The notes beneath the pieces were generated by a model that saw only the letters and a program-made list of their open reading frames with translations, did no database searches and was not told the origin of the DNA. From Talaromyces rugulosus (Eukaryota > Ascomycota > Eurotiomycetes > Eurotiales > Trichocomaceae): DNA of 64,000 bases. The position numbers and the translations under genes were made by a program. The stretch is taken from contig NC_049563.1 in NCBI RefSeq assembly GCF_013368755.1, positions 1,488,001 to 1,552,000 of the forward strand, written 5' to 3'. Position 1 is the stretch's first letter; each line of letters starts with the position of its first letter. This document shows positions 1 through 64,000 of this stretch, piece by piece.

Positions 1-1875
1 ATCCAAAAAAGCAATACGTACGACCCATCGCCCCACTGCCCCACGTGTTGCGTATAGGCTGCGCTTTTATTGGCTGTTGGCCAATCCCGGTGGGATCGCC
101 CGTCCATCGTTACATTACAGTATCGATACCTGCGGTCGATACCGGCCGATACCGGTCGTTTCTGTTTGTTATTCACATGTAGATTTTCATATTGTCAGTC
201 ATCCCAAACATGAAGAGGCACGAAAATCCGATAAATCCCCGTCCAAGTATGCAATGCATCTTCAGCAAGAATGTTAATTCGAGATGATTGGTCGTGGGAT
301 CGACGGCTCGCTCTGATTTTCTTTGTTGTAAAAAACTCAAAGGTCCCTTAGCTCTGACACATGGTTGCCATACATAAGCTAGTCTTAGTGAGGAATGAGA
401 GGAATGAGATTAAGGTAAGTGCGGGGCTGCCCTTACGCCACTTCCCACGTCCGGAATAGCCATTGGAAATTCAAGATTAGCGGAGAGGCGGTGCGAATCT
501 TAATACGTATCTCGCCGCTGTGAAGTCATTTAACCCCAAGGTGTAGTCAGGGTCCTTTGACATGCACGCAGATAACGTTATCAAGGAGGGAAAGGGCTTG
601 AAATATCACGGCTGGGGATTTCGGGCGGATGGGGGCTGCTTGGTTGATTATGATCTACGAAAAACACAGTTTTCCACGTAGTACTCCGTGGAAAACCCCA
701 TCATAGAATGAATTGCATACACCAAGCTGTTAGCTAGTGGGTGGGGGCCTGCACTAATTGGACAGAAGAATACATCTGAAGCAAACGGTCTTCTAAGCAA
801 GTGCCCAGATGGGTGGATTATCTACACATTGTTCTCCGTACTCTATATTCTATACGAAGTGGTCTATGCCGTATACTCCGCAGTGACCATACATAGAAAA
901 GCAAGTGGAGACAACTATTTTTAACCTCAAAGCACCCCTACTACTATAGCCAATATTGATTGATATTTACAGAGTACAAAAGACAGGGGTACGGGTAATT
1001 TTACCAGGTTATAGCATGAAAATGTGGGCAAGTGGCAATCCACACTCTGCAATTAATAGTGGCGCTAGGCACGCGCAACATCCGCGGATATATTGTGAAG
1101 AATCTATAATCTACTGTTATAAAAACAAACTTTAATTGTTGATGCCAAGTTTCAATGGCCTCAGGAAAGTCATGAGCAATATAATTACGCTAACTCAGCG
1201 TTGGTATGCCCCGTATTCTGCCATGGCTCTTTTTTTTAATCTCCCCGGAAGTGCGGCCGAAGCCGACAGCTCGGTCTTAGGGCATTTCCGAGCCAGACAA
1301 GGAAAACTCGGAACTATTCTTCCACAATCTATAATAATAATAATAATAATACAGCTAAAACCTATGAAAATATGAAATCCACTTTCGGAGAGAATAATGT
1401 ATACGTATTATTACTACTTTTATCATTAATCGTTAGTCAATTTTTCGGAACCGAGAAAAAGAAAATCAGGGCTATTCTTGAAGATATACTGGATTTAACG
1501 GGGAACAGGCAAGGATTGACTATTCCTTCTCGATTTTGCTTGTTCACTTCGATTTTAATTTGGAAGAATGCTTTCTATTACGGAGTAGTATGTAGTAAGT
1601 CGATCATGATCGACATTAATTTGCGCGCCATGATAACACGAGGACCTTTTCGTTTCGCGTGCGTGTAATGGCGGTAAGGCTGCAAACCAATGTAACTACG
1701 ATTACGCACGAACCAGCATTTGAGATAGCGTTATTTTGTATAACAGACTTCAGAGATAATCGAATAGTCTGGTCCAGGAGGCAATTTCACTAGTGCTCAT
1801 AGACATGAAACAATCCTTCCGTCGCTAGAATTATAACTCACAGCGACTAAACCTAGAACTACGGAGCAGGCTCTG
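1..1875. other. AT-rich intergenic stretch, no gene seen
   Basis: Only short open frames without recognisable protein features occur here. There is a small ATA/ATT triplet run near 1331-1349 and a short GC-rich patch near 120-160 with repeated CGATACCGG words. I see no tRNA, rRNA or transposase signature. The right end is the 3' flank of the metacaspase gene. Confidence 0.5.
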
Positions 1876-3179
1876 TCAGCTACTATATGACTTTCTCTGT
1901 AGTATCACGACATTATTGTCAACCAATGCACTCACCGAAACCATTTGGTCCAAATCATATTCGCCCCCGACGGATAGTTGCGGAATCTGCGAGTAATGTT
2001 GCTGTAGCAGATGCCTTGTATTTTGCAGTACCTATCAATAAAGCCAAGCAAGCATTAGACCTGAAGTTATGTTTTCATTTCAGTAATAAGAATGGGGCAG
2101 AAAAAGAGAAAATACCTCAATGTAGCTTTGTTCCGGGTTCTCCCTCATCACGTTCATAAACGCCCAAGACATCGCCCCAGTTGACTGCCCCTGGATCCTT
2201 GTATCCGCTGATGTCTGGTCATCGGCACACCCACTAAACATCCAAGCATCCTTTCCCTCGTTGCGCCAGTCCTCGTGGAACCCTTCATCCACAAGGCCGT
2301 CTTCACCCGCCTCCTCTTGGTTCCTCTGATTATGCAGACTGTGGAAGAAGGTGGTAGCCTCGGCCACCAAAGAGCGTGCATCATCCATTCGGTCCATTGA
2401 AAAGCCAGTCTGGAGTAAGCTAGAGGCTTCCATCGCAAGACGCATGCCCTCTTTGACGTTATCGATCATGTTGATGTTTCCATCGGCGTCAGGCCGATAC
2501 GTGTAAGGGAGTTCAACCGCGGAACCCGAGTGGCAGCAGTCAAATAGGATTGTGAGTCGCGCCCAGGGTGGCATTCGAGAGATGATGGCTTTGTGAAGCT
2601 GTCGCATCTGTTAGAATTGACCCAATATCTGTCTGCTGTAAAGCATATAAAACACACCGTGCTGCTAGTCAGCTGTCCGTTCTGTTCAAAGTCAACCGGA
2701 CAGATGGTGTCATTGAAGCTTATCGGCTCCCAAGTTAGTACAATTCAAGAAACCAAGTATACGTATGTTATTTGACAGCTATGAGACTAACCCGGACTCT
2801 CTGTCCCCATACTCATCCTCCACCTGTCCTGCAACAGTGTATTAGCCTCGAAAAAAACGCAAACATAGTCATAAGAAGGTCGGGTGAGGAGATAAATACC
2901 ACCATGACCCGAATACGACAGCCACAACGAGTCGCCCGGGCTATTCTGCGACACCAGCCATTGAAATGCAGCTAGCATGTTGTGCCCTGTCGGGTAGAAA
3001 GGCGTGCCAAAGTTGTCTGGATCGTCGGATAACACGACCATATCTCGCTGGTTTGGTGAGAAGCCACGCTCCTGGACGAGGTAGTCGCGCACATTGTAGG
3101 CGTCATTGATACAACCACGCAGCTCGTGTTTGGAGCCAAAGTAGTTGATGCCAATAATGAGCGCTTTTCTGCGGGGCAT
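1876..3179 (-). CDS. Metacaspase (caspase-like cysteine protease, C14), short form without prodomain
   Basis: Five exons join in frame: 3179-2900, 2828-2792, 2718-2658, 2607-2116 and 2031-1876 (341 residues). The protein opens directly with the p20 strand KALLIGINY-like (KALIIGINYFG). It carries the catalytic His in SGHGG (about residue 92) and the catalytic Cys in FDCCHSGS (about residue 151), with the metacaspase signature DTICPVDFE in between. Metacaspases cleave after Arg/Lys and act in fungal stress response, protein-aggregate control and cell death; this is family knowledge. The usual Pro/Gln-rich N-terminal prodomain is absent: the ATG sits immediately before the catalytic fold and the upstream sequence is AT-rich. 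The second exon is only 37 bases. Junctions restore the conserved QVEDEYGDRESG segment, which supports the model. The last exon is the least certain, since it lacks the commonest family C-terminus. Confidence 0.9.
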
Positions 3180-4078
3180 TTTTTTTTCGGTTTTTTTTGT
3201 TTCTTTTCTTTTCGTGTTTTTCTCTGGAAAATCAACAAAAGCAAATCTATTCTAAAAAATGAAAAACAAATGACTAGCCAGACTCTAAACAAAGTTTAAT
3301 ATCATACTGTTTTTGAACAAGGGAAGTAGTTAAATAGAAACATATAAAGATTCAAGAATCACTGCGGGGTACAGCTACTGCCCAACTTGGCGTGGCTTGA
3401 TGCGTCTTCGGATAGGCCGACGTGGCATGGCTCACGGAACGATCGGAACACTAGGCTCACATTGATGTCTCAATTTTATTAATCGAGATGATTGTTGACT
3501 TCTATCTTTCAAACTTATACTAATTTATTTTTAGCATTTGCAGTCCATTGACTTCGTCTACCTGACATGTGAGTCTCTTTCGACAGTTCAAATTTAGCAT
3601 ATACAAGGATATCGGAACGAGGCACAACATTGGATATACAGAAAGTACTATTTACCTTTATAATGTTCTTTTATTATCCAATAATTTCAATGTTTATCTT
3701 AAATCACTTGAACATTGTTTTTCGAAGTTTTTTTGCGGTTCACATTCTAATATTTGTATTATATACAGCGAATAGCGAATCAAAAATTTATAGATTAACT
3801 ATATGCTAATATTTGAAACCTACATAGTAGGCGTCTAATGATTTGCTCTTAACTAAATATTTTTTTGACAGGAAACTCTCCCTTTGGTTTAGATCCTTCA
3901 GGTTTAACATTGATAAAACTATCTAGTCCGTCACAAAAAACTAAGCAAGAAGCGCTTTGCAGGTAGCTGCCAATGGGCAGGTAAATACTAAAACAGCAAG
4001 TAGGGCCAGTAAAAAAATGAACAGGGTAAATATAGTCGGCCTCTAGCATGTTCTACTGCTGACAGCGTCGGAATAATC
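3180..4078. other. Intergenic, no gene seen
   Basis: This holds the 5' flank of the metacaspase gene (with T-runs just upstream of its ATG) and the 3' flank of the peroxiredoxin-like gene. The sequence is AT-rich, especially 3480-3850, and I recognise nothing coding. Confidence 0.5.
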
Positions 4079-4729
4079 TCAGTTCTTCAGCTCACCAAGC
4101 CACTTCAAGACCTCCTGTGGCTCAACCCTCTTAGTGTAATCCGCGTTGATATATGTGTTCTTGACTTTTCCATCTTTACCAACAAGAATAGTTGCCGGTA
4201 CTGGCACAACGAAAGAGTCATCACCGTTTCGCTCTTTCAAGTTGTGACCAAGCTTATCAAAAATAGGGCGCAAAGAGTCAGGCTGTTGAAATAGAATACC
4301 CAGCTTCTTTGCAAATTGGTTTCCAACGTCGGAAAGAACTGGGAATTGGAGGTCATGCTTTTCGCTGGTGCTCAACGTCTGGTTGGGCAACTCGGGGCTA
4401 ATGGCAACAAAGGTGACGCCCTTGGCCTGGATTTCCGGCAGTATCTTTTGGAAATTGCTGAGGATTATGTTGCAAAAAGGGCACCATTCACCGCGATAAA
4501 AGGTAACTAGCAGTGGCCCTTTCGAGAGAAGTTCACTGCTACTGCGTTGGGTGCCAACGGCGTCGCTAAGACTGAATTCAGGAAGCGTATCGCCGACTTG
4601 GATGGCAGCGCTGGTGTTGAAAGAGTTGATGAAATTGGCTCTGCTTTCATTGACTGTAGTATAGACTGTTTCGGGCACTTTATCTTTGAAACCATCTAAA
4701 ATAGCATTGAGTTGGGCTGTTTGTGCCAT
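4079..4729 (-). CDS. Peroxiredoxin-like (AhpC/TSA, thioredoxin fold) protein
   Basis: Single exon, 216 residues. A thioredoxin-fold AhpC/TSA domain spans about residues 45-215. The redox motif is FYRGEWCPFC with Cys83 and Cys86, i.e. a CxxC arrangement rather than the single peroxidatic Cys of classic 2-Cys peroxiredoxins. VPVPATILVGKDG near the C-terminus is the cis-proline region. Members of this PRX-like group are thought to reduce peroxides or protein thiols in the cytosol; the substrate cannot be read from sequence. There is no signal peptide. It is transcribed divergently from the Zn2Cys6 regulator 368 bases away, so shared control is plausible. The family is common in bacteria and patchy in fungi, so an old lateral origin is possible but unproven. 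Confidence 0.9.
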   Translation of the reverse strand: MAQTAQLNAILDGFKDKVPETVYTTVNESRANFINSFNTSAAIQVGDTLPEFSLSDAVGTQRSSSELLSKGPLLVTFYRGEWCPFCNIILSNFQKILPEIQAKGVTFVAISPELPNQTLSTSEKHDLQFPVLSDVGNQFAKKLGILFQQPDSLRPIFDKLGHNLKERNGDDSFVVPVPATILVGKDGKVKNTYINADYTKRVEPQEVLKWLGELKN

Positions 4730-5097
4730 TTTGGACTAATGTTCGAATTGTATTCTTCGGTTTTGAGACGAGCAAGCTTGATGTAGATTGATGCACAATA
4801 ATGTGAGTGTTGAAGGGATGGTGAATGCACTCAACCCACGATCGGCTTGCTCACATTTATATTATTTTCTCTTCCCCTACTAAAGTTGATATTTATCGTC
4901 AATGACCACGAAACAATCCACGCTCGTACGAATTCGGACTACTCGGACTAATTCGGACTAGTTCGCAAATCTGTCCCGACTCGTCCGCCTCCGTCCATAT
5001 TCTCAACTTTCTCCTGCAAGCTTCCTGACATGCTTACAGATATGCAAGAATTACGTCGAGGTATTGGTCCAGACTTATGATAGAGCGCTAAGACTAA
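4730..5097. promoter_or_regulatory. Divergent promoter between peroxiredoxin-like gene and Zn2Cys6 regulator
   Basis: The two start codons face away from each other across 368 bases. This short shared interval must contain both promoters. It includes the CGG triplet array described separately. I see no clear TATA box that can be assigned to one gene with confidence. Confidence 0.6.
4935..4956 (+). promoter_or_regulatory. Three direct CGG triplets, candidate Zn2Cys6 binding site
   Basis: Three direct copies of TCGGACTA-like words place CGG at 4935-4937, 4944-4946 and 4954-4956, with spacers of 6 and 7 bases. CCG triplets follow on the same strand near 4977-4993. Zn2Cys6 proteins bind CGG triplets as dimers (family knowledge). 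The adjacent regulator gene begins 142 bases downstream, so autoregulation or control of the divergent pair is an inference. Confidence 0.4.
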
Positions 5098-7155
5098 ATG
5101 TCAGCCCGCAACAATTATTCATCCAGGCGAATGCGACTTGGGACACGCAGCTGTGCCGAATGCCGGAGGCGTAAAGTGCGCTGCATCTTTCCTCCTCAGA
5201 GTGCAATTTGCAAAGAATGTCTTGCCCATGATACCCCATGCAGATCCCAGCAACGAATACCTCTCGTATCTAACAATGACAGCAGCCATGAAGACCTGGA
5301 AGCCCTCCAGCAAAGGCTGCATAGCCTAGAGAGCTTGATCCTTCAGTTATCAAGCAGTAATAATACCAATCACGACAGGGCTGCTGTAAATGACTATATG
5401 AATCCAGATAAAGCAGTGGGGATTTTATCACACAAGCACACTTCGGGATCCAAGGTCACTCCCATGTCCACCACCTACGACACCCCATTTAGCTCTGAAC
5501 AGAACTTCGACACGGCCCCATTGATTGATTTATTCAGTCGTACATTAGATGTTCGGTCAGAAGATAGTACAATCAAGTATGACTTCGGACACACATCACA
5601 GCCGCTGCCGGTCGACGAGTATATATCGGCTTTGAGGGCCCTTGTGCCGCGAATTGACGACTTATTGCTCATTCTAGAGTCAACTGCTCCATACTGGTTC
5701 ATATGGCCTACACAGCCACCGGGATCCGGCGAAGAAATATTCGGCGAGAGGTATGGGAGTGTTGTAATGGTCAAAAACTTCATCCTTGCCTCGTTTGAAT
5801 CGCAAGCTCCCCTCGCTGTCGCTAAGAGTATCATATGGCTAGCACTATGCGTACAGCAACTTCCAGCAGATGCTATCCAGCACCGGAAAACATATCTCCC
5901 CGCATCACTCCAAACACTTTTCGATGCGTACATGGCTGGGGCAGATGCAATTTTGACTGGCCTGGGGGAGTCAATACCAAGTGTTGAGCGCCTAGAATGC
6001 TTGCTCCTATTTTCAAAATGTTGTGTTAACATGGGAAAACCTCAGCGGGCCTGGTTGGCTGTGAGAAGCGGAATCAACTGTGCTTTAATATTGAACCTGC
6101 ATCGTTCGACTCGTCACAGAACCTTGACTCAAAATTCACTGTGGTCCCACGCATGGCAAACAGATCGCCAGCTTTCCTCGATCCTAGGTGTACCTTATTC
6201 CGTTAGCCATCCTGCGCCAGCAATCGGATCAGACCAATCACCTATCTCAATGTTATTTTACTGTGTTAATGATATGATTGGTCGTGTTAGCGACCGTAAT
6301 CAAGGTCTACTGCATATTTCCATCGAATCCATGGAGGCAGAACTTCAAAAATATATCACCATGCTTCCACAGGACTGGTGGCCAGTTATGCCACCGGAAG
6401 ACCTTTCATTTGAGGCCTTGTATGCTCGCCAAACCAGCAAATTGTTTCTTTGGAGGTTAAAGGAGTTGTCGTATTTCCCAGGCATGTTGAAGGCTCTCGA
6501 AAACCCCCAATCCTCTCAGGACAGCAGGGAAAGAGCTGTCGAGGCTTGTCGAAATATGATATCTGCGTACGAAGTCTTTCGCAATAGCAGCAAATCTGCC
6601 TTGGTCATATGCGACCTTATGGATTTCCTTGTCTTTAATGCAGCGCTCGTGATAACTATCCACCTTCTTGCATCTTCGTCCTCACTCAATACTGCCAAGG
6701 ATGCCGAGGATTGGGGTATTATCACACACTTGATCCAAACCCTACAGCAATTATCAAGGGCCATCGAATGCAGCGTCGCCGAACAATCGGCAACACTATT
6801 ACAGTACATCTATACAGCTCATCACGGCATATACGAAGGTCCAGAAGAGTATGCAGCTGTGATCCCCTGGTTTGGCAAGGTCAAGATTCGCTCAGTCCCT
6901 CGACAACAAGAAGCACCGTCATTACCAACGCCTTCATCAGAAATCAGAGGCGAAAGCTTGTACAGTATGATTGAATTTGGTATTGATTCTGTCCCTTCTG
7001 GGGTGGGCTCTTCGTTAGGTTCTGGATCGGATTCCTGGATAAATCAGTATAATGATTATGAACTTGGTATTGATTGGACATCAACGGAAAATGTCGATTG
7101 GGAATATGACTGGAACCAGATATTTTATAATGGCAACCCTGGCACAAACATCTGA
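5098..7155 (+). CDS. Zn2Cys6 fungal transcription factor
   Basis: Uninterrupted ORF, 685 residues. The N-terminal binuclear zinc cluster is C19-x2-C22-x6-C29-x8-C38-x2-C41-x6-C48, flanked by basic residues. A short coiled-coil-like linker (LEALQQRLHSLESLILQL, about residues 67-84) is the usual dimerisation element. The middle region (about 170-480) has the fungal-specific transcription factor middle homology pattern, including a WQTDRQLSSILGVP-type motif. The acidic, Ser/Gly/Trp-rich C-terminus (about 620-685) could be an activation domain. It is a nuclear DNA-binding regulator. Its targets are unknown; neighbours are a divergent peroxiredoxin-like gene and a downstream dehydrogenase. No intron is needed, which is less usual for this family but the frame is continuous through all motifs. 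Confidence 0.93.
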   Translation: MSARNNYSSRRMRLGTRSCAECRRRKVRCIFPPQSAICKECLAHDTPCRSQQRIPLVSNNDSSHEDLEALQQRLHSLESLILQLSSSNNTNHDRAAVNDYMNPDKAVGILSHKHTSGSKVTPMSTTYDTPFSSEQNFDTAPLIDLFSRTLDVRSEDSTIKYDFGHTSQPLPVDEYISALRALVPRIDDLLLILESTAPYWFIWPTQPPGSGEEIFGERYGSVVMVKNFILASFESQAPLAVAKSIIWLALCVQQLPADAIQHRKTYLPASLQTLFDAYMAGADAILTGLGESIPSVERLECLLLFSKCCVNMGKPQRAWLAVRSGINCALILNLHRSTRHRTLTQNSLWSHAWQTDRQLSSILGVPYSVSHPAPAIGSDQSPISMLFYCVNDMIGRVSDRNQGLLHISIESMEAELQKYITMLPQDWWPVMPPEDLSFEALYARQTSKLFLWRLKELSYFPGMLKALENPQSSQDSRERAVEACRNMISAYEVFRNSSKSALVICDLMDFLVFNAALVITIHLLASSSSLNTAKDAEDWGIITHLIQTLQQLSRAIECSVAEQSATLLQYIYTAHHGIYEGPEEYAAVIPWFGKVKIRSVPRQQEAPSLPTPSSEIRGESLYSMIEFGIDSVPSGVGSSLGSGSDSWINQYNDYELGIDWTSTENVDWEYDWNQIFYNGNPGTNI

Positions 7156-7502
7156 TTTTTAGTGTTGTGCGGTGGTCCGGCTTGGAATAAATTAGCATAA
7201 TATGTCATTGTTGACATTCTTTGGCTGAAACATTCAATTCCATTAATATTGAGAGGCCGCTGCGCAATCTCCACTTCCCTTTTTTTTTTTTGATTGGGTA
7301 TATTAAGGAGGGTGAGATCAATCTCCTATGTGACTAGCAATCGTTCAATTTCGGCGCTAAATTTTACGAGATGGCGTGTTTTTTAAACCCATTTCTACCT
7401 TTACCCCAACCCCGCATTCAAGTCTAACTTAGTTACGACATCAGCTCTGTCGTACTTCTATGATCTCGTATTAAAATTTGTCGGAAATATTTAACATTAA
7501 CT
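7156..7502. other. Intergenic between regulator and dehydrogenase
   Basis: This is the 3' flank of the regulator and promoter of the dehydrogenase. It contains a T-run near 7279-7291; nothing else recognisable. Confidence 0.5.
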
Positions 7503-8501
7503 ATGGGTTTAACATGGTCGCTCTTCTTCCCACCCCAGCCGACCTTGACGGCGGCCAATCTGCCTAGTCAAGAGGGAAAAGTCTTTATTGTTACCGGTGG
7601 CTATTCGGGCATCGGTTTCGAATTATGCAGCATCCTTTATCAAGCCGGTGGTAAGGTCTATTTGGCCGGACGCTCTGAAGAAAAAGCGCAGGCTGCAATC
7701 GAAAAAATCAAAGCCCTGCTGCCATCAAAAAACAATTCGCCGGTGGCCTCCTCCAAGCCTGGTGAACTTGTCTTTCTATCGGTTTCACTTGACGATCTAC
7801 AGACCATAAAACCAGCCGCTGATAAGTTCCTCGCGAATGAGACCAGACTCGATGTACTCTTCAACAATGCTGGCATCTCGAATCCACCACGAGGGTCGGT
7901 TTCGTCTCAGGGCCATGAACTTCAGTTTGCAACAAACTGCCTAGGTCCACATCTCCTAACGCAACTTCTCTTACCGGTCTTATTAAGGACGGCTAAATCT
8001 TCGCCCTCCTCAAACGTACGCGTTATATGGTCAGGCTCGATTGTCGTGGATCTCTCGACACCCGAGGGTGGCCCATCAGTTGCCGACTTCGAACATCCCT
8101 CTGCTGACCAGCAAGTGAACTACACCAACAGCAAGGTTGGAAATTGGTATTTGGCAAACTCACTAGCAGCCCAGGTTGGCGAGCATGGTATCCTCAGCCT
8201 CGCGCAGAATCCGGGCAATCTGAAAACCGCTTTAACGCGACATGTGCCAGCTATTATACCCATCCTTGTAGCACCGATACTATATTCTGCGAAATTTGGA
8301 GCTTATACTACACTCTGGTCAGCCTTCTCTACAGATTTAACCACTGAGGATGGAGGGAAGTATATCCTTCCGTGGGGCCGACTCCATCCTAGTCCACGAA
8401 AGGATTTGCTAGCAGCTCTACAAAGCGAAGAGGATGGGGGGACGGGAAGCGCATTCAAGTTTGTTGATTTTTGTGATAGGAATATTTTGGAGTTTAAGTA
8501 A
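7503..8501 (+). CDS. Short-chain dehydrogenase/reductase
   Basis: Single exon, 332 residues. The Rossmann cofactor motif TGGYSGIG lies at about residues 31-38, NNAG near 121-124, a catalytic-type Ser in VIWSGS and the catalytic YTNSK (YxxxK, Tyr about 207, Lys about 211). AGRSEEKA after the second strand, with an Arg, suggests NADP(H) preference. The fold is closest to the WWOX/retinol-dehydrogenase-like group of fungal SDRs with a hydrophobic N-terminus (WSLFFPP). The substrate cannot be inferred. It converges on the FAD monooxygenase with only 93 bases between stop codons; the two may belong to one oxidative pathway, which is an inference from proximity alone. Confidence 0.93.
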   Translation: MGLTWSLFFPPQPTLTAANLPSQEGKVFIVTGGYSGIGFELCSILYQAGGKVYLAGRSEEKAQAAIEKIKALLPSKNNSPVASSKPGELVFLSVSLDDLQTIKPAADKFLANETRLDVLFNNAGISNPPRGSVSSQGHELQFATNCLGPHLLTQLLLPVLLRTAKSSPSSNVRVIWSGSIVVDLSTPEGGPSVADFEHPSADQQVNYTNSKVGNWYLANSLAAQVGEHGILSLAQNPGNLKTALTRHVPAIIPILVAPILYSAKFGAYTTLWSAFSTDLTTEDGGKYILPWGRLHPSPRKDLLAALQSEEDGGTGSAFKFVDFCDRNILEFK

Positions 8502-8594
8502 ACTTCAACCACAGACATTTAGATAACAGTGAATCTAGTTAACAAGCACCAACGATGAAACGTTGAACTATGAAATACATATGCTTACAACCGC

Positions 8595-10293
8595 TCAGCT
8601 CTCCCAGTCACCGTTAAAATCGGCATCACCACCGTCCTCCATAGCCTTAATAACAGACTCGAAAGTCCACGGTTTACATACGTGTCCGTGTGGGATATTG
8701 GTGCTCTGAAAGGGAGTCCCATCCTTTAATGCGCCCAAAGCCTCGTGATACTTTGCTTCCGCATAGTTCTCCGGATCATGTTTCCACGTCCAAGGAGCCA
8801 TCAGCATACGTAAATATTTTGGCCTGGGTGTGTAATTAAGCACGCCCTTATCTTTGTGGCCGTACTGAGTCACCTGGTTGCAAATGCCGATTTTCTGAAG
8901 GCACGCTACGCGCTCGTACCTTTTCGACAGTGAGCCTTTTGGAAGCCGTAGATTGAAGGGGGTAAGAGAGATATAGTTACCGGAGCTTGTTGTGCACCTT
9001 GGTTGCCTCGGGGATGTTTTCCTTTTTACCGGCAATCCTCAAGCACTTTGCAAGGGAAATGGCATCCTCCAAGCCTTGATTGGCACCATTCCCAGAAGAT
9101 GGTAAAAAGGTGTGCGCTGCATCGCCTATCTGAACAACCAATCCACTGGAAGATGTCCATATTGGCTGCGGATCACGCCAAACCATCTCAAAATCTAGGA
9201 GCTTGTCCTTTGGTGTCAGTTCAATAACTCGCCGCGCATAACCTGGCCAGTCGTTCATCTCCGGTATGCTTTCAAAAACGTCTTCTACAGAGACGGCCTT
9301 AGACCATGATTCTGATGAACTTTTTGCTTTCTGAAATTCAAGCATTGATTAGATAAAAAGACACGAAAAAGGAATTTCATCGAGTCATTACCTTATGGGT
9401 TATCGACCAGCCCATCTCAAAATCATTTCGAGCGAAGCTTGCGAACAGTCCATCCCTTTAAACTACCGTTAGCAGCTCCCAACACAATAGAAGTAATCTG
9501 AGGTCTTACGTCATCCACATTTGTATAAGAGGGGATCCGTTGGGCGCGTTTCCAAACTTCTCCACTATCTCGGGATCCGAATTCACAATCTCAACGGGGT
9601 ATGAAGTTCTATAGATTGAAATTCCTGTCGATCGAGCACGTACCTCCTCTCCTATGGTGATCTTTGTCGAGTGGCTGCCAATTCCATCGGCGGCAACAAC
9701 AAGGTCAGCTTCTAATATCTTTCCGTCATCCAGCTCAACCCCAGCTGTGTGTTTCTCGGGGGTCTCAAAATATCTCACGGCACGATGGCCGTATTGTATT
9801 TTTATTCCAACTTGCTCGAGTTGCGTCTCTAGCATAAGATGGAATCTGGGACGACTATGGCGGTGCATTTCGGGTGACAATCCATCTGTTTCTTCGTATG
9901 CTCCTTTCTCGTTGTCCTTTGTAGCCGTAAAATTCATACTTACTGGTTCTGTGACACGTTCACCCTTGAAATTGTGCCACGCCAGCCAGGGATTCCATGT
10001 AATTTCCTTGTTTTTCTGCTTAAGGTATGGCCACTTGTTGAATGCACGCATTGCCGTATGCGAGATTGTGAACCCATCCCCTATTCAATGTCAAATTAGG
10101 CGGAGATTGTGAAGATCAAGAGTAACTCACCGGCAGTAAGCCGAGCTGGTGCTCTCTCAATGATTTTAACATCCAGCCCCTGTCGCCACATCTCAAGTGC
10201 TGCCATCAAGCCTGCTATGCCGCCGCCGACAATGAGCACAGATATGCCCAGGGGAGATTCGCGCAGAGGAAGGGCATGATCTTGGGTTGACAT
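8595..10293 (-). CDS. FAD-dependent monooxygenase (salicylate hydroxylase/UbiH-like)
   Basis: Five exons: 10293-10131, 10080-9510, 9455-9392, 9330-8981 and 8919-8595 (490 residues). The dinucleotide-binding motif GGGIAGL sits at about residues 23-29, followed by the acidic strand end KIIERA. The middle motif DLVVAADGIGS binds FAD/NADPH, and the second FAD motif GDAAHTFLPSSGNGANQGLEDA lies in exon 4. This is the class A flavoprotein hydroxylase layout, catalysing NAD(P)H-dependent hydroxylation of aromatic or polyketide-like substrates; the actual substrate is unknown. Reading frames of all five exons agree (163, 571, 64, 350, 325 bases). The C-terminus after exon 4 keeps family-like YTPRPKYLRMLMAPWTWKHDPE. 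There is no signal peptide, so it is intracellular. Confidence 0.93.
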
Positions 10294-10922
10294 TTTTGTA
10301 TGATTAAGAAGAAGTACTGCTGCTTATTGTAAAAGCATTGATGGCTTTCACAATCAGAATCTTCATTTCCCTCCAGCCAACAAGCCCAATTATATACTTC
10401 TCAGAAGACCCCAATTTCACGACGCTAGTCCTAAAGTAGAAAGCGAGGTGCGAAACCATAAACGGATTAGCGTTATAGTGGGCCCTAGAAGTCTCTTCTG
10501 ATTCGTTCATATCCTTAAGTTAATATCCACTTACTTGGATTTTATTGAATCCTCCTTATAGGGCTGTTATAGGCTTATAGCCTCGTTTCCCTTTATGGAA
10601 AACGAAGTAATGATTCCTCGACATCCGGAGCCGGGAAGAATCATCTAACAGCAAATATAAATTATCTGATGCTGACGAAAAGGGCTGTGTTCAATCTTGT
10701 GACTAGTGTGCGTCCTGTCATTAGACATATTTCGCCATTCTCACTTAGTACTAATAAGGTTTCAGTCCATATTTGTCGTATGGGCGAAATATCACGCATA
10801 CAGCAGGTCAATTAACGGAAGTCTGCTAAGCCGTATGTTCTTGCAATTGAATTAACATTATACATATGTACATAACTGACAGTGCCTATGTCCCAGAGCC
10901 CTTTACCTACAAATCAATAAGC
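10294..10922. other. Intergenic, no gene seen
   Basis: This is the 5' flank of the FAD monooxygenase and 3' flank of the GH5 gene. Only short unsupported frames are present. Confidence 0.5.
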
Positions 10923-12146
10923 CTAAGGTCCCTGCGTGACATTCCACATCTGGCCCAGCATTCCAGTAAAATTGCTGTTTCTCCAGTCCGACCAATCATG
11001 GTCCAACAGGCCATAGGACTCATCATAGTCAAAAGTGCCATCGCGGACGTAATAGCTGCCCTGCAGAGCCCACACAGCCCACTCAGCATCATTTGACTCC
11101 ATGTACTTCACCAAGCACTGCAGGTATGAGTTATCTTTATCCGACAAACCCGAGTTCGGGCCCCCAGTCATACCCACGCCGAATTCCGAGAGGATCAGAG
11201 GTGCAGTGTATGACTGGTTTTGAGTAAGAACGAATCCGTCCAAAGCACCATACTCGGTATTGGCCACGGTGCAGTCTCCATTGCCCGGGAAGGTGACGGT
11301 AAACGAGTACGCGTGGAATTCCCAGACATGTTTGTCGGCCCATTGGGACACGTCTAGGGTTTTGTTGCGGATAAACGACATATCGGTGGCAGACTGTGAG
11401 CCACCGATGACGATCAGCACCTTGGGATTGGCCTTGTGCACTGCCAAAGCACCTTGGTTTACATAATTGTACCAATCGTCGTGGCCGAGGTCCTGCAATA
11501 TAGGCGTAGGACGGAGTTCGTTGCGAATCGACATTGCAACCACACCGGGATGGTCGACAGCGAATGTCGCCATGGCCTCCAAGCCAGCGAGCCACTTAGT
11601 CGTGTTGAAGAAGCGACTGTTGAGATCGTTGTATCCGGACGCAGTGTCCCACCAGCCATTTCCGTCAGTGAGATTGCAACACCAACTCGCTTCGGAAACA
11701 TGATTGTCCAACAAAGTCATGACACCCTTGCTGTCCAATGCGTCGATGATGTTGGCATAGACGTCTATGGACGAGGCATTCGCCAAGAAAGGGTTGTTTG
11801 AGACTGCATCGTTGTACGCGTCTGCCATATTAGACTCGCTTCCCCATTTCGTGCCGGCTGCGGCGAACGAGTCAGAAACAGACACGTCCGGGTCAAGAGC
11901 CATGTCGATCGAATATGTCAGGCGCACACAGTTGAACCCGTTATCCGCGATCCAGCTGGCAATTGTGTCCACGGACTGCTTGTTCAGACCTTCGAGAACG
12001 CGAGCTTCCATGTGTCCGGCCCAGTTGACGCAGCGTAGCTTGACGCGCTGGTTGTTGGAGTCGAGAATCCATCGCGATGAGGTGTGAAGCTCACCAAGAG
12101 CTGGTAGAACTGCCAGGGCAGCCAGCGCTAGTTGTCGGAAATGCAT
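10923..12146 (-). CDS. Secreted glycoside hydrolase family 5-like protein
   Basis: Single exon, 407 residues. A signal peptide is visible (MHFRQLALAALAVLPALG, cleavage after about residue 18). The remainder is a TIM-barrel cellulase-type (GH5, clan A) protein: GFNCVRLTYS strand, LLDNHVS, the acid/base Glu in SIRNEL (about E210) and the nucleophile Glu in LSEFG (about E321), with WALQGSYYVRDG near the end. Several NxT/S sites (NAS, NLT, NTT, NKT, NQS, NFT, NVT) suggest glycosylation. The Pro that normally follows the acid/base Asn-Glu is replaced by Leu, so the subfamily and substrate (beta-glucan or beta-mannan type) are uncertain. It likely acts outside the cell on plant or fungal wall polysaccharide. 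Confidence 0.88.
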   Translation of the reverse strand: MHFRQLALAALAVLPALGELHTSSRWILDSNNQRVKLRCVNWAGHMEARVLEGLNKQSVDTIASWIADNGFNCVRLTYSIDMALDPDVSVSDSFAAAGTKWGSESNMADAYNDAVSNNPFLANASSIDVYANIIDALDSKGVMTLLDNHVSEASWCCNLTDGNGWWDTASGYNDLNSRFFNTTKWLAGLEAMATFAVDHPGVVAMSIRNELRPTPILQDLGHDDWYNYVNQGALAVHKANPKVLIVIGGSQSATDMSFIRNKTLDVSQWADKHVWEFHAYSFTVTFPGNGDCTVANTEYGALDGFVLTQNQSYTAPLILSEFGVGMTGGPNSGLSDKDNSYLQCLVKYMESNDAEWAVWALQGSYYVRDGTFDYDESYGLLDHDWSDWRNSNFTGMLGQMWNVTQGP

Positions 12147-14095
12147 ATTTCACTCCTCTTTTTGACCGTTTGACAGATGCGCGAGGACGTGAAGAAGGAA
12201 AGAAAAAGAAGCACAATTATAACCCAAGGCCGAAGCAGATGATGTATGCCACCCATTCGTACACTACGGGCCATTTTCTAGGCTAAACGGGCGATCGTTT
12301 CCGCCCATAGTTGCAATGTCGCAACGCAGGTGTGCATCGAAAAATAAAGGATTTTCTAGAGAGTTTAGTTCTTAGCTGTCACCATAAAGATTAAAAACCC
12401 TTCCTGAATCCTTCATCCGATCTGCACGATCTCCGAACCGTAGCGTGCAACGGTGTTTAGCACGTTGTTTAAATAAGGATCCGATTGGGATTTTATGCCG
12501 ATTCCTACGTCGGCGAGCTGCCGATATCAGTTGATGTCATGCAGCCAACCATTTGTCGCGTTATATTTAGTGGCAATCTATATTCATTAGCTATATTCCG
12601 AGCTTTAAGAGTAAAATGTTACGCATTGACGAAACCCTACTGAAGATAAACAATCGGAAATAGCAAAATAATCCTGTTCTAGATACTGAGTTTTCTTTCT
12701 CTCTCCCTCTTTTACAGTCAACATTTGCGTGGTTATTTCTAAATGTGGCCCGCAAAAAAAATTCTGGTAGCATGCATTATGGCCATGTATCATAACCAAC
12801 TTTTGCGCTCACACTGTCGGACTTAAGTATGGGGCATTGAAATTCTTGGTTTCGATATACAATGTTTATATTTAGAGTTGTAATAGGAAACCACTTCAAA
12901 AGCTCTTTAATTTCTTTTACTCATTTCCTTTTCTTTTTTAACTCTCCCCAACTTTCCGCCGCCTCCCTTGTGCATGCACTCTCTCACTAGAGTCATTTCA
13001 CTCGGTTTTTGCCACTTTTAATCCAATTAGAATTACGGCCTGGCAATTAAACTTATCTGGGGTCACCCGCAATTCGGCATTCCCCTCTTTCTTAAGTTTG
13101 TTTATACGGGGTATGCGGTGCTCGTATCATGTGTATACGGGGCACGGGGTAAGAAGCTTACCCTTTTGTACGTCCCCTTTAGTAGGATTTAATGACGAAT
13201 AAATTCCAGGTAAGCCATAACCTTTTTCACTATAATTATCTTGGGGAAACTAGGTTGTTGTTTGATTTTACTTCTTAGATCGTTCATCTATGGCATACTG
13301 AGTGATTATCCGCGAGTGTTTGGGGCTTCAAGTTGTTACTGACACCAGTGCAGATAGGTTTCAAAATACGTATAGCCGGGCCACTGTCGGTATAAGGATA
13401 TTTTCTCTAATCTCACACCTTGAAAAAAAAAAAGTGTTGGGCGTAGGCATCATTATTATTCACAGCCTGGTCTGAGATTATTCCTTTCTGTTGGGGTTAG
13501 CCCCGCCCTTGGGCCTCGGCAAGATGGAAAGGGGACATGTCCATCTGCGTATCGTGGGTTGGTTATTTCCTCAAACTCTGCTGCTCTGAGTAATGATCGC
13601 ACTCTCCGCTCCACTTGGGAGGCTAAAAACCCAACTTCCCCTCCTCTGGTAATCCCGCTTTGGCTTTTTCAAATCCGCTAAATCGCCATTTTAGCGCCGC
13701 GTTCTCGGCTCCAGATACGACGCCCGAGCTGCCTTTTCAGTTTCTCAATTTTTTATAACCAAAACCTCTACATTGGCTATTTTTGTTGAAGATTCACGTG
13801 GGGATCTGACGATTTAGCTTGATCTGGATATTAGCCTGGAAGACCTCGGCCGTCGATCCTGTTTGAATGACAGTAGCGTGAACGTGATAGATCCATAAAT
13901 CATGCTATATAGTCTTTCACCTCATCTTCCACATTCAAATCTACTCAACTGAGCCAAAACACCTCTAACCCTTGCCACTTCACCTGTTGGAGTCTGCATA
14001 GCCCTCAACAAAGATAGGAGCTGCACCAAACGTTAACTAGGGTACCAACCAACCAATCAATCCTTGCCACAACCTTCCTTATTTTCTCAACTCGA
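12147..14095. other. Long divergent intergenic region, no gene seen
   Basis: About 1.9 kb separates the start codons of the GH5 gene and the hydroxylase. The sequence has pyrimidine-rich tracts near 12910-12960 and 13930-14090 (the latter probably the 5' UTR of the hydroxylase). No ORF with protein-like features, tRNA or transposon ends were recognised. Confidence 0.5.
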
Positions 14096-15169
14096 ATGGA
14101 AAAGAACGCTAGAAAGATGGCCAATCCACTCGATTCCATGAAGTCTACATGGCGAGAGGCCGATAAAAGCACTTGGTCGACACACCACTATATTATCGAC
14201 TTTCTTAATGTGTATCACACCGATCTCGACAAGCCCGTCCCCGTCTTCTCCAAGGACGACAAAATCCCGCATATTCCGCAACTACCGCAGCATCTTTGGG
14301 TCATGTTTTATGCAATGATCCCATTAGGCATTCATCAAGCTCTTCTTTCCGTCTATCCACTCGGCGTGGGACGCCTGGCAGCATTCACCCTCTATTTCAT
14401 CTCGTTCAATGCCATTATTATCCGCGAAGTGCACATTCTTCGCCGTCTCGCACATCAACATGGGTTTCTTGACGGAGACGTTCACGGACGCGACGGTGTA
14501 CCTGATATTGGCGTGAGCAGAGTCGCCAAGTCACTGTACAAAACTACTGGATCCCGTCTGGCCCTCGCCATCTATATATCCTACAACCCAGCCATTTCCC
14601 CCCTCGACGTCATGAGCCAGCCGTCGTGGTGGGGTTGGCTGTTGCTTGAAATCGGCCTATATGGCATCGTTCTCGACTTTTGGTTTTATTGGTACCACCG
14701 CGCCATGCACGACGTGGGCGGGCTGTGGAAATTTCACCGCACTCACCATCTCACCAAACACCCCAACCCGCTGCTCGCTGCGTACGCTGACCACGAGCAA
14801 GAATTTTTCGACATGGTCGGAGTTCCCTTCATGACCTACGTGACACTGCGTGCTATCGGCCTGCCACTGGGCTTTTACGAATGGTGGATTTGCCACCAAT
14901 ATATCGCCTTCACTGAAGTCTTTGGACATAGTGGCTTGCGTGTGCACTTGACCGCTCCATCCACCATGGCTTGGCTTTTGGAAATCTTTGATGCCAATAT
15001 TGTTGTTGAGGATCATGATTTGCATCATCGTAAGGGCTGGAGGAAGAGCCATAACTATGGAAAGCAGACCCGTCTTTGGGATCGGATTTTTGGCACGTGT
15101 ATTGACAGGATTGAATCGAAGGCCCAGAATGTTGATTATGTCAACAAGGGAGATATGCCTATTTTCTGA
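14096..15169 (+). CDS. Fatty acid hydroxylase/sterol desaturase superfamily membrane protein
   Basis: Single exon, 357 residues. Three diiron histidine clusters typical of the family are visible: HRAMH (about 201-205), HRTHH (about 214-218) and HDLHH (about 307-311), plus FGHSGLRVH between them. Hydrophobic segments at about 70-110, 145-165, 175-200 and 245-270 fit an ER membrane enzyme. These enzymes use O2 and a di-iron centre to hydroxylate or desaturate sterols, sphingolipids or fatty acids. It lacks the cytochrome b5 domain of Scs7-type enzymes and is not an obvious ERG3 or ERG25, so it is a side-branch member. A second in-frame ATG lies seven codons downstream. Upstream sequence is pyrimidine-rich as in expressed fungal genes. 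Confidence 0.92.
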   Translation: MEKNARKMANPLDSMKSTWREADKSTWSTHHYIIDFLNVYHTDLDKPVPVFSKDDKIPHIPQLPQHLWVMFYAMIPLGIHQALLSVYPLGVGRLAAFTLYFISFNAIIIREVHILRRLAHQHGFLDGDVHGRDGVPDIGVSRVAKSLYKTTGSRLALAIYISYNPAISPLDVMSQPSWWGWLLLEIGLYGIVLDFWFYWYHRAMHDVGGLWKFHRTHHLTKHPNPLLAAYADHEQEFFDMVGVPFMTYVTLRAIGLPLGFYEWWICHQYIAFTEVFGHSGLRVHLTAPSTMAWLLEIFDANIVVEDHDLHHRKGWRKSHNYGKQTRLWDRIFGTCIDRIESKAQNVDYVNKGDMPIF

Positions 15170-15617
15170 TCACTTTATTTCAATATCATCTGGCACACGC
15201 TTATAACCCTTTGGTCTCAATGGGGTATGAAAATTTACGAAACGACAATTTCTTCATAAAGGACAGAGCATATACATTCAACAAATCTATGTACATATAA
15301 TCTGATTAGCAGCAGTCTTCTAGGTAGAATAGTCGTTGTAGACATTCAAAAAGAAAACTAATGCTCTTTACCGCATATTCCCTAGATCCGCGTCGATAAT
15401 GATATCGCTGTGAAAGACCAAATAAATGTATTAAGCTTATATCCATGTCATATCATATCTTTCAAAATACCACTATTTATTACTTTCAAGGTCTTAATTA
15501 GCCCTAACCTAAGGTCGTTAAGAAACACATTATCCAACCTGGAAATTTTCTGTAATAGAATATAACGATTATTAGCATTTATATAAGTCTAGAGTACATG
15601 TAGATTAGTAGTCACCA
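15170..15617. other. Convergent 3' flanks
   Basis: AT-rich spacer between the stop codons of the hydroxylase and the oxidoreductase; nothing coding seen. Confidence 0.5.
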
Positions 15618-17034
15618 TCAAATAACACTGTCCACCTTTCGCATCTGTTTACTATACCACATCTACAGAATCAAAGGTCAGACCATAGGCAAATGAATCG
15701 AGTATCGAGGGTAGACTTACACTCTCCGCACCAGACCCCACTGCCTTGATGCCTGTCCAACTGGCCAGCCTTGATGGCGCAACTGACCGAGTTATCAGTC
15801 GTGAGTCCTCCTCTGACACGGCCGGGTTGAACAACACCTCCTTGGGCAGAGCTGGGTTCAGGACAGCCGGTCGTCCAATGCCGACCAAGTCGCAGCCACC
15901 ACCTTGGACGGCCTCGGTAATGCCACCGCGCGTACGGAAGCCTCCAGTGACCATCAAGGGGGTGTCTGGAAATTGGTCGCGAATGGTCTCGGCAAATTCG
16001 AGGAAAAAGGCCTCTCGGGCGACTGTGCGAGCTGACTTTTCTGATGGAGGAGACGAAATGTCTTGAAACATCTGTTGCGTACATAAGCACCTTAGTGTTC
16101 TTTTTCTTCGTATTAGTTTATACAAAAATTACTGACCGTGGTATTCTCATATGTTCCGCCGCTGATTTCCACAAAGTCCACACCAGCTTCAACAATCAGC
16201 TTGAGCTGCTCGACGCACTCTTTAAGCTCTTTGGCTGACTGGTGATCCACCGAGTTCAACTTGATTCCGATACAAAACCCTTTGTCGGACACTGATCCTC
16301 GAATGGCCTTGATAACCTCCACGACGATCTTTGCCCGTCCTGCCGCTGAGTTTCCGTATGAATCCGTTCGACGGTTTGTGTGAGCTGACAAAAACTGCGC
16401 GAGAAGATAACCATGCGCCGCATGTATCTCGACGCCCTGGAACCCAGCCTTGGCGGCCAGACGACTCGTATGCGCAAACTGTTGGATGACGTTGTCGATA
16501 TCAGTCTGTGTCATCTGTCGAGGGCAACCAAAGACCATGGCACTGGCGGCCCTAGCTATAAGTCCGTTGCCCAAATCCATAGGAACGGGGCTCGGGGCAA
16601 TGGTTTTGGAGAAGATGCTTCGTGATCCGGCTCCAATGGGCGACTGGCGTCCAGGATGGTTGATCTGCATGACAGTGGGTGTCCCATTTTGTGTGCATAC
16701 AGAAGCCCAGGATTTCCATCGGCTGAGTAACTCTTCCTCTATCTTTGGGTTGACTGTGTTATCCTGGGCGGTCCCAAGATGTGCCGCGTCAACTTGAACA
16801 TTTCCTAAATGCATTGGATTAACATTTGTTGACATAAAAGTAAAAGAGTTTCCACATACCTGTCAATACCATTCCCCATTCTCCCCGTCCCCATGCCGCG
16901 TATATTTTGTCGCTTGCTTCTGCCGGCAGTCCATTTTTATCGGCCATTAGTTCGGCCATGGCGGCCTTCACGAGGCGATTCTTCAATTCCAGGCCGCATT
17001 TTAATGTCAGTGGTTGTGAAATTGGAGAATCCAT
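15618..17034 (-). CDS. NADH:flavin oxidoreductase, Old Yellow Enzyme family
   Basis: Four exons: 17034-16860, 16804-16137, 16071-15721 and 15662-15618 (412 residues). The FMN-binding TIM barrel shows RLVKAAMAE, TGNVQVDAAHLG, QINHPGRQSP, the catalytic/substrate-binding GVEIHAAHGYLLAQFLS, TNRRTDSYGNS, VEISGGTYE and the phosphate-binding GGFRTRGG...DLVGIGRP. This belongs to the bacterial-type OYE-like group (NemA/BaiH-like flavin reductases) that reduce alpha,beta-unsaturated carbonyls with NAD(P)H. The last exon is only 45 bases. Without it the frame runs on into 3' sequence; with it the tail reads GAESMWYSKQMRK, matching the usual WYxKQ ending of the family, which is why I prefer the spliced form. 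Cytosolic; substrate unknown. Confidence 0.93.
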
Positions 17035-17558
17035 TGCGAATAAAATAATATGTTGTAGCCAAAACTATGTTATTGTTGGGTTTACGGAACCATGTTACTT
17101 TTGTAGTCGATCACCTCCGTTTGAATTTTTGTAAAAATGGAAAATTACCTCGGCATCCCCGCCTAATCGGACGAACTAGTTGCCCCGAACCAAAAAGCAA
17201 TCTATAGCAAGATTATTTATTATAAAAGCTGATTAATTTACATTTTCGGTCGAACTATCAGGCCGCTCTTGTTTAAGGTACAAGTCGCCACATAGAAAAC
17301 TAAATCTTCTCGGGTCTCGGGTGTCGGTCGAACTTTATCCGTGCCATTTTATTTTGCAAGGGTCAGTTATAGAAAATCACAACTACTCTATAGTATCAAC
17401 TAAGAGAAAAAAAGGCTGTATACACCTACAACTAACTTCAAGATCTATAGAAGAGCTTTAAGCCTAAACACAGGGATCCGGTAAACAAGGGTATCTTATT
17501 GCTGCGTTGTATGGAAGAATTATACTAAGCTGTTTGTTGAATTATTAACTCCTCAAGT
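17035..17558. other. Intergenic, no gene seen
   Basis: This is the 5' flank of the OYE gene and 3' flank of the SYLF gene, AT-rich, with no protein-like frame. Confidence 0.5.
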
Positions 17559-18716
17559 TCAGTTTTCTCTGCCGGAGAGGCCTTGATCTAGCCTTGCCGT
17601 TTTCCCTGTCGGCCTCCTCGCTGGAAAGTCCGCGGGTAGCTCGATTGCTGTATCGTGAGGCTCATGATACCCTTGTGAGTTGGCTGGTGAATGGGGCAGC
17701 TTGACAGCTTTGGCTAGAGGGTCATTATGTCGGTGTGAAACAATCGGTAGAGAGGGTAGCTCAGCTGCTTGGGCGTGAGGGTTATATTGCCCATGCAATT
17801 CACTCGGTAGTTGTCGCGGACCTTCTAGGCTAGGTAACTCTAAAGGCTGTTGGCTCTCAGACCCGGCGGACATCTCTACCATGCCAGGATGCGGTTGTTG
17901 AATTGATTGCTGCGGACCAGTTTGCTGGCGAGTCGACCGAAACTCAATCGAGGCCAAAGTCCGCAACAGTGCATCTGCCTCCAGCGGCGGTTCTACCTCT
18001 CCGCTCAGGATCTGAGCAGCGGTGACTTTGTATTTGTAAAACTTCTTATTCGACCCTCGGCCTTCGATAAAAGTTCCCGCCTCGACACTGATGCCTCCGA
18101 ATAGGCCGTTTGTCTTGGACAACGTGAGCATCGACCCTACTCCACGCCAATTTGCACCTAATCCGGCCTCGCCGCTTCGACCTGTAATTCCTAGAGCCAG
18201 GGATGCATTGGTCCCCAAGGTCAGACTTCCGATTTGGCAAAAGGTGCGTACGGAAGATTTGTCTGGCACAGCAAAAACGAAGTTTGTGAATTCAAAGCCA
18301 AGCTGGCCGCCAAACCCTACGCCGCCGATGTTGATAGACGATGGTGGAGACCAGCTTCCATCATCAAGCCGTGCGACAATAATGCCGGATCCAAATCGCG
18401 CCGAGCCCATGAATCCTGCTTTGAATGCGGTGAAAATGATAAGTCCCTATAACTCATTAACCTGGTGGTTCGACCATATGACCGGAATCAACGGATGGCC
18501 CAAATGCAGGATAAATTTACCTGCGCATCTCGAAGAATTGCCTTGGCTGTGCTGCTTGGGTTATCTACATTAATAAACGATTCTAGGATTTTGATGGCCT
18601 TTTTGCAGTCGCCTGTTTGTTTGTTTTTCGTTGTTAGATTTGGTCGTTGGAGCACGAGAAGACACCAACTCACTTTGCAAAGAGGTACTAAATGGATTGT
18701 TAATTCCTTGGGGCAT
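17559..18716 (-). CDS. SYLF (Ysc84/DUF500) domain protein
   Basis: Three exons: 18716-18674, 18612-18521 and 18446-17559 (340 residues). The assembled N-terminus gives NNPFSTSLQSDCKKAIKILESF and, after the second junction, GLIIFTAFKAGFMGSARFGSG, the core signature of the SYLF domain. SVEAGTFIEGR and FYKYKVTAAQIL follow, closing the domain at about residue 200. SYLF domains bind phosphoinositides and, in yeast Ysc84, actin at endocytic sites; here no SH3 domain is present. The C-terminal third is Pro/His/Gln-rich with a tandem repeat. The start chosen resembles family N-termini; an in-frame ATG further upstream at 18815 would add 33 residues without family support. Related proteins usually act at endocytic patches in the cytoplasm. 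Confidence 0.9.
17635..17845 (-). repeat. Coding tandem repeat of about 21 residues in SYLF protein tail
   Basis: Three to four degenerate copies end in a xLP element: HAQAAELPSL, LAKAVKLPHS and HDTAIELPAD, each preceded by an N/D-P-H/L or EPH word. The DNA shows matching blocks of about 63 bases. I read it as a linear-motif repeat; its partner is unknown. Confidence 0.6.
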
Positions 18717-21230
18717 GTTGACGGCGAAAGCTGGTTGCTTTCTGCATCGCGGGACCTGCTTGACTTTATGGCTGCGGCTGATGATAACATTAAGAACACC
18801 GAGCCGATCAGCCACGCTGGAGGATCCAAATTGGGATCAACGTGTGGGTCAATTTGTTTATAGTGACCAATTATGAATTGTGTTTCAATATGTCGCCTGC
18901 TCATTGTGCTAGTGTTTTCAATGTTATTCCGTACATTGAAGACCTTCAACGTTGCGTTGTCTTTTTTTTTTTTTTGACAAAAAATATATATACATGTACG
19001 GTACATATGTAAGTTCAATTATTCTTTGTGCCTTCCCGACTTAACATCAACAGCATGTGATAAGATGGACTATACAAGCTCACATATCCATTATCTTGCC
19101 TTATTCACTTTAACCATGAGTTCAATTCATAGATATCTTTACACTGCAGTATTGCATACGATCAATATACGTGGAATCGGGGTGTTACTTTCATTCAATC
19201 CATGGATAAGCCAGCACTTGAGGGCGAAGATGCCGATAAGCCATTGGCATTGCTAAATCCGTATTCAAGTCGGTAATCACCATTCTGTTGGTGTATCTTG
19301 GCTTGCCTTCAAACGGTTTTCTTCGTCCCGGCGTCGGGCTTTGCATGAAATAAGGTGGCAACATGAGTCTACTCCCAGTTTCGATACTCGAAATTTTGAT
19401 TCGACTTTGCTGCAAAACAACATTTCAAATGCTCTCCATTTTTCACCACCTCTACGACTTTCCGACGTTTCTCCTGGGTATGTGCGAGCGTCAGGTCCTG
19501 GTGTTTTTCATGGTTTTTCCAGTAGCGCCTACAGACCTGGCGGAGGACCTTGCCGGCGAATGTCACGAGCTGGGGCCTTGCACCTTTTATTTTGTCCTTT
19601 TCGGGATTTTTCCCGCATGTGCGAAAAACGGGAGTTTCGTAAACCTATAAATTGAGTTTGGTTGGTGATAGAGGCCGAGTTCCTCGTTGGTACGTTCTCG
19701 TTTATACATGATGACAAACCCTAAAATGTTCTTCCCTAGGGTTATCTTGGAAAGTAATGACTTTTTGTTCAGTTCCCACACTTCAGAGCGTTTTATTTTA
19801 TAGCCATCGCATATTGGATCGATTTTTCCGCGCTGTTCCTATTGAATTGAGTGATTGGCCTTTTTTTCGCTCGCTTCTGATTCAACCTGTTACAGCAGAA
19901 GTCCCGTGGTGAAATGTCTCATAGGTCGTGATTATGATAGTACTAGCCCGTTCTAGTTTCGCATCGAAGATAGTGAGACCGAGACAGTTGCTCTGATAAG
20001 TGCTGCTTCGCCTTCTTCCAGGTGGAAGTTCTATGGGATTGTTTGTCCCTAAACAGGACCAAAATCTTGAGCTTCTCCATCACTTTTTGAATTTCCTGTC
20101 CATTTCGTGATAATAGCCGAAGGGGAAATCACTAGAAAAGGCCAGTGGACTAGTGCAAGACCGGCTGTCTCCGGGTCGTGTCGATCTGGGTTGCCAGGTT
20201 AGACGTCAGGGCTTGTGGATAGTCTCACGATCGGGATAGCTTCAAGAATTGAATTGGGAATGGCCTCCGACGGAACCATGGGAAACTACCTTAGTTGACT
20301 GTGTGAATGGTTGCCTGCACGTGGTCGTAGATTGCCTGTACAGATCGTACCTAGCGACGCCTACTGGCAATGAAAAAACGCCGAAGAAAAAAAGAGTAGT
20401 AAAAAAGATCACTTTGCTCCTCTGCCATGACTCAGACTTTGCCTCGCATGAGAGAATAATAATTACGTATAAATTAAAATTTAATAACCAACAAAACAAC
20501 AATTGACCATCTGGAAAAGACCACCTGCCTAAAACCGTATAGTGCGAGGGTCGCAGATACGCCGCTTCTTTAAAATCATCAATATACGAATTTGAGTAGA
20601 TTCAAAGCTGCAGCACATTGATTGATCATATAATATTTGACTGAAAAATATTCTTATAATCAAATTATTCCAATATCAACTCCCCCCGGGGGGACTTGAC
20701 GCCTCTATTTGGCATCTCGGCGGAAACCGAAATCGCTATCTGGTGGATGTAACCCTAAAATCAGCGCCAAAATGCTTAATTTGAGCCTGATAGGGCAACG
20801 ATAGCACCACAACGCCTTGTTTTGTCGCATGATTTACTATTGCACTAATGATTGCTTCCTGCCTAAAGTAATGGCAAAATAGCGCATTGTCATGCCTCGA
20901 ACAGTGTTGGGGCTCCTGGAAGGATGAGACCATTGCAACGCTACAGATCAACAGCGTCGCGACAAAAACGGTGGGACGCCGCGATCAGGGCTACTGTTGG
21001 TTTACCCCTCTTGAGCTGAATGATCTCTGTTTGTTTCTTCTGCGATCCTTCTAGAAGGGGAAAGGCTGGCTTGTTTAGTACTGGAGCTTGTTTTAATTAG
21101 CTGCAACCTGGCGATGTAGCTATAAGTGACAGGGCGCGCGCACTTCTCACTTCTTCTTCCTTTTACTAATAATTTAAGAAGGCGAGATTTAATTCGATTT
21201 GCCAGCGCCGCGCATATCAATACCGAAAAA
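18717..21230. other. Long divergent intergenic region, no gene seen
   Basis: About 2.5 kb between the starts of the SYLF and sedolisin genes. Visible details are an A/T run at 18961-18975 (T-tract), a perfect C6G6 palindrome at 20682-20693 and a pyrimidine-rich stretch near 21140-21175 just ahead of the sedolisin start. No ORF here has recognisable protein features. Confidence 0.5.
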
Positions 21231-23594
21231 ATGGCGTCGAGAGCAACATTTCTGCTGCTCTGCCTCGGCCTCTTGCTCGCCCTCACCACTCTCACCACCG
21301 AGGCGGCCCCATCGAACGCCAAACGCAGCGGATATGTCGTCCACGAAAAGCGCGAGACTGTGCACCCCCGATGGACTAAACGTGATCGCGTGCCTCGGCA
21401 TAAGATGTTGCCGATGCGAATTGGACTGATGCAAACGAATTTGGAAAAGGCTTACGACCATTTGCTCGACGTGTAAGTGTCTGCCCTAAACAGGAACGAA
21501 ACATGCAATTGCTGAAAAGTAGCAATTGATATAGATCCCACCCAGAATCTGAGAACTACGGAAAACACTGGAGTCCCGAAGATGTTATCAAGGCATTTGC
21601 GCCATCTGACGAGACTGTCTCCAAGGTCAAGAGCTGGCTCGTCGACAGCGGGATCCCAGCAGATCGCGTTACTCACTCGGATAACCAGGGCTGGCTTGCC
21701 TTCTTTGCCACACCGGATGAGGCCGAGGACCTGCTGCAGACAGAGTTCCACGAGTTCGAGGACTCGGTGACCGGCGGCGTTACTCCCGCATGCGATCAGT
21801 ACCATGTGCCGCATCATATCAAGGACCATGTCGACTACATCACTCCCGGAATCAGGCTACTTGCTCCGGTAGATGACTCCCAGCAGTTCAAGAGCGAGGA
21901 TATGATCCGTGTTCGTCGCGATAATGAGAAGAAATCCCGATCCGCACGTATTATGCACAGTCTCAGGACGCAAGCCGATGAGTCCATTGTCGAAACCATG
22001 CTGCAAAGCAAAAACGCTGAGGGAAAGGGCTCTGATCTCAGTACTTGCGACGTGGCAATTACTCCGGCTTGCATAGCTGCTTTGTACAAGATCCCAGAGA
22101 ACAAGAGAAAGCCGCATCCGAACAACTCATTGGCGGTCTTTGAGTCGGAACTGCAATTCTATCTCCAGGAGGATCTCGATCTTTTCTTTGCCAATTTCAC
22201 GAAACAGATTCCCAAGGGAACGCATCCTATTGCTGCCAACATTGATGGTGGTCAACAGGCTACTACTGACCCATACCAGGCCGGTGGTGAGGTCAACCTC
22301 GACCTAATGCTTGCCTATCCTATCGTCTATCCTCAAACCATTGTTGACTACGAGGTCGATGACTTTTTGGTTCAATCTAACCCGAACGACACTTATAATA
22401 TGGGAGGATTCAATAATTTCCTTAATGCCTTGGACGGTGTAAGTTTGTCCCAAAATTTATTGGCTCTGTTCGCCTCTTGCTAACAGTACCAGTCGTACTG
22501 CACATTCTCTGCCTATAACGAAACCGGAAACGACCCCGATCTGGACCAAGAATACCCAGATCCTAACTCCGGCGGCTGGGGTGGCCCATTGATGTGCGGT
22601 GTCTACAAGCCAACGAATGTCATCTCGGTCTCATACGGTGGCCAGGAAGCGGATCTTCCTCTCTCCTACCAACGCAGACAATGCCTTGAGTTTGCGAAGC
22701 TAGGCTTGCAGGGAGTATCTTTCCTGTTTGCCAGCGGTGATTCCGGCGTCTCCAACTATCCTGAAAAAGCTGGTGGTATTGACGGACCAACCGGCTGCCT
22801 TGGAAGTGACTTGGATGTGTTCAACCCAACATGGCCAAACACGTGCCCGTACATTACCAACGTCGGTGCCACCAAGGTCTATCCCGGAAAGACCGTTTCG
22901 GATCCAGAGAGCGCAGTGTTTGACCCAGCTGGACACCCGTATAGCGTGAACTTTTCATCTGGCGGTGGATTCAGTAACGTCTACCCAATCCCGAACTACC
23001 AGCAAGATGCCGTAGCCACCTTTTTCGAAAAGCACAACCCTCCTTACCCGCATTACAGTGCTCTTGCGCCTGATACTGGCGACATCAAGCAGTTGGTGGA
23101 CATCGATGCCTTGAGGGGCGACACTAAGGGTATCTACAACCGCATTGGACGTGGTGTACCTGATGTTGCTGCCAATGGTGACAATATTGCTGTATGTTTT
23201 TATTTTTATTTTTTCTTGTTAAGTAAACTTGCTGATTGGTGCATAGGTCTACGTGGGAGGAAACTTCAGTCTCTCCGGTGGAACATCGGCCAGCACGCCA
23301 ATTTTCGCCGCCGTCATCAACCGAATCAACGAAGAACGGCTTTGGGCTGGTAAAGGTCCGCTGGGGTTTTTGAATCCCTCTTTATACGCGAACCCATCCA
23401 TGCTAAATGACATCAAGAACGGTAAGTCTGCCTATTGACTTTTTGGAAGAGGGCAGACACTAATTTTTTTTACAGGAACAAACCCCGGCTGCAACACAAA
23501 TGGCTTCTCGGCTGTTCCTGGATGGGACCCTGTCACAGGCTTGGGCACGCCTAATTTCCCCAAGATGTTGGAGTACTATTTGAAGCTGCCTTGA
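21231..23594 (+). CDS. Secreted sedolisin (S53) serine-carboxyl protease, tripeptidyl-peptidase-like
   Basis: Five exons: 21231-21472, 21535-22438, 22487-23191, 23247-23421 and 23476-23594 (714 residues). A signal peptide (LLLCLGLLLALTTLTTEA) is followed by a long activation pro-domain to about residue 230 (HPESENYGKHWSPEDV, WLAFFATPDEAEDLL). The catalytic Glu and Asp sit in GEVNLD (about E333 and D337), the oxyanion Asp in ASGDSG (about 467) and the nucleophile in GGTSAS (Ser about 631). The Ca2+-binding end WDPVTGLGTPN is intact. Such enzymes are made as zymogens, self-activate at acid pH and release tripeptides or act as endopeptidases in the medium. All exon phases agree. An upstream in-frame extension to 21126 exists but the hydrophobic leader begins at the chosen ATG. 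Confidence 0.95.
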
Positions 23595-25726
23595 TTGGGT
23601 ACTATGGTACCATCAATCCTGTACTTGGTTGCTTTGAAATCTTGATTGCATTAGAAGATACATGTACATTACAGAAAAACTAATGGAAACCAAGCCTCAA
23701 GCGGAGAATTCTTGCCGTATTGGAATTAACTGGCTAGCATATAAAATCCTGTAACTTGTGATCTGCATGTGGCAATACAAGGCGAGCAATTACCCAGACG
23801 AAAGAGCAAAGTATGATTTTGATCCTAAAATAGAAGGAAATGCCACAATAATAAGGTTAATTTAAGAGTGCTTCGAGAGCCGCTTGCCCGGCAGTTTCCT
23901 TCCCCAGGATGGAGCCAGTGCGGGGGCGGGTCTTCCCGGCCTACGATGTGCATATGTCTCATTTGCCGTCTCGCGGGGATCCAATCAAGTATTATCCGTC
24001 AATATTATGGACTACTCGAGATCCATATATATAAAGGAGACTCGTTGTAATAATGGGTTGGTAATGTCCATTCTTTGTCCAGCATCTGTCTGTCTCAGCT
24101 TCTCTTCTCTTCGGCTACGACACAGGTATCACCTCTGCAATCCTTCTGGAAGCGGGAAGCAAATTGGGCAAGGTTCTCGACGACAATTAGAACATTGAAG
24201 GAGCTAATCACCACAGTTACTTCCGGTGGTGCCTTTTTCGATGTGTTCTGGCAGGTCTGTTGGCAGACAAGTACGCAGAAAGCTATCCATCTATATAGGC
24301 TGTCCTCTTCATTATTGGAGCGATCGTCCAGACTTGTGCTTTTTCCATAGCCCAGATGACTATGGGACACTCAATTGTGGGTTTCGGGGTCTAGTCTGAA
24401 CTATGGGCGTCCCAGTCGGTTTTCCCGTTTTGGCAATTTCAATGTCGTGATATTCTGATTCTTGACTTTAGTAGTTGTATATTTCCGAAGTACCTCTTTC
24501 CAAGTACCGTGACCACATGATAAGCCTTGACATAATTTAAACATGTAAATTACGTGCGGACAGCTAATTGGCTATGGAATCGGGGCAGCATTCGCCAATG
24601 TCAACCATGGATAGCGAGACATCCGCGAGGTATTCAAACACGGGTTTAGGGTCAAGTATTCTCGACTGCGGCCAAGGAAGGCAAAGAATAGATCTAGGAT
24701 GGTTACAAATCTCCAATCCTATAAGTAGCATTGAATAGTCTAGTGTTGTATGGATTATTCCAAAGCTTCCATACCATAGCCTACAACGATTTCCCCTTCA
24801 TCTCCAAATTTGCACCGACAAGTCGCAATAAACGGTCATTTCAGGGGTTCAAGTGAACATATGCCATCAGCGAAAGTAAATGCTTACCACTGATCAGTGA
24901 TAAATGCAACAGGCCAATGTAAACAAACACATAGTATTGTTATCATTCGATTCACATGTGCGTCCGTCTGATTGGCGGGCTGTGTATAGTTAAGAGGCCT
25001 AATCGACAGCACATCCGGCTGCATCCGGCGCATTCCAGAAGAACAGACAGAACACGGAGGACGAGAGCGCCGAAACACCGCGTGCGGTGAAGAGTTGCTA
25101 TTCTAGTTGACGTACTCTGTACATGCACGTAAAAGCTTATGGAGAAAAAAAGGCCAATAAAAATCAGAAGATAGCGAAAGCAAACAACATATAGTAGAAG
25201 TTCCGGCTGACGCGGCATTACGTATCTGGGAACAACGCCTGACCGCTATGTCAGACAAGACGCAAATCATTGTACTAGGACCGGCTGTCATTATTATGAG
25301 CATAAATCACAATAATACGGCGTAGTAAAACAATACAAGGACAAAAGTCTGGAGGAAAAAAAAAAAAACGAGCTTGGCTGATGTCATGCAAACATCGGGC
25401 GTCGGCGCTGTGCTGATTCTGATTCCCGGCTTGGCAGCACAGCAGTAATTGCGCAGTCTTTTTTCGTCTCTTTCTCTCTCTCTCTTTCTCTCGCAAACTC
25501 TGATCTATAAGTATTTCTCCTTCTTCAGTCGATATATGCGCTCTGTATCGCCTGCTCGACGATTTGCTGCGAATTGAATTTCCTCCTCCAACAATGACCG
25601 CAACCAACAAATAAAAATAGAGACAACAAACACGGACAAACAGACCGGTGTCGCCACCACGCGAAAACACCGACTGTCCTCAATCTTATTATTATTTTCC
25701 CTCGTCCTTCTCCTCCTGTCATCGCC
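23595..25726. other. Intergenic region holding a transporter relic
   Basis: Apart from the decayed transporter listed separately (24080-24630), nothing coding is visible. A CT-rich tract at 25460-25500 and further pyrimidine-rich sequence at 25690-25720 are probably the promoter and 5' UTR of the following gene. Confidence 0.5.
24080..24630 (+). pseudogene. Relic of an MFS inositol/sugar transporter (ITR-like)
   Basis: Translated fragments in all three forward frames line up in order with the N-terminal third of fungal myo-inositol transporters. They are LLFGYDTGITSAIL, then ELITTVTSGGAFF, then VLAGLLADKY, then AVLFIIGAIVQTCAFSIAQM with GHSIVGFGV, and finally QLIGYGIGAAFANVN at about 24565-24610. 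Between them are in-frame stops (after LDDN, before AVLF, after NHG) and at least two frame shifts. The rest of the 12-helix transporter is missing and sequence between the fourth and fifth fragments is unrelated. This is a dead, 3'-truncated copy. Family assignment comes from the motif order and the GYGIGAAFANVN element. Confidence 0.8.
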
Positions 25727-27269
25727 ATGGAAGAAGCCGGTCTACCTCAGTCTGAGGGTCCTCCTCCGCTGCCATACTCTTTGCGCCAACGGAAGAAATC
25801 CATTGCGTTTTTCTGGACGCTTTTCGTGATCGACACCCTCGGCCAACCGCTGATCTTATACTGGGCGCTGAAATACTGCACGAGTTTGTCGCTGAATTTG
25901 GGTACGTCTTTGCTCGATCTATCCCCATCTGTTTTGGTCTTTACGTGGTACTAGCAGTTGGAAGGAGAAAACACTAGCTAACACTACACGCAGTCTTTTC
26001 GATTAGTACGGCGGCCCTAGGCGGTATTTCGGTCTTTGAATACTTTTATCGACTGTATAATCTTATGCGAAAGGACTCCCGAGCTCGTCCTCTGAATGCG
26101 CGCAAGTCATGGGTATGTTGGGTCTGCGAGCATCTAGAAAGATACAAGACTGACGGTTGTGATAGCTCGACTTTTTCCACATCAACTTTACCATTGTATG
26201 GCTGATTCTAGCCGTTGAATTGATTGTGTGAGTATTTTTGCTTTTGTTATATTGCAGAATGAATTTATCTAATACAATTTGTTTTTTTCCAGGGGAACCG
26301 TCAGCCCGGACCCTCACGGTACGCTCTTTCGATAATCCACCATGGTCTATCATGCTAATACGCAACAGTTCGCCTACTCGCCATGCCACTCCCCACCGTC
26401 ATGTTCTACTTTGGCGGCGTCCACCTGACGCTTGACATCCTCCGCATGGCCGGCTTCAAAGCCCCTTTCCGCATTTCCTCCACCCACCAGGGCTCCGCCA
26501 TGCCCACTGCCCTGTACGTGCTTGTCGAAGATATCGTGGCCGTCGACGGCGGCGGCGGCCAAAAGTTTCGCTACGCTCTGCGCACTCGCTACCTGTCGAG
26601 TCCGTATTTCCGGCGCATGCTGTTTGAAATGAACTGCTTCTGGGCCGGCGGCTCCCTGGTTGCGGCGGCTGCTATTACCGCTATTATCTTTACGACGTCA
26701 GAGGACGTTGCCTACACAGTGCGTCCTTTTCTCCATCTCTCTCTTTCAAGGAAAAAATCACTGACAAACCTTAGCTGGGCTGGTCCCTCCCCTTCGCCTG
26801 GGCCACTGTTTGGACCCTCATCACTTTTCCATGGGTGCAAGCCGAACTGCGCCGCGAAAAGGAGACATGGGACCGCGTCCGGCACTTTGGCGGTGGCGAG
26901 CCATTTACCGACGACATCACGGTGAATCCGCGCACGCGCTACAACTCATTTCAGGCTCGTATTCTGCCTTTTGGGGGGCGTGAGAAACAGGTGCAGGATG
27001 GTCCTTCGCCGCCGGGTTCATCGACTGTCACTGATGATACGAACACGCATGCGAATACTACTCTTACTGATGATAACAACAATACTCATAATCATAATCA
27101 TAATCACACGAACTCTAACGACAACACTACTGGATCGAAAATCCAAGACGACGACAACGACAACAGCAATGCGCAACCAGATGGTGTCGTCGCTGGCGAC
27201 GAAACCCCCGTCGATACTCGCGATCACGACCACGAAACACAAGAAAAAGAACCCAAGCCGGACGTTTGA
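25727..27269 (+). CDS. Fungal multi-pass membrane protein of unknown function
   Basis: Six exons: 25727-25901, 25994-26112, 26166-26227, 26293-26318, 26369-26718 and 26775-27269 (408 residues). Exon four is a 26-base microexon. Predicted membrane segments: SIAFFWTLFVIDTLGQPLIL (about 25-44), VFSISTAALGGISVFEY (about 60-76), the segment around NFTIVWLILAVELIV (about 105-120), a VRLLAMPLPTVMFYFGG stretch, a pair at about 215-250 and LPFAWATVWTLITF (about 250-265). The cytosolic-looking tail is low complexity, rich in Asn, His, Asp and Thr. I do not recognise a named family. Splice phases agree and codon use resembles neighbours, so it is a real gene. Confidence 0.82.
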
Positions 27270-28014
27270 AAATCTTGTTTTATATATACCAGCAAATCTT
27301 ATTTATTTTTTAATACCGTTATTGTCATTGTTATCATTATTATTATTATTACTACTACTACTACTACTACTACCATGTGATTTACATACAGCGTTTCTTG
27401 TTCATACACGCGGGAGATATCATGGTGCGGCGTCTGGGTCTGTCTGTACATGTAAGGGTTGGGATTTTTCGGTTTATAAAAAATAATTGGCACAGCCTTT
27501 GTATTGATCTCTTCAAGTATCGTTGTTGCTTCCAGTTCTATCTATGTATGTGAAACGAGAAAATGACACTATTGACAAAACCAAGAGTCGATCAAATTGA
27601 CCATGGCGCAAACCCATATTCTATCTATCTATTGACCCTTTCCTGGCAAGTAACATTGAACTATATAAATATACACAAAAATCTGTTATCAAATGCATGG
27701 CGATGATACCGATACTCAATCGTCCATACATGAATCAACAAGAAATCCTAAAAAAAGAAAGGGAGAAAAAAAAGGTATCTTAGTAAATAAAAACGAAAGA
27801 AAATTATGAAATAACCAAGGCCGTGATAGTATGCAAGTCCCTGAAATGTGAAAGAAAAAGAACAACAAATAGCACGTACACATCCCCATATTAAACCAAC
27901 TAGTATGTGGTACCAAAATATAGGTAAATGCTAAGACTCCGAAAATGCCATCTCGATTATGAGACCGAAACCCGAAAAAAAGAAGAAAAGAAGAAAAAAA
28001 GTGAAAAACTTTTC
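27270..28014. other. Convergent 3' flanks with triplet repeat
   Basis: This is the spacer between two converging genes. It includes a TTA/CTA triplet tract (listed separately) and long A/T-rich runs; no gene seen. Confidence 0.5.
27319..27373. repeat. TTA/CTA trinucleotide microsatellite
   Basis: Interrupted ATT repeats run into about nine CTA units directly downstream of the stop codon of the membrane protein gene, in its 3' UTR. Confidence 0.8.
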
Positions 28015-31000
28015 TTATTCGTTTGTGTTCACACTGTGTCGATATAATAGCTTGCGTCCTAGATTGCGAATACTTCTCTTGGAACTGTGATATCGTTAGT
28101 ATCGGTGAATTATAGAAAAGGAAAGGAAAGGAAAAAAAAAACACACCTCTCTTCATGAGAATTGCCGCCGATGCTGCTGCGAGAAGTAGGAGGGCGCTCA
28201 GACGTAAAGCTTCGTCGTTTAGAGGGTTCTTCCTCCTGCTCTGCATCAGCCGTCGGAGGCTCCGAGATCATGATACTCGGCTCTCTGGAACTGACATGGC
28301 TCGACGAATACGAAGCTGTCTGGCCCAGTGGATACGTGTCAGAGCCACTGACCGACTGGTGTAGAGACGACGATCCAGAGGTTTCGGCATGGGAGCTGCG
28401 ACTGGCTATATTTCGAGGCGAGGAAATTCCCAAGGCAGACGATGCATCGGACGACGGGAGGATAATTTGGGACGAGGTTGCTAGCTCTCGCAGCCGTTGC
28501 TGCTGCTGCTTAGTTGGCCGTGGGTGAGAGAACTTGTTGCCGAGAATGGCTGGCGCATGGGAGATTAACGCTTTGATAACGTCCTTTTTCAGACGGAGAG
28601 CAAGTTCCAGGTTCGACCATGTCTTGTTCCGGTACTCCAGCACAGGCAGACGGAAGACGAAATCGTGCACGTCCTCAATGTTGCGCTCTCCTCGCCCCTT
28701 GTAGCTCAGGCAAAGAACGACGTCGTTGATCTTGACATTGGCAAGGATCATGTAGTTGGACGCTCGGGACATCATCTGCGTAATGTCGTCTGTCTGTTCT
28801 TTCTTCGCACCTCGGAGTGAGAATTTCTTTGGTTCGCCCACTGTCGTCGAATTACTAGACATGATACTGGCCGCCTTTTCGGTGGAGGATCTTGTCAATG
28901 CTCGAATACTTTCCGCGGACTTTTTCTTCGAGAGACCACCAATCTGGGTTGGCGAACGGAGAGGTAACCCAGGTCGGTCGCCTGGTGACAGACGATTGTT
29001 ATCCTTGGTTATCCGTGTCATCGGCGCGACTCGGAACCGGCTGGGCCGTAATTGATTCCCATGTTGCTGTCCCTTGCGATTGTCCGGTAGACTCAAAGTC
29101 GGCTGTAGCCTAAGTTCGATTGAACCGGGGCCTGCCGGGGCCTGTGAATCGTCTCCTGCTAAAGAGCTAGCCTGGCTACGGGGCGTTGACACAAAGTCAG
29201 GTGTGAGTTCCCCGTCGCCGGCGTTATCTTCTTCCTCATCTTCCTCGTCTACAGGTATGATATGTTTGACCATAAAAGGGGAGAATCCGCCGCTGCCTTC
29301 AAAGGCGTTGGATCCCATACCGGGGAAGATGTATTCAAAGAGCTTCTTGCCTAACTCCCGTTCCAATTGCACCTTGAGCGGGAAGAGATTCACTTCGAAT
29401 TGGTCCAGGACCGGGATACCAGCCACGGCTTCTAACATGTACCACTGCACGCGAAGCATCATATCTCCGCTCTCGATTCGGCTTTTATGGTCCATGTAAG
29501 GGACAATCATCTGAGGGTAGAGAGCATTCTCTAGCAGATTCAGAGCGTACAAACGCTCGATTTCGATCATGTTATGATTTGACCCGTCTGTGTGGTCTGT
29601 CCGTTCATACGATGCGTTGCGTAATTGAAATTCCACCAGCGGTTCATTCTTATCACGCATAAGGTGCCAGACAATATCTGAAGCCGATAGGCAGTAGCGC
29701 AGCGAGGCACTGGCTTGCGATAAGGCTCGCTCATCAGTTCGTCTCTGTGAGGTTGTGATGGCTTTCATGATGAAGAACAATTCGTCTTCGCAGCTGACCA
29801 AATCTTTCTCGAGAGTGATGCGATCCTGCCAGCCTTGGACATCCAAGTGTTGAGCCTGGATTTGGAAATAGTCTCTAATTTCCTCCAGCTGGCGAATACG
29901 CTCCTGTAGCTTATAGACCATCTCTGGCGCGCCTCGGAGATCGCTGAAATCAGAGGCAAACATGATCTTCTCCAGCTTCTCGCTCCTGACCTTCTCCAGC
30001 GGTTCATTATAGAGCAGCAAGTCCAAAACGATAATGTACATGGTATAGTATTCGTTCGAGTCGCAAATTGCTCGCACATCAGGGAAGTCCACCCAGACCT
30101 GGTCCACACGGCCCTCGCCATAGTCATGATGAAGCGTAGAATCTCCCTCCCCTTTGGCCACTTCATCGTTGTATTTCAGACGAAGGTTATTGAACTTATC
30201 GTACCGAAGAGAAGCCGAAGTCCTCTGGATAATCCGCGAGAAACCGAACGGATTGAGCTCAAAGTCAAACATGGCTTCCAAGGTCAGCCACGGTGGCCAA
30301 GCCGAGCCCGGCGCATTTCCATATTTGTTTCCAGCATAGAACTGCAAGTGTGCCTTGAGATTCTTCTGTGTTGCAACGAAAAACTGAGCGCCATCCATGT
30401 GCACGGAGAAACGACGCTGGACCAGCCCGCTAACGTCATCACTGACCCGACGCTTGTCCATGATTGATACCACCTTCAACGCCATTCCCTTAGCAGCAAC
30501 CAGCGTGACAGATCGTGGATTCTTGTCGCTTTGCAGCTGTATCTGAGGAGCAATCAGATGCAGGTGATAGCTGTTCTGCGGCGTGAATTCCGGCGATATA
30601 TTGTCGCTAAAGTCGCCCGATTTGGGGTGTGCCCGTTCATTCGGGGAGGTTGTCGAAGGGTCATCTGCGTTCACGAACCTCTTGGCATCATGTAACAGCT
30701 GCTCGATGCGTTCCTCTACGCTGTCGTCGTCTTTCCGCTCCTGACTATCTTCACGATCGGGGGAGCGATTGAAAAATCCTTTCCGCTTGCGTTTGTTCTT
30801 GTTCTGCTCGTCAACGATGTCGGTAATGAATTTTACGGCCTGGCGCGACATGTAATACACAAAACCTCGTCTCTGACTGACTTGATGGCCATAGCGCACC
30901 ATGATGTCTCGTAGGGAGTTGTTCCACTTGACTTGAGGATTGTGAATAGTGAAACGGTTATTGAAATCGGTCGCCAGCTCAACATCCGGCGGCTCGTAGT

Positions 31001-34000
31001 TACCGTCTATTACGGACTCGCCACCGTCACTGTTGGACTCCAAGTTTTCTCCGGTTCGTGACGACCAATCACTTTCTTGAGCTTCGCTACTGGTCGCGTC
31101 GTTGTCGTTTTCTTCGCCAAATATGAGTTTCTCAAGGTGACGAAGTCCAGCAGTTAGAAACTTGCGTCGTCTTGCCAGAGACTCTGCCTGCCGAACGAGC
31201 AACTCATGCTTCACTTTGAGGTCGTGATTCTCGCCGCCTTCCTGGACAAGCTGGAGCTCGTGCTCGTTGAGTTGAAGTTCATGGTTTTCAGACTGTATTT
31301 GCAGGTTGGCTATACGGCCCTTGATGAGATCCATCTGCACTCGTCGCGGATCGTTACCCTGAGACATGACACACTCATGGGTTGGTTCGTCACCAAATGC
31401 ACTGAATCCAGTCTTAGCTAACGACGTGCTGTTATGATCCGTTTGTCGAAAGTACGTGAAACGAGGGGTGTACGCAAGAGGTAATATTTGTGTCTTGGGC
31501 GTGGATTCCTGGGGAAGGATCCAGTCGAGTTCGACAAAGTCATCCATGTCAATCCAGCTTAGATCTTGGTCGGGAATCGTGAAGCGAGACAGGTCCACAG
31601 CGGCAGTAGGCTGTTGCAAGGATGATACAATCTCTTCTGGCCTGGCTTCAACATCCTCCATAGTAGTCCCTTCAATGCTGGCAGAAACAGCTCTAAAGTC
31701 GGCGGCTTCAAAGTCCAGTTCCGCGCGGTTGATTCGCATAGCGCTTGACTTTAGCTGTTTGAGACGACCTCGTATCGGAGTGGTGACTTGCTCTCGCCTC
31801 TGATGCAGATCGAATTTGAAGTTGGCGAGGCGGACCTTGAGACCTGTTGCAGCCACCACATCTTCGCCGTAGTCCTCTGGCTCTTTGTGCTTGTAAATGT
31901 GTGAGACAAACAAAGGAGACAAAATAAGCTTGTACTTGACCGTGGCAAGATGTCGACCAAACTTTTTGCTTGTTTTGGTAACGCCTGGCCACAAGGGCCC
32001 TTGTCGCACAGGAAGGGACATGACGCCAGTGAAAAGCGACCACCAATAGAAGAAGTGAGTAAAGATACGGGGCGTAAGATGGACAGTATTGTAGTTTGGC
32101 GTTATTTGATCTGGGGTTGACGGAGCCATAACCGAAACCGAAAGGTGAATGTGGTTGCTTCGGAATCCACGGAATGCATCATAATCCTATTATCCAAAGT
32201 CAGATCTTACAATACTACAGGTGTAGCGAGTCTCTTACCTTTTTCATAGATCCATCTATATATAGGGGATTGCGGAGGACCACATCATAGTGAGGCTTGA
32301 AATCGAAACACCGGCCTTGGTCCACGTTGCGTTCAAACACTAACCCGGCGAGCCACTTCACATTACCTGACAGTTTCATCAAGACCTTTTTGAAGTGTGC
32401 AGCGTTCTTGGAGGATTGAATGGAAGCCTGTGACTTTGAGTCATCCATAGCATATTCGTATGAATACCGTGCCTCGTGGCTGTAATCCGGTACAGCGAGG
32501 ACATATTCTCCACTAGCGACAGTCATGAACTCTTTAGGGTCATCGTTGGGGTGGATGTCCCATTGCACGTCCTTGCGCCAACACATGACGAAGCCAGCTC
32601 CAAATCCTGTGATTATATATGGATCGCGGGATCCCTTTAGACGCAAATGGACATCACCGTCCCCCTTCCACCAAACCCTGATCCTGGAGTGGAAGCTGAG
32701 TCTGATCTTATCCCAGAAACCAACCCGCTCAGATAAGTCCACTTCAGGCTTAGTGAACCCTTCTATGATCTTCATCATGTCCTGTATGACAGGTTGATAC
32801 GACATACACCAAGTAAAACTCGTTGGAAGACTAGTATTGATTTCAAAACGAGGCTCCGAGTATGTTTTGACTGGTGCAACAGTTCGTCGAATGTTGACAT
32901 AGACTCCCTCCGTTACATCTCCATCCGGGGACTTGGCGGGAGGAACGATACAAACTCTTACATCTCGGGTGGATTCGAAGTTTCGATATTCTTCAGCAAT
33001 CACAAAGTCTGTCTTCAAGGACCAGCTTGGCAGTCGAGGGGATTGACCTGGACGAAGAGCAGGGATATGGAGAAGATCGAGTGGATAGTCACGGAGAGTG
33101 ACCCTGGCTTCTCCCATATCTAAATGAATATTCATAGGAATAAGAAGAGAGTATTGCATGTCCACTGGCATACCCTTTCCAATCTTGTGTAGAAAGCTAG
33201 CATATTCGGTGACTGGGAAGGAAGGTTTGTCAATGATCAGGTGCAAATCACTGATCAATGTGGACATCAACGACGGTCGATTTGGTATGGCAAGGATCGG
33301 CTCGTCATCCTCGACATCATCAGGCGGTTGATCAACTCCAGCGAAGGCATTGCGCAGATTGCTAATAGATTTGGCTTGGAATTGCATTGCTGCATCAATT
33401 TTCGTCTTCCAATTACGAGAATTGTATTCCTGCAGTCGACGCAATGCCTCTTTCTCCGATATCTTAGCTGTAGATGATATGCTTGCAGCGCCGTCTGTGT
33501 CGTAACGGACTCGCCCATACCTTGCTTTGTTGTCGAAAGACCGTCGAGATTCTCTGGGGCCAACGCTTGCACTTCGCCTCCTGTCATCACTTCTTCGTCC
33601 AAGGTGCGAATCTGGGTGAGCCGAATGTGCGCGATAACGGGAAGAATTTCTTCTGTTGTCTGCGTCTTTGACCTTTTGGGCTTTCAATCGGAAGGCTTCC
33701 TCTCGCGCGAGACGATGTCTCTGCTCAACAAGGCCTGCTCGGTAAATGCATCCAAGTCTCCATTCGAAAGCGTCATCTTCAAGCTGGAAAGCAAGAGCTT
33801 TGCTACGCAGAGATATGCGAGGTACAATCTTGGGTCCCTCTGGGTCTTTATGGAGGATGTCCTCATCAGAATCGGTTTTGTAGCGGTGTCGCAAGGCTTT
33901 TAGAGCCTTCAAGGTGTTTGTAAAATTGTTAAACACCCGGTGCACGATCAAGTGATGGGGAACGCCTAGTCGGATAAAATCTGCTGATACGTCGATAGAA

Positions 34001-36834
34001 CGCTCGATTCTGAATTCGCGGCCATGCATTTTCCTGTTTTCTCGTAGATCAACCCTCATCGTGGTCATCGAAATGAACCTGGCCCAAACACCCTTCATCC
34101 TGGGGGCAGCAACGTGTAATCGAGCTAATTGACATCTAAAGAAAGGAGCCGACCAGCGGTGACTGCCTGCAGCAAGGCCATAGACTTGAAGCATCAGTCG
34201 GGGATCATCTGGCATGATGGCCTTGACTTGCACGAGACCAACCCGGAGATCAATGGTTGTCAGCTCGGCACGTTGTGACGGCGGAACTGGAGCCGGCAGT
34301 GAGGTTTTCGAGAATGCCTTGAATTGATAGTCCTTCGACGCTTTCTCAGCTGAACTTCGCATAAATGTTTCGTGGAGAACATTCCCGGCGACTCCTAGAG
34401 AGTAAGTTCTATATAATGAGAACTCCAAGTATAAAGCCTTCATAGAGGAATTGATGTGGAAGATGGGACCCTGAAGGTCACTCTGGCTGCTAAAAGCAAC
34501 TTCACAGCGCGGTAGGGAAAGGAAAGACTCAGGTTCCATGTAATCTTCAGCCTCGATCACGAAGCCTTCCAGTCCTCTAAAGTGGACTGCGAGCCTTCTA
34601 CCATCTGCATGTCCGTTGGCAGACCTTCGGGGAGGAGAAGTAGGGGGGAATCGGAACGCAGGGTCGTCGCTGATAGAAGGATGCGAATGACTAGACGTCC
34701 GTCGTCTAGAGCTTATTTTCATAGGCTCTAGTTTTTGTGCACGGTAGTCGGCTGTCCAGGATTCCAGCTGAAGAGCAACTCCGCGTGGCGTTTTGGATGA
34801 CCCAGGAGGAGGACCAGAAACTTCGAAGGTCAATTCGCTTGCTTCGAATTGCACCCGCATGAGCCAAGGCGGAAGGCGGCGCAGAAAGCTCACCTTTTGC
34901 TCTGAGGTGGTTGATTGCATCCCTCGTCTTGGCTTCAGCTGGGCCTTGAATTGTTCCACAACTTGTTTAATTCCACGGTTAACGTCGGCGTTTACCATGT
35001 GTATGGAGAATGAATTCAAACTGCCCGACACAAAGACACAAACTTCTGGCGTGGCGTTAAGATGAACGCGCACTTCCATGTTCTTCGTTTGGAGAAGGTT
35101 GTGCTTTACGCCAGCTGGTGTCTGATAATAGAGTTGGTGAGAAGAGACTCGGTAGACGGAAGACAAGGAATAGTCAATTCCGGCCTCGGCAGAGTGAGAC
35201 GATTCAATGTCTAGTGATATTGAGGAGATGGAAGATATTAGAAGGTTGTAATCACCGGGATCAACTGCGTCTTCCTCTGGAATGGGAAGCACAAATCGCA
35301 CCACAGGTTCATGAACGGAGAGTTTGATGCTAGCCTTTGGTAGTAGTCGTGAAATGATATGATGGTTATCTCGCTTCTTTCGGCGAGGGGATGAGGGTTT
35401 TGCTTGTGCTAGGCGAAAAAATTGGGAGACATGGCGGGTCTCCATATCAAGCGAAGGTGAGGTAATGACTAGGTTGGCGAAAAGGACATTGCTGTTCCGT
35501 GCATCAGCGTCATGCTCGTCTGAAAAGCTGACTGTCTTTGAAGGAAAGGTTGTTTTTATTGTAGTCGTGGCCATGGGGATGTAAAGAAGCCTATCAGTGG
35601 CACCTGAGCAATCCTCGAGACTGACGGATACTGAAATGGCAGCGAGTAAAGCCTGGTGGGCCACATCACGTTTCTGAAAGTACATTCGATGTGCTGGCGA
35701 TTTGGGGTCCATTCGATGCAGGTCGATACCAATTTCATGAGTGACAAGGTTGAGTTGTAGCTCCTTTTCCCCAGCTAAAGTAATCGGAACGCCTCTGGAT
35801 ACACGGAAGAAACTCAAAGCAAGTTGAATCTCTTCTATGCCACGGAGAATGGAACTGACAAATTCCTTGGAATCGGCCACCGTTTGGACAATGACATCTT
35901 CTCTCGAACCAGGCTTGTCCAGCTCTTCTACAAAATCGGCAAAGGATATTTCGTCGTCGGTCTCGGTAGGTGATTCGGGTTTGAGATGGGTCTTTTCGAC
36001 TTCTCGGACCCGTTGCGAAAGGATCATCAGATCGTCGTACGGAACGTGGAGTCGGCCGATCTTGACGGCAACAGATGTGTCTCGCAGGCCTTCTAGATCT
36101 CGGTATAAGTGGCCGTGTATGTTCAGCTGGAGGTTGTCCAAGAGTTCCATCGGTTCGCGGCCATCGACTGCCAACAAGATGTTGCGTACGGTCAAGATCC
36201 ATTCAGCGGGACGTGATTCCTGCGATTGTTGCTTCTTGTGGCGGAACAGTCTGCCACGCTCCACCATCTTTCGCCTGGTATCAACAGCCATTGTCAGAGC
36301 GCCAACCTGGATATGGCCTGCATCCACAAAGTGCACGGAGGTGTTGATGGCGTGCACATCGATCATGGCAACCCAGTGAATATAAGAATGCAATCGCTTT
36401 ATTCTCTCCTTCAGCCTTGTCAGTCTCTTCCAGGTCTCGCTGCGGCGAGACGGGCTCTTGGTTGTTGCAGCGCCAAAGGAGGCATCTTGGGGAAGCGCGG
36501 GGGTGCCGTTCGCAGAACCCGGGCGTGACAAAGCTCCTTTGCCATTATTCCCATTCTTCAGCAACTTCGGGTCCAGCGTCACTTTGAGATCGGTGAGGCG
36601 CAGGCTGATCCATGTCGGCTGCGAAAACGACGGTCGATGCAGGGACAAGCCCAGTCCGCGGAGGTCGATTTGCACGCCGTCTTGAGGGGCATACGCAATG
36701 CGTCTCAGGGAGAAATAGCCGATGCGCTGGATGGACACGCCGGTAGCGATGCGCACGATGGCGAACAGGATAAATGACGAGACATAGAGCAACAACACGC
36801 CCACCAGAATAGTGGTGGGGCTGAAGAAGAACAT
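28015..36834 (-). CDS. fmp27: FMP27/BLTP2-type bridge-like lipid-transfer protein
   Basis: Three exons: 36834-32239, 32186-28147 and 28084-28015, giving about 2,901 residues. The 52-base first intron joins two very long frames that could be mistaken for two genes; the junction reads SMKK|DYDAFRGFRSNHIHLS. An N-terminal membrane anchor (TILVGVLLLYVSSFILFAIV, about 8-27) is followed by repeating beta-groove units. Diagnostic elements are GFWDKIRLSFHSR (about residue 1370, the GFWDK domain) and SAWPPWLTLEAMFDFELNPFG (split here only by position, about residue 2160, the WPPW motif). Yeast Fmp27/Hob1 sits at ER contacts with plasma membrane and mitochondria and is thought to conduct bulk phospholipid. 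The C-terminal third is Ser-rich and disordered. The start is the first ATG; a longer frame upstream begins with GTG only. The last small exon is plausible but less certain. Confidence 0.93.
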
Positions 36835-37698
36835 CCTCCTCTGTCCGGAGAGGGCGGACAGGGTCTCTTCCACGCGGCTCACTCGATGCTAATCATTCGC
36901 GGCAATAGTTTGTTTGTATTCATTTCCATTCGTCTGAGCACTTCCTTTTGTCTGTCTTGTTCCTATCAATGGCCACACAGTCCTAAGGCCGGGCTTTGGT
37001 GCATTCGCAGCGCAAGCGGAGGAAAGTCTGGCGAGCGCGTGGCGGATCTGGGGTAAGGGGTCAAAAGGGGGTTGCACGCCTTCACGAGGGGTGGCACAGT
37101 CGTAGCGGAGCGGTCGATGGAGGAGGAATCGCAGCAGCTGCAGCGACAGCGAAGAGAGATAATCTGCTGGATGCAGCGTGATGCAGAGAGACGGACAGCC
37201 TGCTCTCAGTGGGCGGAAAATGGTCGCGCTGCGATATGTCAAGGCTTAGTTGCGCCAATCGGCCCCTTGGCTTAGCCCGGCCGGGCCCAGGCCGAACCAC
37301 TCCAAACCTGCTATTTACTGCTTACTGTTTTTTAACTCTTAATCGATTATTACTAATTAACTATGAATTATTAGAACAACTATTATGCCTTTGATATATT
37401 GTTATTATTCCAGCATTGTTGTTAATAGCATCACAATGCTTGATAGTAGTGTCACTGCCGATCAACCAAGCTTTTTTTTTTATGACATCAATTGATCGCC
37501 CGTCCTATCACCGTTACCTCCGTCTGCTAGTAATCTGTTGGTGGCTGTTTCTGGCAGTAGTACTGCCTCCGTGTGAAGTTATCTTGTTTCAAATGTTGTA
37601 ACTCTAGAAGATAGCATGTATAGTACAGAACCCAAAAATACTATACACAATTCCCAACGCCGTAACACATTAGTGAAAAGAAAAAGAAAAGAAAAATC
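36835..37698. other. Promoter region of FMP27 gene; no other gene seen
   Basis: GC-rich near the start codon (36890-37300), then AT-rich. It also contains the 3' flank of the next minus-strand gene. No protein-like frame. Confidence 0.5.
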
Positions 37699-38498
37699 TC
37701 ACGACTGCGAGGACTCTGGCGCTTTCTGGCTCTGCTCCAATGCCCTCTCGCGCTCCAAGCTTTGAATCTTCTCGTCCAAAAGGGAAATGTCAACTTCGAT
37801 GCTCAGCAGTTTCTCGTTCAAGAGATTCCGGAACTCGTCATCGGACAGCGAGCGCAGCGGAACCCACTTGGACTCTGCCATGCGCTGTAATATCGGCTTG
37901 GGTCCTTTGCCTTCGTTTTCCTGCTGTCGTCTTTCCACAAAATTCCACGTCTTTTGGCCGACGTAGCCAAAAAGCGAGAACAGTACAAGGCCTGGGGTAA
38001 ATTTTCCGCCTGTAGAGATTCATTAGTGTTTTTGGTGTCACTGTGGTTCGGAAGTTTCGTTACCCATCAGCCGTGTGACAATGCCACCGGAAAGACCACC
38101 GGAGACAGCGCTGGCGTAAACCCTGTCCTTTGGCGTAGCATTGTCTTGGTAATGAATACTGATAATATTATTTCTCATCCCTGAGTCGCTTCCGTTAGTA
38201 TAATGCACCCTCTTTGTCCCTATTTTGGCTTTGTTTCAGATGCTTACACCAAAAGGAAGTGCCCCAGGCAGCCCAATGGATTCCATGCGAGATACTATGG
38301 ATGATCGGATGCTTCGTTGCTCTCAGAATCCCCGAAGCGCCTCCATAGGTCAGACCAGCACATGCTGTCCTGCTGTGTCAGCTAACCTATACACCAAAAG
38401 AAGTCCGGTCACCACTTACCACTTAGCGCGCCGACTTTCAGGGACGATACCAGGACCGCGGGATCGGTCAGCGGGCTTTTCTTCTGCTCATTGCTCAT
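37699..38498 (-). CDS. Small glycine-rich membrane protein, unknown function
   Basis: Four exons: 38498-38420, 38364-38248, 38180-38064 and 38009-37699 (207 residues). The assembled protein starts MSNEQKKSPLTDPAVLVSSLK, has hydrophobic glycine-containing stretches (ALSACAGLTYGGASGIL, HGIHWAAWGTSFWW, ASAVSGGLSGGIVTRLMGG and FTPGLVLFSLFGYVGQ) and ends in a charged helix, LLNEKLLSIEVDISLLDEKIQSLERE, which could be a coiled coil. The GxxxG-like hydrophobic hairpins recall Tim17-type mitochondrial membrane proteins, but I cannot confirm a family. Three introns all fall one base into a codon, and each joined product is smooth, giving good support for the gene. It lies head-to-tail upstream of the FMP27 gene. 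Confidence 0.8.
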
Positions 38499-39057
38499 CG
38501 TGTCACGCCGTCCATTCCTGTGACAAGGAGAAGAAATGAAGCCAAATCTGGAAGGCGCCGGGAAGAATGGCTATTGTTTGCCTGGTTTGCATATGTCACG
38601 TGCGGCCGGCAAGCAAATTTCCCAATGCAGCTAGCGTAAATTGTCATTGCTTTTCCTGCTCTCTGATTCGCTGCAGCAGTCTATACTCCTTTGCAGCCTC
38701 TAAGGATGACCTGCTCGGTTCTAATGAAGCCATAAAATTACGTTTTTTTTCTTTTCATTGTTTGTTTCTCTCCTCTACCCCCGCTTTCCTTCCCATAAAA
38801 TCCGGAAATCTAGGCTCTGGCTATGGAAAACAAAGCCAAAATATTCGATGCGATTTACTCCGACCCGCGTCCTAAATCTTAGGATTGTTGAGTTTCACCT
38901 TTGTTTTTAGCGCGAGTAAATAGACTTCATAGTATCAAAAAGTCAAATGAATTCAATTCAATGTACCGTAGACTGAATATGGACTTGTGTAAATGCATGC
39001 CTTCATACCTGTACATACGTGTAAACCTAGTGATTCTCCTCTTCACTGAATGGTAAC
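38499..39057. other. Divergent intergenic region, no gene seen
   Basis: Promoter space between the small membrane protein (minus) and the subtilisin gene (plus). No recognised elements. Confidence 0.5.
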
Positions 39058-42000
39058 ATGGCTAACATAACCATGGTTTTCCTCTTCACTATTCTGTTTT
39101 ACTTGATTTCCTCTGAAGCTTTTATTCATAGGTTCAGATATGAAAGAGGGGCAATCCCCCTCGGCTCCTACGCAGCCAAATACCCATCTATCTTGCAAAG
39201 AAATCAAAACGTTACCACTCCAGGGAGAAATTCAACTGGAAATTCAACCATCCCGGGGGGAAACTCCACCATTGGAGGTAACTCAACCACCCCTAGGGTC
39301 AGCACTTGGATATCCAAGTTCCCGACACCAGCTCAAAACTCAACTCCAAAAGCACAACCGAGCCCTGTCGCAAACTCGACCACCCCTGGAGTCAGCAATA
39401 AGTTCTCGACACCAGCTCAAAGCTCAACTCCAAAGGCACACCCGAGCCCTACGGCAAATTCGAATGGCAGCTCTCGAGGAACGCCACATCCAACTTCAAC
39501 ATTTGCCTCTGGAAAGTCCCCTGGACATGCAGGTACATCCGCAAAAAGTTCAACTCCTGCTTCAAAGCCTACATCTACAGGTACATCAGCGAAAGGTTCA
39601 ACTCCTACTTCAAAGCCTATATCTGCAGCTACATCAGCGAAAAGCTCAACCCCTGGAAAAGCGTCACAGGCTACGTCACATCCAGATTCACCGTCTTCTG
39701 CACAGTCACCCCCTCCAAACGCCTCCAGCCCCGGAAGTCTGCCAGCATCAATACCTTCTTCTCATGTGTCTACAAGCGGGTCTCCGGCAACAACATCACA
39801 GCCGACTTCTACGCCTAATCCACACCCATCCCATGGTGACACCTCGGCAACTGACTTGCCAGTATCTACTGATCCCTCCTCTACTGGCTCAGTAGGTCCA
39901 TCACAGACGTCAAATGCCACCATCTTCCCAATACTCTTTGGTGGACTGTACAAGAACAGAAATACAGTTTTAGACGATGACAAACACAAGACAGACTATG
40001 TGAATCAGATTCACGACAGCAGGACAAAAATCAAAAACTACCTAGACTATTTACCTAACAAGCCTGACACTAATAGTGTCCAATGCTCAAGTAACAAACG
40101 CAAACGAAGTTTGATATCCGACATTGCCGGTTTCGCGGGAAATGTTGTGAAACTTGTTACTTGCGCAGACCAGTTATTGGACAATTTAGATGGTGTTGTC
40201 AAAGGCGTTCATCCGTCTATTAATGACATTGACACATTGACTGGTGCTATTAATGTGATTGGAGATGACATCAACACAGACAACAAAGACAACACAAATG
40301 ACAACCAGCCAAGTTCGGCAAAGAAGTCCGCTGAATCTACAGCTAAACCCACCAGCACCGATCCTGCCTCTTCTACATCTCCACCATCTAGTGCTCATAC
40401 TACTACCACACCCTCTACTACTCATACTACTGTTCATTCTACTACCACCCCTTCTACTACTCATACTACTACTACCCCTTCTAGTGCTCCTACTACTACC
40501 ACCCCTTCCAGTGCTCCTACTACCACCACCCCCTCTACTGCTCCTACTACTACTACCCCTTCTACTGCTCGTTCTACTACCCCTTCTATTGCTCGTTCTA
40601 CTACCCCTTCTACTGCTCGTTCTACCACCACCCCCTCTACTGCTCCTACTACTACTACCCCTTCTACTGCTCGTTCTACTACCCCTTCTACTGCTCGTTC
40701 TACCACCACCCCCTCTACTGCTCATACTACTACTACCCCTTCTACAACTCAACCTCAGTCATCATGTACTCAGACAGCCGTGTCCCGATGTACAGAGATT
40801 CTTACCGTATCGACATCATACTTCCCCTCCAGCTCGGGTTCAACAGTCTTCACAATCACCGCCACCTCGTGTGTCACGACTAGTGCATGTTCTGGTACAA
40901 TCATGACCACAACAGTCTCAGAAACGTCAAGTCCAACAGGATCAAGTCGGCCGCTGTTGATTATAAGAGATTCTAATCAAACAGACGAATCCGAGATAAA
41001 AAATTTTGAACAAGAGCTTACAGAACAACTTGGTGAGGGCAATTTCAACACGACACGTGGAAGTCCGCAGCTCGGGGTGGTTTTCTGGTCGGCCTGGCTG
41101 AATTCCAGCCAGGTTGAAGAGTTCAGCAACAGCTCTGTGGTATATAAATTAACAAGCTTTTTTTTTTACAGGAAGGCTAGCTAACGTTGAATATCTGGCA
41201 GGTTTCTGGCATCGTAGAGGACCAGGCTTTATCAACAACCGGTTGGGCTCCATACGACATAACAGGCGGCCCTTATCCATCACCTAGGAGTACCAACACG
41301 TCTGATATTTCTAAAAGAGCCAATAGCAGTCGTCTAATTTCCCAGTACGACGCTTTGGCTTCATTGCGGGTGGTATCCCAGCCACATAACGTGACTATTA
41401 TTGATCTCACCGATGATTACAAATATAATTCTGCTGCAGGTTCGGGAATCACGGTCTACCTTATCGATACGGGGGCTAATCCCCAAAATTCCGAATACTA
41501 CTCAATGCCAGGGACTAAACGGTGGATGTTCCCTCAAAATGCCGGCGAGCCAGGCGCTGTTATTAGAACACAGAGCGACGAACAAAACCACGGATCTTGT
41601 GTCCTTTCCAAGATAGCGGGCCCAAAGTACGGTGTTGCTAAAGACGTCGATGTAGTAATAGTCAAGGTTCCAACGGCAGCCATGCAAGATACAGTTATGG
41701 CTTCAGGCATGTTGGAATTATTGGCCGAAGTTAGCGAGGACATTGCAAAAAATAAACTTCAAGGAAAAGCAGTCATCAACTTTTCTGGAGGAAGTAAGTG
41801 GCGCTACCTATTTTCTAATCAAGATAAGAACTTACTTTCTTTCGAAGTTTACTTGCCAGTAACAGGTTTTGACCCCGTCAGGTTGAGTTACATAGCAACG
41901 CTTCGCGGTATACTAAGATTAGATGTTCCGATCGTTTGCACTGCCGGCAATTTTGGAGTAAGTAGTTATATAATTATACGACTCTTGACTATTATGCTAA

Positions 42001-43229
42001 TTTTTTCCCATCAAAATTAGGAAGATGTAGCCATAGAGCACTGGCCAGCGGCATATGCTGATAGGTACGATGGTATTATTGTTGTGGGAGCTTCAAACAA
42101 CGACGGGATTAAGCAAGATTTTTCTCAACCCGGGCCTGTTGTGTCGATCTACGCTCCTGGATTTAATGTTACGTGCGCAGACAGCATCCAAGACAATATC
42201 ATCCGCTATTCAGGGACGTCCTTGGGTATGATATCCACCTTTTTTCCAACTCAGCGTCGTCAAATAAAGGCTAAACAACCTTTTTTTTTTTCTACAGCGG
42301 CGCCTGCGGTAGCTGGCCTAGCTGCCTATTTCATGTCAATACCAGAATTTGAATCTGAAATACAGCAACAAGGTCGTGTTGCCGGCAATGTCAAGAGACT
42401 TATTACAAGACTGGCGTACCCGAGACATGGAGGTGTGCCGGTCCTATGGAACCGTGAAAACAGCGATAGTTGTGTCAATTTTCAACGCCGAGATGGATCA
42501 TCTGCAAAGGTTTGTTCAGTTCGCACATCGACGAAGCCAACATCCACGAAGCCAACATCCACGAAACCGGCCTCAACGAAACCAATACCAAAAGCCACCT
42601 CTACAGATGGGGTGAAAACATCTCACCATGCTCAACCACCACCACCCATCACCCATTGTAATGCTGTCTTTGTGCCTCCCAAAACGATTGCGAGGAGTAC
42701 ATTTACTGCGGCATCATATTGCGCGTGCAATGGAGGCTGGCTGCTCGATTTGGGCACCACTGTTGGCGCTAACCACTATACCACATATACGTGCAACGTC
42801 GGTACAAAATCAACTATGGCTGTGGGTAACGTGGCGCACACAACGACTACATCCGCCGACTCGACAACGACGTGCACTGCACATGTCACGCAAAAAGTGT
42901 CTGAAAAGGAATCAGACGCCCCTCCAATTTCTCTAACTGTGAATATCACCAATGAAAACGTTGGTCAAATTGGCTACAATAGCGGCAATCTAAATTGGGC
43001 AAATAAATTCAATGTAGGCGGTCTCCCCTGGGTCTTAGTACTGACTCCAACCACTGGTGATCCCAACAACAACGGTCAAGGCGGACAAAATTTACCGGAA
43101 TGGAGGAATGGCCCTCTTGTTTTTGCGTATTCCCGCCTTATTTGGGATAGTAAATCGGAGAATTGCGATGTTGTGACACACGATGATTTGTCCACTCGGG
43201 TGATGAATTGTATATTCGAGTGTCCTTAA
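39058..43229 (+). CDS. Secreted subtilisin-like (S8) protease with long mucin-like N-terminal region
   Basis: Five exons: 39058-41139, 41202-41793, 41866-41957, 42021-42225 and 42298-43229 (1,300 residues). A signal peptide (MVFLFTILFYLISSEAF) leads into about 280 residues of Ser/Thr/Pro/Asn with many N-glycosylation sequons. A non-repetitive segment with a KRKR dibasic site (about 345) follows, then a Thr/Pro minisatellite region (about 440-562) and a possible I9-like propeptide (about 640-700). The S8 catalytic core has Asp in LIDTG (about 782), His in NHGSCV, and Ser in SGTSLAAPAVAG (about 989). The C-terminus has TKPTS repeats and a Cys-containing module (YCACNGGW). The protein is probably extracellular or wall-linked. 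The 72-base second intron is in frame, so a retained form would also be translatable. Confidence 0.9.
40381..40749 (+). repeat. Coding Thr/Pro/Ser minisatellite in subtilisin gene
   Basis: Degenerate tandem units of 24-33 bases built on ACTACTACCACCCCTTCTAC-like words encode TTPSTAPTT, TTPSTARST and TTPSSAPTT variants. Long open frames on the other strand here are a by-product of the repeat. Such tracts usually become O-mannosylated stalks. Confidence 0.9.
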
Positions 43230-43628
43230 CCCCATTTTATTTACTCACATATTTGTGCCCAAGGTTGTATGTACTTCATTGTTGTTACAATATGAGTTTT
43301 ATACAAATGAAAAACTGCCCGGCGTAAATCTTGGACCAGTCAGCGATAACGATCAGCCAATACCCTTGGCGTGATACCTTCCACCTGACATGCTATCGAT
43401 GTCAAACTAAAATTACTACTACCACTTACAAGAATCCCCACAAGGGTTCCCTTTTTGGAGTAGTGGTAAAAAAGCCTCACAATCGAGGGGCTGACTTGGG
43501 CTGGACGCCTTTTTGAAAAAACTTCCATGTCACTTCACCCACGTTTAGAGAGTCACCGCTATATCGATTGATATAACTATATTTGTTCTCATCTTGGAAA
43601 CACCTTTTCATTGTATTCCATACACTCA
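43230..43628. other. Intergenic, no gene seen
   Basis: 3' flank of the subtilisin gene and promoter of the GMC oxidoreductase. Nothing recognised. Confidence 0.5.
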
Positions 43629-45673
43629 ATGGGCCTGTACACTGACCTGCCCGATGCCATCACCGAGGTAGACGTCATCATTGCCGGAGGTTCGATATCC
43701 ACCACCCCCAGGGCCCTGGCAAACATTGATTTATATTGAAATAACTTACATCTATTGTCCAGGTGGAACGGCCGGCTGTGTTGTCGCTGCCCGGCTTGCT
43801 GAAGCCGACCCCAGCCTCTCGATCCTGATCATCGAGGGCGGGCCCAACAACGACATACCCAGCATCGGTGTGCCTGTTCTGTTCCTTTCGCATCTGATGC
43901 CAACTGGGAAAACCAACATTTTCTACGCGGCAAACAAGGAAAAGCAGCTGGGCGACCGAGAAATCTTCGTCCCCTCTGGAGGCGTTCTCGGCGGCGGCTC
44001 ATCTACCAACCTGATGATGTACAGTCGAGCACAGCGATCGGACTTTGATGCGTGGAATACTCCTGGATGGTCAGCGGAAGACATGCTACCGTATCTAAGA
44101 CAGGTTTTTTTCTTTTTTTTTTAAATTTTTTTTTTTAATCCTTCTGTTTCCAGTATCCGCCTTGAATGTCAGCTAAAAGCAGGAACTTGATTCATATAGC
44201 TGGAGACATACCATGGCCCCGGCGCAAAAGACCGACATGGCTACGATGGTCCAATTCAGGTGTCACGCGGAACTTATCGAGCTACTCGATCCGAGGACGA
44301 CTTCATCTCAGCAGCAGGGAAAGTCGGCTTCCCCGAGATTGAGGATCTGCAGAGCCTAGATGCCAACAACGGCGTCCAGCGCGCAATGCGCTATATCTCG
44401 CCGGACGGAAAGCGACAAGATGCCGCGTCCAAATACCTTCAGCCGAAGCTGCAGGATGGCCATCATAAAAACCTGCATGTGTTAGTAGAGGCTCAGGTTG
44501 TACGCATCCTCTTCGACAAAGAGAACAGACGAGCCGTGGGAGCCGAGTACAGGCCCAATCCAGACTCCCAATGGGGTGTCCCGAACTTGCATCCTATTCG
44601 TACAGTCAAGGCTAGGAAACTAGTCATTGTTTCTTGTGGTGCATGCGGCACTCCCTCTGTGCTAGAAAGGTCCGGCATAGGCAGACCTAGTGTCCTCACA
44701 CAGGCCAAGATCCCTATCGTGGCTGATGTCCCCGGCGTTGGCGACGAATACGAGGACCATCAGCTTCTTCTATACCCTTATAAGTCGAGCTTGGATCCAG
44801 AAGAGACGCTCGATGCAATCACCAGCGGCCGTCGGAATCCCGAAGAAATCATCAAAAACAATGATGATATCCTGGGGTGGAACGCCCAGGACATCACCTG
44901 CAAACTGCGTCCTTCTGACACAGAAGTAGCTGCCCTTGGGCCTGAGTTTCAGAGATCTTGGGATGCTGACTTTCGGGACAATCCAAACAAGCCATTGGCT
45001 CTGATGTCGCTTCTAAGCTGGTAAGAGTAATATGAACCAGGGTTATATATTTCCGATATATTGACAATTTCCATCCAGCTTCCCCGGTGAGCCAACCGGA
45101 ATTCCGGCCGGGCAGTATTTTGCCATGACCATCTTCAGCGTCTATCCCTACTCTCGCGGCCACCTACATGTCACCGGTCCAGATATTGGTGATCGCCTTG
45201 ACTTTGAAACTGGCTTCTTCACCGATACAAACGGGATCGACCTTAAGAAGCACATATGGGCATACAAGAAACAGCGAGAGATTGCACGGCGCATGCAGAC
45301 ATACCGCGGCGAGCATGCCCCCGGCCACCCTCCCTTTCCGGCATCGTCCAAAGCCGCGTGCACCTCAACACAAGGCCCGCTTGTAGACGTGCAGGATATC
45401 GAGTATACATCTGAAGACGATACTATTCTCGAAAAGTGGCTGCGCGAGAATGTCGCCACCACATGGCACTCCGTGGGGACGTGCAAGATGGGGCCGCGGG
45501 AGGAAAAAGGGGTTGTTGATAGCAAGCTCAGGGTTTATGGTGTCGAAGCGCTACGTATCGCAGACTTGAGTATTTTGCCGCACAATGTTGCGGCAAACAC
45601 GAATAACACGGCGTTTGCAGTGGGCGAGAGGGCTGCTGATCTTTTTATTGAGGAGTTGGGAATCAGTAAGTAG
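43629..45673 (+). CDS. GMC oxidoreductase, alcohol-oxidase-like flavoprotein
   Basis: Four exons: 43629-43689, 43763-44103, 44200-45020 and 45079-45673 (605 residues). The ADP-binding motif is split by intron one and reads VDVIIAGGGTAGCVVAARLAE. The GMC signature GGVLGGGSSTNLMMYSR is in exon two, and GACGTPSVLERSGIG matches the second GMC signature. The catalytic His lies in WHSVGTCKMG and its partner in NVAANTNNTA, both in exon four. Overall pattern (PDGKRQDAASKYL, VGDEYEDHQLLLYPYK) is closest to fungal alcohol (methanol-type) oxidases, which oxidise short alcohols with O2 and release H2O2. The C-terminus ELGISK is not a clear peroxisomal PTS1, unlike true methanol oxidases, so the location is probably cytosolic. 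Confidence 0.93.
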
Positions 45674-46085
45674 GATCCGCGATGAATATGATATTGAGGA
45701 GGGTTTTCACAATATTAAACTATTATATATCAATAATAATTGTAAACCCCTAAAACTAGCCAGAACAGGTTGATAGGATTTGGTCAACTATTACCGGCCA
45801 AGTTCGGCGAGGTCTAAGAATAACCCAATATTCATCGAATGTGGGCTGTTTCTACTAAGATGAAAGAACGACATTATCTATATGAGAGTAATGGGTACAC
45901 GAAAGCAATTTTTCCTAACATCAATTAATAAATTGGGTAGAAATGCGATTATCGGAAAGTATTGGTACTATTATATTTGACTATATAAGGTGTATAAATC
46001 TGAGGCTTTATATTTTCATTCGAGATGGCATTTTTTTAGAATACATGGTAATTTCCTCCTACTTTACCGCATGTGTTTCAATCGA
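45674..46085. other. Convergent 3' flanks, no gene seen
   Basis: AT-rich spacer between the GMC oxidoreductase and epoxide hydrolase stop codons. Confidence 0.5.
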
Positions 46086-47533
46086 CTATAATTTGCTCTG
46101 TCCATCCAGGGAAAACTGCTTGCCAAGCCATCCACCAATGATGCGATTAACATTCTCAGGGTCCTCAGTCAACGCCCAATGCGACGTGTTGACCTGGTCC
46201 AATGTCATGTTGGGGACATACTTCTGCATTGATTTGCCCATAGAAGGGGGCAGAGCGAGGTCTTTGAGAGCCTGGATGAAAAGCAGCGGAACCTCAATGT
46301 TTGGTTGAGAGACATATTGCTTCTCGTCTGTGTGGTTAATCTCCGTAAGGCGATACCAGTTCAGCGGGCCATTAACACCATGACGGGTATATTCATTTGC
46401 GTAGAACTCGAGATCCTAGAAGATCAAAGTTAGTGTCTTTTTGCGGGAAACGGGTAATATACAAAGAGAAATAGAAAGGGAAAAAAAAACACAACTAACC
46501 TCGCCGTTTAAGACCCGCGAAGGTTGAAATTGGCCTATTTTGTCGAGAGCGATGCCCTTCCTTGGATCAAACCCCCATTCTCCAGCAGACGTCTTGCCAC
46601 CATACAAAGCTAGTAAGAATTGTCCGATTTCCTCTTTTGTGTGGACAACTTTTTCAACCTCACCGGATCGGAATTGCAGCTGATAGCCCCAGTGAGGAAA
46701 TAAGTTGGCAACGATGTCGTCCAGTGAAATAAATTTGGCTCGCGGAGGACCATATGGCACGCAAACAGTGATAATGTGTGAGATCAGATCCCGTTGATGG
46801 TGGTAGATTGCATACGTCAATGCTGCACCCCTATAATTAAGGACAATTAGCCAGGCTGGCGGTAGTTTTTGTCAAAGTAAGGAGTTCCCTACCAGTCATG
46901 GCCACACAGAATGATCTTCGATTCACCCAGCTGAGTGGCAAGTTGTTTGAAGTCGGCAGCTATTTTTTTGTATGCGTACTCTTTGGGGTCTACAGGAGCA
47001 TCCTATTTTCCTTGCATCAGTCATAGACTTGTCGAGAGAAAATGAAAAAAGAGCTTACAGTTCCACCGTAGCCCAGTTGGTCAGGAGCAACGATCCTGAA
47101 GCCGAGTTGCAAGACATGAGGGATTTGATAGCGCCATCCTACAGCCAAATCTGGAAAGCCATGAAGCTGCTCGCATTTTAGCGTCAGTTAAGTTGATATA
47201 ATTCAATTTACCATTGATGTGTAGCAATCCCGAGGTCCAGGATACCACCGGCTAAACAGAAATTCAAAGAGGAAATTGGGAAATGAGAGTAATTTAAACC
47301 CGCCCTTATGACGAGAGAAATATCTCAAGTTATACATACAAAGAAAATTGTAGCTTTCCATTTGCCGGATGCTGGCTCGCCATACAGATAGCCTGCGACT
47401 TCATGTTAGCACCAGAACAGCTCAGCCGGAAAAGCTCACGGAGCTTACTGTAATTCCGTCCGTTCAAGATGACGGAGCGTCGTTCAACGCGAGAGTCATT
47501 CGTGTAATTAATCTTGTCAACCTTGGAAGCCAT
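46086..47533 (-). CDS. Alpha/beta hydrolase, soluble epoxide hydrolase-like
   Basis: Six exons: 47533-47449, 47392-47340, 47166-47059, 47002-46893, 46830-46500 and 46415-46086 (338 residues). The oxyanion motif is LHGFPD, the nucleophile elbow is GHDWGG with Asp at about residue 118, the acid is probably Asp281 in ALKDLALPP, and the base is His308 in TSHWALTEDP. An Asp nucleophile marks the epoxide hydrolase group (Asp in place of Ser), which opens epoxides to diols with water. A cap region with tyrosines follows the fourth strand. No targeting signal is seen. Intron two is longer (173 bases) than the others and contains an internal acceptor/donor pair. I kept it whole because the direct join gives ATIFFLHGFPDLAVGW, which is family-like. 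Confidence 0.92.
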
Positions 47534-47876
47534 TTTTGAAAGCTGTTTCTTGAAGTTGATTGAATTGGTACGGATCAACTTGAGCTGTATGTAACTTGAA
47601 TTACTAAAAGAGGGGCCATAGGATTGCGCCGAGGTAAGGATCACGTGCCCTATAAAAAGAAGCACATAACTGGATCTTCGGTTCTCGATATTGAAAGAGA
47701 TAAGTCATAAAAGTAATGATATTATACATAATTTTCGGACGGCAATAATACATGGGTGACGTGCTCTGTCTGCGTGAGAAAAGGCGGCGTGCATCATGGA
47801 AAGGCAAGCTCTCCGAGATTCTCCTCTCGAATTCAAGTAGCTCTAAGAAGTTGCTGGGTATAAATTTAGTCGTTGG
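47534..47876. other. Intergenic, no gene seen
   Basis: Promoter of the epoxide hydrolase and 3' flank of the pinin-like gene. Confidence 0.5.
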
Positions 47877-49026
47877 TTAGTAGATAACCATGTCTTCCTT
47901 GTCTTCTTCCATGACTTCTTCTCCCTCATCTTCATTGCGTTGAGACGTTCCAGTCGGGGCTGCACTGCCATCTTTTTCTTCTTCGTTGTTGCCAGAAGAA
48001 ACAGGCTCTTCCGCTGCAGGTTCTGGCTCTAGCTTCGTGTTGTCATTTGCATTTTGTGTGCTAGACTCTTCGGGGTCGTGTTGTTTTGGCCCGTCGTTTT
48101 CTTGCGTTGCATCGTCTGGTGGTGCATTTTTGTTGTCTGTATCTCGCTCACTGTCTTCTTTTTCATCTTTACCATGCCATCGCTCCTCAAATTCGGCTTC
48201 TTCTTTGGCAATAGTCTCCTTTGCTTCCTCAATCTGCTTGTCGATAATATCGTCGTCTTCAGGTCGTAATTGAAATGGAAGCCACAGCTGCCCTTGTTAG
48301 CCATTTGGACCTATAAGATAAAACACCACACACAATAAAACTTACCAGGATAGGATGTGTCTTTGTCCGCAAGAAATTTGCCGTTTGTAGCAAGTTCTTG
48401 TGTTTCGCAGTCATCTAATAAGAAAGATCAGCCAATGCACACTCTCAACCCGGCCGAACCAGGATGGGAAAGCAAGAAGGAAGAAAACGTACTGCCCCTC
48501 GGTCGAGTTCCTTTTGTTGCAAGCGTCTCTCAGCTATAATATCATCCTTCTTCTTCTGTTTAGCCTCAGTATGCCGTTCATCCTGCATTCGAAGTTTCGC
48601 TTGCTGGCGTTGCTCGATATCAGCCCGACGCTTCTGTGCTGTATTCGAAGAGCTCTGGGAGAGCGTTCCCAGCAGTCCGCCAAAAAGCCTTTTGCTGCGC
48701 TTGCGTTCCTCTGCAACGAAACCTCCTCTTCTCGCAGGAGCAGCAGCAGGCCGCCTCGAGTCTGGATCCGTGGCATGTTGGGAGGGAGATCGACGTGAGT
48801 CAGACGGAGAGCCGTCGCTGGTACGTCGTCGCTTACTCCCCGAGTCTGAGATCGAGGATGGACGTCTCTTATGCCCGGTCTCTGGTGAAGCATGCGCTGG
48901 TTCTTGCTCTGATTCTTCAGGCTGAGCAACAACGGCCACGGCGGAAGCTAGAGTTCTGGAAGCACAGGAATTAGCTTCTAATCGCCCCCTAAGAATGCGC
49001 CACGTATGGACTTACCCCTCTGCCAT
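47877..49026 (-). CDS. Pinin/SDK/MemA domain protein
   Basis: Four exons: 49026-49016, 48955-48493, 48414-48346 and 48287-47877 (317 residues). The first exon is 11 bases and supplies only MAEG in part. The pinin/SDK/MemA core spans about residues 70-205: RRGGFVAEERKRSKRLFGGLLGTLSQ, a basic coiled coil (RRADIEQRQQAKLRMQDE), KHKNLLQTANFLRTKTHPIL and RPEDDDIIDKQIEEAKE. The tail is acidic and Glu/Asp-rich. Pinin-type proteins are nuclear, associate with the exon junction complex and splicing factors in animals, and are poorly studied in fungi. The core motif is continuous across two introns, which fixes the model. It shares a 293-base divergent promoter with the SF3b subunit Rds3. Confidence 0.92.
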
Positions 49027-49319
49027 GCTGGATATATTCAATCAGACTGTGACAACAACGTAGCAGCAGCAGCAAGGAAACCCGGTGAGCTGTCGCAAAA
49101 GTTAGTACTACGTACGTAGTAATATGTTGCGCTCCACGGGAAGGCCGCGAGTGGCGCTTGGACCAAGCGCGGGCATTAAATCTTTCTTTCTCCTTCACCT
49201 TTCTACGTTCTTCTTCTCTTTCCCTCACAACACAACCCAACACGACTCATACATAAATCCTCGACCTGTGGGAAATCCTTTTGAAACCAAAAAACCCACA
49301 CGTATTAATCTGATTCACC
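49027..49319. promoter_or_regulatory. Bidirectional promoter, pinin-like gene / Rds3
   Basis: Two RNA-processing genes start 293 bases apart in opposite directions. The right half is pyrimidine-rich (TTTCTTTCTCC, CTTCTTCTCTTTCCC), typical of a fungal 5' UTR for Rds3. Confidence 0.6.
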
Positions 49320-49646
49320 ATGTCTCGCCATCACCCCGATCTCGTCATGTGCCGCAAGCAGCCCGGCATCTCCATCGGCCGCCTGTGTGACAAATGCGAT
49401 GGCAAATGCCCCGTCTGCGACTCCTACGTGCGACCGACGACCCTGGTGCGCATTTGCGACGAGTGTGCCTTTGGAAACTACCAGAACAAGTGCATCGTCT
49501 GCGGTGGCGAGGGCATCAGTGATGCTTTCTACTGTTTCGAGTGTACGCGTCTAGAGAAGGATCGCGACGGTTGCCCGAAGATTATAAATCTGGGAAGTTC
49601 TCGGACGGATCTGTTCTACCAGAAGAAAAATTTTCGAAATCAATAG
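49320..49646 (+). CDS. rds3: PHF5-family splicing factor Rds3 (SF3b subunit)
   Basis: Single exon, 108 residues, the usual length of this highly conserved family. The protein starts [16 protein letters not shown] and carries the knot of CxxC zinc motifs: CDKC, CPVC, CDEC, CIVC and CFEC, ending with [21 protein letters not shown]. In the U2 snRNP, Rds3/PHF5A clamps onto the SF3b1 (Hsh155) HEAT repeats and forms part of the pocket for the branch-point adenosine. It is nuclear and essential in yeast. The short tail KKNFRNQ is species-variable. No intron is needed. Confidence 0.97.
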
Positions 49647-49841
49647 TTTCTATCTGTCTCCAGCTTTGTCTTACGGTGGATGCGGCGGTTTTACACGCGG
49701 TATACGAGAGGTTTTTTTTCAAATACTGGAGTACTGTCGCCCGCCTTATCTGGAAGGTCAAATCGGGGACAGCAGCAACTTGCTATGAACTTTATGAAAC
49801 TTCACGTGGACATGTCATGAACACTATCTACCTGCCACCGT

Positions 49842-51115
49842 CTACCGACCCGGACGCTTGGGTCTGGCAAATCCGCGTTTCGGTGCCGCCTCGTCCTGTG
49901 GAGGGCTGACCTCTTCCTGCAGTCTGCTTTCGGTGATTTCATCTGGCGAGGAACCCTCAATCTGGACTTGGGTGTTAGAACATGGGGATTCTCGAGATTG
50001 ACGACTCGGGGAAATTTCTCACCTTTTTATCCACTTTGATCCCTTCTAGTTCACCCAGTCTGATCGCCATTCGTCGAGTGCTCGCATAGAGCATTTTTTC
50101 CTTGATACTTGAGCTTGAGGGACAAGTGTATATAAACACAACCACATCGGATCCGGGGTAGTGGTAGAAGCTGTATCGCGGCGAGGAATCCGATAGCTTG
50201 GAAGCCACAGCACTGGGAGCGACACTTGAATCGGCACTGGCAAGTTTGACGGTTTCGGAACGGACGTCGATAGACTGTACTTGAAGTCAGTATACACACA
50301 AGATATAATAATAATACCAGTGACCTGAACCCACCAGCTGCACTAGCTGTCCATCTTGTATAGACCGTAAAGAGGACTTGATGTCCTCGTCCACAGGCAT
50401 AGGCATGTCGACACTACCACCTGTAGCATACCCACTGACTCTGCCCAATGTCCCTCCAGTACCAACATCTCTGCCCGCAGTGCCATGCCTGGCTTCCTCT
50501 TCAGCGCGTCGCACGGCGTCTAATTCCCTTTCCTTGTCATCCATCAGCTCCTCTCTCTCATACCCGGCCTGGGGAGAGCCATTGCCTTCCAGATCACGCT
50601 CTCTCCACGCTTGCTCGGCGACTATTTCTTCCTCCTCTGTTGCGAAAACCGTGGTAGTGAATTTCTCGCTCCCCAATTCTCTGGCCAGCGTTGAGCGCGT
50701 TGCGGCGAACAGAGTCTTTGCTCTGACTCCTGCATTGGATGGAATGTAGGTCAATGCCACGAGTGTACCGGGGGAATGGCGAATGATCAGGAAAATGGGC
50801 GTTTTGGGCTCGAGGACGGACTGAAGCGTGGGGACGGACGAGTAGAAGGAGCCCGAGAAGGGAATTGCAGGTTTCGGCTGGAGACTCTCGGAGGTAATCG
50901 TCACGGGCAGGGCGAATTGCGAGTCGTCTGCAGTGAATGCTTGGAAAGCATTTTGCAATTCCGAGGAGACTGGAGAGTGCGGTTGTGGTCAGTTGGTTAT
51001 TGAGTGTTTGGCGGTGATGCTGGACTGCGGGGTTGAGCCACAGCCCGGCCGAGTGTGCATTGTGAATGTCCTCGAGCCAAACAATTATAGACTCACCTGA
51101 TATTCCGGACTGCAT
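49842..51115 (-). CDS. twf1: Twinfilin (two ADF-homology domains)
   Basis: Four exons: 51115-51097, 50969-50335, 50274-50023 and 49961-49842 (341 residues). The 19-base first exon reads MQSGIS, joining to VSSELQNAFQAF at the start of ADF-H domain one (about 1-150). A linker rich in charged residues (REREL-like, RRAEEEARHG) leads to ADF-H domain two (about 215-310: RYSFYHYPGSDVVVFIYTCPS, KMLYASTRR). The C-terminus KRGFARPKRPGR is the conserved twinfilin tail that binds phosphoinositide and capping protein. Twinfilin sequesters ADP-actin monomers and promotes filament depolymerisation at barbed ends. A longer frame upstream starts with GTG and lacks family similarity. It converges on rds3 (195 bases between stops) and diverges from the RING-PHD gene. 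Confidence 0.94.
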
Positions 51116-51973
51116 ATTGAGCTGCTCTCTTTTCGCTCGAGCAGAAGCAGGCAGTTCGCTGCCAGGGGCTGTGGAAGGAGACTGGCTGGTTGTTGTGTTC
51201 ACCTCCGCAGGCGGTGCCTGGGGGTGTTTAGTGTCTCAGCCGTCTCCACTGTGGTCGACTCGGTTGGTGCATCCAGCATAGAAGAGTAGAAGCAACGATG
51301 AATTTTACAATAATGAATTTTGCAATAATAAATCCGGATCTAACAAGTTGTATCTAAAGACTATATGCTTTTTAAGGAGAGAAACCATGGAGCTACCAAG
51401 TCAGTTATGTTGGTTTACGCTGTTGTATCGCATCAGCTACATACAAATCAGCCCTCTTGGCATGTTATTGTTAACCACGAATCCAAAAATCATTGGTAGA
51501 TTGGTCAGTCCTTGTATCCAACAGCCTTTTTTCCCCTGCCTCGAGGATAGATATCTTATTCTCCAGCGGCAAGTGGTTGACAGCGTTGTGAGATAGGTTG
51601 GCAGTCCTCATTTGACAGTGGCAGTAAATGGGACGATAACCAAGACAATGGCGAGCTGGCTTAGCTGAAGCCTTTGGAATACGCCACCGAGCATTTCAGC
51701 TTTGAGCCATCCAAAAAAATGGCATTTCATGCCCAGTAGTTGACGGAATGAAGGAGAGGACCTGCAGGCTGCAGGCGCAGCTGATCAGGTCACGTTGCCC
51801 GCGCCATTCCCGACCGGGCCTAGCGCGCTGCCTCAAAAGAACGGCGGCGCTCGCCCACCTGCAACTCTCTCCTCTCTTTCTACTCCCCCAAGGTCGCTGC
51901 TGGTCCAGTTAATTGCTCTTCATGCCTTCTCTTAGCCGTCCATCGCACATTCTGGGCTTTCATCCCTCGTCCG
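51116..51973. promoter_or_regulatory. Divergent promoter, twinfilin / RING-PHD gene
   Basis: 858 bases between two start codons; no gene seen inside. A CT-rich patch (CTCTCCTCTCTTTCTACTCCC) at about 51866-51890 is a likely 5' UTR element of the RING-PHD gene. Confidence 0.5.
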
Positions 51974-53966
51974 ATGGCCGACTCTTGTATTGTGTGTTTA
52001 AACGACCTTGGCGGAGGCGCCCCCAGCAGCCCTGCTCCCGTTGTCGTCCCATCTACGCCGCCAAGAGTTGATAATCGCGATAATGATGATGCTGCTTCAG
52101 ACGAGCCACCGCCCGCCCCGGAGCCGCTCTCGGACGTCTCATCCAAACAGAGTATTGCCCGGCTCGTGCCGTGTCTCCATGCCTTCCACGACGACTGCCT
52201 CAAGCCGTGGGTGGAAAGGGCGAACAGCTGTCCCGTCTGCCGGGCAAGTTTCAACACCGTCGAGCTATGCGACACTGTTGGTGGTATGTCAACTCGCCCT
52301 TGCTTTGCGTCTACGGACTCCGAAACTTACTTCCCCTTTAGGCCCCGCCGTGTCGATCTATCCCGTTCAAAACAAGGTACAAGAGGCGGAGTTGGATCCG
52401 TTCATGATCCTCGAGGAAGAGATCACCGACGACTCGGACTCGCAGCCTTGTGTGATTTGCGGGGATAACGATAACGAAGACGTGCTGCTGCTGTGTGACG
52501 GATGCGATGTGCCGTCTCATACCTATTGTTTGAACTTGGACGATGTGCCCGCTGGCTCATGGTACTGTGAGACGTGTCAAACTCAGCGAACCCTGAACGC
52601 TGTGTCTGAACCCCCAAGCAGACCCAACCGCAGCCGCCAACCGGAACGTCGGACCCGTGCGCAACAGCGTTCGCTTCGTAACCGCAACCAAGCCAACTCC
52701 CTCCAGTGGGCGGCTGTGTGGCAGTCTGTGTATGACAGGTTGAATCTCGACCTTGACTTTCCGTTCGATGATACCGAACACCCAGTTACACGGGGTCCGA
52801 TCCTCCGTCGAAATCGCGCCGTACCTACCCGGTCCCGGCGCGACTCTACCCGCGCATGGCAGCGTCGGCTAGAACTCGCAGAACGACAAGGAAATGGCCG
52901 TGTCTTCCGAGACCCTGCTACAATTATTGACGAATATGTCCCTCGACCGTCACGCCCCCGAGTCCCGCGTGCGCCAACCCCACAGCCGGAGTCGGTTGAA
53001 GAAGTGCGTGCATGGAACGCCTTTGAACGTGCCAGGGAATTGGAAGACGACCCTAATCCGTCCCGGAAGCGGCGAGAACCGACCGAGTCTCCATCCCCAG
53101 AACCGACAGAACCTGAAAGAAAACTGAAACGACCACGCACGAGACGTACAGAAGAATTAGCAGCGATCGCTACACAGACCAGCAATGGCGAAGCGTCGCG
53201 GTCTGCGGCTCGCGTCCAATCCGATAACCCTGTCACCAGTGGACCTAGTTTTCTACAATCCTTGCTTAAAGAAGTGGAGGATTCCTCCAACACTCGACGC
53301 AACCACTCCCTTGGGCCATCTGTACATACAAACACTCCCACCGAATTCCACAACACATCGGGTCCCTCCTCACCTTCCATATCACCAGCATCTTCGAACC
53401 CATCATCACCCCGGCTATCACCTACCAGCCCTCCACCCCTCTCTCGAAGGCGAGCAGTCTCGCCAATGCAATTATCCTCGAGTCCGGCCTCTTCTCCTGC
53501 GCCAGAATTCTCTCCGTCGGTCTCGCCGGCTCAAAGCCAAGACGACCTTAACATCAATGGGTCTCCAGCACACCCAGACAGACGACACCATCGAAGCCAT
53601 AGACGCGACCACATCGGTGCGAGGTCGAATGACAACTCCCCTTCTCGCAAACTATCACTTTCTGTCAAGACAGATGTACAACGACTGGTGGGGTCCGAAT
53701 TAAAGCCTTTCTACCAAGGCAAAGTTATCACAAAGGAGGAGTATACGGATATCAACCGCACAATCTCACGCAAGCTATATGAAAGCGTCGGCGATGTAGC
53801 AACTTTAGAAGGAGATTATCTGACAGAGCTCAGAGGCTTCGCCAACAGGGAGGTCGCAAAAGCGATCGACCTAGTTCGAAGCAAAACCTCTTCGAGTGAC
53901 GGAGGTGTTCCAAGCGTACCCGAAGCACATGTTACAACGACGTCGGCGGGGGAAGAAGAAGGTTGA
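51974..53966 (+). CDS. RING-H2 plus PHD finger protein (PHRF1/Asr1-like, probable E3 ubiquitin ligase)
   Basis: Two exons: 51974-52283 and 52342-53966 (644 residues). The RING-H2 finger starts at CIVC (residues 5-8), has a disordered insert of about 55 residues, and resumes with [23 protein letters not shown] (ending about residue 94). The PHD finger follows: CVIC...CDGC...HTYC...WYCETC, about residues 139-181. The rest is Arg/Ser/Pro-rich and disordered. It ends in a helical module, [17 protein letters not shown] to [16 protein letters not shown] (about 560-625), like the C-terminus of PHRF1-type proteins that contact the RNA polymerase II tail. Yeast Asr1 shares the RING-PHD order and ubiquitinates Pol II; function here is inferred. 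Nuclear location is likely. Confidence 0.92.
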
Positions 53967-55458
53967 TACATATATATACATATAATGACATAATGCATGG
54001 CAACGGCGTTGGAAGTCGGGCTTTTTTCGATTAATGATTTGGGTGACTGGCGGGTGTAAGCGCTTTTGAAATTAGATACCCTTGGGGATATATTTGTACA
54101 TTATATATATATGTACCATCTGAACTGTCAATTTCCAATTTAAATGTGGTAAACCAACATTGAACATTTTAATGGTCGGTCGCGTGCGTTGCAATTGCAT
54201 GCAGTTGATCTTTACATGGTTAAAATACATGCTCTTTGCCGTCGCCACCTGGTTACTGTTATTATTAGTATTATTAGTATTATTATTATATTGTAAATTT
54301 CAAAATATTGTTCTAGATTGATGCCAATTTCAATGTTATCAATAGCGGGAAAGGGGGTTTCTCGAACACCAAAAGCCATGGTCGTGGAGGCTTATAGGTA
54401 TGGCCATGAATACGATCGGAGTGAGTGCGTAGTTTGGTTTGGCTGCGAGAATCTATGGATATGCATGCATCCTGGGTATCTGCAATACAATTCACCCTTG
54501 TAAATCCCAATTGATTCGTCATTCAATTAGATACGCGGCAAATGCAAAGCATCCTCTTCTAATTGGAGATACAGACAAAGTCTATTATCTGATTTTCGCC
54601 TTTTTGTAAGTGGTGAATCCAGAGGAGGGGCTCGGGATTTACTCCTTCTGGGAGCGCGCTTACGCTTTATTATCATCGTACCTTAGAGCAGTTTCACAAA
54701 TAGTCATGCTTTACAGGTGACCTGTAGGGGTCTCCGCCGCCCATTCATGGCAGAAATGAATCATGCAGCGTCTACATGAAGCGAAGCCAGGCCCACGGAC
54801 TTATAAACTGTCCACAGAGATTTCCTCAAGCCATCTATGGCAGTAATGGATCATAGAGTATATGAGCTCATGCACCTGCGCACTTCGATCTTCCTTTACT
54901 GTTTGCTTCACAACATTAAACAAATTGTCGATGAAGTTTGTCTTTTCATGTACATCTTGCGGATACATTCCAGGCCCTTGGCGGTATATATCAGAGATGA
55001 TAGGGAGGACATGTGGTTTGGTGGTTGTGGGCTTTATTGATAGTATTGACCCAAAGACCAAATAATGAATCAAGCACCGTGGCCTCTCTTGTTGGGTAGT
55101 GTTGATTTTTATTCGGCTTTTTTGTGTGTACTACATGTACATGTATATACTTCAATATATCTCTCTCTCAACATTTGTGTTTAGCACCACCTCCACATGC
55201 AGATGCCCTTGACTGGACCAGTTAGCATTTTTTTTTCGCATATGCAATGCATGACCAACGTCCAATTCAAATATTTAAAAGGTCTGGGTAATTTTATATA
55301 TTCTTTATGCATGTTTTGTTGTGCAACTTAATTGATCCTTCATCCCATGTACTGCGTTCCGGAAACCGCGCAATAACCACCGCTCCCGGAACATGATTTA
55401 AATAACCACCATTTGAACGCGACTCATATAGGCAAATATGTGTCAGATATTTCAACCG
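53967..55458. other. Intergenic, no protein gene seen
   Basis: About 1.5 kb with (TA)n tracts near 53967-53990 and 54100-54112 and ATT triplets at 54255-54290. Short open frames show no family features. The right end is the 5' flank of the split tRNA gene. Confidence 0.5.
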
Positions 55459-55642
55459 AGCATGTTAGCTCAGGGGGAGAGCGCCGTAAGACCCACTTTT
55501 CCATCAATCCGACCAATAACATTGTAACTGACAATCTTAATAGGGGCTCATAACCCGGAGGGTACGACACCACTTTCAGTTCTATTCGAGAATTCACCAC
55601 TAACGAATCTTCTAGACCCTGGATCGAAACCAGGACATGCTA
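55459..55642 (+). tRNA. tRNA-Met(CAT), initiator type, interrupted by two GT-AG introns
   Basis: Exons 55459-55485, 55544-55561 and 55616-55642 join to a 72-base tRNA including the discriminator A. The acceptor stem AGCATGT/ACATGCT pairs 7/7, the D stem GCTC/GAGC 4/4, the anticodon stem CCGGG/CCCGG 5/5 around loop CTCATAA, and the T stem CCTGG/CCAGG 5/5 around loop ATCGAAA. The variable loop is AGGAC. Initiator hallmarks are A1:U72, three consecutive G:C pairs below the anticodon loop, and A54/A60 in the T loop. The A box (TAGCTCAGGGGG, 55466-55477) and B box (GGATCGAAACC, 55621-55631) are intact. Insert one (55486-55543, 58 bases) begins GTAAGA, has CTGAC with branch A at 55531 and ends TAG. 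Insert two (55562-55615, 54 bases) begins GTACGA, has CTAAC with branch A at 55603 and ends TAG. Neither lies at the canonical 37/38 position. Confidence 0.82.
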
Positions 55643-55649
55643 AAATATC

Positions 55650-55656
55650 TTTTTTT
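55650..55656 (+). terminator. Pol III T7 terminator of the split tRNA gene
   Basis: Seven T residues begin eight bases after the discriminator base, as expected for RNA polymerase III. A weaker four-T run (55497-55500) occurs inside insert one. Confidence 0.7.
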
Positions 55657-56067
55657 GTATATTTTTATATTTTTCCTGCTGGTCTGTGTACAATAATTGT
55701 ATTTTTATTTTTTTGGCCGGACTCGATGGAAAAAAACTTGCACGATTTCCGATGAGGTATGGTTAAAGAATGGTTCTTCGGTTAATGTTACGAGCACACA
55801 AGTGTTCCTCACTAATTTCATGGTTCTAATCATGTACAAATTTGCCAAGCTTTTATCCGAGCACAAAAATCAATATTATGTATTATCCAATCTTGTTCGA
55901 ATTATATACTATGTATGACCGGAAAATTCATATCGCCACCAAATGATGCTTGAAAAATGCATGAAACCCAAAAAAAAGAGCGCTGGTAAATATAATATAT
56001 ACATGGATATCACAATGCAAGTTCTATTAGAGATCCCAAAAAAATACCCACAAAAATTATTCTCCTA
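55657..56067. other. Intergenic, no gene seen
   Basis: AT-rich spacer between the tRNA gene and the 3' end of the MFS transporter gene. A short open frame at 55697-55918 has no recognisable features. Confidence 0.5.
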
Positions 56068-57815
56068 CTATACCCTCGGGTTAAACCGACTCATAGAACG
56101 AAGCTTTGCTCCGTAGATATAAAACAAAATCGGAATCGGAATCATCGCGACAGTCAAAAATCCGAGCAGACTGGACGCCCAGTCCACGCCGAGTTTTTGA
56201 TACATTTGCGTCGCAAAGAGCGGGAACGCGCCACCCAAGGCGCTTCGCACAAGGGTGTTGCCGGCAATGGCCGAGTTGGCATACATCAGATACACGTCGA
56301 TGATATAGTTGAGTCCCTGCATGAAAATGACAAGGATACCCGCGCCAATGGGTACGCCGGCGATGACTTGCGGTACCCAGGAAATGTTCTTGTTGGATGT
56401 CCAGCCGAACCAGAACAGGCCGATGGGCAGTAAAATGGAGCCGATGATCATGGGTGGGAGGCGTTCTTCAGGCACGACACGACCTTGCTGCTTCATCTTG
56501 CGCGCGAAACGGGTCTTGGTGACGAAGATGATGAGGGCACCGCCGATGAAGACTCCGACGAGGATGCTGAGGAAGGGAAGCGCGGCGACTCCGGCGTGAG
56601 ACCAGCCACGGACTTCCTGGAAGGAGATTGGGTATGCTTCGAAAGTGAGGTATAGGATTCCATAGATCAGGGCTAGGTAGATGGTGACGAGCAAGAGAAT
56701 CGGCTCGAGGAAGAGCATCTGGAAAGGTCGGAGGAGGTAGCGAGTTACAATATCGCCCATCTTGGGAGGGTTCTCGTCAAGGGTGGCATGGTAAGCCCAG
56801 TTCTTGGTCTCGACGCGCAGACGGGCTGCACGCTGCTGCAGAATGACGGGCGCGTAGGTCTCGGGGACGACGATGAAGGCGATGATCATGAAGGTGGCTG
56901 ATGCGATAAGGGTGATCCAGGCTGTCCATCGCCAGCCGAGGTATGATTCAACGACGAAGCCGCCACTAAACCAGGGTAATTAGAAATGAGACGACACGAA
57001 AATAAAGCCAAACTTACATGATGGGTCCGAACGTGGGACCGCCAAAAGTAGCACCAGAGAAGAAGGCAACGGCAACGCCTCGATCAACCGGGTTCCAAAT
57101 GTCTGCTAGAGTGCCTCCGATGACAGCCAATGGCGCGCTGCCGAAGAATCCTATAAAAAATCGAGCGACGAGAATGGTCTGCAGATTCTGGGCGACGGCA
57201 ACGGGGATATGGAAAAGGATAAAGACTAGGTAGCCGAAAAAGAGAGGCCTTTTGCGGCCATACAATTCCGATAGAGGGCCCCAAACTAGTGGGCCGATGG
57301 CGAAACCCTGGAGAACCCCGTTAGTTTTTGTTGCCCAACAGTGACTTGAAAAGAAAGCTTACGAATAAAGGTAATGAGGTTGCGAGGGTGGTTATTTCAG
57401 TGCTAACGCCGTATAATTCGGCAGTGACTAGAGTAGCTTGCGAAAAAACTGAGCTGGAGAATGTGATCCACACAGTGAGAGATGAGAGTAGCATGGTGAT
57501 GGTCCATTTGAAGGGAACGGAGAAGTTTTGCGGATTTTCAGGGTCGTCGGGTCCACTCCAAACGACGAGGTTGGGATCTGCCTGCGGCGCTTTCTCACTG
57601 GCTTCTTCTGTCTTGAGACCAGGCCCAGCCTCGAGGTCGGCCTTTTCAGGGGATATTGAAGGGGAATTGCTTCCGTCATCCTGACCGTCGTCGGTGTACA
57701 TGGCGCTGGGGATGGTGTCGAGGCGGCCGTTGTGCGGCGTTGAAGATTGTTGATCGAAGCTTGCTCTGGTAGGCGTGGTAGCCTGCGAGTCAAAGAGGGA
57801 GGAACTCGATGCCAT
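56068..57815 (-). CDS. MFS transporter, DHA1 (drug:H+ antiporter-1) type
   Basis: Three exons: 57815-57363, 57307-57018 and 56965-56068 (546 residues). A disordered Ser/Thr-rich cytosolic N-terminus (about 1-95) leads to WSGPDDPENPQNF, a hallmark just before the first helix in fungal DHA1 multidrug/polyamine transporters. Loop 2-3 motif A is GPLSELYGRKRP; motif C-like GATFGGPTFGPIIGGF lies in helix five across an intron. The long central loop (VETKNWAYHATLDENPP) and the end of helix twelve (FLTVAMIPIPILFYIYG) complete 12 helices. Probably in the plasma membrane exporting drugs or polyamines; the substrate is unknown. The start is the first ATG of the frame; a slightly longer frame begins with TTG. 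Confidence 0.93.
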
Positions 57816-60265
57816 GTCCCCAAAGGAAGTCGTTGGCAAGTGAAGACGAAGCTAGGCTGATGGTGATGGTGGATATACCAGGTAAAGCGGGTAGCACCTC
57901 ATGGTCTATATAAAGAAGATCGGCTTTAGGGCAGCAGTAAATCCATGTCCTCGGTCTTTCCAGAAGCCGGATTTTAAAAATAATAATACTAAAAAGTTGC
58001 GTAGGTTACGATAGGATTTGTCAGGCTCCATACGGAGTTAACTGTAAAAATGTCGTGACTGTTTTTTTTTTTTTTTTTTTTTGGTGCAAACAAAAGTCCA
58101 GGCCCACATCAAGGAACTTAATACGCTAGCTTACTGAGAATATTCACGGCGAGTCGGGGCTTGCGTCTCCCGACTTAGCCTGATCTGATTTGATGCCTGA
58201 TGCGACTCTGACGAAAAACCGTTGTACGTACGTTGCTTGTTGTAGCTCGGACATGACTCAAGAGGGTGCAGACCGGCACTGCTGGCGCCACACCGCTGGG
58301 AGCTGTCCAGCGCGCTCTGCAGTTGCGAGTACACTCTAACTCTATGAATACGGATCTGTCATTTTTTCTGAGGGTGTTATCCACAAGAACAAGTTGCACA
58401 AAAATCCATCGCCAGCCATGTGCATTGTGGGTACAAGCAGCCGCGTGCTCTATTTTCGTCAAAGCACTGTGGTTGGCCATAATCGCCCCACTTTCGGCGT
58501 GTGCAAAAAGCGAGCCAATCAGTGTACATCCGAATAGCCGAGAAGCATTGCGACTGGCTGGAATTACGCAAAGTGGGCCCGGCAGCGGGAGTTCACGAAC
58601 AGCCGAAGTCCCTGGAGCCTCGCTGGAGGCTTCCAGATGTGGTTAGTGGCGGCCGTCTTTTAGCGTGGCCCGCCGGAGATAAGAATTATCTTCAGCATAA
58701 TTAGTAATTAACAGCCACTATGCTGAATAGTAATCTCATAATTATAAACAGGCATTTTACGGAGTATGAGGTGGGATGACTTATTAATAATATTCATAAT
58801 TTAATGTTGTTTGTTGTTTAGTAATAAGCACATTGTATTATTCTACCGACTTCCTGGGGTCTTCCCAATCGGGTTAGGGTCGATCTGGGTCGGAACAATA
58901 ATGACGACGACAATCAGATAAGGCTATCTCTTGCGTCACTACCTCACTGCATCACTTTGTCACTTCTCAGTCTCTGGCTAGAATACATGTATTCATCCAT
59001 GGCGGCTTGAAACGTCTTTCTGCTTCATCTGACATGTCGACTGCTTCTTTTCAGATACAGTCTGCTCTGCTACCCTGCTAACGTGGTCGGCTAATCCCCA
59101 AACGGCAGGCGGGGCGCGATTTCCCTGTTTGACGTCCCCCTGCCCGCAAATTTAATCTGCAACTCTTTCGCTGTCTCGAGCTGGAGTCATAATGAAGCGA
59201 AACATGCAAACACTGGAACACTGAAGCACCTTGTCCGGATAGAACATATGGGCATACAAGCTGCCGATGCCGATTTGCCTACCCGCATACGTGCCGTGAC
59301 TAGGTACGCAAATTGTGACAGCTCCGAATTGGATACGTTCAGAACAAATCTGACCGAAACCAAAACAGGGCCATTCATCATACCCTGAACACGACAATCA
59401 TCCGTCGGCTTTCTCTTGGTCTCCCGCCAGAGACCAGGCTTAAAGGCATGGAGAGACTGCCTTGATTAACCTTGCTTCGGCAGCAAGACCGATGCCAGGT
59501 ATAGGGCCCTTCTTCAGGATGCCCTCATACCGGAGATCGCCCGTAGCCAATGCCTATCTTCTGACTTGGCACATTTGAGGACTGTATGGGGACATGTCGA
59601 CGCTCATCACCACAACGAGGCTGTCTCACAGAGGCCGAACGGGAAAATGTTGTTGCCAAAGCTCAAGCTTTATTCCAGCATTGTCTCAACATTGTCATGG
59701 AAATCGACACCGTGGTTTCGTCCTACCGACCGCGACCTGCGGTCGGTTTCCGCTGCTACAACCTTTTGACCTTTTATCTTAGGTTGCTTGTGACCATCCT
59801 CATACTAGGTGGCGTTGTCTGTGTGTTATGATTCCTATTCTTTGTTTGGGATCTGAACTTCCCGTCCGGATGATGGTGTGTCATATTTTGGCTCGAGAGG
59901 CATATCACATAACAGCATTTTGCGTTTGCTTGCTTGGCCTGGTTTCTTTCCTGCCCCGCGTCTTATATACCGACTAGCGACGTACCCATGACTTTCTCTT
60001 CCGAATATTTCTCGCAGGCAAATGTCCCTCCATGCAGTTAAACGACACCGACCAGCTACCAACCTCTTGCCTCTCACCCAACAAATAGCCTATTGATCAC
60101 TAAATACGGCTAAATCCTGATAACACGGACTATACTGGCAGAGAACGGAATCTGCAGAAGCGGATGACAACTGGGAGGCATCCCCAAACACCCAGCGTAT
60201 GGATGATTGATTTGATATGATTTTCGAACCTGGCTTACATTTTTGTCTCTCAAGATTTCAATACG
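57816..60265. other. Long intergenic region, no supported gene
   Basis: About 2.4 kb. It contains a 21-base T run (58062-58082), AT-rich stretches near 58680-58830 and several short unsupported frames. A 15-base word at 59471-59485 resembles the 5' hairpin of U6 snRNA but nothing else of U6 follows. Confidence 0.5.
58062..58082 (+). repeat. Poly-T tract (21 bases)
   Basis: Uninterrupted T run upstream of the MFS transporter gene. Confidence 0.9.
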
Positions 60266-60979
60266 ATGTCTCGCAGCCCTGCAGCTGGGGAAACGACCCA
60301 AGCTCCCAGAAGACCAAGTATCACGGAGTTGGCCACTATACCGGGATTACAACTAGGAGACGACACATTGACATCATCCACGTACTGGTCTCGACAAATG
60401 ACAAGATTGCCTCTGGACATCACCGTGCTTCAGTGGTTTCGAAGCCGGAGGCACCATCCCTTTGTAACGATCGCGACACACCGGCGGTCATCACTCGACC
60501 TCTCAGCTTATACAGTGTGGATGGCCCGAGCAGTCGACATATGCGCGGGCCTCCGACGGGAATATTTGCCAGTCCTTTCTGGCTGGACACGACGAGCACG
60601 ACGAGCACTGAATGGAATCAGACCTTGCCTGCCACCGCCCAAAGTCGACGTACCGCGGATCGCCTTGGGTCATTTATTTTCGACGGATGTGTTTGGACGC
60701 GAGGATGAGGTGCCCCTTTACTACATACAAATTGTGCAAGGAGCCTCGGACGCCGTCAAGGTGTTGATCTCATCGTCCAAACTGGAGTTGGTAGAGTCTG
60801 CTTACACCGAGGCCTGCTTGGGCCATTCGACCGTGTTCGTGGGCGGAATCTGCCAGAGCGCATGCCAGAGCGCACGCTCAACACTGTTTGGGCCGAGCTG
60901 CGATATGACTCGGCGAAACGTCGATGAAGCGGTGCAGATGATTGCAGAAACTCCGAGCAAGGTTGGGATTATCTATTAG
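60266..60979 (+). CDS. Hypothetical protein, no family recognised
   Basis: Single open frame of 237 residues, rich in Arg and Ser, with an Ala/Pro-rich start and no signal peptide or membrane segment. The segment VPLYYIQIVQGASDAVKVLISSSKLELV looks like folded-domain beta/alpha sequence and the C-terminal part has four Cys (ACLGHS, ICQSACQS, GPSCDM). I do not recognise it. The frame is long for chance in this AT-balanced DNA and uses codons like neighbouring genes, but an overlapping frame of 163 residues (60217-60708) weakens the case. It may be a lineage-specific gene. Confidence 0.5.
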   Translation: MSRSPAAGETTQAPRRPSITELATIPGLQLGDDTLTSSTYWSRQMTRLPLDITVLQWFRSRRHHPFVTIATHRRSSLDLSAYTVWMARAVDICAGLRREYLPVLSGWTRRARRALNGIRPCLPPPKVDVPRIALGHLFSTDVFGREDEVPLYYIQIVQGASDAVKVLISSSKLELVESAYTEACLGHSTVFVGGICQSACQSARSTLFGPSCDMTRRNVDEAVQMIAETPSKVGIIY

Positions 60980-61221
60980 ATAGTTCAAGAACATCGAAGT
61001 GGTATGCATAAATTTCGTTTCTTAATATGCAATCAATAATGCCAATATGCCAATATGCCCTCGCCAGTATATGAATACATGTAATAATAACTCCAAATAT
61101 CCGTAGAAATGTCCGGCCTCCCAGTGCTGATGAAAGAATACCACCCAAACTCCACGCTCATAACAAACCCAAGCTGAAAAAAGAATGCTGCCTTTAAACC
61201 AGATAGAGAAGAAAAAAAAAG

Positions 61222-62217
61222 TCACTGCTTCAACTCAACCAACGCCCTCACCCTTTCCACCCTCTCAATCGCCTTCTCCAACCGATCCAGCCTTTTCCGC
61301 TTATCGCCATCTCTCTTCTCTAGCAACGCGACACGCTCTTCTAGTTTCGCGCGCGCCTTGCGCTCCTGCGCTACCATCTCGTTGGCCTGGCTGAATAGCT
61401 GTGCGGTGAGTTCTTCGAGTTCCGAGTTTGCTTGCGAGAGTTGCGATTCGGCTTCTTTGCGGAGTGTTTGTTCGCGGTTTAGTGCGGTTTGGAGTTCGGC
61501 GTCGCCGGGCCCTGTCTCGGCTATGGGCGACGAGACTAGCCCATGCTGGTGATGGGCGTATGAGAGTGGTTGTGATGATGGTTGTGGTGGTGAGCTGGTC
61601 GGGTGGTATGCGGAATGCGATGTGTGAGGCGGCGTGTTGGAGCTATTAGAGCCCTTGGATCCGCCGCGACGATATGATGGGAAATACGAAGCAAAGTTAG
61701 CGAAGCGGCTTTGCGACTGCTGCTGCTGTTGTTGGTGTTGGTGTTGCTGCTGCTGTGAGGGTGTTCTTGGCGGTTGGTCGGCGGCCGACGATGTCGACGT
61801 GCGGGTTTGCGACTCGTTGTCGTCGTTGTTTAGATCTAGTGCTAGTACTTTTCTGTTAGTTTTTGAGGCCTTTGACAAGAAATCAGAGAGAAAGAAGAAC
61901 AACATACCCATCTCAGAAGCACGCGCAGTTAGGCGCTTAACCTGAGCTTCCAGCTCCTGAATCCGCTGCTGCGCAACGGCCGCTTCTTGCGGCGAAGGAT
62001 GTTCTCCGCAGTGAGGACATGTTGTCGTTTGTGGTAATGAAGCGGTGATCAGCGAGTTCGTCATGGGCGAGGAAAAGTCGTGACAGTCGTTGGAGCCGAC
62101 TAGTCTCGTTCTTGTTGATGGTGGTGTTGTTATTGTTGTTATTGTTTTTGGTGGTGGTGTTCTTGGTATTTGCTGCCTCTGCGATTCTGCGACGGTGACG
62201 GTGGCGGACGATGACAT
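61222..62217 (-). CDS. Sec2-domain Rab guanine nucleotide exchange factor
   Basis: Two exons: 62217-61908 and 61841-61222 (309 residues). The C-terminal part (about 195-305) is a long coiled coil ending with LEELTAQLFSQANEMVAQERKARAKL (only its core given), the Sec2 GEF helix that opens the Rab Sec4/Rab8. A CPHCGEHPSP element with a CxxC and another coiled coil (QQRIQELEAQVKRLTARA, about 80-100) precede it. The middle is a Gln/His/Ser-rich linker with a polyQ tract. Sec2 activates Sec4 on secretory vesicles heading to the hyphal tip. It is short beside yeast Sec2. The acceptor could also lie six bases upstream (61847), adding two residues. The longer frame to 62286 begins with TTG, so the first ATG was chosen. 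Confidence 0.85.
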   Translation of the reverse strand: MSSSATVTVAESQRQQIPRTPPPKTITTITTPPSTRTRLVGSNDCHDFSSPMTNSLITASLPQTTTCPHCGEHPSPQEAAVAQQRIQELEAQVKRLTARASEMGMLFFFLSDFLSKASKTNRKVLALDLNNDDNESQTRTSTSSAADQPPRTPSQQQQHQHQQQQQQSQSRFANFASYFPSYRRGGSKGSNSSNTPPHTSHSAYHPTSSPPQPSSQPLSYAHHQHGLVSSPIAETGPGDAELQTALNREQTLRKEAESQLSQANSELEELTAQLFSQANEMVAQERKARAKLEERVALLEKRDGDKRKRLDRLEKAIERVERVRALVELKQ

Positions 62218-63063
62218 TGCATTGCTGTTGTTTAAACAACAGCTCAGCAGCAACGTTGGTGCGGTCAGCTGGTTCGTTCGGGCCAAAACGAGGGGTTCGA
62301 GGTTATTTATTGGTAGGTAAACACGAGGAGGTCAAGTGACCGAGGCAGGCGGCGTCAGCAGGGGGGGGGGCATGCGCGAGTTAGTTGAGTTGAGACGAGA
62401 GTCGAGATTTGTCGAGATAGAGACAGAGGAACAGACTTGGTGGAGAGAAAAAGACAGCGGAGAGTGACAGTTGTTGTAAAGCAAAGCTGTAACAGAAGAT
62501 GATGCAACGCCAAGTCACGTCCGAAACAGGGGGCTGCCGGCTGTGATTGGCCGTGTGCAGAGTTACTGTTACAGCAGATTTGCTTCGGGTTTTTGAATTA
62601 ATATTTGCTGCTTGTTTTTTTTACTCGAGGATAGCTGCTGCTTATATTTAATATTGTATCGTTGTTCATTGTAGTAGTAGTCATTCTCATGTATGTCCCG
62701 GAATGTATGCGGATACGCTGCAAGGGGTCTGCATACCGTAGGTCTGCTTTAATTTGTATCCTGCCACACGTGTATTATTCTCTAAGAAAAGTATTTTTGT
62801 CCAGGGAAAGAAAGAAAAGAGCAGAGTAAAAAGAGAAAAAGTGCGCAAAAACGTGAACTCACATCACGGTCATATATCATGAACATACATACCCGTCAAC
62901 ATCAACATCAACACCAACAATGACTCCGTTCTATACAGATAACGTATCCCTTGGCTCATCTTGCTGCTATTGCAGGAGCCCCTCATCGACAAGACCCCTC
63001 CTTGCCGAGTACATCCAGTCCCTCGAGTCCTGAGGCTGAGACGACAGCCATACATATATGATT
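62218..63063. other. Intergenic, no gene seen
   Basis: 5' flank of the Sec2-domain gene with a G run near 62361-62370, and the 3' flank of the MFS gene. Nothing coding recognised. Confidence 0.5.
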
Positions 63064-64000
63064 TCACCCTTCAACCCTAGAATCCAACCCTGAACCCAAC
63101 CCCAAACCCCCAGCCACAACCCTCCACGCCCTCCAAACCAACTGCCCAACCTTGTCATCCGTCGACACCAGTAAAACCGCAGTCCCGCCACTCATCGCCG
63201 CCAGCACGAGATTCATCACCTCCCAGCCCACCGTCTCAACAAGGGCGCCTGCAAGAATCGGTCCAGCCAGAGTGCCGCACGCCCACGCCGAGCTGTGCAA
63301 GCCGTAGGCCTGCCCACTAGCTCCAGCGTCGCCAAAGGTGCCCGGAAACTCGCGCTCTTGCCGCTCGATGGGTTCGCTGAGCTCGACCATGAGCGGGAGT
63401 AGCACGGCCGAGAAGGAAAAGCCGGTGGCGACGAGCAGCGCGATAAACACGATGCGCGACTGGAGAGAGTCGTCGGTGACGAAGCGGAATGAAATGAAGA
63501 TGGGCGTGAGTGAGGCGAATGAGATTGACGAGACGACGCGGGGGCCGTAGCGGTCGATTGCGTATCCTGTGTTAGACATTGTTAGAATTACTACAGCCGT
63601 ACTCTGTATAGCTGTAGAAGTAGAGCCACCCACCAACAATCGGGGATATAATGGCCGGGATGGTCAGGGCAAAAAAGGACATTCCAATCCCAAACGAGTC
63701 CCATCCAAAAGTCTTGATGACGAAGACCGGAATTGTCTAGACAGCCAGTACACTCAGCCACCACTCAATTGAATAAATAGATCATGCAACTTACACTTTC
63801 AAAAGAAGTCCAGAGAGCTCCGTCGACAATGCTCGCCAGCAGGACAATCAAGAGCTGTCCGGACATGGCCAGACGGACAATTGGCGGGATGGAGCTCGTC
63901 GAAACAACACGACCAGGAGAAGCCTGCTCCTCGTCCCCGGTGGTTGTTCGATAGCTCGGTTGTTGATCGGCCAACAGAGGATCTGTTTCGCCGTCAATCC
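63064..64000 (-). CDS. MFS transporter, partial (5' end beyond window)
   Basis: Exons seen: edge 64000-63795, 63736-63634 and 63566-63064, joined in phase. The visible part starts inside a cytosolic segment (TDPLLADQQPSYRTT), then membrane helices LAMSGQLLIVLLASIVDGALW, FGIGMSFFALTIPAIISPIVG with the motif GYAIDRYGPR (motif A-like loop of the C-terminal half), RIVFIALLVATGFSFSAVLLPLM, SSAWACGTLAGPILAGALVE and VMNLVLAAMSGGTAVLLV. It matches the second half of a DHA1/VMAT-like facilitator. The N-terminal half and start lie outside. Substrate unknown. Confidence 0.88.

Follow-up and report, generated by a model that had tools for sequence, protein, structure and literature searches.

The window analyzed in the present study is a stretch of 64,000 nucleotides (C3:1488001-1552000) from the genome of Talaromyces rugulosus (35,758,560 bases, 6 contigs). 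It contains an interrupted gene for an initiator tRNA-Met (copy A), which is flanked by two genes recognized as open reading frames. From their letters, we take these to be a RING/PHD-like gene on one side and an MFS transporter gene on the other. A GH5 cellulase is also encoded within the window; its closest named match, from Talaromyces proteolyticus, shares 88% identity, and another match reaches 94%.

Removal of two GT...AG segments from copy A leaves 72 nt (Table 1). All 21 stem pairs of the joined 72-mer (7+4+5+5) were Watson-Crick, and ARAGORN identified it as tRNA-Met(cat). The original prediction, which was made from the sequence of this locus, had proposed the same exon and intron borders, the same complete pairing and the same anticodon. 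It had also mentioned initiator hallmarks; the marks read from the letters were A1:T72, the T-loop residues A54 and A60, and three G:C pairs adjoining the anticodon loop, in addition to CAT. The list of marks by which we assigned copies to the initiator class is one that we assume to be characteristic. PMC3978253 gives A54 as an initiator feature.

Both introns of copy A are located away from 37/38, as predicted: they follow positions 28 and 46 in the numbering used herein, corresponding to linear nt 27 and 45. The predicted branch words, CTGAC and CTAAC, and the TAG acceptors were present. However, the branch A had been placed exactly 12 bases before each 3' end, whereas 12 nt follow it and the A is the 13th. 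We presume that the A-box and B-box letters of exons 1 and 3 are Pol III promoter elements and that the T run downstream acts as a terminator.

Copy A was not recognized in its unspliced form. ARAGORN reported 0 tRNAs in the window as it stands, Rfam at the gathering score also reported none, and Rfam gave no match up to E=1 on the piece that holds copy A (L001). In the original prediction, either insert left in place destroyed the fold, and standard tRNA finders were expected to miss the gene.

Table 1. Positions of interrupted tRNA genes, their parts, and Asp genes lacking the D-loop insert (positions without a contig are those of the window)
Feature	Position	Strand	Details
Initiator tRNA-Met, copy A	55459..55642	+	72 nt when joined
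iMet exon 1	55459..55485	+	5' strand of the acceptor and D arm, through position 28; first base A1
Presumed Pol III A-box region	55466..55477	+	within exon 1; tRNA nt 8-19; intact, by sequence
mRNA-type intron 1	55486..55543	+	58 nt; GTAAGA...TAG; tRNA positions 28/29
Branch word CTGAC, intron 1	55528..55532	+	branch A = 55531, then 12 nt
iMet exon 2	55544..55561	+	anticodon arm (CAT) and first part of the variable loop
mRNA-type intron 2	55562..55615	+	54 nt; GTACGA...TAG; tRNA positions 46/47; absent from copy B
Branch word CTAAC, intron 2	55600..55604	+	branch A = 55603, then 12 nt
iMet exon 3	55616..55642	+	T arm, acceptor 3' strand, A73
Presumed B box GGATCGAAACC	55621..55631 (= C3:1543621-1543631)	+	intact
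Seven-T run, likely Pol III terminator	55650..55656	+	by sequence
Initiator tRNA-Met, copy B	C5:311732-311854	-	exon 1 with 2 differences from copy A
Leu(AAG)	C2:2367498-2367651		51-nt mRNA-type intron following linear nt 25
Ser(GCT)	C3:1985423-1985630		two mRNA-type introns, one of 54 nt following nt 26 and one of 50 nt following nt 32
Asp(GTC)	C2:5477978-5478124		54-nt mRNA-type intron following nt 17, separating the two D-loop G
Two tandem Asp genes without D-loop insert (L052)	C3:2623610-2623882		

Another initiator gene in the genome

Exon 1, with up to 3 mismatches allowed, occurred at two places in the genome: the window copy and copy B. Copy B has a 51-nt intron (GTGAGT...CTAAT...TAG) at the same tRNA position as intron 1 of copy A, and the second-position intron is absent. 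When joined, copy B was identified by ARAGORN as tRNA-Met with a CAT anticodon. The mature forms of the two copies were identical at 67 of 72 positions. Two of the five differences are in the D loop, one is in the variable loop, and two form a pair of the anticodon stem, in which a two-sided change from G-C to A-T was noted (A-T at 29:41 of copy B, replacing the third G:C). The strands of this pair meet only in spliced RNA, and intron 1 falls within the 5' strand.

The two loci did not align past the exons and a few signal bases (next best E 0.31), and the likeness between the two versions of intron 1 was at shuffle level (208/500 shuffles scored as high). Since the exons are alike at 67 of 72 positions while the inserts are unrelated and the flanks do not align, we consider the exons to be held by selection on the joined RNA, with the insert drifting; this evidence of conservation comes from paralogues within one genome. 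Conserved exon blocks with drifting inserts in related genomes had been anticipated for copy A, and the recurrence of the blocks in copy B excludes unrelated cloverleaf halves. Based on the cloverleaf, the CAT anticodon, and the initiator marks, both copies are predicted to be eukaryotic initiator tRNA-Met genes.

Four pattern searches and one DNA search of the genome, the tRNA catalogue of which is incomplete, revealed no initiator gene free of interruption. GGATCGAAACC occurred at 13 places, and a pairing T stem and acceptor followed in copies A and B only. A relaxed pattern permitting any T stem and acceptor gave 11 matches, comprising the two initiator genes and nine others, the T stems of which had 2 to 4 of 5 pairs. 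When up to 3 mismatches were allowed, exon 3 occurred at two genome places, and a 9-base anticodon-loop pattern, which had 162, was dropped as a search key. The DNA search with spliced copy A returned pieces of copy B only, and is regarded as weak because copy A itself was missed. When run on both loci, a covariance model built from the joined copies A and B matched single exons only. Outside this genome, the exon-3 pattern had 0 matches in genome_contigs, and the T-arm pattern identified 11 loci in viral_contigs (by their letters, nine phage tRNAs and two non-tRNA loci), none of which was fungal. A count of other initiator genes had been suggested in the original prediction; the one found, copy B, is also interrupted.

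An Rfam tRNA scan of the genome, in which 63 of 941 candidates were scored, gave 46 matches, 45 of which were over the cut-off. ARAGORN called Met in none of these matches and made no call for two. This catalogue contained no elongator Met, Phe, Trp, or His, and is a lower bound because the scan missed copy B. Rfam detects copy B as a tRNA by skipping the insert (34.5 bits; gathering 29). Ordinary anticodon-loop introns were present in 36 distinct genes of 50 according to ARAGORN, and tandem tRNA pairs with such introns (Asp, Asn, Glu) were observed at L052, L025/L030 (C2:673681-673998), and L124 (C3:4861773-4862286). L019 (G000:C1:602940-603015), unnamed by ARAGORN, appeared by eye to be Thr(TGT) with a 4-nt anticodon-loop intron. 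L029 (C4:2781855-2781925) and L055 (C3:854895-854966) are A+T-rich and tRNA-like, and by eye look mitochondrial in origin.

Leu, Ser, and Asp genes of the same kind

Searches with T-arm words revealed three further genes that carry one or more mRNA-type introns: Leu(AAG), Ser(GCT), and Asp(GTC). The interrupted genes came from two words, GGTTCGANTCC (43 places, all examined) and GGTTCAANTCC (49 places: 44 inspected, four known tRNAs, and one within the window, which was covered by the wider scan described below). The word GGTTCRANCCC gave ordinary tRNA genes only (93 places, of which 10 known tRNAs, one place beside U6, and 60 inspected places were covered). The total is at least five genes for four tRNA species (iMet twice, Leu, Ser, and Asp) with seven mRNA-type introns. 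Copy A was correctly recognized in the original prediction, but is not the single odd gene that it was taken to be.

The mRNA-type introns of all the genes are at 18/19, 24/25, 26/27, 28/29, 32/33, and 46/47 in our numbering. The Leu, Ser, and Asp genes also have an ordinary anticodon-loop intron (19, 23, and 21 nt, respectively), and the Ser gene has three introns altogether. Among four possible solutions for Ser, we selected that with GCT, the donor GTAAGC, and a long variable arm of the serine type. The three alternative removals were rejected for an anticodon CAC and a D-loop start at weak donors.

The interrupted Asp gene was identical to one of the L052 Asp genes at 66 of 72 mature positions. 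All six differences are in the acceptor stem, where both members of three pairs are changed (C-G to T-A, A-T to G-C, and a C-A mismatch to T-G). Apart from the anticodon-loop intron, the sole insertion relative to this paralogue was the 54-nt insert. With GGT at either end, the borders of the insert can be shifted by three bases, and GTATGT...CAG is one of four placements. The presence of iMet intron 2 in copy A and its absence from copy B represent a similar contrast. With paralogues that lack the intron in question as the reference (Asp and iMet intron 2), intron gain and loss may be studied in these genes.

The unspliced iMetA, iMetB, Leu, Ser, and Asp genes were called by ARAGORN as none, Ser, His, Arg, and Pyl, respectively, versus Met, Met, Leu(aag), Ser(gct), and Asp(gtc) after splicing. 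tRNA finders are expected to overlook or misname interrupted genes of this kind. Two other loci, L118 (G000:C2:5981561-5981911) and L119 (G000:C2:6553603-6553953), have T-arm, acceptor, and D-arm-like letters and no clear anticodon arm; they may be pseudogenes or more unusual tRNA genes.

Intron signals and chance controls

All seven introns were GT...AG and 50-58 nt long, three ending in CAG and four in TAG; GT...AG was also a search condition of the removal enumeration and the wider scan. CTRAY was present 9-14 nt before the 3' end in 7/7 introns. At that distance, it occurred in 1.9-5.3% of shuffled interiors and in 93 of the 3969 GT...AG segments of 50-58 nt in the window. The two coding introns compared, those of the neighbouring MFS gene, were 55 and 52 nt long with CTAAC/CTAAT 13-14 nt before the end, their borders having been set by us according to the reading frame and to MFS motifs. 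We rated the donors GTACGA and GTTAGT as less than ideal, by our own assumption of a good donor. In their ends, branch word, and coding-intron-like length, the seven putative introns match U2-type spliceosomal introns.

All possible removals of one or two GT...AG segments (45-70 nt) from copy A gave exactly one cloverleaf, the proposed one. The numbers of solutions in the real iMetA, iMetB, Leu, Ser, and Asp genes were 1, 1, 1, 4, and 1. In the per-gene control, the acceptor, nt 8-9, and the T arm were fixed and the interior was block-shuffled 1000 times for each gene. Any solution was present in 1, 0, 2, 3, and 1 shuffles per 1000 in the same order (for copy A, 1 or 3 per 1000 in two runs). 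A solution with the branch word was obtained in 0 of 5000 shuffles over the five genes. A wider scan of 356,863 bases picked for T arms (overlaps counted repeatedly) returned the five loci and no other. Its controls, one reversed and three block-shuffled, gave 0 loci. However, they mostly show the rarity of T arms because few were present (1-4 T-arm-like candidates versus 77 in the real sequence), and the per-gene shuffles are the better control.

Two other types of insert were considered and rejected. Introner-like elements are not suggested by the 21 pairs among the seven introns, which had no common sequence beyond the signals; the best pair, Leu/Ser2, was equaled by 8 of 300 shuffles, which is approximately chance level for 21 tests. 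Group I and II self-splicing introns have a core of some hundreds of nt, far above 50-58 nt, and Rfam at the gathering score identified no family, including no group I or II intron, in the 64-kb window.

Proposed processing, alternatives, and known systems

We conclude that copy A is very probably a working nuclear iMet gene, transcribed by Pol III, with two spliceosomal introns, and one of at least five such genes. The exon structure, the conservation of exons between copies, the intron signals, and presence or absence between paralogues support this conclusion at the sequence level. We infer transcription by Pol III, removal of the introns by the spliceosome, a need for growth, and the order of events. 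Pol III would read the gene from the A box in exon 1 and the B box in the last exon. The iMet precursor would carry two U2-type introns, both excised by the spliceosome, and the three joined exons would form the 72-nt tRNA, which may then fold into the cloverleaf and undergo end processing and CCA addition. Since the Leu, Ser, and Asp genes carry both kinds of intron, their precursors would need the spliceosome as well as the tRNA splicing endonuclease and ligase, which would take out the anticodon-loop intron. This step presumably follows the spliceosome because the endonuclease and ligase need a folded tRNA.

It also appears likely that part of the nuclear tRNA set, including all of the initiator genes found, goes through the spliceosome, with Leu, Ser, and Asp needing two unrelated splicing machines and initiation being spliceosome-dependent, and that the introns were gained repeatedly, none in the B box, possibly by reverse splicing. 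Six inserts are between the A and B boxes, and none is in the B box. The searches partly imposed this placement, since they demanded that the T arm, the acceptor, and nt 8-9 all be intact.

Splicing by the spliceosome normally goes together with transcription by Pol II. This coupling favors an alternative in which the genes are read by Pol II in longer transcripts, spliced in an mRNA-like manner, and then trimmed to tRNA. However, the internal A and B boxes are kept, even in the Asp gene, in which the terminal GG of the A box is split by the start of the insert, whose donor G continues the box, and T runs follow the interrupted genes. We regard transcription by Pol II as quite improbable.

We consider it very improbable that the inserts are ectopic tRNA introns of the kind present in archaea and some red algae, with the tRNA endonuclease cutting at bulge-helix-bulge-like sites. 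Ectopic tRNA introns are known in C. merolae and the Guillardia nucleomorph according to PMC3978253, and T. rugulosus has ordinary anticodon-loop introns, including in three of the five genes. However, all seven inserts combine GT...AG ends and a length of 50-58 nt with a branch word at a near-fixed distance, while ARAGORN, the borders of which may be off by at least one base, placed GT...AG ends on 0 of 36 distinct anticodon-loop introns. The full bulge-helix-bulge motif was found in 0/7 inserts and likewise in 0/4 ordinary introns, the positive controls, so that its absence carries little weight. Canonical endonuclease introns were rejected for the seven, none of which is at 37/38.

It is hardly credible that the interrupted copies represent pseudogenes in decay or cloverleaves formed by chance, with the true initiator missing from the assembly or missed by the searches: the catalogue is incomplete and the relaxed pattern did not span every T arm, so that an initiator with an unusual T arm is conceivable, but two initiator copies have intact exons and a two-sided pair change, B boxes are intact with T runs downstream, four tRNA species are affected, and no shuffle gave a solution with a branch word.

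Usually, nuclear tRNA introns are substrates of the tRNA endonuclease, a protein enzyme, and mRNA introns are substrates of the spliceosome. The five genes of the preferred spliceosomal reading appear to cross this divide in essential tRNAs, and some hold both kinds of intron. Since the iMet, Leu, Ser, and Asp genes are cut by mRNA-type introns, the production of these tRNAs seems to need the mRNA-splicing machine. If this is the case, translation initiation is directly dependent on the spliceosome, and these genes offer a natural case for the handling of short Pol III transcripts by the spliceosome.

Canonical eukaryotic tRNA introns (37/38, endonuclease) share the nuclear tRNA gene as a host and are also present in the Leu, Ser, and Asp genes. 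In contrast, the mRNA-type sites are elsewhere, with GT...AG ends and a branch site, and there are up to three introns per gene (Ser). PMC8450103 (tRNAscan-SE 2.0) limits eukaryotic tRNA genes to one intron and describes the noncanonical-intron search for archaeal candidates; PMC3978253 covers ectopic tRNA introns in red algae and nucleomorphs. The tRNA introns of archaea, Cyanidioschyzon, and nucleomorphs similarly occupy many tRNA positions, several per gene. However, they have bulge-helix-bulge or undefined signals according to PMC3978253 and PMC8450103, rather than GT...AG and a branch word. No earlier account of spliceosomal introns in nuclear tRNA genes was present among the literature matches listed, which consisted of titles and the starts of abstracts with subscription journals mostly outside. 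The intron type is already known, whereas tRNA would be a new class of host for it.

The mRNA-type introns of fungal U6 have reportedly been gained several times, and ascomycete rRNA has spliceosomal introns. According to PMC5832005 (2017), U3 and U6 are the only small structured RNAs then known to be often interrupted by introns, and fungal U3 snoRNA has normal spliceosomal introns in a non-coding RNA, as proposed here. For small structured RNAs that carry spliceosomal introns, fungal U6 and U3 serve as precedents. U6 is similar in having a U2-type intron in a small structured Pol III RNA; however, the host here is a tRNA with internal promoters, the fold of which is broken by every insert. 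The U3 and rRNA cases differ because the host is not a tRNA and no second splicing machine acts on the same precursor. U6 had two full-length matches in the T. rugulosus genome, both uninterrupted, and thus the known Pol III case of an mRNA-type intron was not found there. A B-box-like word, GGGTTCGAACC (C4:2469571-2469581), is located directly past one of the U6 genes (L073; G000:C4:2469452-2469551, + strand) and its T run, and recalls the downstream B block of yeast U6.
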